A stretch of 34,621 bases of DNA, taken from NCBI GenBank assembly GCA_017513285.1, contig JAFXGD010000031.1, positions 1-34,621 of the forward strand, in the 5' to 3' direction. The stretch is from Alphaproteobacteria bacterium. GTDB taxonomy: Bacteria > Pseudomonadota > Alphaproteobacteria > Rs-D84. The notes beneath the pieces are model-generated. The model saw only the letters and a program-made list of their open reading frames with translations, ran no database searches and was not told the origin of the DNA. This document shows, one piece after another, positions 1-34,621 of this stretch. Each line of letters opens with the position of its first letter. Position 1 is the first letter of the stretch. The translations under genes were made by a program, and so were the position numbers.

Positions 1-43
1 TAATAATATTTTTGCATAAAAAACATAGTTTAAGGATAAAACA

Positions 44-75
44 CCTGGGTCCCGTGGTCAAGCCACGGGATGACA
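44..75 (-). repeat. Palindromic intergenic repeat, copy 1
   Basis: A 32-bp element with perfect 8-bp arms (TCCCGTGG at 50-57, CCACGGGA at 63-70) around a 5-nt loop. It lies inverted relative to copies 2 and 3: read on the minus strand it has the same layout, TGTCA-stem-loop-stem-CCAGG. Similar palindromes are common between genes in Alphaproteobacteria; assignment to a named family would need a database. Confidence 0.85.
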
Positions 76-186
76 GAACATTAATAGCGATATTTATTCA
101 CGTCTGTGCCGTCCTATATACCCCCCGCACACTCATTTTGTCCCCCTACTGCTTGAGCCCTGCACCCAGACATCGCCACTCCCCAT

Positions 187-218
187 TGTCATCCCGTGGC
201 ATGACCACGGGATCCAGG
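187..218 (+). repeat. Palindromic intergenic repeat, copy 2
   Basis: The same 32-bp element in plus orientation: TGTC, then 9-bp arms ATCCCGTGG (191-199) and CCACGGGAT (205-213), loop CATGA, then CCAGG. No coding potential is seen around it; the open frame across 12-272 is an artefact of these repeats. Confidence 0.88.
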
Positions 219-237
219 TTCATACCTTTAAAAAAAT

Positions 238-269
238 TGTCATCCCGGGGCTTGACCCCGGGATCCAGG
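238..269 (+). repeat. Palindromic intergenic repeat, copy 3 (compensated stem)
   Basis: Same length and flanks as copy 2, but the stem reads ATCCCGGGG (242-250) / CCCCGGGAT (256-264). Both partners of one stem pair have changed (T:A to G:C), so pairing is kept. It starts 19 bp after copy 2 ends, in the same orientation. Confidence 0.88.
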
Positions 270-300
270 TAGTGCAATTTAAATTACTTAACCGCCCGCC

Positions 301-325
301 GTCATACCCGCAACGGCGGGTATCT
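301..325 (+). repeat. Palindromic repeat, related variant (copy 4)
   Basis: A shorter relative: GTCA, arms TACCCGC (305-311) and GCGGGTA (316-322), loop AACG, then a TCTA flank resembling TCCA of the other copies. Together the four copies are the only structure seen in the gene-free stretch 1-371; 76-186 shows nothing recognisable. Confidence 0.65.
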
Positions 326-344
326 ATTGCCCCGCAGGGACGAA

Positions 345-367
345 TAAAAAAACGCCCATTTGGGCGT
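345..367 (-). terminator. Rho-independent terminator of the SIMPL gene
   Basis: Read on the minus strand, arms ACGCCCA / TGGGCGT (352-358 and 361-367) form a tight hairpin followed by a run of T (A run at 345-351 on plus). It begins 5 bp after the stop codon of the SIMPL-domain gene and closes the lrgAB-SIMPL transcript. Confidence 0.88.
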
Positions 368-371
368 CCTG

Positions 372-1118
372 TTATTTCAGATAAAATGTAATCGTTGCGA
401 CAACACGCACTTTTTTATTTATTGCCTGGCGTTCATCCGAAGACCAACGATCAATCGGGTCACGTGATTCAATGCTGAATACACCTTGGTTGGCGCTTTT
501 TATTTTGCCCAATTTGGCATCTGCGTCTTTGGCGAATTGTTGGCCGGCGGCGGTGGCATTTTTGGTTGCCTGTTCAATCATAGATATTTTGATATCATTT
601 AATCCATTGAATATATAAACCGGCCCGGAATAATCTTCTGTAATTGTGATACCACGGCGTACCAATTCACCCATTCGGCGTGACGTGGCATCAACCAACA
701 TAACCTGCTTGGAACGTACCATGACACCCGTATCGATAACATAGCGGCCATCATTTTGTTGATTTTTTAATTCTGCATCTGAATATCCGGCGTATTTATC
801 CCGCACTTGGATACGCAGGTTTTGAATTTCATCCGGTGCAAAGCCTGCATCGATTAAGAAAGTGTGAATTTCTGTTATATTATTATCGATTTGCGATTGC
901 AGTTTTGCCAAATCGCCACCCACACCGTTAATTTTGATATTCCAAACGGCGGTATCTGCAACAACGTCACGTTCGGCCAATCCTTTGACCGTGACGGTTC
1001 GTCCCGACATCGCACGATAAATTCCGTCGCCAATAAAGTATCCGCCCATCGCAACCCCAATTGCCAAAACGGTAATCCATACCCCGGACCAAGATTTTAA
1101 TTTATTTGATATTTTCAT
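372..1118 (-). CDS. SIMPL-domain (DUF541, BP26/OMP28-like) membrane-anchored protein
   Basis: A 248-aa protein with one N-terminal membrane segment (about residues 14-36) and no lipobox, followed by a periplasmic SIMPL domain beginning at TVTVKGLAERDV (about 42-53). The family forms ring-like oligomers in the envelope; its biochemical role is poorly known and is often linked to stress resistance. The start is supported by a GAAAGGA ribosome site 8 nt upstream. It lies 30 bp after lrgB on the same strand and is followed at once by a terminator, so it is probably the last gene of an lrgA-lrgB-SIMPL operon. Family assignment is firm from the N-terminal motif and length; function is open. Confidence 0.88.
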   Translation of the reverse strand: MKISNKLKSWSGVWITVLAIGVAMGGYFIGDGIYRAMSGRTVTVKGLAERDVVADTAVWNIKINGVGGDLAKLQSQIDNNITEIHTFLIDAGFAPDEIQNLRIQVRDKYAGYSDAELKNQQNDGRYVIDTGVMVRSKQVMLVDATSRRMGELVRRGITITEDYSGPVYIFNGLNDIKISMIEQATKNATAAGQQFAKDADAKLGKIKSANQGVFSIESRDPIDRWSSDERQAINKKVRVVATITFYLK

Positions 1119-1148
1119 ATTGCGTCCTTTCTGTTGTGTTGTTTAATT

Positions 1149-1847
1149 TTACCAAAACAATACTTTGATTGCAAATGGTGCGATGATTGCGGTAAACAGT
1201 CCCGACAATACAATTGCCAAACTGCTGAAAGCGCCTTCGGTTTCGCCCATTTCCATGGCTTTGGTTGTGCCGGCAACATGTGCAGCATTTCCAATGGCCA
1301 ATCCCCGTGCGATTGGGCTGTGCAATTTTAATTTTTTGCATATGATATCGCTGACCGATGCGCCCAAAATTCCGGTCATTACCACCGCAGATACGGTCAA
1401 GGCAACAATTCCACCCAATTTTTCTGTAATTTCTATGGCAATGGCGGTTGTGACGGATACCGCCACGAACGAACGGGCCACGACATCGCCCAATCCGAAT
1501 ATTATACATATAACAATCACACAAACGACCGAATATACAACACCCATCAGTACCGACATCAGCACCGCCAATGCATGCCTGCGCAATTCGGGTAATTGTT
1601 TGTACATTGGCACCGCAAATGATATGGTCAAAGGTGTCAACATATATGTCATGTATTTTGCGCCACTGTTATACGTGTCATATGGGATATTTGCCATGGT
1701 TAAAACTGCGATTACAAAAATCGTTCCCAAAAACAGTGGCGTCGTTAACGGCGTTTTGAATTTACGATTTATCGCCACCGCCATCAGAAATGCCACCAAC
1801 GTCAATGCAACGCCAAAATAGGGCGAATTGATAATAACATCCATCAT
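1149..1847 (-). CDS. lrgB: LrgB/CidB-family membrane protein
   Basis: A 232-aa polytopic inner-membrane protein with the LrgB family layout: repeated hydrophobic segments, TPLFLGT near residue 37, and a glycine/alanine-rich stretch IARGLAIGNAAHVAGTTKAM (about 178-197) that is the family's most conserved block. LrgA/LrgB pairs are described as antiholin-like regulators of murein hydrolase activity and, in other bacteria and plant plastids, as pyruvate or glycolate transporters. Its start codon overlaps the lrgA stop (ATGA), so the two are translationally coupled. Which of the family roles applies cannot be told from sequence. Confidence 0.92.
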   Translation of the reverse strand: MMDVIINSPYFGVALTLVAFLMAVAINRKFKTPLTTPLFLGTIFVIAVLTMANIPYDTYNSGAKYMTYMLTPLTISFAVPMYKQLPELRRHALAVLMSVLMGVVYSVVCVIVICIIFGLGDVVARSFVAVSVTTAIAIEITEKLGGIVALTVSAVVMTGILGASVSDIICKKLKLHSPIARGLAIGNAAHVAGTTKAMEMGETEGAFSSLAIVLSGLFTAIIAPFAIKVLFW

Positions 1848-2206
1848 TTGTTTGCCCTTTTGTTTTTGCGTTCAATTAACTTGTCTGCGGTTACGCCGGT
1901 TATAATCATTGTGACCAAATATGTCACAATCATCAATCCCGCCAAAATCCACCAAATGTCGGCAATGTCGTCCCAAATATCAATTATTGCAACGGCCGGC
2001 GCAATAAAGAATACGGCCATGACGCCTTGCATCCAATTGGCCACATCTTCAACCCACTCCAATTTAACGATTTTGGTTGCCAATGCCAAAAACAGTAAAA
2101 CCATGCCGTATATACTGCCTGCGATTGGGGCGGGGATTAAGTATTCCAACAACTGCCCAATCAGTGCAAAAATCAATATTACGCAAAATTGCAGCAGATA
2201 TTTCAT
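1844..2206 (-). CDS. lrgA: LrgA/CidA-family holin-like membrane protein
   Basis: A 120-aa protein with four hydrophobic segments and the family signature IGQLLEYLIPAPIAGSIYGM near residues 16-35, a close match to the CidA/LrgA consensus. It is the holin-like partner of LrgB. A strong AAGGTGGGGGG ribosome site sits directly upstream, and the stop overlaps the lrgB start by 4 bp. A promoter at 2234-2261 probably drives lrgA-lrgB-SIMPL. The basic tail (KLIERKNKRANK) is likely cytoplasmic. Confidence 0.92.
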   Translation of the reverse strand: MKYLLQFCVILIFALIGQLLEYLIPAPIAGSIYGMVLLFLALATKIVKLEWVEDVANWMQGVMAVFFIAPAVAIIDIWDDIADIWWILAGLMIVTYLVTMIITGVTADKLIERKNKRANK

Positions 2207-2233
2207 GCCCCCCCACCTTGTTGATATGCGTAT

Positions 2234-2261
2234 ATTACAATAAAGGCGTGCAATGTGTCAA
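2234..2261 (-). promoter_or_regulatory. Promoter of lrgA-lrgB-SIMPL operon
   Basis: On the minus strand TTGACA (2256-2261), 16-bp spacer, TGTAAT (2234-2239). Predicted start near 2227 gives a leader of about 20 nt carrying the lrgA ribosome site. The -35 lies 3 bp beyond the tcdA stop, so this promoter separates lrgAB from tatD-tcdA. Confidence 0.65.
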
Positions 2262-2263
2262 AG

Positions 2264-2944
2264 TCAAATTTGGTGAATGATTTCTTGGATTACATAATTC
2301 GCCATGATTAAACCAAAGGTCCCCGTCACGGTTATTATTGACCCCAAATTCTTGGCATGTCCAATGACGGGAACGGGTGTTTCATCGGAAAAAGCGGTTG
2401 GAATATTCGGCAAATTGTTCCGGCGTGCGGCATGTCTGACACGGTTTGCCAACGGACAAACGCATGTTTTAAACAGTGGGGCAATCTTTATCCGTCCGAC
2501 ATCTGTTTTTGATGCGGCACCCATACTGGCGATAATTCGGATGTTGTGTTTGTGCGCCCATTTATACAGTGCGATTTTGGAATCCACCGTATCAATCGCA
2601 TCGATTATAAAGTCAGGTTTTTCGGGTATATCTGTATTTTCATCCCAAAAAGTATTGTATTCTGTCACGATTATATTTGGGTTAATGTCATGAATGCGCC
2701 GCTTGGCGACGTCAACTTTGGGTTGCCCCACGGTTGATGTTGTCGCAAACAGTTGGCGGTTTATATTTGATTCTTCGACTTTATCAAAGTCCACTATTAC
2801 CAAGTGTCCAATACCCGAACGGGCCAATGCCTCTATTGCAAAACTGCCAACTGCGCCACATCCGACCACCATAACGGTGGCATTTTGTAATTTCTGGATT
2901 GCCACATCACCAAATAAAGTTCGAATTCTGGCCAAATTGCTCAT
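2264..2944 (-). CDS. tcdA: tRNA threonylcarbamoyladenosine dehydratase (TcdA/CsdL), E1-like
   Basis: A 226-aa member of the ThiF/MoeB/HesA E1-like superfamily. It has the TcdA-type opening (RIRTLFGDVAIQKL), a nucleotide-binding GCGAVGS loop (about 28-34), VDFDKVEESNINRQ (adenylation region, about 51-64) and DAIDTVDSK (about 115-123). TcdA uses ATP to cyclise t6A to ct6A at position 37 of ANN-decoding tRNAs. The length is slightly below the enterobacterial protein. The start overlaps the tatD stop by one base (TAATG), so the two are translationally coupled. Other E1-like proteins (MoeB, ThiF) are less likely because the C-terminal PLANRVRHAARR block fits TcdA. Confidence 0.85.
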   Translation of the reverse strand: MSNLARIRTLFGDVAIQKLQNATVMVVGCGAVGSFAIEALARSGIGHLVIVDFDKVEESNINRQLFATTSTVGQPKVDVAKRRIHDINPNIIVTEYNTFWDENTDIPEKPDFIIDAIDTVDSKIALYKWAHKHNIRIIASMGAASKTDVGRIKIAPLFKTCVCPLANRVRHAARRNNLPNIPTAFSDETPVPVIGHAKNLGSIITVTGTFGLIMANYVIQEIIHQI

Positions 2945-3645
2945 TATATCAAAACCTTGGTTAAGTTGTTGTTCACGATTGATGTTAACTGATTTAAATC
3001 CATATTCAATATATTTGCGATATTTTGTGCATTTTGTACAACGTCGGTTGGGGTGTCGCTGTCGCTTTCTGTCAGTATCCGTTCAATTGGTATTGCAGCT
3101 ATCGTTTGGGGCTTTGGGTTGTTGGCGAATGAAAAGTACGCATTATATTCATTAATTAATCTTTCAATAATGCCAACATCACCATTGAATTTATGAAAAA
3201 CTGTATAAGGGGGGCGATTGTTTCGTTGATCTTTTAATATTTTTAATATTTTATCCCATGCGCCGACACAGTGTATCCACACGCCACGTTTTAAATCTGC
3301 GGCAATTTTCATTTGCGCACACATGATGTCAATTTGTGTGTCCATATTCGGGTGGTATTTATCCAATCCGATTTCTCCAATTTGTAATTTTGGATTTTGT
3401 ATCAGTATTTGAATCATTTTGTCCCGCCACATGGGGACAATGTTTGTTGCATGCCACGGATGAATTCCCACTGTGCCATGAATATCGTGGTGCTGTGATA
3501 CAATGTTGCAAACCGAATGCCAATCATCGGGGCAGGTTGCCGCACAAACAATCTTACCAACGCCATGCGCACGTGCCTGCTTAATGGCCATGTCGGGGTT
3601 GGTCGCATTTTGTAAATGGCAATGTGCATCTGAAAATAACAACAT
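2944..3645 (-). CDS. tatD: TatD-family metal-dependent hydrolase (DNase)
   Basis: A 233-aa TIM-barrel amidohydrolase-superfamily protein. Metal ligands are visible in order: DAHCHL (H8, H10), GIHPWH, GEIGLD, IHCVGAWDK, VFHKFNGD and TESDSD. TatD proteins are 3'-5' exonucleases/DNases linked to DNA quality control. It is a little short for the family (about 260 aa). There is no Shine-Dalgarno. A near-consensus promoter (TTGACA, 17 bp, TATCAT) ends 6 nt before the ATG, so transcription should begin on the start codon itself. First gene of tatD-tcdA. Confidence 0.9.
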   Translation of the reverse strand: MLLFSDAHCHLQNATNPDMAIKQARAHGVGKIVCAATCPDDWHSVCNIVSQHHDIHGTVGIHPWHATNIVPMWRDKMIQILIQNPKLQIGEIGLDKYHPNMDTQIDIMCAQMKIAADLKRGVWIHCVGAWDKILKILKDQRNNRPPYTVFHKFNGDVGIIERLINEYNAYFSFANNPKPQTIAAIPIERILTESDSDTPTDVVQNAQNIANILNMDLNQLTSIVNNNLTKVLI

Positions 3646-3651
3646 ATAAAC

Positions 3652-3680
3652 ATGATAAAATATAAAAAGCCGCCTGTCAA
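3652..3680 (-). promoter_or_regulatory. tatD promoter, predicted leaderless
   Basis: Minus strand: TTGACA (3675-3680), 17-bp spacer, TATCAT (3652-3657). Counting 7 nt from the end of the -10 places +1 at 3645, the A of the tatD ATG. Just upstream lies an 8-bp inverted repeat (ACATATTG 3690-3697 / CAATATGT 3711-3718, 13-nt loop) that could be an operator. Confidence 0.75.
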
Positions 3681-3776
3681 AAAGTGTTTACATATTGTGT
3701 TAACATGCGGCAATATGTCCCTGTATACAATGTGATTTTATACCTTTTGAACCTTTTCCTAAATGCCTGATTGCGG

Positions 3777-3805
3777 TTGCGTTGTGTTTTTGAAACAGGT
3801 ATAAT
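3777..3805 (+). promoter_or_regulatory. Promoter of the DUF378 gene
   Basis: A perfect TATAAT at 3800-3805 with a weak TTGCGT -35 at 3777-3782 and a 17-bp spacer. Predicted transcription starts near 3812, giving a leader of about 44 nt with an AAAGGAG ribosome site at 3840-3846. The rest of 3719-3776 shows nothing recognisable. Confidence 0.65.
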
Positions 3806-3855
3806 ATATCTGTCTTAATAAAAGACGATACAAACCTTGAAAAGGAGAAAAACAG

Positions 3856-4068
3856 ATGAGAGGACTAACAAACTATGTTTTAATACCATTGACATTTATT
3901 GGCGCCCTGAACTGGGGGTTGGTGGGTATCTTTGGTTTTGACTTGGTGGCGTTTTTATTTGGCCCCGCAACTTTGGCCAGCAACATCGTATATGCGATAA
4001 TTGGTATTGCGGCATTGGTATGGTTGATATGGATGTTTATTGACCGTCCTGTGTCACGTGAACGTTAA
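3856..4068 (+). CDS. DUF378 small membrane protein
   Basis: A 70-aa protein with two membrane segments (about residues 8-33 and 40-62) separated by a short polar loop. The N-terminal pattern LTFIGALNWGLVGIFGFDLVA is the DUF378 signature. Its function is unknown. It has its own promoter, a strong AAAGGAG ribosome site 9 nt before the ATG and its own terminator, so it is a stand-alone single-gene transcript between two minus-strand blocks. Confidence 0.9.
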   Translation: MRGLTNYVLIPLTFIGALNWGLVGIFGFDLVAFLFGPATLASNIVYAIIGIAALVWLIWMFIDRPVSRER

Positions 4069-4092
4069 AGTCAACAAAAGTTTCATGTCCGC

Positions 4093-4120
4093 CCCCCGAA
4101 TAATCGGGGGTGTTTTTTTT
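4093..4120 (+). terminator. Rho-independent terminator of DUF378 gene
   Basis: Arms CCCCCGA (4093-4099) and TCGGGGG (4104-4110), loop ATAA, followed by an eight-T run at 4113-4120. On the minus strand no T-run follows, so it is not an obvious ligA terminator. Confidence 0.9.
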
Positions 4121-4141
4121 GTCCGGGTAATTGCATGGGTG

Positions 4142-6178
<2,037 letters not shown>

Positions 6179-6856
6179 TTACAGTCCGAATTTATACACG
6201 GCCCCGAAATAGAATTCGGTCGCATCGACATCTGTAATTGCGTATTCGTTGCCATTGATTTTGTGTTCCAATTCGCCATAGTAATGATATTTCAGCCCCA
6301 GATTCAGGTCAATTCTGTCATTTAAAGCAAAATTCACACCAATCATTGCGCTGTATGCCAAATCAAATACACTGTCTGACATATCTGGGCTGCTGATATT
6401 GCCCCAAATATTGGCAAAACCAATACCCAATCCTGCGTATGGCGCAATGGCATCTGCGTATTCTTGGAACAAGTACACATTTAACATATTGGCCCACACA
6501 TCAAAGTCATATTTTATATCACGTTTTGTTTGGTTCGCACCCGTGTACAGTGTTTCAAATTCAATTTTCACATGGTCGCTTAATCTGTTTCCGACAACGG
6601 CCCCGAAACCAAAGTTGTCATCACGAACGGTTGAATTTCCTGCGTCATGAATGTCGTATTTAAATGATATTCTTTCATTTTTATGTATTCTGATACCGAC
6701 ATAGTTATCCCGTCGTTGTTTGGTTGTGGCGGGCGTATCTGTGGCGTATTCGTATTCGTCATAGTATGTATCATATGCGCCGTAATCATCAATATATTCT
6801 TCGGCCATGGCGCAGATTGGCATCGTTATAAAAATCATACATAAAATTTTTTTCAT
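6179..6856 (-). CDS. Outer-membrane beta-barrel protein (OmpA/opacity-like)
   Basis: A 225-aa exported protein: signal peptide ending ICAMA (cut after about residue 18), then an acidic tyrosine-rich linker (EEYIDDYGAYDTYYDEYEY), then alternating amphipathic strands consistent with an 8-stranded barrel and ending VYKFGL. It resembles the generic outer-membrane beta-barrel families, but no specific ligand or role is evident. Start choice: a GTG two codons upstream (6862) is in frame, but the AAGGGGG ribosome site lies 7 nt before the ATG at 6856 and only 1 nt before that GTG, so ATG is preferred. Confidence 0.8.
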   Translation of the reverse strand: MKKILCMIFITMPICAMAEEYIDDYGAYDTYYDEYEYATDTPATTKQRRDNYVGIRIHKNERISFKYDIHDAGNSTVRDDNFGFGAVVGNRLSDHVKIEFETLYTGANQTKRDIKYDFDVWANMLNVYLFQEYADAIAPYAGLGIGFANIWGNISSPDMSDSVFDLAYSAMIGVNFALNDRIDLNLGLKYHYYGELEHKINGNEYAITDVDATEFYFGAVYKFGL

Positions 6857-6885
6857 ATTCACACCCCCTTGATTGTGATGGACAA

Positions 6886-6915
6886 ATTATAATTATAAAA
6901 CCTTGTAAAACGCAA
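6886..6915 (-). promoter_or_regulatory. Probable promoter of the outer-membrane barrel gene
   Basis: Minus strand: TTGCGT (6910-6915), 18-bp spacer, TATAAT (6886-6891); a second TATAAT copy lies at 6892-6897. The predicted leader of about 23 nt carries the AAGGGGG site. A clear promoter for the divergent penicillin-binding protein gene was not found in the same gap. Confidence 0.5.
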
Positions 6916-6951
6916 GTTGTTTGTGTTAACATTTGATTCAAAGGGGAAAAA

Positions 6952-8733
6952 GTGTCACGTACAACTGATAAACGTCGTGAACGTCGGGACGAACGTCCGT
7001 CGTTGCGTCGTCGTGTAATGGTATGGTTGTTTAACCTGGTTTTACTGGGGTGTGTTGGTGTTGCGGGATATGTGTCTGTGATATATTTGCGCATGCCATC
7101 ATTGGATGCTATTTTACATGAAACACGTGATGCGACGATTGTGTTTTTGGATGCCTCTGGGGACGAGATACGCAGTGCCAACCGCATAATGGGTACGCCT
7201 GTATCAACGGAAACATTACCGCCCCACGTATGGCAGGCGATTGTTGCCATCGAAGACAAGCGTTTTTTTAAACATGGCCCGATTGATATGCGTGGAATTT
7301 TGCGTGCATTTGTGTCGAATGTGGCATCTGGTCGTGTATCATCTGGCGGTTCGACAATCACCCAACAGACGGCCAAGAACATATTTTTATCCCGTGAAAA
7401 AAAGATTTCCCGCAAAGTCCAAGAGTTAATCTTGTCATATTGGTTGGAAAATCGATTTGATAAAAACCAAGTTTTAGATTTATATATGAACCGTGTGTCT
7501 TTGGTTGGTGGTATGCGTGGTATTGATGCGGCGGCCCGGACAATGTTTGGTGTACCTGCCACGCAATTGTCGATTGGGCAATCTGCGCAAATTGCCGCCA
7601 TGTTAAAAGCCCCCACGACATACAGTCCTTTGCGTAATCCCGATAAAAATATTGCCCGCGCCCGTATTGTCTTGACGGAAATGGTGCGTCAAGGATACAT
7701 CACGATAAATCAGGCACGTATTGCCGCACAATCATTGCGCCCGGCGGTATTAACGGCGGACACAAATCGCTATCGTTATTGGACGGATTATGTTATGGAT
7801 GAATTGCGTTCAACCATTGGTGCATTTGAAACCGATATGTATGTTTATACAACATTGGATACAGATTTCCAAGACAGGGTATCGGACATTTTATCGCAAC
7901 GTGTATCGCCATACCAAGGTGCGGTTATCGCAATGGATTTTGATGGTGCATTGCGTGCCATGTCTGGTGGCGCCGATTATCAGGTCAGCCAATTTAACCG
8001 TGCCACCGCCCCCCGTCAACCGGGCAGTGCTTTTAAACCGGTTATCTATTTGGTTGCATTGGAAAACGGCATGACGCCGGACAGTTATGTAAATGATTCC
8101 CCGTTTGCGATTGGTGATTACAGTCCCAAGAATTATAATGAACGCTACTATGGCGACATAACTTTGGCAACGGCGTTCGCAAAAAGTGTGAATTCCGTTC
8201 CGTTAAAGTTAACAGAAACATATGGCATAGATGCGGTATTGGATATGGCGGGTCGTTTGGGTGTTGGGACCAAGTTGCGCCGTGAATATTCCACGGTATT
8301 GGGTGCGTCTGAAATGACACTGTTGGATTTAACAAATATATATGCGGTCATATGGAATAACGGTCAATCGGTTCGTCCTTATTCTATAACGAAAATAACG
8401 GACATGCATGGCAATACGATTTATCAACGCAATCCATCTGATACTATTGCGATTGTTGGGCCTGAAACGGTTGGGTATATGCAAACATTATTGGCGGACG
8501 TCATTGATGTTGGTGGTACGGGCGGTCGCGCACGTGCCGATAACGTATTGGGGGGCAAAACGGGGACCAGCAATGAAAACCGTGATGCTTGGTTTGTTGG
8601 TGCAACATCGGACAAGGTGGTTGGCGTATGGATGGGCAACGATGATTTTGCGCCAATGGATTCAAAGATAACAGGTGGCACGATTCCGGCCGAGATATTT
8701 AAAGACATAATCACTAACCACGGGGAAAAATGA
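6952..8733 (+). CDS. Bifunctional penicillin-binding protein (PBP1A family, GT51 + transpeptidase)
   Basis: A 593-aa class A PBP. Basic cytoplasmic tail, one membrane segment (about residues 22-46), a GT51 glycosyltransferase domain with EDKRFFKHG (catalytic E101) and GGSTITQQTAKN (about 132-143), then a transpeptidase domain with all three motifs: SAFK (S359/K362), SVN (412-414) and KTGT (536-539). It polymerises and crosslinks peptidoglycan in the periplasm. It is shorter than E. coli PBP1a and lacks the large insert domain. Start is GTG at 6952, with an AAAGGGGAA ribosome site. Its stop overlaps the ABC exporter start, so the two are coupled. Confidence 0.93.
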   Translation: MSRTTDKRRERRDERPSLRRRVMVWLFNLVLLGCVGVAGYVSVIYLRMPSLDAILHETRDATIVFLDASGDEIRSANRIMGTPVSTETLPPHVWQAIVAIEDKRFFKHGPIDMRGILRAFVSNVASGRVSSGGSTITQQTAKNIFLSREKKISRKVQELILSYWLENRFDKNQVLDLYMNRVSLVGGMRGIDAAARTMFGVPATQLSIGQSAQIAAMLKAPTTYSPLRNPDKNIARARIVLTEMVRQGYITINQARIAAQSLRPAVLTADTNRYRYWTDYVMDELRSTIGAFETDMYVYTTLDTDFQDRVSDILSQRVSPYQGAVIAMDFDGALRAMSGGADYQVSQFNRATAPRQPGSAFKPVIYLVALENGMTPDSYVNDSPFAIGDYSPKNYNERYYGDITLATAFAKSVNSVPLKLTETYGIDAVLDMAGRLGVGTKLRREYSTVLGASEMTLLDLTNIYAVIWNNGQSVRPYSITKITDMHGNTIYQRNPSDTIAIVGPETVGYMQTLLADVIDVGGTGGRARADNVLGGKTGTSNENRDAWFVGATSDKVVGVWMGNDDFAPMDSKITGGTIPAEIFKDIITNHGEK

Positions 8734-10505
8734 TGAATAATGCAGAAAATACAATTTTGCCTAAATCATTGTGGCGATTTTATTGTAAATACGCTGTTCG
8801 CGGTTCTATTGGTGCATTGATTGCGTGGGCGGCATTTTTCTTTGTTGTTTCTATGGACGGCGTATTATTTCCAAATTTCCAACGTTGGTTTATTGCGCTG
8901 TTTGAAAATCCTGTGCCGGATGGCGTGTCATTTTTGCAACATGCATTACCGACTATATTTATGATAGTTGCGTTATTGATAATGGTTGATGTTTCAATGT
9001 TGTGTCGCGATTTATTTTATTCACGTTGGGGGCCGGTTTGTCAAAATCGTATTTGGATTCGATTAAGTGATTATGTCTATAATCAATCTATGTCATTCTG
9101 GACAGGGCGTATGGCGGGTAAAGTTCATACGCAAATCATGTACATTGCCAAAGGCTTTGATGCAATAATTGATTTTTGGCGTTTGATTTGTTTGTTGGCG
9201 GTTGTTTTGATAAATGTTGGGTTGATATTTTCTATCAATACATACGTTGCGATTATGTTCGGTGTGGTTTTTGTGATGCGTGCTGTTTACAGTTGGGTTA
9301 TGGTAAAACCAATGAATCGTGCTGCCAAAGAATACAGCAGTGCCAACAGTGAAGTGTCCGGAAAAAGTGTGGACAGTATATCGAACTTTTCCATTGTGAA
9401 ACTGTTTGCGGGTGCGATGCATGAAAAAAAATATTTGGATCCCGTCCGCCAGAATCAGATTAACAAGTATAAACACAAATCGTTTATCCAGCGTTGGTTT
9501 TGGGGATTCCCGATGTTGATGTGGGATGTATGCTATGGTTTGACGCTGTTTTTGTGTGTTTGGCTGTATATTCGTGGTGAAATAACCGTTGCGGAAATAG
9601 TGTTTACTAATTCTGTGTTTTTTACGGTTATGGGCACCATTGGTAATATTGTAAATCAGATACCGAATATAACCGATGTGTTGGGTTCGGCCACACGTGC
9701 ATATGAAGAATTGGTTATTCCGGTTGATGTAATGGATGCTGCCGATGCGCCGGAATTGGCGGTGACCTGTGGCGAAATAGAGTTCCGCAATGTTTCGTTT
9801 AAGTATAAACGTAAATGGGTGTTGCGTAATTTTAATCTGAAAATAGGGTGTGGTGAACGTGTCGGGATTGTTGGTGCATCTGGTGCGGGTAAAACGACAT
9901 TGGTAAATTTACTGATGCGTTTTTATGACCCGACACATGGCGAAATCCTGATTGATGGCCAAAATATACGTGACGTATCCCAAGACTCACTGCGTCGCAG
10001 TATTGCCTTTATTCCGCAAGAGCCAACAATGTTCAACCGCACGCTGCATGATAATATCGCATATGGCAAACAAGACGCCACCCCCGCCCAAGTGCGTGCG
10101 GCATCTCGTCGTGCCATGGCACATGATTTTATCATGGCAACGGATAAAAAGTACGATTCTTTGGTTGGCGACCGTGGGATTAAGTTATCTGGCGGGCAAC
10201 GTCAACGTATCGCAATTGCACGTGCATTCTTAAAAGATGCGCCAATTCTGATTTTGGACGAAGCGACATCTGCGCTGGATTCTGAAACCGAAGTATGTAT
10301 TCAAAAATCGTTTGATGAATTGGCATCTGGTCGCACAACGGTTGCGATTGCGCATCGTCTGTCAACCTTGCGCAATATGGACAGAATTATCGTTATGCAA
10401 AACGGTCATGTGATAGAGCAGGGATCCCACAGCGCACTGTTACGCCGTGGCGGGGAATATGCCCGTTTATGGAAAATGCAATCGGGCGGCTTTATCGAAG
10501 GATAA
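8730..10505 (+). CDS. ABC transporter, fused membrane and ATPase domains (exporter type)
   Basis: A 591-aa half-transporter. The membrane domain has about six segments (residues 25-325). The nucleotide-binding domain carries Walker A GASGAGKTT (382-390), Q-loop, signature LSGGQRQR (486-493), Walker B ILILDEATSALD (506-517) and the switch AIAHRLST. The fold is that of MsbA/multidrug-type homodimeric exporters. The substrate cannot be read from sequence; lipid or peptide export is plausible. The start overlaps the PBP stop (ATGATGA). A second in-frame ATG at 8733 sits at a better distance from the GGGG ribosome site and may be the true start. It converges on the GNAT gene with 8 bp between stops and no hairpin terminator seen. 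Confidence 0.93.
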   Translation: MMNNAENTILPKSLWRFYCKYAVRGSIGALIAWAAFFFVVSMDGVLFPNFQRWFIALFENPVPDGVSFLQHALPTIFMIVALLIMVDVSMLCRDLFYSRWGPVCQNRIWIRLSDYVYNQSMSFWTGRMAGKVHTQIMYIAKGFDAIIDFWRLICLLAVVLINVGLIFSINTYVAIMFGVVFVMRAVYSWVMVKPMNRAAKEYSSANSEVSGKSVDSISNFSIVKLFAGAMHEKKYLDPVRQNQINKYKHKSFIQRWFWGFPMLMWDVCYGLTLFLCVWLYIRGEITVAEIVFTNSVFFTVMGTIGNIVNQIPNITDVLGSATRAYEELVIPVDVMDAADAPELAVTCGEIEFRNVSFKYKRKWVLRNFNLKIGCGERVGIVGASGAGKTTLVNLLMRFYDPTHGEILIDGQNIRDVSQDSLRRSIAFIPQEPTMFNRTLHDNIAYGKQDATPAQVRAASRRAMAHDFIMATDKKYDSLVGDRGIKLSGGQRQRIAIARAFLKDAPILILDEATSALDSETEVCIQKSFDELASGRTTVAIAHRLSTLRNMDRIIVMQNGHVIEQGSHSALLRRGGEYARLWKMQSGGFIEG

Positions 10506-10513
10506 TTTGACCG

Positions 10514-11257
10514 CTATCTATTGTTTTGCTGGGCCCGGTGTTGCAGATATTGTTCTGCCGCCCGGGTCGTTTGTTTTTTGACCCATGGGGAATTCGCAGC
10601 GATTTGTGCATCATTTTTCCCGGGTTTGATAACTGCAATGCCTTCTATGGCATCATTGTCGCCCCGATAAATAAATAGGGGAGCATGCAGTTTATCAACA
10701 TCATCTCGGTTCAATGTAATATTGTATTTTGCGGCAAATTCTGAACATTCTGCCCATGTTTGTGCGCTGTATTTAAAGATGGGAACCGTTTTGTATATGC
10801 CATACATTTTGATTTTTTTGATATAACGCCCACCGCCCGTCGGGGATGAAAAGCCTTGTTTAATATAGAATGGGTCAGACGTTTCCATTGCTGTCAATTT
10901 TACATATCTGTGCGTTGTTTTGAATGTGCATTCTGTTGCGTACATTAATCTTTTGCCAACACGCTGGCGATGAAAACGTGGCAATACGTACAGGTCATGA
11001 ACCAGTACATCGTTCCCTTTGCATATTCCACGAATATATCCAATCAGTTTGCCTTTTGCATATGCACCAAATGCGAATGCATTTGTTTTTGCACGTGACT
11101 CTTTATCATATATATCAAATATCTTTGCTTTATCTTCTGCATCTGGCCACCGTTTATATACGCTTAACCATGCTTCTGATTTGACACGCCACAAATCATC
11201 CCATACCCCCGGCGCCCGTTGGTCAAAGATTGGAAAAATGTTAAATTCTGTCGTCAC
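10514..11257 (-). CDS. GNAT-family N-acetyltransferase with C-terminal extension
   Basis: A 247-aa protein when started at GTG 11257. The first half is a GNAT domain: LIGYIRGI strand, VHDLYVLPRFHRQRVGKRLMYATE (acetyl-CoA pyrophosphate loop RQRVGKR) and KLTAMETSDPFYIKQGF. The second half (about 140-247) is a less typical extension ending in a basic Q/R tail. Substrate unknown. The reading frame extends 37 codons further upstream, but that part crosses a near-perfect promoter (TTGACA, 17 bp, TACAAT) whose -10 ends 7 nt before the GTG. The sequence upstream of the GTG is therefore not translated and the mRNA is predicted leaderless with a GTG start. Confidence 0.83.
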   Translation of the reverse strand: MTTEFNIFPIFDQRAPGVWDDLWRVKSEAWLSVYKRWPDAEDKAKIFDIYDKESRAKTNAFAFGAYAKGKLIGYIRGICKGNDVLVHDLYVLPRFHRQRVGKRLMYATECTFKTTHRYVKLTAMETSDPFYIKQGFSSPTGGGRYIKKIKMYGIYKTVPIFKYSAQTWAECSEFAAKYNITLNRDDVDKLHAPLFIYRGDNDAIEGIAVIKPGKNDAQIAANSPWVKKQTTRAAEQYLQHRAQQNNR

Positions 11258-11264
11258 GCTTAAA

Positions 11265-11293
11265 ATTGTAGTACTGTAAAAACAATTTGTCAA
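11265..11293 (-). promoter_or_regulatory. GNAT gene promoter, predicted leaderless (GTG start)
   Basis: Minus strand: consensus TTGACA (11288-11293), 17-bp spacer, TACAAT (11265-11270). Predicted +1 at about 11258 puts the GTG at +2. It occupies the gap after the upstream lipoprotein gene (stop at 11302). Confidence 0.82.
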
Positions 11294-11301
11294 GTGTCGT
11301 T

Positions 11302-12039
11302 TTATATGCCTGGGAAATGACTGTGGGATGCGTTGGGAATGACAACCATTGTATGCCCATTTGTCCATTTTTCGGATAATTTGCGTGGTACAACTTTGTC
11401 ATTTTCTGCGACAAAATGTATTTGTCTGATGTTTGGCATGGAATCCAAATCCATGGATTTGGTCAATGGTTTATCTCCAAAATGTTGGGTCCAATCTGTA
11501 TGGTTCAGCACGCCCGATACAGTTATCCATTGAATAAAGTTTATGTCCGGATTGTTTTTGATAATCAATCCAGATATCAATGCCCCGCCGGAATACCCGA
11601 TAACAGAAACGGGGCGATTGGCCGCAACCTGACGCACGACGTCTTGCATTGCGCTAATTATATCTGGGGAAAATCGTCCATCGGTCCAATCTGATTGTGT
11701 GCAATTTTCAGACATTATATATTGGCATGGTCGTGCGATATACACGACGTTTGGTGCGGCGTCTGCATCGGCCATGTCACGCACCAACGTACTGTTTGGT
11801 GTTGGGTTATGTGTTGGGATTCCCCGTTTTGTAAATGCGTTTCCGTCGCCTTCGATATATATATTAACGGGTGCGGCCTCATCTGTAATTTTTTGATATG
11901 TCATGATGTCGTATTTATCGGTTTTGACAACACGCTGTACCATACCTGACGTGTTGTCCCATTTATTGGCGACACATCCCGTTATAATCAGCATTACAAA
12001 TATCAGACACTTTCTTTTCATATGCATATGATACCGCAT
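11302..12039 (-). CDS. Alpha/beta-hydrolase lipoprotein
   Basis: A 245-aa exported lipoprotein: lipobox IITGC (C22 of the long form), then an alpha/beta hydrolase domain with oxyanion block YIEGDG, ARPCQY, nucleophile elbow GYSGGA, acid in AENDKV and histidine in ASHSHFPG. The triad appears intact. A family with YIEGDG / RPCQY / GYSGG motifs occurs widely in Proteobacteria without an assigned substrate. Start is uncertain: ATG at 12039, or MKRKC at 12021; neither has a Shine-Dalgarno. A weak TATACG (12048-12053) ends 8 nt before 12039, hinting at a leaderless start there. It lies upstream of the GNAT gene on the same strand but with a separate promoter between. Confidence 0.85.
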   Translation of the reverse strand: MRYHMHMKRKCLIFVMLIITGCVANKWDNTSGMVQRVVKTDKYDIMTYQKITDEAAPVNIYIEGDGNAFTKRGIPTHNPTPNSTLVRDMADADAAPNVVYIARPCQYIMSENCTQSDWTDGRFSPDIISAMQDVVRQVAANRPVSVIGYSGGALISGLIIKNNPDINFIQWITVSGVLNHTDWTQHFGDKPLTKSMDLDSMPNIRQIHFVAENDKVVPRKLSEKWTNGHTMVVIPNASHSHFPGI

Positions 12040-12071
12040 TTCTGTGACGTATAAAAGTTAAAAATCTTTTT

Positions 12072-12102
12072 TTGACAAAAATTCTTGACAATTCGATTGA
12101 CA
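12072..12102 (+). promoter_or_regulatory. Triple TTGACA cluster, promoter region of the solenoid protein gene
   Basis: Three TTGACA hexamers at 12072-12077, 12085-12090 and 12097-12102, spaced 13 and 12 bp start to start. The middle copy has a weak -10 (TACTTT, 12108-12113) at a 17-bp spacer; the others have none. On the minus strand the first copy reads TTGTCA and could serve the hydrolase lipoprotein. This may be overlapping promoters or a direct-repeat binding site. Confidence 0.5.
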
Positions 12103-12153
12103 AAGAGTACTTTTAGGACACGATACCTGACGTTTCTAATAAAAGGTTATACC

Positions 12154-12891
12154 ATGACAGAAAAGAAACAGGCCGCCACACGGGCTGCCAAATCGCAGGG
12201 GGGCGATAAGTCGGGGAGAAAAAATAACAAAAACAAATCCATTAAAAAAATCTGGCAACGTGCATGTCGTGTAATTTCTTGGCCATTTCGTATGATTGGC
12301 CGTGGTTTGCGTTGGTTTTGGAATTGGGTATGTGGTGTAAATATCGTTGGTATGGTAAATATAACGTTATTGGTTGCGATAATTGTGCTGTTTACAATGT
12401 TGATATTGGATGTGTGCGGTTGTTATCGCAAACCTGTTGTGGTTGTATCTGCGCCATCTGCCCCCCAGGTCACAATATCTTCGGGAAATTCGCCTGTCAC
12501 ATTGCCTTTATCGGCCCAATCTGGCGACCCGGACAAACGTGTCACTGCAATTAATGTTGCGCAACCAAATCCGGCCAGTGTTCGCATTGCGACCAAACCG
12601 ATTGCCCGTCATAAAAATCAAATTTTGGGCAATACTGTGATTGATGGGCGTGCGGCCGGCACCGTATTAAAATCCGGTATGACGGTCCAAGGTAATTTAT
12701 ATCTGCAAAATATGCATAAATTCACACTGCCATGTGATGTTCGTGTCGAAGGACACTTATTCTTGCGTGACATGGGATTGCTGCAGTTTTGTGGCCAGTT
12801 CACGGTAACAGGCAATATTTATGTCAGTCCTCGTTCATCATTTGGCCCATTGCCAAAAACGGCACGTATTGGTGGGCATTTGATATTTTAA
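12154..12891 (+). CDS. Membrane-anchored protein with C-terminal beta-solenoid-like repeats
   Basis: A 245-aa protein of unknown function. Layout: lysine/arginine-rich cytoplasmic tail (1-60, many KK/RR), one membrane segment (about 66-87), a Ser/Pro/Val-rich linker (95-155), and a C-terminal domain with a repeated G-[NH]-[LI]-[YFI]-[LV] unit at 180-184, 200-204, 220-224 and 241-245, a period of 20, 20 and 21 residues. This regular spacing suggests a short right-handed beta-solenoid similar in style to bactofilins, but homology is not established. Start is ATG 12154 with AAAGG at 12143-12147; an in-frame extension to 12085 has no ribosome site. Followed by a terminator. Confidence 0.78.
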   Translation: MTEKKQAATRAAKSQGGDKSGRKNNKNKSIKKIWQRACRVISWPFRMIGRGLRWFWNWVCGVNIVGMVNITLLVAIIVLFTMLILDVCGCYRKPVVVVSAPSAPQVTISSGNSPVTLPLSAQSGDPDKRVTAINVAQPNPASVRIATKPIARHKNQILGNTVIDGRAAGTVLKSGMTVQGNLYLQNMHKFTLPCDVRVEGHLFLRDMGLLQFCGQFTVTGNIYVSPRSSFGPLPKTARIGGHLIF

Positions 12892-12912
12892 TTACGTTAG
12901 GGTTATTAATTA

Positions 12913-12937
12913 CAACCGCAACATGCGGTTGTTTTTT
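12913..12937 (+). terminator. Rho-independent terminator of the solenoid protein gene
   Basis: Arms CAACCGCA (12913-12920) and TGCGGTTG (12924-12931), loop ACA, then six T. The -35 of the next gene overlaps its 3' arm and T-run. Confidence 0.9.
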
Positions 12938-12957
12938 ATTGCAAAATATGATATAAT
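12929..12957 (+). promoter_or_regulatory. Promoter of the small membrane protein gene
   Basis: TTGTTT (12929-12934), 17-bp spacer, TATAAT (12952-12957) preceded by TG one base upstream (extended -10). It carries the 15-bp element AAAATATGATATAAT (12943-12957) found at two other promoters in this window. The -35 overlaps the preceding terminator. Confidence 0.7.
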
Positions 12958-12989
12958 AACACACATACAAAACCAAGGGAGAGATTGGA

Positions 12990-13244
12990 ATGTTTGAAAA
13001 ATTATTAAATGTTTTTGCGAAAAATTTGGGTTATACGGTTGTTTTGGCGGTTGCATTGGTTGTATTTTTGATTGCATCCGAAGGTCATCTGATTGCCGGG
13101 TTAATAACGGCTGTGTCTGGATTACTGGTGTACACATGTTCGGTTGCGTTGTACAAAGAATACAAAGTTGAATCGGCCAAGAAAGCAACCCCGGTACGCA
13201 CGGCTGTAAAAAAAGCCCCTGTAAAAAAGGCGAAACGCAAATAA
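12990..13244 (+). CDS. Small membrane protein with Lys/Ala/Pro tail
   Basis: An 84-aa protein not recognised as a named family. Two hydrophobic segments (about residues 14-28 and 33-52) are followed by a basic tail made of K/A/P/V repeats (SAKKATPVRTAVKKAPVKKAKRK), probably cytoplasmic and possibly nucleic-acid or membrane-surface binding. The start is supported by a GGGAGAG ribosome site about 7 nt before the ATG, plus its own promoter and terminator, so it is a stand-alone gene. Function unknown. Confidence 0.8.
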   Translation: MFEKLLNVFAKNLGYTVVLAVALVVFLIASEGHLIAGLITAVSGLLVYTCSVALYKEYKVESAKKATPVRTAVKKAPVKKAKRK

Positions 13245-13269
13245 AAAATCCCCATTTTGGGGATTTTTT
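13243..13269. terminator. Bidirectional terminator between small membrane protein gene and secG
   Basis: Arms AAAAAATCCCCA (13243-13254) and TGGGGATTTTTT (13258-13269), loop TTT. The A and T runs flank both sides, so it can stop both the plus-strand gene (stop 13244) and minus-strand secG (stop 13270). Confidence 0.92.
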
Positions 13270-13644
13270 TTATTTTGTTGTATCTGGCTGTGTTGCCGGC
13301 TCTGCCGGTGTTTCCACGGGTGCTTCGGCGGGCGCTTCGACCACAGGTGCGTTTTCTGCATTTTCTTGATGCACGATTTCTTGACGCAGGTGGCTTTGTT
13401 GATTTGCAACTTGGGTTTTAGAAGACACCAACGCCAATGCGGCACACAGTATAAAGAATATCGTCGCCAACCATGCGGTTGCCCGGGTTAAAAAATTTCC
13501 CGCCGCCGCCCCGGTTAATGCACCGCCGAACATAGATGCCGCCGATGAACCAGACATGCCCGAACCTTCGGATTTTTGTAACAAAATCAAACCAATCATC
13601 ATAACTGCAACAATTGTTAACATAACAAGTAATATCGAGAACAT
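13270..13644 (-). CDS. secG: Preprotein translocase subunit SecG
   Basis: A 124-aa protein with the SecG layout: first membrane segment, the loop LLQKSEGSGMSG, a Gly/Ala/Ser/Phe stretch (MFGGALTGAAAGNFLTRAT), and a second membrane segment. SecG associates with SecYE to aid export across the inner membrane. The C-terminus carries an extra A/P/E/T-rich tail of about 30 residues (EAPAEAPVETPAEPATQP), common in alphaproteobacterial SecG. AAGGA lies upstream of the ATG. It lies 47 bp after rnc and is probably the last gene of a lepB-rnc-secG run. Confidence 0.94.
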   Translation of the reverse strand: MFSILLVMLTIVAVMMIGLILLQKSEGSGMSGSSAASMFGGALTGAAAGNFLTRATAWLATIFFILCAALALVSSKTQVANQQSHLRQEIVHQENAENAPVVEAPAEAPVETPAEPATQPDTTK

Positions 13645-13691
13645 TTTTTTTCCTTATGTTTATTTACGCACCGATTTTAACCCCCACGAAT

Positions 13692-14324
13692 TCAAATTGC
13701 AAGGATTTTCAACAGTTTTTCTGCCGCATCTATACTGGCGGCCTTTTTTGATGTGCCGTTGCCTGTGGCGCTGCGTTGCATGGCCGTCACCCGCACGGTA
13801 AAGACCGGGCTGTGCGATGCGCCGGCGGGTTCCAAATATTCATACACGGGCAGGTTTCCCGAATCCAACTGCTGAACCAATTCTTGCAGTCTTGTTTTCG
13901 GATCTTTTGGGGCAACGACATCTGCGGCGGCCAAATCCCGCCATATGGGTACGATGACATTGCGTGCCGCATCAAATCCGCCGTCTAAATAAATTGCGCC
14001 CAATGTGGCCTCCATTGCGTCTGCCAATATATGTTGGATTCGTCCGGCGGTCATATGTCCATGTTTAATCTGCTTATCGATTCCGACATCCTTGGCGACT
14101 TTGGCCAAAGTTTCGGTTGATACCAACATTGCATGTCTGCGTGCCAATTCGCCTTCGGTTTCATTTGGGTACATTGCATACAGTAAATCCGCCACACTTA
14201 AACCCAACACCCGATCGCCGATAAATTCCAATCTTTCATTGTTATGCACGGCATCCACGCCACTTTGAATCATGGCCAACTGCATCAATTCCGGGTTTTT
14301 AAATTTATAGTTTAATTTTATCAT
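13692..14324 (-). CDS. rnc: Ribonuclease III
   Basis: A 210-aa RNase III. The catalytic signature NERLEFIGD holds E30, E33 and D37; the second metal pair is D102 and E105 in ADAMEATLG. A double-stranded-RNA-binding domain follows (about 140-210, starting DPKTRLQELVQ). It processes rRNA and other double-stranded RNAs. Start is taken at ATG 14324, one base after the lepB stop (TAATATG). The longer open frame to 14570 merely reads through lepB in another frame. There is no close Shine-Dalgarno, so translation is probably coupled to lepB. The lepB-rnc order is a conserved bacterial arrangement. Confidence 0.95.
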   Translation of the reverse strand: MIKLNYKFKNPELMQLAMIQSGVDAVHNNERLEFIGDRVLGLSVADLLYAMYPNETEGELARRHAMLVSTETLAKVAKDVGIDKQIKHGHMTAGRIQHILADAMEATLGAIYLDGGFDAARNVIVPIWRDLAAADVVAPKDPKTRLQELVQQLDSGNLPVYEYLEPAGASHSPVFTVRVTAMQRSATGNGTSKKAASIDAAEKLLKILAI

Positions 14325-14325
14325 A

Positions 14326-15204
14326 TTAATTGATTCCCATTCCAAATCTGTCCCATCTGATTTTGTTGCCCCATGTCCACACTGCCAACAAAGGTGCGTA
14401 ATAGTTATGTGAATACCACACGAACCAAACCCGGCCCAAGACATTGTCACGTGGCACAAATCTGATATCACCACGGCTGTCACCACTGTTGTCACGGTTA
14501 TCGCCCATAAAGAAATAGTGATTTTCCGGCACGATAAATTCTTCTGTATTATCAAAGCGTGCATCATCACTCATTTCAATTATTCTGTGTTGCACGCCGT
14601 TGGGCAGTATTTCTGTATATTCTGTTGCGTGGAATACGCCACATGCACCACTGTACATATGACAGAATTCATCTGGTTTGTATTCGATTGTATAATCATA
14701 TGGTGCGGGCTCATTATCGACCCATATTTTGTTGCCTTTGATGGACATATTGTCTTTGTAATAACCAACGCTGCGCATAGATTTTGGCAGTGTTGCAAAC
14801 ACATATGGGCGTGGATTTTCCCGCACGACTTCTGCATCGTTTATATACAGTCGTCCGTTTTTCATTTGGATTTTATCACCGGCTTTTCCGATTAATCGCT
14901 TAACGAAATCTTGTGATTCATTGATTGGGTTGCGGAATACGATGACGTCGCCAATTTCCGGTTCGGTTGCCCAGAAACGGCCATCCCATAATTTCCACGA
15001 ACCGAATGGGAAAGAATATCTGGAATATCCATATGCCCATTTTTCAACAAATATATGGTCACCGATATGCAGGGTTGGAATCATTGAACCCGACGGTATA
15101 TTAAATGGTTCCATCAATAAACTGCGGAACACGATTGCGATAAGTGCACCATAAAATATAGTATTAAACCATTCACGTGCGACATTTTTACTTTTTGCGG
15201 GCAT
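14326..15204 (-). CDS. lepB: Signal peptidase I
   Basis: A 292-aa type I signal peptidase. One N-terminal membrane segment (about 14-32) leads into box B IPSGSMIPTL with the nucleophile S40. The general base lysine is K103 in DFVKRLIG. Box E GDNRDNSGDSR lies near residue 235. It removes signal peptides from exported proteins at the periplasmic face. An insertion between boxes (about 125-220) makes it longer than minimal homologues, as is usual in Gram-negatives. AAAGGA lies 6 nt before the ATG. It is divergent from comM across a 70-bp gap containing a large inverted repeat. Confidence 0.96.
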   Translation of the reverse strand: MPAKSKNVAREWFNTIFYGALIAIVFRSLLMEPFNIPSGSMIPTLHIGDHIFVEKWAYGYSRYSFPFGSWKLWDGRFWATEPEIGDVIVFRNPINESQDFVKRLIGKAGDKIQMKNGRLYINDAEVVRENPRPYVFATLPKSMRSVGYYKDNMSIKGNKIWVDNEPAPYDYTIEYKPDEFCHMYSGACGVFHATEYTEILPNGVQHRIIEMSDDARFDNTEEFIVPENHYFFMGDNRDNSGDSRGDIRFVPRDNVLGRVWFVWYSHNYYAPLLAVWTWGNKIRWDRFGMGIN

Positions 15205-15229
15205 GTAAAATCCTTTATGTTTTTTTGCT

Positions 15230-15268
15230 ATATTATAACTTGCGCAATTTTAATTCAAGTTATAATAT
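15230..15268. promoter_or_regulatory. Divergent lepB/comM promoters inside a 13-bp inverted repeat
   Basis: Perfect arms ATATTATAACTTG (15230-15242) and CAAGTTATAATAT (15256-15268) around a 13-nt centre. Each arm carries a TATAAT: 15261-15266 toward comM and 15232-15237 (minus) toward lepB. Possible -35 hexamers (TTGCGC 15240-15245; TTGAAT 15253-15258 minus) sit at 15-bp spacers. comM starts 8 nt after its -10 with no Shine-Dalgarno (leaderless), whereas lepB has an ordinary leader. The symmetric layout could also bind a dimeric regulator. Confidence 0.7.
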
Positions 15269-15274
15269 GCACAT

Positions 15275-16795
15275 ATGATATCTTTGAAATCTATAATTTT
15301 TAATGGCATGGATGCGACGCCTATTGATGTCCAAGTCCAACTGTCGTCTGGCCTGTCAAAGCCTGAATTTAACATTATTGGTTTGGCAGACAGGGCGGTC
15401 AAAGAATCTGCGGAACGCATTCGCAATGTGCTGTCTGCATTAAATTTACAATTGCCGCCAAAGCGTTTAACGGTAAACCTGTCGCCGGCCGACGTTGAAA
15501 AAAGTGGTTCTCACTTTGATTTGCCTATTTTGTGTGGCATATTGTGTGCCATTGGCGTATTGCCGGAAAATCAATTGGAAAACTATGTGATTTTGGGTGA
15601 AGTTGGTCTGAACGGCACAATTGTCAAGACGGACGCCGTTTTACCGGCCAGTGTTTGGGCCAATTCGCATGATTTGGGTATTATTTGCCCCGGCGACCAA
15701 GGCGCCGAAGCACGTTGGGCGGGTCATGAAAATATTTTGGCCCCATTTCATGTGTTACAGTTAATAAATCACTTTGCCGGAACGCAAATATTGCCGACGC
15801 CCGAATTGACATCGCCCGATACCGCCGGCGTATCCCCATTGGATATGTCCGATGTTCATGGCCAAGCGGCGGCAAAACGTGCATTGGAAATTGCGGCGGC
15901 GGGCGGTCATGCAATGCTGATGGTGGGGCCGCCGGGGTCGGGCAAAACCATGCTGGCGTCACGTTTGCCGACAATTATGCCCGAAATGACGGCAACAGAA
16001 ATTTTAGAAACATCGATAATCTATTCTATTGCGGGCCAATTGAATAACCGTGCATTGATATCTGCCCGCCCATTTCGCAGTGTGCATCATACGTCCAGTC
16101 CGGTTGCCTTGGCCGGTGGTGGTTCGGATGCCCGTCCGGGTGAAATATCATTGGCGCACAATGGTGTGCTGTTTTTGGACGAATTGCCGGAATTTAATCG
16201 TGCGACCTTGGAAATTTTACGTCAACCAATGGAATCTGGTCGCATATTAATTTCACGGGCCCGCCGCAATGCAACATATCCGGCCCGCTTTCAATTAATT
16301 GCTGCGATGAATCCGTGTCCGTGTGGTCATTTGGGCAATGCGGCTTTATCTTGCACCCGTGCGCCCCGTTGTGCCGAAGCGTATCAGAATAAAATATCCG
16401 GCCCATTGTTGGACAGGATTGATTTACACGTCGATGTGGATGCGGTCAACCCATGGGAAATGACGACCGACACGGCCCCACGTGAAACCAGTGCGGCAAT
16501 ACGCGCCCGTGTTGTGGCGGCCCGCGCCCGTCAGATGTCACGTCAAGGCATGGTGAATGCGCATTTGGATGGTGCGGATTTGGAACGCCATGCATCTATG
16601 TCGGATGAACTGATGTCTTTCTTAAATTCTGCGGCGGAAAAGATGGGGTTGTCCGCCCGTGGGTATAATCGCATACGTCGATTGGCACGTACGATTGCGG
16701 ATTTGCGTGCATCTGATACGATTGAAATGTCTGATTTGACCGAAGCGTTATCCTATCGCCCAATTAACCGTGGCAAATACGGCGTAAAACTGTAA
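15275..16795 (+). CDS. comM: YifB/ComM-family Mg-chelatase-like AAA+ ATPase
   Basis: A 506-aa protein of standard family length. The N-terminal ChlI-like domain (about 20-140, with DLPILCGIL and GEVGLNG) is followed by an AAA+ core with Walker A GPPGSGKT (218-225), Walker B LFLDELPEF, a Cys-rich segment MNPCPCGHLG...C...C, and the C-terminal domain. ComM is a hexameric helicase that promotes branch migration during integration of DNA taken up by transformation; other family members have no known role. There is no Shine-Dalgarno, and the ATG lies 8 nt after a perfect TATAAT, so the mRNA is predicted leaderless. A terminator follows. Confidence 0.95.
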   Translation: MISLKSIIFNGMDATPIDVQVQLSSGLSKPEFNIIGLADRAVKESAERIRNVLSALNLQLPPKRLTVNLSPADVEKSGSHFDLPILCGILCAIGVLPENQLENYVILGEVGLNGTIVKTDAVLPASVWANSHDLGIICPGDQGAEARWAGHENILAPFHVLQLINHFAGTQILPTPELTSPDTAGVSPLDMSDVHGQAAAKRALEIAAAGGHAMLMVGPPGSGKTMLASRLPTIMPEMTATEILETSIIYSIAGQLNNRALISARPFRSVHHTSSPVALAGGGSDARPGEISLAHNGVLFLDELPEFNRATLEILRQPMESGRILISRARRNATYPARFQLIAAMNPCPCGHLGNAALSCTRAPRCAEAYQNKISGPLLDRIDLHVDVDAVNPWEMTTDTAPRETSAAIRARVVAARARQMSRQGMVNAHLDGADLERHASMSDELMSFLNSAAEKMGLSARGYNRIRRLARTIADLRASDTIEMSDLTEALSYRPINRGKYGVKL

Positions 16796-16816
16796 AAACC
16801 ACTTGCCAAAAGCTGT

Positions 16817-16846
16817 AAAAACTCTGTACACTGACACAGAGTTTTT
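16817..16846 (+). terminator. Terminator or attenuator between comM and the P-type ATPase gene
   Basis: Arms ACTCTGT (16821-16827) and ACAGAGT (16836-16842), loop of 8 nt, flanked by AAAA and a T-run, starting 21 bp after the comM stop. No strong separate promoter was seen before the ATPase gene at 16863, so partial read-through is possible. Confidence 0.8.
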
Positions 16847-16862
16847 TTATACGGGGGAAATT

Positions 16863-19499
16863 ATGCAAGGTTTAACAACGTCACAGGTTATATCATCACG
16901 CAAACGCTATGGTGCGAATGTTATTCCAATGGCGCAGCCACGGACATGGTTGTCATTTTTGGGCGATGTTTTTCGTGATAAATTGAATTTAATTTTATTG
17001 GCCATGATGGTGATGTTTGGTGTTTTGGCATCATTTGGTTATGGCAGTGTTTACGAACCAATTGGCATTGCGGTTGTTTTAATTGTTGTTTCTGTAATCA
17101 GTGTGGTCACCCGCCTGCGCAGTCAGAAAAACACATTGGAATTACGTCGTCGTGCATCGATGGTTTATTCGAATGTATTGCGCAATGGCCGTGTCAGTCG
17201 TATTGATGCGACCGAATTGGTGGTTGGTGATACTGTGATTTTGGCATCGGGCGAAACGGTGCCTGCGGACGGTTACGTTATATCTGGGAACATATCTGTT
17301 GATAATTCTATTTTGAATGGGGAATCTGATGAATGTGAAAAATCGCCAATTCGTGGATATAAATACGTTGCGGACAAAGCCATCACGGCCGATGACTATA
17401 CGGATAAAAACAGTGTGTTTTCCGGCACACTGGTCCAAAGTGGTACGGCGCACATGCGTGTGACCCGTGTCGGTATGGCGACCGAAAATGCAAAAATCAT
17501 GTCCACATTGACCGATGTGTCCGAAGTTAAAACGACACTTCAGATACAGTTGGATAATTTGGCCGGTCAAATCAGTCGTATTGGATTGGTGTGTTCTACG
17601 ATTATCTGTGTGGTGATGGTGGTTGTTCATTTGTCGTCTGGTACGGTTTCTGGCGGGGTGGGGTGGCTGTATGTCATATTAAATGCATTGACGGTTGCGC
17701 TGACGATATTTGTTGCCGCCGTTCCCGAAGGTCTGCCTTTTATCATTGGTTTGATAACGGGGCAAAACGTTCGCACCATGATAAAGAATAATATCTTGGC
17801 GAAAAATCCAAACAAGATTCCCGAAGCCGGCAACATACAATTATTATGTACCGACAAAACCGGCACATTAACCTTTGGCAATTTGATGGTCGAAGAAAAC
17901 TATGACGGCGCATGTAATGAAATTGGTTTTTCTGGTACGGATGCGCTGCACAACGTTATACGTGATGGTATATTGGCGAACAATCCTGCCACACGTGATG
18001 CGTCGGGTGTCGTTATTGGTGGAACGACGACCGAACGTGCGATATATGCGGCATCTGATATTCATGGCAACGTGGATGCAATGCGTGCAAAATTGCGCAT
18101 TGTAAATCGTTCTGTGTTTGACAGTGCGAAAAAGTTTTCATCTGTTTCGGTCGATCAACCTGATGGCGTTCGCACATACATAACCGGCGCACCCGAAGTC
18201 ATTTTGGCACGGGCGCAGCGCTATTTGGGTACGGATGGGCGGTTGCACAAATTAAATCATGATGCGGTATCCCAATTAATGCATGAAAACATGTCACGTT
18301 CGATGCGTATGGTTGCGATGGGCTATGCCGCAGGTGCAACCACCGGGGATGCGCTGCCCGAAAAAATTGTGTTGTTGTCATTGGTGTCCATGCGTGATGA
18401 AATTCGTCCGGGTGTTCCGGGGGTTGTTGGTCGTTTGCGCCAATCGGGGGTTGGCGTTATGATGATAACCGGCGACATTTTGGATACAGCCCGTGCGATT
18501 GCCCGTGAATGTGGCATTATGTCATCGAAAACAGACATTGCGTTAACGGCGGCGGAATTCGATGCGATGCCTGATGCGAAGGCGTTAAAGAAGTTAAAGC
18601 AAATTCGTGTGATTGCCCGTGCCACGCCGGAAACTAAGTTGCGTGTTGTGAAATTGGCGCAAAGTCTGGATTTATGTATTGGTATGTGTGGCGATGGTAC
18701 GAACGATGCACCTGCGTTAAAGCGTGCCGACGTTGGCTTTGCCATGGGCAACAGTACGGATGTATGTAAATCGGCCAGTGACATTATCATAACCGACAAT
18801 AACTTTATATCGGTTGCGAACAGTATTTTGCTGGGGCGCACATTTATGCACAATGTCACGAATTTCTTGCGCTTTCAATTGCCGATAAATTTCACACTGG
18901 TCACATTAAGTATGTTGATGCCCATTTTGACGGGGCTGGATGCGTTTTGTGCGGTTCAAATATTATTGATTAATATAGTGATGGACAGTTTGAATTCCTT
19001 GGCATTTGGTGGTGAACCGGCCCGCCCCGAATATATGTCTGAACCCGTATTGGGCAAGCGTGCGCCACTGTTATCCCGTGATACAATGAATTACATTGTA
19101 TACAACACATTTGTATGTTTGTTGCTGTTTGGATTGACGTTTGTGCCGCCGATTTCGGATATGTTTGCGGATGCGTCTACACGCATGTCTGCGAACTTTG
19201 CATTGCTGGTAATCGCATCTGTATTTGGAGGCTTTGTAATTCGTTCATCTGGATATAATATTTTCCGTGGTTTGATTGGGAATCCGACCTTTGTGATTGT
19301 TGCGATTGGTATTATATTGGGAACGATACTGACAACCCAATTTGGTGGTGCGGTCCTGCAATTACATCCGTTGGATTTGTCCCAGTGGTTGGTAATCTTT
19401 GGTGTGTCCGTGTTGATAATACCGTTTAACTTTCTGCGTTGTGCGGTATTGCGCATGCAGGCATCGGCCAAAGAAAAAAATAGTTTGTTGTTCACATAA
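16863..19499 (+). CDS. P-type ATPase, P2 (calcium-type) cation pump
   Basis: An 878-aa pump with the full P-type order: N-terminal cation-ATPase domain, two membrane segments, actuator domain with NGES (152-155, replacing the usual TGES), PEGLP in M4 (288-292), phosphorylation motif DKTGTLT (D331), hinge GDGTNDAPALKRADVGFAMG, and a C-terminal bundle of about six segments with NIVMDSLNSLAFGGEP. The VPEGLP and N...MD residues fit Ca2+ or Mn2+ transport (PMCA/SERCA-like) best; the ion is inferred. The start is ATG 16863 because GGGGGAAA lies just upstream; a frame opening at 16803 runs through the terminator. Thr to Asn in TGES is a mild oddity. Confidence 0.9.
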   Translation: MQGLTTSQVISSRKRYGANVIPMAQPRTWLSFLGDVFRDKLNLILLAMMVMFGVLASFGYGSVYEPIGIAVVLIVVSVISVVTRLRSQKNTLELRRRASMVYSNVLRNGRVSRIDATELVVGDTVILASGETVPADGYVISGNISVDNSILNGESDECEKSPIRGYKYVADKAITADDYTDKNSVFSGTLVQSGTAHMRVTRVGMATENAKIMSTLTDVSEVKTTLQIQLDNLAGQISRIGLVCSTIICVVMVVVHLSSGTVSGGVGWLYVILNALTVALTIFVAAVPEGLPFIIGLITGQNVRTMIKNNILAKNPNKIPEAGNIQLLCTDKTGTLTFGNLMVEENYDGACNEIGFSGTDALHNVIRDGILANNPATRDASGVVIGGTTTERAIYAASDIHGNVDAMRAKLRIVNRSVFDSAKKFSSVSVDQPDGVRTYITGAPEVILARAQRYLGTDGRLHKLNHDAVSQLMHENMSRSMRMVAMGYAAGATTGDALPEKIVLLSLVSMRDEIRPGVPGVVGRLRQSGVGVMMITGDILDTARAIARECGIMSSKTDIALTAAEFDAMPDAKALKKLKQIRVIARATPETKLRVVKLAQSLDLCIGMCGDGTNDAPALKRADVGFAMGNSTDVCKSASDIIITDNNFISVANSILLGRTFMHNVTNFLRFQLPINFTLVTLSMLMPILTGLDAFCAVQILLINIVMDSLNSLAFGGEPARPEYMSEPVLGKRAPLLSRDTMNYIVYNTFVCLLLFGLTFVPPISDMFADASTRMSANFALLVIASVFGGFVIRSSGYNIFRGLIGNPTFVIVAIGIILGTILTTQFGGAVLQLHPLDLSQWLVIFGVSVLIIPFNFLRCAVLRMQASAKEKNSLLFT

Positions 19500-19513
19500 A
19501 AATATGATACAAT
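19485..19513 (+). promoter_or_regulatory. Small lipoprotein gene promoter, predicted leaderless
   Basis: TTGTTG (19485-19490), 17-bp spacer, TACAAT (19508-19513) within the 15-bp element AAAATATGATACAAT (19499-19513). The -10 ends 7 nt before the ATG at 19521, with no Shine-Dalgarno between. The promoter overlaps the 3' end of the ATPase gene. Confidence 0.78.
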
Positions 19514-19520
19514 ACACACC

Positions 19521-19829
19521 ATGAAGCAGAAATTAATACCATTGATGGTGATTATGGCGGCACTGGCGGGTTGTCGGTCTGCCAATGATGATGTTGCAAC
19601 ACCTGCGGACGAATTGTATCGCTGTGTGGGGCCGGAATGTTCGGTTATTCGTATGGATACGCCGAATGGTAATGATTTGACTTTGGAAACGCCAAAGCAT
19701 GTTATTCAGATTCAAGCCGATCCGAAAACCGAATATTCGTATTATGTTTGGACGGACGGCAAACCAACGACGTCTGATCCGGACTTGGTTGTCGAAGATG
19801 GTCGTGCAATGATGTTGGTTGAAGAATAA
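19521..19829 (+). CDS. Small lipoprotein of unknown function
   Basis: A 102-aa exported protein with a lipoprotein signal: MKQKLIPLMVIMAALAGC, lipobox LAGC with C18. The mature part is acidic, with two cysteines (CVGPEC, about 36-41) that could form a disulfide, and a tyrosine/tryptophan patch (EYSYYVWTDG). No named family recognised. It has its own promoter in the ATPase 3' end, whose -10 lies 7 nt before the ATG, and a strong terminator directly after the stop. Confidence 0.82.
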   Translation: MKQKLIPLMVIMAALAGCRSANDDVATPADELYRCVGPECSVIRMDTPNGNDLTLETPKHVIQIQADPKTEYSYYVWTDGKPTTSDPDLVVEDGRAMMLVEE

Positions 19830-19831
19830 CA

Positions 19832-19858
19832 AAAAAACCGCCCCCGGGGCGGTTTTTT
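19832..19858. terminator. Bidirectional terminator
   Basis: Stem AAAAAACCGCC (19832-19842) / GGCGGTTTTTT (19848-19858) with a short CCCGG loop. A and T runs on both sides let it end the lipoprotein gene (plus) and the hydrolase-like gene (minus, stop 19898). Confidence 0.92.
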
Positions 19859-19897
19859 CTGGTATTAAATTTTCAAATGTTTTGTTATTCGCAATGA

Positions 19898-20461
19898 CTA
19901 AATCATTGTTGCTTGATTTACGAACCGCAATATTTCGTGTTGTGCATTGGGCCAATTTTCGTCCTGCATCATATCGTTCTTGGCGTATGGGTACATCACA
20001 ACGGTCAGGTGGTTGATATTATACCCGCCGAATTTTTGATACAAAGATTTTGATACACTGGTGCTGGTTTTTAATATGTCTGTACCATTACTGATAATCA
20101 AACACGGCTTGTCGGGGCATGCGCAGTCATTAAAGCCGTCTGTCATTGCATTCCATATTTTAACCAAAGGGTTTTTATACTCTTTACGTTTGTGTATTGC
20201 CACACATGCGGTATATATATCGGTGTTTGGCCATGGTTGTCTGCCGTCGTCATGCCGGATTAAAAATACAGGCAATTGATGCCGACGTGTGATTTCATCG
20301 GGTATATCGGTTGTACATATGACCAAGTACCCATGTCCGCTTAAAAAAATGGCAAAGTTATCATATACTGAATTGCCCGTATTGTTTGGGATGATTTGTA
20401 TAATGCCACGTGGTGAATTTTGTGGCGACCATATTTTGCATGGTGGTGTTGATGTGTTCAT
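19898..20461 (-). CDS. Degenerate lysophospholipase-like alpha/beta-hydrolase, catalytic residues lost
   Basis: A 187-aa protein whose ends resemble the monoacylglycerol lipase/lysophospholipase family. N-terminus: PRGIIQIIPNNTGNSVYDNFAIFLSGHGYLV matches the strand where an HG oxyanion motif is expected, here PN. C-terminus: LIISNGTD and SLYQKFGG...VVMYPYAKNDMMQDEN match the family block usually reading YPGxRHEMLNE, with His replaced by Asn and Glu by Asp. The middle is about 100 residues short of the family and no GxSxG nucleophile elbow is present. The frame is intact, so it is either a repurposed non-enzymatic protein or a remnant. The start has a weak GAGAG site. It lies 69 bp after the flavoprotein gene on the same strand. 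Confidence 0.68.
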   Translation of the reverse strand: MNTSTPPCKIWSPQNSPRGIIQIIPNNTGNSVYDNFAIFLSGHGYLVICTTDIPDEITRRHQLPVFLIRHDDGRQPWPNTDIYTACVAIHKRKEYKNPLVKIWNAMTDGFNDCACPDKPCLIISNGTDILKTSTSVSKSLYQKFGGYNINHLTVVMYPYAKNDMMQDENWPNAQHEILRFVNQATMI

Positions 20462-20530
20462 TGTATCTCTCGCTGTTACGGTCGATATGATACATATAAA
20501 CCATGTATTATGTGACAGGTTTCTATTCCG

Positions 20531-21688
20531 CTATGCGTTCATTCCGGCGACACGCCCACTGGCCCATGCCCAATGCAGGTTAAATCCGCCCAAATCACCG
20601 GCGACATCCATGACTTCGCCGGCAAAGAACAATCCATCACACAGTTTTGATTCCATTGTCTTGGACGATATTTCATCAACACAGACGCCACCACGTACGA
20701 CCTCTGCCGCTGACATTCCATGCATTTTTATATCGTCGGCACATATGCGCCATTTGTGAATTCGGTCGGCAATAATTGCGATTTCTGAATCTTTGATATC
20801 TGCGATATTTCGTGTATCGTCACCGGCAATCCATTTTGCGACACGCATTGGCATATATTCGCCCAATACGTTTGCGACATTTTTACGCCCGGATTGTTGC
20901 TTTGCATTTTTTAATATTTCCATGGCATTTTTATTTGGCATTAAATCAATGCTTATTCCATCGTCAATATCGAATACAGACGCCCTGTATGCCGCCGGGC
21001 CACCAATTCCGTGATGGGTAAACAGCATATCGTCATTAATTTTATTGCGCCCCACAGATATCTGTACCGGCAATGCAATTCCCGCCAATTCTGCGGGTGC
21101 GTTTTTTATATTCATCGCCCCCAGGGCAGGGCGCACAGGAATTATTTTATGCCCAAAGTGTTTGGCGATTTTCCACCCCACATCTGACACCCCCAGTGTT
21201 GCAAAACTGGTCCCGCCGGTTGCCACAATTACGGCTGGCGCAGTGTATGTTGCATCTTGGGTTTTTACGTAAAAGATATTATCGATTTTATCAACGTGTT
21301 GCACATTTTGATTGGTGTATATTTTTGCATCACGTGCATCTGACATCATTGCGTTCACCACCGACTGTGCGCCATTTGTGCAAAAGTATCTGCCCGGTGT
21401 TTTTTCATACAAATCAATATTATGTTCATATGCCCAGTTTAATATGTCGGTGTATGGCACTTTGGTAATTGCGCTGCGCACAAAGTATGGATTGGCGCCA
21501 TGGTATTTATCTGTTGCGACGGCGGCGTTTGTGATATTGCACCGTCCGCCCCCGGATGCCATAACTTTGCGTGCCACGGTGTCACCCATTTCCAATACCA
21601 AAACCCGTTTTCCATGTTTCAGTGCGACGCCTGCGGCGGTCAATCCTGCGGCACCTGCGCCTATAATAATAATGTCCCCAGAATTCAT
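20531..21688 (-). CDS. HI0933/YhiN-family FAD-dependent oxidoreductase
   Basis: A flavoprotein of 385 aa (ATG 21688) or 388 aa (ATG 21697). The N-terminal dinucleotide loop IIIIGAGAAGLTAAG and the family hallmark MASGGGRCNITN (about 44-55) identify the HI0933 family. Later blocks ATGGTSFATLGVSDVGWKIA and FFAGEVMDVAGDLGGFNLHWAWASG (C-terminal FAD contact) are also conserved. The reaction is unknown. Neither ATG has a Shine-Dalgarno. A TATTAT (21696-21701) ends 7 nt before the inner ATG, but no good -35 was found. The gene may also be co-transcribed from the tRNA-Arg promoter just upstream. Confidence 0.9.
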   Translation of the reverse strand: MNSGDIIIIGAGAAGLTAAGVALKHGKRVLVLEMGDTVARKVMASGGGRCNITNAAVATDKYHGANPYFVRSAITKVPYTDILNWAYEHNIDLYEKTPGRYFCTNGAQSVVNAMMSDARDAKIYTNQNVQHVDKIDNIFYVKTQDATYTAPAVIVATGGTSFATLGVSDVGWKIAKHFGHKIIPVRPALGAMNIKNAPAELAGIALPVQISVGRNKINDDMLFTHHGIGGPAAYRASVFDIDDGISIDLMPNKNAMEILKNAKQQSGRKNVANVLGEYMPMRVAKWIAGDDTRNIADIKDSEIAIIADRIHKWRICADDIKMHGMSAAEVVRGGVCVDEISSKTMESKLCDGLFFAGEVMDVAGDLGGFNLHWAWASGRVAGMNA

Positions 21689-21716
21689 ATTACACATAAT
21701 ATCAATGCATTATTAG

Positions 21717-21793
21717 TGGCGCACCCAACAGGATTCGAACCTGTAACCTCGTCCTTCGGAGGGACGCGCCATATCCAGTTAGGCCATGGGTGC
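21717..21793 (-). tRNA. tRNA-Arg (anticodon CCG), CCA encoded
   Basis: A 77-nt cloverleaf on the minus strand. Acceptor GCACCCA pairs with TGGGTGC, discriminator G, encoded CCA at 21717-21719. The D arm is GCC...GGC; the anticodon stem CGTCC/GGACG encloses loop CTCCGAA, giving anticodon CCG (codon CGG, Arg). The T arm is ACAGG-TTCGAAT-CCTGT. A promoter lies directly upstream, and the flavoprotein gene follows 20-29 bp downstream. Confidence 0.96.
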
Positions 21794-21804
21794 GAACGAA
21801 CAGT

Positions 21805-21833
21805 ATTATATGCCTGTGCGCATAAAAAAGCAA
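21805..21833 (-). promoter_or_regulatory. tRNA-Arg promoter
   Basis: Minus strand: TTGCTT (21828-21833), 17-bp spacer, perfect TATAAT (21805-21810). Predicted +1 near 21798, about 5 nt before the mature tRNA 5' end. Confidence 0.8.
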
Positions 21834-21856
21834 GTGTTCCGTGTGTTTAATAATCA

Positions 21857-22663
21857 CTATTTTGTGCGTTTTTGCAACTTCCACATTAAGTGTCGAATTG
21901 TATTCAGTTTTCTTACCAAACCTGACACGGTTGGATAATCGATTGTGAAATTGCTGACGCATTCATATTGTCTGATTAAATCTGTGTAATCCATACCCAA
22001 CTGTTGGTATTTTGCCGCCATCATTGCAAAAGCATAATTTCGATTACATACACAAATTTCATCTAAATCCACAAAGCCGACAAATTTTCCATCGCTTGAC
22101 ACAATGGTATTTTTTGGGGTCATCCCCGAATGATAGACGGCGCTGTCACGTGACGGGCCACGATTTGCAGACCGCAATGCGCATTTTGCGATTGGCGCAG
22201 CAATGCGACTGACATTATTTGCCACATAGTGCGCACCAATATTATGAATATGGTTCATTGGGTTTTGCGGCAACAGTTCCGGGTATATATGATCCATCTT
22301 GGCAATCAGTGTGATGATATGTTCATAAATTTGCTGAATTTGTTGTGCACCGATTCCTGCTTTTATTGCTTGGTCCAACGTTATGCCATTTAATGCACGG
22401 TATGTTTCAAAGTATGTGTTGTTTACATTTCCCATTATTGCGTTTGGAACAGGGATTTTGCGCATATTGTACAGGTGCCCCACCGCCACATTTTTTTGAA
22501 TAATCTGACGTGTATTAAACTTAAAAATTCGTTTTCCCGCTGCTGTATCTGCGATTAACAGGTTGTGTTGCGACCCCGCCACGGTGGGTTCTGTAATATT
22601 TGTTACTGTATAATCGTATGACGTGATTATACTTTTATATTTTTCCAAATCTTCGTATTTCAT
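21857..22663 (-). CDS. APH/choline-kinase-like protein with altered catalytic loop
   Basis: A 268-aa protein with a kinase-like phosphotransferase layout: an N-lobe with a candidate ATP lysine in RIFKFN (K48), then a catalytic-loop match HSGMTPKN (178-185) and a metal-binding strand VGFVDLDEI (D199). In aminoglycoside/choline-type kinases the loop reads H-x-D-x-x-x-x-N; here Gly180 stands where the catalytic Asp is expected, while His178 and Asn185 are kept. It may be inactive or use another base. Start is ATG 22663; a TTG two codons upstream is also in frame. It follows the GT8 gene by 13 bp, so it is last in the cysteine-rich protein / GT2 / GT8 run and may act on sugars or lipids made there (inference). 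Confidence 0.78.
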   Translation of the reverse strand: MKYEDLEKYKSIITSYDYTVTNITEPTVAGSQHNLLIADTAAGKRIFKFNTRQIIQKNVAVGHLYNMRKIPVPNAIMGNVNNTYFETYRALNGITLDQAIKAGIGAQQIQQIYEHIITLIAKMDHIYPELLPQNPMNHIHNIGAHYVANNVSRIAAPIAKCALRSANRGPSRDSAVYHSGMTPKNTIVSSDGKFVGFVDLDEICVCNRNYAFAMMAAKYQQLGMDYTDLIRQYECVSNFTIDYPTVSGLVRKLNTIRHLMWKLQKRTK

Positions 22664-22676
22664 GTCCAAAACTTTT

Positions 22677-23615
22677 TTATGTCAAACGCATTACGGTTAT
22701 GCCACATATTTTTAACCGTGTTCCAACAATTGTCAAGCCCGGAATATTAGTTTTTCGTTTCAAAAATTTGGTTTCATGTCGCATCAGATCGACCGATGTC
22801 CACCCCAACATATTCACATGTTTTTCAAACAGTTCAAAAACATCACGGTTTTCGTATTTTAACAAGAATGGTTTCCGGGTATAGAAATGATATATAACAT
22901 AATTTTGTTTTGCATCTGCTATATCGGCCGCGTCATAGTTTTTTGGAAACGTTTCCGCAAAGGAAAAATTGTATTTCAGTGGCAGTCTTAATATACGTCC
23001 GGCCAATTTCATATTGATTAAATCTTGGTCGGGGCAAGAGAAGTCAATTTTTCCCAATGGCTGCGCCAAATCATCTAACTCGGCGGATTTGGTTGCATTA
23101 ATCAATAATACGCCCGAATTCACATACAGTCCGTTTGGAATATGTTCATCAATAAATCTGCGTACATATTGTCCCATAAAGTTGTTGGGTTCGTCCACCA
23201 ATGCCAAATCTTGAACGGCGCCCAAAACGTTATCACCCAAATTGGTGTTATACATTTCCCACAAATCGCCCCGCACAATCACGTCGGAATCGATATACAG
23301 AATACGGTCCAAATGTGGAAAAATTTTATGTGCGAACAGGCGGTAAAAAATCACAGGACTCCATTTTTTAAACTCCCATGATTGAAATGGGTTTTCCGAC
23401 TCTGTAATTTCCCGCCATATTAATCGGCATCCCTTGAATTTCTGCACAGTTTTCTTTATTTTTCTGTGCGCACGCCAACTGGTGCCTTTTGGCACCATGC
23501 AATAAACGTCGATTTCCGTTTCTGGATTTTTATTGTTCAAAACGGATACAATGGAAACGGCGGCATATTTCCAAAATTTATTATCGAATGACAGTAACAG
23601 ATTAATCTTGCGCAT
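22677..23615 (-). CDS. Glycosyltransferase family 8
   Basis: A 312-aa GT-A-fold retaining glycosyltransferase. It opens INLLLSFDNKFWKYAAVSIVSVLNN, typical of GT8, has the metal-binding DxD in LYIDSDVIV (D109-S-D111), and a downstream YHFYTRKPF resembling the conserved H-x-G-x-x-KPW block. GT8 enzymes (WaaJ/WaaI type) add hexoses to lipopolysaccharide core or glycans. The start lies inside the 3' end of the GT2 gene (14-bp overlap) with AAGG upstream, so it is translationally coupled. Acceptor and sugar are unknown. Confidence 0.92.
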   Translation of the reverse strand: MRKINLLLSFDNKFWKYAAVSIVSVLNNKNPETEIDVYCMVPKGTSWRAHRKIKKTVQKFKGCRLIWREITESENPFQSWEFKKWSPVIFYRLFAHKIFPHLDRILYIDSDVIVRGDLWEMYNTNLGDNVLGAVQDLALVDEPNNFMGQYVRRFIDEHIPNGLYVNSGVLLINATKSAELDDLAQPLGKIDFSCPDQDLINMKLAGRILRLPLKYNFSFAETFPKNYDAADIADAKQNYVIYHFYTRKPFLLKYENRDVFELFEKHVNMLGWTSVDLMRHETKFLKRKTNIPGLTIVGTRLKICGITVMRLT

Positions 23616-24549
23616 ATTTTAACCTTGATAAATACCAAAACATAAATCGTTTTTTACGTGTTAAATATTTGCGTGGCATAATTTGTGCGCACTGTATCAT
23701 CGTTTTGCGCCCCAAATCCAAATAATCCTTTAACACACGTGGTTTAACGACACATTCACGCACGATATAGTCCGAAATCATATTATAGAATATGTGCCAA
23801 AACATTGGTTCATAGTGCGGAATCAAAGAGTTTGCCGTATTCAGTATCACGGTCAAATACGCCATGCAATCTGGACATGAAGTGCGTTTTGATACACTGT
23901 TAAAATGCAACCTGTGGTATGTGACAACCACCGGCACTTCGGCCATCAATCTGGCCCTGTGTGTGACATTCAAAGTAAAGCCGATATCTTCACCAATGTC
24001 ATTTAATTGCAAATCAAATCGAACATCGCCGATAACGCTGCGTTTGTACAGGCGTCGCCACAACCAAAACCAGTTTTGATCGGGTGCATTATGCGCCAAA
24101 AACAGGCCGGGTTTTACGAATGTTGAAATTCCGGTTGGAACAAATGCTGCGTTGGTTGCAGGAATAAAATTAAACGTATCATCGACGTTTTGCGCAAAGC
24201 CATTAACGATTTCTGCCCCCGTCATTTGTGCAGTGATGTACAGTGTTTCCAATGCGTTTTGTGCGTATGCGTCATCTGCATCCAAAAATGCAATATATTC
24301 ACCCGATGCGGCATCCAAACCGGCGTTTCGCACAACGGATATGCCGGAATGTTGTGGCATTTTAATTAATTTAAATCGATTGTCGGCATTGACATACTCT
24401 TGAATAATATCGCATGATTTATCAACACTGGCATCATCAATAACGATACATTCCCAATCTGTGAACGTTTGGTGCTTTACTGAATCCAAAGCGCTGCGCA
24501 GAAAGCGTTCGTAATTTTTATTTGGAATAATAATTGATATTTTTGGCAT
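23602..24549 (-). CDS. Glycosyltransferase family 2
   Basis: A 315-aa inverting GT-A enzyme. Signature blocks: ISIIIPNKNYERFLRSALDSV (nucleotide-sugar strand), CIVIDDASVDKS (38-40 region), and AFLDADDAY with the DxD motif (D90-A-D92). The C-terminal 100 residues are basic and aromatic and may contact membrane or acceptor. A GGTGGTGGG ribosome site precedes the ATG. It starts 26 bp after the cysteine-rich protein gene and overlaps GT8, so these genes probably form one transcript. A role in lipopolysaccharide, capsule or protein glycosylation is inferred from the GT2-GT8 pair. Confidence 0.92.
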   Translation of the reverse strand: MPKISIIIPNKNYERFLRSALDSVKHQTFTDWECIVIDDASVDKSCDIIQEYVNADNRFKLIKMPQHSGISVVRNAGLDAASGEYIAFLDADDAYAQNALETLYITAQMTGAEIVNGFAQNVDDTFNFIPATNAAFVPTGISTFVKPGLFLAHNAPDQNWFWLWRRLYKRSVIGDVRFDLQLNDIGEDIGFTLNVTHRARLMAEVPVVVTYHRLHFNSVSKRTSCPDCMAYLTVILNTANSLIPHYEPMFWHIFYNMISDYIVRECVVKPRVLKDYLDLGRKTMIQCAQIMPRKYLTRKKRFMFWYLSRLKYAQD

Positions 24550-24575
24550 ATACCCACCACCATTTTTATATTGAA

Positions 24576-25232
24576 TCAGCTTTTATAAAAACAATTTCCA
24601 CCTGTGATAGAGAAATATCCTGTCGCATCTTTGGCGCTGGTACCATTTGGCAAATAACAATTCTCTTTGGTTGCGTCCTCAGAACTCATGCAAGAACTTG
24701 TAGTGCCATAACTGGTTCCACCACTGGCTGTTGTGTATACCTGGCATCTCTCACATCCTGTACCAGAGGAATAAAATCCCTTACTACACGCACTTCCGCA
24801 TGTGTCTTTGTGGAGTTCCGCGTAGTACGAACAAGATGATAGAGAACCTGTTGGACAGTTCACACATCTGTTGCCATCAAATCCACGGGTGTTTGAATAG
24901 CAACCTTGGGATACTATCTGACATCCATACAAATTTAAACCCCATACAGCTGTGTATGAAACAGTCACAGCGTCATACGCACCATAGTTTGATAACGAAT
25001 GACATCCGTCTTCCGTACATTGACCTGTGGTCTCACTTGTTTTACACTGTACACCGGCTGCGACTTTACAACAAAAGAAGCTTTGTGTTGTGCTTAAGCC
25101 AGAGCCAGAAAAAGGTCTCAAAGCATAGTCTGAAAGTGAAGTAATCTCGCCACTGACTGTGCCGGCGTGCGCCCCAAAGTTGCATGCAAAAAAACCAAAT
25201 AATGAATATAATAATTTGTGCAGTTTTTTCAT
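24576..25232 (-). CDS. Secreted cysteine-rich protein
   Basis: A 218-aa exported protein: signal peptide ending FGAHA (cut near residue 23), then a mature chain rich in Ser, Thr, Gly, Tyr and holding 17 cysteines, many as CxxC or C-x(2-6)-C (GNRCVNCPTG, CGSACSKGFYSSGTGCERC). The pattern recalls growth-factor-receptor/EGF-like disulfide repeats; no named family assigned. A GAGGGGAA ribosome site precedes the ATG. Three of its four Arg codons are AGA and GAG is frequent, unlike neighbours that use CGT/CGC and GAA. It sits first in a run with GT2, GT8 and the kinase-like gene, so it could be their substrate (speculative). It resembles the partial protein at the window's end. Confidence 0.78.
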   Translation of the reverse strand: MKKLHKLLYSLFGFFACNFGAHAGTVSGEITSLSDYALRPFSGSGLSTTQSFFCCKVAAGVQCKTSETTGQCTEDGCHSLSNYGAYDAVTVSYTAVWGLNLYGCQIVSQGCYSNTRGFDGNRCVNCPTGSLSSCSYYAELHKDTCGSACSKGFYSSGTGCERCQVYTTASGGTSYGTTSSCMSSEDATKENCYLPNGTSAKDATGYFSITGGNCFYKS

Positions 25233-25292
25233 TTTTTCTGTTCCCCTCTAACGCAGATGTTATCACATTCCACAAATGCAAATCAAGATTTT

Positions 25293-26363
25293 TTATCCCC
25301 GTTGCAGCAATGCCAACATAAAATCGTCCAAGTCGCCATCCAAAACCGCATCGGAATCTGTCTTTTCTGTGCCGGTTCGAACGTCTTTGACCAATTGATA
25401 TGGGTACAGTACATAGTTTCTGATTTGACTGCCCCATTCGATTTTCTTTTGTGCGGCTTTGGCTGCGTCTTCGGCTTCGGCACGTTTTTGCATTTCCAAT
25501 TCATACAATTTACTGCGCAGCATCTTCATCGCCATTTCTTTGTTTTGGATTTGGCTGCGTTCATTTTGACATGTCACAACAACACCCGTTGGCATATGCG
25601 TGATACGAACGGCGCTGTCTGTTTTATTAACGTGTTGGCCGCCGGCGCCGGATGCCCGATATGTGTCGATACGCAGGTCTTTGTCATTAATTTCAATTTC
25701 GATTGTGTCATCAATATCCGGCCATACGTCAACGGATGCAAAACTGGTTTGGCGTTTGCCGTTTGCATTAAAAGGCGAAATTCGTACCAATCTGTGTACG
25801 CCAATTTCGTTTTTTAGCCAACCGTACGCCCGTTCCCCGGATATACGATATGTAATGTTTTTTATGCCTGCGGTGTCGCCTTCGTGTTCTTCTATTACTT
25901 CACATGAATATCCGTGTCTTTCGGCCCATCTGGCGTACATTCTGGACAACATTTGGGCCCAATCTTGCGCTTCTGTGCCGCCGGCGCCGGCCTGGATAAA
26001 TAAAAATGCGCCGTCTTTATCTGCTGGTTCACGGAACAGGGTGATGAATTTTGCTTTGTGTGCGGTTTCTGCCAATTTTACGATTGCGTCTGTTATATCC
26101 GGGTCATCCGGCGCCAAAGCATATAAATCCGTCAAATTTGTATATTCTGATTCCATCTGATACAGTTCGCCCAACGTACGTTCCAATCCCGATTTTTTTT
26201 GCAACAAAACACGTGCCGCATCTGGGTTGTCCCACAGGTTTGGATTATCGATTTGTGCATTCAATTCATCGATTTGTTTTTGTGTTGCGTCTGGGTCGAC
26301 AAAGCATCTGATGGCATTGATGTCATCGTGGATTTGTGATAAAAATTCATTTGTTATAATCAT
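25293..26363 (-). CDS. prfB: Peptide chain release factor 2
   Basis: A 356-aa class I release factor. The stop-recognition tripeptide SPF (196-198) marks RF2 (UAA/UGA), and the GGQ loop GAGGQHVNKTDSAVR (GGQ 241-243) triggers peptide release. The early block QAGAGGTEAQDW is also diagnostic. The frame is continuous from ATG to stop: the programmed +1 frameshift with internal UGA found in many bacteria is absent. There is no Shine-Dalgarno. A TATGAT -10 ends 9 nt before the ATG (TTGATT -35 at 17 bp), so the message is predicted near-leaderless. Divergent from the secreted-protein gene at 26459. Confidence 0.97.
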   Translation of the reverse strand: MIITNEFLSQIHDDINAIRCFVDPDATQKQIDELNAQIDNPNLWDNPDAARVLLQKKSGLERTLGELYQMESEYTNLTDLYALAPDDPDITDAIVKLAETAHKAKFITLFREPADKDGAFLFIQAGAGGTEAQDWAQMLSRMYARWAERHGYSCEVIEEHEGDTAGIKNITYRISGERAYGWLKNEIGVHRLVRISPFNANGKRQTSFASVDVWPDIDDTIEIEINDKDLRIDTYRASGAGGQHVNKTDSAVRITHMPTGVVVTCQNERSQIQNKEMAMKMLRSKLYELEMQKRAEAEDAAKAAQKKIEWGSQIRNYVLYPYQLVKDVRTGTEKTDSDAVLDGDLDDFMLALLQRG

Positions 26364-26372
26364 AGTGGTGCA

Positions 26373-26401
26373 ATCATAACATCATGGATAATATAAATCA
26401 A
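26373..26401 (-). promoter_or_regulatory. prfB promoter, predicted near-leaderless
   Basis: Minus strand: TTGATT (26396-26401), 17-bp spacer, TATGAT (26373-26378). Predicted +1 at about 26366, three bases before the prfB ATG. Confidence 0.65.
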
Positions 26402-26409
26402 ATGAATGT

Positions 26410-26438
26410 TTGCCTTTTGATATAAAATATGATACAAT
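26410..26438 (+). promoter_or_regulatory. Promoter of the secreted-protein gene
   Basis: TTGCCT (26410-26415), 17-bp spacer, TACAAT (26433-26438) in an extended -10 context. It contains AAAATATGATACAAT (26424-26438), identical to the element at 19499-19513. The leader of about 14 nt carries a GGAGGGG ribosome site. It is back to back with the prfB promoter. Confidence 0.78.
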
Positions 26439-26458
26439 CGCATTAATTGGAGGGGAAA

Positions 26459-27718
26459 ATGAAGCGTTTTCTGTGTGTTTTTGGTGTCATAGGTGCGTGT
26501 ATGTTGGGCAATGCTGCAAATGCGGTGTCGGCTGGTACTGTTGGTGTGGCGGATGCGTCCCGTGGTATGACTGCGCCAACAACGTCTGCGACTGTGACAA
26601 CCCCGGTACAACTGCGTGGTAATGCCGGTGCAATGAATGCGTATAAACAGAATCAACGTAATACATATTTTATGGTAACCCAACCGGATGTTGATACCGC
26701 ATGTCGTCAAAAGATTTTTAATTGTTTAACCGAATATTGTGGTGGTGACGTTGTTGTGCCGGGGCAACGTGAATCAAAATGTATGTACGCCACGGAAAGC
26801 GAATTGTACAACTATGCATTATTGTGTTTGCAACGTGATACAGATATATTGTTGCCACAATATGGTGTTAATACCGTCAATGGTATGGGGGGAATGAATA
26901 CTGCGGCCCGCCTGTGCCCATCGTATGTTCAGCAGGAATTAATGTCATATTTATCCATGGCCAACATGGCGAACGAATTGTCGAAATCGCATTCTGACCT
27001 GTGCATTCGTCGCCGGCAAGAGTTAGAAGCCGCCATGGCGTGTCATGCAATTGCATTGTCGTATGGCAACGAAACGGCCAGTATGCTGACCACGCAATTG
27101 ACGGACGCATGTGGTGCGGGCGTTCCGGGCGGTGATGCCGAAATGGTATCTCGCTTTGCCAATGCGGGTAACATGGGGGCCAACATTTGGGGATGGGCGG
27201 AAAAGATTATAACCTTGGACATGAACAAGAAAAGTTCTGATTGGCAGGCGGCGGTTGATGCGGTATTGACCAGTTATGTAAATCGCATGAATTTGGCCTG
27301 TGGTGATAATTTCCAATTGAATTTGCCGGCACGTTCGTCGGGAAATACCGATGGTTTGGATGCTATTCGTGCGGTTGCCTCTATTGCATTAACGGGGCAA
27401 GATGCAACCGCCCAAAAACCGGCGCCGAATCCATATGAAAATCAGTCAATCTGGCAAGAGTATGTATCCCGTGCCGAAATGTTTACATATAACGATGCGT
27501 TCCAAGCGGTCATGGCGGCATTTTCGCATTTGCCATTGAATCAGAACGATTGGTGGACATCGTCGCAAATGGACGACATGCAACAGGCGTATATCCGTGG
27601 AACCAAAGTCTTTATTGTAAAAGACAGCGCCCGTTGTTACATCATCCCTGTGGCAGAATTGTCCGATGCAGAAATGTCATCCATTGCCCAGGTATTTGGC
27701 CATTGTGTCAGCCGTTAA
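26459..27718 (+). CDS. Secreted protein of unknown function
   Basis: A 419-aa exported protein: signal peptide MKRFLCVFGVIGACMLGNAANA (cut near residue 22), then a low-complexity Ala/Thr/Val stretch, then a mostly helical chain with scattered cysteines, including CRQKIFNCLTEYCGG (about 78-92) and others near RLC, DLC, MAC, DAC, LAC, SARC and GHC. This suggests a disulfide-bonded periplasmic or surface protein. No named family recognised. Start is ATG 26459 because GGAGGGG lies 5 nt upstream; an in-frame ATG at 26447 precedes that site. It is a single-gene transcript with its own promoter and terminator. Confidence 0.82.
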   Translation: MKRFLCVFGVIGACMLGNAANAVSAGTVGVADASRGMTAPTTSATVTTPVQLRGNAGAMNAYKQNQRNTYFMVTQPDVDTACRQKIFNCLTEYCGGDVVVPGQRESKCMYATESELYNYALLCLQRDTDILLPQYGVNTVNGMGGMNTAARLCPSYVQQELMSYLSMANMANELSKSHSDLCIRRRQELEAAMACHAIALSYGNETASMLTTQLTDACGAGVPGGDAEMVSRFANAGNMGANIWGWAEKIITLDMNKKSSDWQAAVDAVLTSYVNRMNLACGDNFQLNLPARSSGNTDGLDAIRAVASIALTGQDATAQKPAPNPYENQSIWQEYVSRAEMFTYNDAFQAVMAAFSHLPLNQNDWWTSSQMDDMQQAYIRGTKVFIVKDSARCYIIPVAELSDAEMSSIAQVFGHCVSR

Positions 27719-27736
27719 AGACCGGACACAACAAAC

Positions 27737-27762
27737 AAAAACCGTCATATTTGACGGTTTTT
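27737..27762. terminator. Bidirectional terminator between secreted-protein gene and lpxB
   Basis: Stem AAAAACCGTCA / TGACGGTTTTT (arms 27737-27747 and 27752-27762) with a 4-nt loop. A and T runs serve both the plus-strand gene (stop 27718) and minus-strand lpxB, whose stop it touches. Confidence 0.92.
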
Positions 27763-28907
27763 TATTTAACAGAATCTGTAATGCCGGTTGCAATTAATTG
27801 GGCCGCATCTGTGTCTTGTTTTAACCACAATTGATCTGCAGATTTTAATGCATCTGTCATTTTTTTGCGGTTCGATGGGATTGTCAGTTGTTGAAATTCA
27901 TCCACGATATTTTCTGCGGTTGCATCGGCACCCAACATTTCTGGGAAAACCGTCCGCTTTAACAAAATATTTACCAATGACACCCATTTGATATGGATAA
28001 TCTGTCGCACAATCCACGTTGTCACAGGATTCATTTTATAAACAACAATTGTTGGTATGTGCAACATTGCCAATTCTGCGGTGACTGTACCACTGGCCGC
28101 AATTGCGATATATGTTTTTTTAAACAGATTATATCTGTCCTTGGCGAACACCAATTCAGGTTTAAATCGCCATTTTTGTATTTCGTTTTTTATAAAATCT
28201 GCGGTTGTTTCGACAACGGGGATAACAAATTTATATCCTGTATATCCATTGCGGCACAGCATATCCATCACATCACGCATAATGGGCAACAAACGTTTAA
28301 CCTCTGACATTCTGCTGCCGGGTATCAAGCTGATTATTTTATCGTCATCTGGTTTTTGTCGCACGGGTTTTGCACCAATCAGTCCATTTGCGATTGGATG
28401 TCCCACTGCGACCGTATCCAACCCATGTTTGGTGAAATAGGGCAATTCAAAATCAAAGAACGCATACAGTTTATCAAATATTTGCGCATATTTCTTTGCA
28501 CGGCCCGGTCGCCAAGCCCACACTTGTGGTGCGACCACATGGTGAAACCGCATTCCGGATTTAATTAATTCACGACCCTTGGCACTGTTGCGCAGTTTTT
28601 TTATAACGCTTTTTGCAAACCCGGGCGCATCAATAGTCAACACAACATCCGGTTTTTCTGCGATTATTTTGTCAACGGTTTGATTAATACGTCGTGTCAA
28701 AGTGCGTGCGTGTCCCAAAACCTCTATCAATCCCATTACCGCCAAATCAGATACAGGAAATATGGTCTTTAACCCCGCCGCTTGCATATTTTCGCCACCA
28801 ATTCCAACGAATTGAACATTTGGCATTTGTTGCATGATGCGTCCGCCCAAAACGTCACCCGACACTTCGCCCGCAATTATAAAAATTTTGATATTTTTAT
28901 TCTGCAT
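27762..28907 (-). CDS. lpxB: Lipid-A-disaccharide synthase
   Basis: A 381-aa GT19 enzyme that joins UDP-2,3-diacylglucosamine to lipid X to form the lipid A disaccharide. Family blocks: IFIIAGEVSGDVLGGRIM near the N-terminus, FVGIGGENMQAAGL, VLTIDAPGFAKSVIKKLR, PQVWAWRPGRAKKY, SLIPGSRMSEVKRLLPIM and AASGTVTAELAMLHIPTIVVYKMN. Start is ATG 28907, giving the normal N-terminus; it overlaps the lpxA 3' end by 11 bp. An in-frame extension to 28955 lies wholly inside lpxA. Together with lpxA it shows that this organism makes lipid A. Confidence 0.96.
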   Translation of the reverse strand: MQNKNIKIFIIAGEVSGDVLGGRIMQQMPNVQFVGIGGENMQAAGLKTIFPVSDLAVMGLIEVLGHARTLTRRINQTVDKIIAEKPDVVLTIDAPGFAKSVIKKLRNSAKGRELIKSGMRFHHVVAPQVWAWRPGRAKKYAQIFDKLYAFFDFELPYFTKHGLDTVAVGHPIANGLIGAKPVRQKPDDDKIISLIPGSRMSEVKRLLPIMRDVMDMLCRNGYTGYKFVIPVVETTADFIKNEIQKWRFKPELVFAKDRYNLFKKTYIAIAASGTVTAELAMLHIPTIVVYKMNPVTTWIVRQIIHIKWVSLVNILLKRTVFPEMLGADATAENIVDEFQQLTIPSNRKKMTDALKSADQLWLKQDTDAAQLIATGITDSVK

Positions 28908-29694
28908 TTTTAGATGTGCCGATTCCACGTTTTGAACGATTTTCAATAAAGTCAATTGCGTCCATTGCGTATTTATTATTTTTTACTTCTTTACGTACTT
29001 TGGCCAATCGTTCCGACACTGTTCCTTCGCCACCACGGAAAACCGCTGCATACACAGAATGAATGGCGTGCATATCTTCGTTTGTGAATCCATGTCGCAT
29101 CAATCCAACACGATTGATTGTTCTGTATACGGCACGATTGCCATCGTAAATGGCATATGGCAACACGTCGTTTCCAACGCCTGACATTCCGCCAATAAAT
29201 GCATTGCGTCCAATACGTGCAAATTGTAACACCATTGTGCCACCCGATAAAATCGCAAAGTCTTCTATTTCGACGTGTCCTGCCACCTGAACCAAGTTTG
29301 ACATCACCACGCTGTTTCCAACCTTACAGTCATGTCCAACGTGTGCGTTAACCATAATTTGGCAATCGTCGCCAATAACGGTGCCGTCTGATGCCGGTGT
29401 TCCGGAATGGATGGTTGCGTATTCACGAATTCTGCATCGCTTACCAATACGCAGGCCGGTCATACTGGCTTCGTCTTGCCATTTTAAATCTTGACTCATA
29501 ACGCCCAGAACGGCGAACGGGTACACAATAGAATCATCACCAATGGATGTTTTTCCGTCAATTACAACATGGGAAACCAATTCTACACGATCGCCCAAGA
29601 CCACGTTTGGACCGATAATACAGTATGGGCCAATTTTACAATCTGCGCCCAATTTTGCGCCTTCATGAATAATAGCGGTTGGATGAATTGCCAT
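28897..29694 (-). CDS. lpxA: UDP-N-acetylglucosamine acyltransferase LpxA
   Basis: A 265-aa left-handed beta-helix acyltransferase performing the first step of lipid A synthesis with acyl-ACP. The start IHPTAIIHEGAKLGADCKIGPY shows the hexapeptide repeats; the catalytic histidine lies in NAHVGHDCKVG. The C-terminal helical domain (about 195-265) is complete. Start is ATG 29694 (MAIHPTA); the GTG at 29706 is less typical. Only a weak GTGAG precedes it. lpxD, fabZ and lpxI, often clustered with lpxA in Alphaproteobacteria, are not here; lpxB follows directly. Confidence 0.96.
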   Translation of the reverse strand: MAIHPTAIIHEGAKLGADCKIGPYCIIGPNVVLGDRVELVSHVVIDGKTSIGDDSIVYPFAVLGVMSQDLKWQDEASMTGLRIGKRCRIREYATIHSGTPASDGTVIGDDCQIMVNAHVGHDCKVGNSVVMSNLVQVAGHVEIEDFAILSGGTMVLQFARIGRNAFIGGMSGVGNDVLPYAIYDGNRAVYRTINRVGLMRHGFTNEDMHAIHSVYAAVFRGGEGTVSERLAKVRKEVKNNKYAMDAIDFIENRSKRGIGTSKNAE

Positions 29695-29712
29695 AATATA
29701 TCTCACTTTTTT

Positions 29713-29741
29713 CGTTAATTAACGTCATGTATGGTACATGA
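29713..29741. promoter_or_regulatory. Tandem palindromes upstream of lpxA
   Basis: A perfect 12-bp palindrome CGTTAATTAACG (29713-29724) directly abuts an inverted repeat TCATGTA-TGG-TACATGA (29725-29741), together lying 19-47 bp upstream of the lpxA start. They may bind dimeric regulators. A promoter for lpxA was not located with confidence in this AT-rich gap. Confidence 0.45.
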
Positions 29742-29777
29742 TAGTGATATAAAATGGTATTAAAGAAATATAACAAA

Positions 29778-30764
29778 TTATAACAATTGGCGCAAATCTG
29801 CTGAAAATTCCTGGGATGGTGACAGTGTCCAAATTAGAATTGCGATTGCGACAATTGCGGGCATAACCGTTATGACGCCAAATGCGCCGACGGCAATGGC
29901 GAACATTTTATGTACGGTTTCATTGTGTATTTTGCTGGCATGCAGTATCGACATTACCCCAGAAATCATAACGGCCACCACGGTCCCCAGAAAAACCGGT
30001 ATCGCTTCGGTTAATAAAAACAGCGCCGCCCCCAAAACACATGTCACACGCATTAACCATTTAATTTTTATGAATATGCTGTTACGTATTGCCGCCTTTG
30101 CCTTAAAGTTATTCAACGCAATTGCTGCCGCAGCGGCGAATCCAAACACCAACAGTGCGACCAAGTGCGCCGCACTTAATTGTCCCAACTGACCAAATCT
30201 AAAGAATTCTGGCTGCATCAACATTGCAACGGTTGTGGTTGTCATAATCAGTATGGTTCCGGCAAAGGGTCTCATTTCTGCTTTTGCGACACGTCCCAAT
30301 GCAAACCCTGTAATCAGTGCGCCGATTTGCAGTATTGGTCCCCACCATTGGTGCATGTCGGACATACCCACAACGGCCAACACTATTGCAACCATTATCC
30401 ACTGTTGCCATTTCATTTTTGGCAAAGGGTATTTTTTTGTATGTGAAGAAATCATCAGTGCCGCCAAAAACACAATAACGGCCACGACCTCTGGCAATAC
30501 CGACAGGTTATCACGCAACACGGCATAATTTCCGCCCATAAACACGACCCACGCAATGGTCAATCCTGCAATCCAAACCGCCGATTTAGATACAATATTT
30601 TCGGCATTCCACTGTAATTTTTGACAGATTTGTGGTGCGAACCAATATATCACGACAAACAGTGGCATCGCCAACACCGCCCACCATAAAAAAGCCGGCG
30701 CCCACAATGCGGCGTTATTAAATGCGCTGATTGCGCTTTGCACAATTATTGTATCGTTTAACAT
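29778..30764 (-). CDS. Polytopic membrane protein of unknown function
   Basis: A 328-aa inner-membrane protein with about ten hydrophobic segments spread over its whole length and short, mostly polar loops; no soluble domain. No named family recognised. Start is ATG 30764 (MLNDTIIVQ) with AAAGGCAAG upstream; the longer open frame to 31091 only reads back through the divergent methyltransferase gene. It lies 83 bp upstream of lpxA on the same strand. A TTGTTT-N16-TATAAT promoter (30792-30819, minus) fits. Confidence 0.8.
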   Translation of the reverse strand: MLNDTIIVQSAISAFNNAALWAPAFLWWAVLAMPLFVVIYWFAPQICQKLQWNAENIVSKSAVWIAGLTIAWVVFMGGNYAVLRDNLSVLPEVVAVIVFLAALMISSHTKKYPLPKMKWQQWIMVAIVLAVVGMSDMHQWWGPILQIGALITGFALGRVAKAEMRPFAGTILIMTTTTVAMLMQPEFFRFGQLGQLSAAHLVALLVFGFAAAAAIALNNFKAKAAIRNSIFIKIKWLMRVTCVLGAALFLLTEAIPVFLGTVVAVMISGVMSILHASKIHNETVHKMFAIAVGAFGVITVMPAIVAIAILIWTLSPSQEFSADLRQLL

Positions 30765-30768
30765 AAAC

Positions 30769-30819
30769 TTGCCTTTTTGTTTTGATGTTTTATTATATAT
30801 GCATATGTCAACAAAACAA
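30769..30819. promoter_or_regulatory. Overlapping divergent promoters, membrane protein / trmN6-like
   Basis: Plus: TTGCCT (30769-30774), 16-bp spacer, TATTAT (30791-30796), ending 8 nt before the trmN6-like ATG at 30805 (leaderless). Minus: TTGTTT (30814-30819), 16-bp spacer, TATAAT (30792-30797), with a leader of about 21 nt. The two -10 elements occupy almost the same base pairs, so the two directions should compete for polymerase. Confidence 0.62.
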
Positions 30820-31488
30820 GAAATTTTTACATTATTGGGCGGGCGTGTTAAAATGCATCGTGGCCTGTACAATCCGACATCTGATGCGGTATGGTTGGCG
30901 GCATTTGCGCCGACGGGTTGTGCGACCATATTGGATGTTGGTGTTGGCACGGGCGGGGTATCGTTGTGCATGCATGCGCATACACCCAATGCCAAAATAA
31001 CAGGGATTGACACATCGCAAACTATGCTGGAATCCTGTGCCCAGAATGCACAATTAAATAATGCGGCCTTGGAATTGATAAACGCCGACATTTATTCGTG
31101 GCGCACATCCCGCACATTTGATGTTGTTGTGACCAATCCGCCATATTTTTATGGAACGCCTGCATCGCATAATGCGCATCATAATTCTGATTTATCATTG
31201 TGGGTATCACGGTGTATTGCCCGGGTTCGTCCCATGGGTACATTTTGTATTATCACAGATGCGGCGACGATTGGCACGGTTGTGTCCGTCATGGCGACCA
31301 AGTTGGGTGACATAACGATATTTCCGTTATTTGGGGCCAAATCGACTGCGGAACGGGTGTTGATATCTGGTCGTTTGGGAACCCGGGGCATGGGGGTTTT
31401 GCATCGTGGTTTGCCGATGAATTATGAACCTGTTTTGCGTGATGGCTTGACTATTTCAAAAGCATTGGGTAAAGTATCAGACGCATGA
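30805..31488 (+). CDS. tRNA1(Val) adenine-N6-methyltransferase-like protein (TrmN6/YfiC)
   Basis: A 227-aa SAM-dependent methyltransferase. N-terminal TLLGGRVKMHRGLYNPTSDAVWLAAF matches the TrmN6-type lead-in; motif I is ILDVGVGTGG, the acidic motif II loop is TGIDTS, and the catalytic NPPY (VVTNPPYF) marks an amino-methyltransferase. Family members methylate A37 of tRNA-Val, though the alphaproteobacterial branch is less studied. Start is ATG 30805; the in-frame ATGs at 30769 and 30799 lie in or before the promoter. No Shine-Dalgarno: leaderless predicted. Its stop overlaps the M23 gene start (ATGA). Confidence 0.86.
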   Translation: MSTKQEIFTLLGGRVKMHRGLYNPTSDAVWLAAFAPTGCATILDVGVGTGGVSLCMHAHTPNAKITGIDTSQTMLESCAQNAQLNNAALELINADIYSWRTSRTFDVVVTNPPYFYGTPASHNAHHNSDLSLWVSRCIARVRPMGTFCIITDAATIGTVVSVMATKLGDITIFPLFGAKSTAERVLISGRLGTRGMGVLHRGLPMNYEPVLRDGLTISKALGKVSDA

Positions 31489-32762
31489 TAAATTTTATAA
31501 CACGATATTTTACATCATTATGGGCGTTTATAACATCGCCATTTCGTGCCATATGGCGCGTTATTGTTCGCATATTTCCGCCCCGTGAATTTACGGTTAT
31601 GGACACCCCCCGTGGCAACGTCTATACTTATGGTCAAAGCAGTTTTTGGCGTTTCACCCGTTTTTGTGGCAAAATCGGCTTGATATTATGGGCATCATGG
31701 TCGACATATGTGTTTGTGTATCACCGCCCCCTGTTGCAAAAGCGTACCCAGCAGTTGGAAGAGGTTCGTGCCACCCACACCCGTCATATGAGTGATTTGC
31801 AAACCTATCTGACCAAATATAATGAATTGGTACGTTCGTTGAACGTTATTGATGACAAAGTCTTAAATGACAAAGAGTTGCCTGATTCCGAACGTGAAAA
31901 GTTAATGAACACTCGTGTCAAGACGTGGGGCGAATTGGACTTTCTGCGCACACGCATAGTGGAAATGTTGCGTGATGAAGAATTTACCCCCGAATACACT
32001 AAATTATCGGAATTATCTGCAGAATACGAATTAACCCGTGCCGAAAACGAAGAATTAAAACGTCGCAATGCGCAAATTATTGAATCCATGGCATCTATTG
32101 CGGATGCGGACAATATCATTGTTGATACGGTTACGACTTTGACCCAAACCGGCACCGAAGAATTGCAACAGAATATCAAGCGTATAAATGGTACACTGGC
32201 CGCATTGGGATTAAGTCAGCAGACATTGATAAAGAATGCGAATAAATACACAAATCCTTTGGTTGGCTCTGCATTCAGTCCTATTGAATTCGACAAAGAA
32301 TTGGATGCAAAATATCAAAAGTTGGCCGATGGTCTGGAATTGTGGAGTGGTCTGCGTCGCCTGAACGAAGTTTTACCATTGGGCAAGCCTGTAAAATCCC
32401 GCATCACATCGAATTATGGCACACGCAAAGATCCATTTACGGGCAAACCTAAAAAGCATCGTGGCATTGATTTTGCGGGCAAGATAGGCACCGAATTAAT
32501 GGCGGTTGCGCCGGGGCGTGTTGTTTCGGCCGGTGAACGTGTTGGTTATGGTACGACGGTTGAAATCGATCATGGTTTGGGCTTTACGACATTGTATGCC
32601 CATCTGTCTCAGATATTGGTATCCCGTGGCGATTGGGTGCGACCTGGTACGGTTATTGGGTTGGCGGGTTCGTCGGGTCGATCGACGGGGCCGCATCTGC
32701 ACTATGAAATTCGCTATAAAGGCGCACCGTTTGACCCAACAAAATTTGTAAAGGACGAATAA
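31485..32762 (+). CDS. M23-family metallopeptidase with membrane anchor and coiled coil
   Basis: A 425-aa murein hydrolase-type protein. Layout: cytoplasmic/amphipathic N-terminus, membrane segment (about 62-79), long coiled coil (about 82-245, charged E/K/R heptads), then an M23 LytM domain (about 300-420) with HRGID (H325, D329), YAHL (H373) and GPHLHYE (H404, H406), so zinc and catalytic residues are intact. It should cut peptidoglycan cross-bridges in the periplasm. The adjacent bactofilin gene mirrors known bactofilin-M23 partnerships (LmdC/BacA, CcmA/Csd1), where the filament places the hydrolase for cell shape. Starts within the trmN6-like stop. Confidence 0.93.
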   Translation: MINFITRYFTSLWAFITSPFRAIWRVIVRIFPPREFTVMDTPRGNVYTYGQSSFWRFTRFCGKIGLILWASWSTYVFVYHRPLLQKRTQQLEEVRATHTRHMSDLQTYLTKYNELVRSLNVIDDKVLNDKELPDSEREKLMNTRVKTWGELDFLRTRIVEMLRDEEFTPEYTKLSELSAEYELTRAENEELKRRNAQIIESMASIADADNIIVDTVTTLTQTGTEELQQNIKRINGTLAALGLSQQTLIKNANKYTNPLVGSAFSPIEFDKELDAKYQKLADGLELWSGLRRLNEVLPLGKPVKSRITSNYGTRKDPFTGKPKKHRGIDFAGKIGTELMAVAPGRVVSAGERVGYGTTVEIDHGLGFTTLYAHLSQILVSRGDWVRPGTVIGLAGSSGRSTGPHLHYEIRYKGAPFDPTKFVKDE

Positions 32763-32763
32763 A

Positions 32764-33114
32764 ATGCTGGCATTTACGAACTCATCAGAAAAACAATCAC
32801 CGACAATTATTGGTGCGGGCTGTAAATTAACGGGTGACATTAAAACGGATCACACTGTTCAGATTCATGGTGAAGTTATCGGCGACATAATTGCCGAAAC
32901 GGTTGTTATTGGTCGTGGTGGTCGTGTTGTTGGCACGGTTCAAACGCCTGTATTATTTTTGCATGGCACATTGGAAGGTCCCGCAACGGTCAACACCGCT
33001 AATATTTTCAGTGCCGCCCGCATGACCGGTGTGTTGTCGTATCACACGATAAATATCACGGGCAATACGGGTCTGGAATGCAAATTATCGAAACGAAAGG
33101 ACAAAAACAAATGA
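32764..33114 (+). CDS. Bactofilin (polymer-forming cytoskeletal protein)
   Basis: A 116-aa bactofilin. The core from TIIGAGCKLTGDI to NTGLECKLS has the regular glycine-hydrophobic repeats of a right-handed beta-solenoid (KLTGDI, QIHGEVIGDI, VIGRGGRVVGTV, FLHGTLEGP). Bactofilins form nucleotide-free filaments at the inner membrane and recruit cell-wall enzymes. It begins one base after the M23 stop, with AAAGGA about 8 nt upstream inside the M23 gene; its own stop overlaps rpiB (ATGA). The tail KRKDKNK is basic. The partner is most likely the M23 protein directly upstream. Confidence 0.93.
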   Translation: MLAFTNSSEKQSPTIIGAGCKLTGDIKTDHTVQIHGEVIGDIIAETVVIGRGGRVVGTVQTPVLFLHGTLEGPATVNTANIFSAARMTGVLSYHTINITGNTGLECKLSKRKDKNK

Positions 33115-33557
33115 ACAAAACGGTATCCAAAGTATATATTGCCGCCGACCACCGTGGGGCAGGGTTGAAATTATATTTGATTGAAATGTTATCTGCTGCG
33201 GGCTATAACGTGGTAAATTTGGGTGTGGACGATCCGAATACAGTTGTTGATTATCCGGATGTTGCGGCGACTTTGGCGGATGCGATGTTGGATGATACGG
33301 CTGCACGTGGGATTATTATTTGTGGTACGGGTGCCGGTGTAATGATTGCAGCGAATCGTTATCGTCACATTCGTGCATCACGCTGTGATCGTCCGTCCCA
33401 GGCCCGTGATGATCGTTTTCATGATGATACAAATGTTTTGGCATTGGCGGCCGACGATATTGACATAGAGGTTGCATTTTTATGCGCCCAAACGTTTTTG
33501 GAATCGCCTTTTGATGCGATTGAACGTCGAATTCGCCGTGTGGAAAAGATATCATAA
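33111..33557 (+). CDS. rpiB: Ribose-5-phosphate isomerase B
   Basis: A 148-aa RpiB/LacAB-type isomerase interconverting ribose-5-phosphate and ribulose-5-phosphate. Motifs: IAADHRGAGLK, DYPDVA, the catalytic cysteine and phosphate loop ICGTGAGVMIAANR, and HDDTNVLAL. Start is ATG 33111, with AAAGGA 9 nt upstream, overlapping the bactofilin stop; the frame continues back to 33078 without a better start. It is the last gene of the trmN6-like / M23 / bactofilin / rpiB operon and is followed by a terminator. No functional link to the cell-wall pair is evident. Confidence 0.95.
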   Translation: MNKTVSKVYIAADHRGAGLKLYLIEMLSAAGYNVVNLGVDDPNTVVDYPDVAATLADAMLDDTAARGIIICGTGAGVMIAANRYRHIRASRCDRPSQARDDRFHDDTNVLALAADDIDIEVAFLCAQTFLESPFDAIERRIRRVEKIS

Positions 33558-33590
33558 ACATATATTTTACTTTCTTATTTGTTTGCGTGT

Positions 33591-33621
33591 ACACACCCTG
33601 TATTTTTCAGGGTGTGTTTTA
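33591..33621 (+). terminator. Terminator of the rpiB operon
   Basis: Arms ACACACCCTG (33591-33600) and CAGGGTGTGT (33608-33617), 7-nt loop, followed by a short T-run. The remaining gap to 33693 shows nothing recognisable. Confidence 0.9.
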
Positions 33622-33693
33622 TTTTGCATGCAATCTTTTCTGCATTCAAAAAACTGTCAAATTATAAAATAATTTATTTCTGGGATTTTTCAC

Positions 33694-33722
33694 TTGTGCA
33701 ATTTTCGTGTTTTTTCTATGAT
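33694..33722 (+). promoter_or_regulatory. Promoter of the partial cysteine-rich protein gene
   Basis: TTGTGC (33694-33699), 17-bp spacer, TATGAT (33717-33722). The core TATGATACA resembles the extended -10 element seen at other promoters here. Leader of about 25 nt. Confidence 0.6.
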
Positions 33723-33753
33723 ACACATGTAACTAAAAAAAGAAGTGAGAAGA

Positions 33754-34621
33754 ATGTCCAGAATTCTGCGTGTTTTTGCATATTTGTGCGTGTTATGTTT
33801 TGCAACGAATGGTTTTGCGGGCGGCTATATGTGTTCAACGTCCCAAAAAGTGTACACAACATGCCAATCGGGCTATTATATGGCTAAGCATCAGACTACA
33901 ACATCTACATTGTGGTACAATGTATATGAATATGACGGCGAACCGACTGGTGGTAACAAATGTGTCGCATGTCCGTCGCAGTATTCATCATTTGTTTCAT
34001 GCCCCGGTGGGACAAAACCTCCATTATATAAAATCAGTATTTATTCTCATGCGTCCCCGAGTCCTAGTAGGACATATGTGGTATATCTGGGGTTGGATGG
34101 CAATGTGTATTCCGACGCCAATGCAGAAAACGAAATAACATCGTGGAGACCGGATAATGTTATGGGCAACCAGACGTTTAAGGGTGTTAGTAGTTCGGGC
34201 ACACAATATATTACAGCCGACGGCGAATTTACGAATGACTTCAAGGGTCTGCGCCCAACGACTGCACCGACGTTTTATGCAACCAATACACTTAACACAT
34301 ATGACTGTTCTGCAGGACAATATTTAAAATGCAGCTCTGATATGTCGTCGTGCGAATGTGATACTTGCCCGGGCGGTAAATATTGTGCGGGCGGCCCATT
34401 AGATGCACCGAATAATTTTGGCGTAACCGCTGTGGGCATAACGGGAACATTACCGGCGGGGTATTATGCGTCGGGTGGCGCATCGGTTGCAAATCCGACG
34501 TCATGTGCGGTTGGCAACGGCAAACGCGGTTCTTGTGGCAACTATGACGACAATACCGCCACCGGCAAAACCAAGAAATCGGATTGTACGTTTAACGTTC
34601 CGGCCGGTTATCGTATTTCAA
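33754..34621 (+). CDS. Secreted cysteine-rich protein, 3' end cut by window
   Basis: At least 289 codons, open to the last base of the window, so the protein is partial. Signal peptide MSRILRVFAYLCVLCFATNGFA (cut near residue 22-23), then cysteine pairs such as CVACPSQYSSFVSCPGG and CSSDMSSCECDTCPGGKYCAGG, with aromatic Gly-Tyr-Tyr turns (QSGYYM, PAGYYAS, PAGYR). These resemble disulfide-rich GF-receptor-like repeats and the protein encoded at 24576-25232. It also uses AGA/AGG for several Arg codons. A GAGAAG site precedes the ATG. Probably a surface or secreted protein; function unknown. Confidence 0.8.
   Translation, partial: MSRILRVFAYLCVLCFATNGFAGGYMCSTSQKVYTTCQSGYYMAKHQTTTSTLWYNVYEYDGEPTGGNKCVACPSQYSSFVSCPGGTKPPLYKISIYSHASPSPSRTYVVYLGLDGNVYSDANAENEITSWRPDNVMGNQTFKGVSSSGTQYITADGEFTNDFKGLRPTTAPTFYATNTLNTYDCSAGQYLKCSSDMSSCECDTCPGGKYCAGGPLDAPNNFGVTAVGITGTLPAGYYASGGASVANPTSCAVGNGKRGSCGNYDDNTATGKTKKSDCTFNVPAGYRIS

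Follow-up and report, generated by a model that had tools for sequence, protein, structure and literature searches.

Small inversions are known at chloroplast intergenic hairpins, where short inverted repeats enclose a loop that is inverted between relatives, an arrangement similar to the element described here, although these cases are not known to involve interleaved promoters. Bacterial bidirectional promoters, in the account given by PMC10268837, share a single -10 element, their start sites being 7-25 bp from each other, most often 18, and those of E. coli are described as competing only if one direction is strongly activated (PMC12825309). In yeast, template switching between short inverted repeats is reported to homogenise the arms and to invert the spacer (PMC8604942); no case of bacterial promoter exchange by spacer inversion was found in the portions of the literature searched. 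The 39-bp element between lepB and comM is, with a probability of roughly 0.75, an interleaved divergent pair of housekeeping promoters, the centre and inner arms of which were once inverted, most likely by a template switch.

Structure of the lepB-comM intergenic region

The window, by which is meant the whole stretch of 34,621 nucleotides analysed (contig JAFXGD010000031.1), belongs to a genome (G000) of 1.10 Mb in 88 contigs. The original prediction of a large perfect inverted repeat at 15230-15268 was exact: two arms of 13 bp match perfectly on either side of a 13-nt centre. The features of the region are given below, with counts from 115 loci of the genus or from the 95 that were found by comM homology.

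14326-15204, minus strand: lepB, signal peptidase I (TIGR02227)
15211-15215, minus strand: AAGGA, the likely ribosome binding site of lepB, found in 76 of 95 loci
15223, minus strand: predicted lepB start site with a 19-nt leader, from its position relative to the -10
15230-15235, minus strand: predicted lepB -10, reading TAATAT on that strand; all 115 loci have TANNNT at 17 bp
15230-15242, no strand: left arm, ATATTATAACTTG, containing the lepB -10 together with the comM -35 core
15240-15245, plus strand: predicted comM -35, TTGCGC, with a 17-bp spacer to the TAATAT downstream; all 115 loci have its TTG
15243-15255, no strand: centre of 13 nt between the two arms, CGCAATTTTAATT; reverse-complemented relative to most of the genus, exactly so relative to genome G112
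15253-15258, minus strand: predicted lepB -35, TTGAAT on the minus strand
15256-15268, no strand: right arm, CAAGTTATAATAT, containing the comM -10 together with the lepB -35 core
15263-15268, plus strand: predicted comM -10, TAATAT; of the 115 loci, 99 have TANNNT at 17 bp and 16 have TATAAT at 16 bp
15275 (A of ATG), plus strand: predicted leaderless start site of comM, from its position relative to the -10
15275-16795, plus strand: comM/yifB, Mg-chelatase-like AAA ATPase (TIGR00368)

The start sites predicted from the usual distance between a -10 and its start, 15275 (plus strand) and 15223 (minus strand), are about 52 bp apart. That comM is leaderless and lepB is not, as had been proposed, is supported by the sequences: in 94 of 95 loci the gap between the end of the -10 in the 17-bp register and the comM ATG is 5-9 nt, and lepB is preceded by the AAGGA listed above.

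When the 70-bp intergenic stretch was shuffled 20,000 times (first-order Markov), arms of at least 13 bp arose in 16 cases, so the palindrome exceeds chance, although partial symmetry is to be expected in an AT-rich promoter region. Arm length alone is not special, because several of the other genomic repeats (10 inverted repeats with arms of at least 13 bp in 203 kb of the same genome, versus 2 in ten shuffles summed) are terminator-like. An RNA hairpin was considered and rejected: both predicted start sites lie downstream of the dyad, and an Rfam search of 14900-15600 gave no match.

Elsewhere the same genome carries a dispersed repeat family (30 matches; contigs C2, C4, C14, C16, C30, C31, C49, C62, C78 and C79 of G000) with a period of about 90 bp and one to several copies per site, exemplified by L179:15-200, L181:11628-11876 and L193:2360-2530. 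In each unit the stem varies and the loop that it encloses, GTAGTGTA...ACATGAG, is conserved; Rfam offered a chance-level match only.

Host genus and loci compared

The closest records that bear both a name and this comM are genomes from gut metagenomes; they are labelled Alphaproteobacteria, and some are Candidatus Enterousia, a genus described as belonging to the order Rs-D84 and having reduced genomes near 1 Mb (PMC12306168). These close relatives suggest that the genus of the window is Enterousia. The comM gene is present in 57 of the 59 genomes of the relatives search, and this 57-genome set together with 80 loci of the nearest comM records yielded 95 distinct comM upstream regions, after two contig fragments without a comM alignment (L054 and L055, the latter of which does carry the element) had been dropped. 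Another 20 loci, bringing the total to 115, were picked among the matches listed in a pattern search of 156 genomes of the genus, four of them for a C in the right arm and the rest for variety. These 20 were recovered by the pattern CTTG-N13-CAAG itself and therefore provide no test of that core. The search matched 149 of the 156 genomes, at least one of them (G108) by chance.

Several peculiarities of individual assemblies were observed. G020, which is 94% complete in five contigs, has neither comM nor lepB, through either a gap or loss of the locus; with both genes missing it is uninformative as a natural knock-out. Second lepB-comM elements occur in the assemblies G005 (L055, G005:C17:7426-7450) and G094 (L222, G094:C10), possibly from mixed strains in a bin. 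In G033 (L211, L218) and G059 (L212, L217), lepB matches in two pieces of one open frame with a gap around query residues 178-187, which suggests an in-frame insertion.

Conservation of the predicted interleaved promoters

The motif CTTG-N13-CAAG, with its constant spacing of 13 nt, is found in all 95 loci identified by comM homology, and CTTG begins 35-39 nt before the comM ATG in 94 of them and 48 nt before it in one. All 115 loci have a TANNNT 17 bp from TTG on the lepB side, and 99 of them have one on the comM side, where the remaining 16 have TATAAT at 16 bp, so that TTGnnn and TAnnnT about 17 bp apart, a pair of the sigma70 type, are found in both directions. The original prediction of divergent -10 boxes with interleaved -35 boxes is thus retained as to the pair and amended as to the register: the TATAAT boxes at 15-bp spacing that it had named are present in just 32 (comM) and 10 (lepB) of the 115 loci, whereas the conserved -10 is TAATAT, 17 bp from the -35 and 2 bp further outward. 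The same preference is seen across the genome of the window. Upstream of genes, TTGNNN-N17-TANNNT occurs 31 times in sense orientation versus 15 in antisense and 10.4 in shuffled sequence (2 of the 31 being this element, in a 203-kb unmasked sample with mechanically called genes), whereas the 15-bp spacing is not enriched (11 sense, 16 antisense, 8.5 shuffled).

A simple consensus promoter scan called three sites, neither the lepB nor the comM promoter being among them. One of the calls, TGCACA-18-TATAAT at 15268-15297, overlaps the first codons of comM and, judged from the conserved protein start, is probably coding sequence; a second start inside comM is possible.

If the predicted promoters function as such, each -35 (TTGnnn) would sit within the 17-bp spacer of the other promoter. 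The near-palindrome then arises because the -10 of either promoter runs on into the -35 core of its partner, and the two together make up an arm. RNA polymerase would fit in one direction at a time and cover the opposite promoter, so that lepB and comM would compete; since competition in E. coli requires strong activation, weak mutual interference is the safer expectation here.

Symmetry of the arms

Two readings of the palindrome had been put forward, a binding site for a dimeric regulator or just mirrored promoters, and the latter fits best, once the -10 boxes are shifted 2 bp outward. Conservation of the arms in relatives does extend beyond the -10 hexamers, in that CTTG and CAAG are invariant, yet these lie exactly at the would-be -35 positions. 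That AACTTG-N13-CAAGTT is bound by a dimeric regulator coordinating lepB with comM is an improbable alternative, although the inner half-sites are strongly conserved and perfect arms occur in 12 of the 115 loci. The dyad symmetry of an operator is not retained across relatives: the other 103 loci have imperfect arms, only 6-8 of 13 positions match in 17, and the mean is 10.3 of 13 in the 94 loci with a non-inverted centre (see below). One group of loci has ACCTTG instead of AACTTG on the left while retaining GTT on the right, and the comM -10 is displaced by 1 bp in 16 loci. When the same arms were sought elsewhere, AACTTG-N13-CAAGTT was found at this one site in the genome of the window, as was the full double-promoter pattern, and no regulator gene was seen among the open reading frames adjoining the element. 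A regulator with a single site is possible; a dedicated dimeric operator is not supported, because the arms are often imperfect, the dyad is unique in the genome and no adjoining regulator gene was seen. The associated idea of a link to competence was set aside: the genome has the ComEC and DprA families, but E. coli and other control genomes match too.

Another point in favour of such a regulator is covariation between the arms at one position beyond the needs of the promoters. At this variable position beside the -10, the right arm has C in 10 loci, and in nine of these the left arm has G, which overall is present in 26 of 115 loci; right C entails nine changes on the tree, so that the pairing would have about nine origins. 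For four of the nine loci the left arm was predicted before retrieval, and all four fitted. A simple count that ignores relatedness gives P = 4e-6, and an independent-pairs test gave 3.9 pairs the same way and 0.0 the opposite way (median p 0.125), too few pairs for significance. The covariation is not required by the promoters and suggests repeated conversion of one arm by the other, and the surplus of loci with left G but not right C suggests that copying may run from left to right.

Probable inversion of the centre in one clade

The centre resembles AATTGATTNNGCG at 3-11 of 11 positions in 94 loci, whereas in 20 loci, including the window, it matches the reverse complement at 6-11 of 11 and the forward sequence at 0-4. 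(One locus, L135, with a near-symmetric and ambiguous centre, is not among the 114 scored for orientation, although kept among the 115 of the promoter counts; L150, with a tied score, was counted as non-inverted.) The centre of G025 is the exact reverse complement of that of G007, and the centre of the window is likewise the exact reverse complement of that of G112. In 200,000 shuffles the reverse-complement score of G025 was reached by none and that of the window by 507.

In a tree of comM DNA, the 20 inverted loci form one clade with a single change (SH-aLRT 95; 91 with the first 18 loci), a result that comes from one gene and a quick tree with L135 unscored. At none of 16 loci outside the genus does lepB lie within about 1 kb upstream of comM; a lepB-comM pair of shared origin beyond the genus was therefore set aside as a source of polarity, and the direction of change rests on the rooted comM tree. 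A protein tree of the 95 loci, rooted with eight outgroups, nests the inverted loci within the non-inverted ones, and requires three changes, with G033 (a short row) among the inverted loci and L135 outside them. The inverted state is most likely derived according to this rooted tree, which is built from one gene and has long outgroup branches.

The promoter elements differ accordingly between the two states. The -35 of lepB is TTGAAT in 20 of 20 inverted loci, where that of comM begins TTGC; in the non-inverted loci it is comM that has TTGAAT or TTGAAA (94 of 94). The lepB -10 is TAATAT or TATTAT in all 20 inverted loci and TAAAAT in 89 of the 94 others, having become like the comM -10 in the inverted clade. 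Arm symmetry averages 12.25 of 13 in this clade versus 10.26 in the others.

These observations have the form expected of a template switch: the centre is reverse-complemented with its flanks in place, the event is single on the tree, and the arms are more alike in what the rooted tree suggests to be the derived state. One switch of DNA polymerase between the arms, in the ancestor of the clade, would have inverted the centre and inner arms, and would in the same step have overwritten part of the left arm with sequence of the right, making the left more nearly the mirror of the right. Through the inversion, lepB would have gained the TTGAAT -35 that had served comM, and comM the TTGC-type -35 that had served lepB. 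The comM -10 of the inverted clade is TAATAT and not the TAAAAT expected of a full swap; the right outer arm was therefore not exchanged, or has changed back. Most inverted centres match the reverse complement at just 6-9 of 11 positions, so that later change or partial convergence is needed as well.

Convergence alone, in which selected substitutions remade both -35 regions within the clade and no inversion took place, appears somewhat less probable still than an operator. It would account for the several inverted centres that match the reverse complement at just 6-7 of 11 positions; however, two centres, that of the window included, are exact reverse complements of the centres of relatives, the altered positions extend beyond the -35 hexamers, and the arms and the lepB -10 were altered on the same clade. 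A phase-variable promoter flipped by a recombinase is very improbable, even though a segment flanked by inverted repeats does occur in both orientations, since orientation changes once on the tree among 114 scored loci with no scattered flipping, no recombinase gene was noticed beside the element among the open reading frames listed for 12000-19000, and 39 bp is very short for invertible promoters of that type.

Comparison with known systems

Beyond the single template switch favoured above, the palindrome might itself be a mutational device, a tentative proposal that we consider possible without preferring it: interleaving would force the promoters to contain inverted repeats, between which template switching would recopy the arms and, once, flip the centre, rewriting both promoters in single steps. 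If so, the geometry of shared DNA would couple the evolution of two functionally unrelated genes. The genus offers a natural series of more than 100 versions of one double promoter, including what would be a one-step swap of -35 regions between two genes. Such a swap would mean that bacterial promoter elements can be exchanged by a replication error described in yeast genes. The locus also cautions against taking every perfect palindrome between divergent genes for an operator.

As in the bacterial bidirectional promoters described by Warman, Grainger and colleagues (PMC12825309, PMC10268837), the DNA is pseudo-symmetric, transcription is divergent (here by prediction), the optimal spacer is 17 bp, and opposing polymerases are predicted to be mutually exclusive. 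Unlike those promoters, which share one -10, the pair has two separate, conserved -10s, each at 17 bp, interleaved -35s and predicted start sites some 52 bp apart, which places it outside the shared -10 class. The likeness to template switching in the coding genes of yeast, as reported in PMC8604942, lies in imperfect arms that converge, a centre that is inverted and arms longer than 9 bp; what sets the lepB-comM element apart from the cases described there is that it is a bacterial intergenic promoter pair, with a centre of 13 nt, in which promoter elements would have been exchanged.
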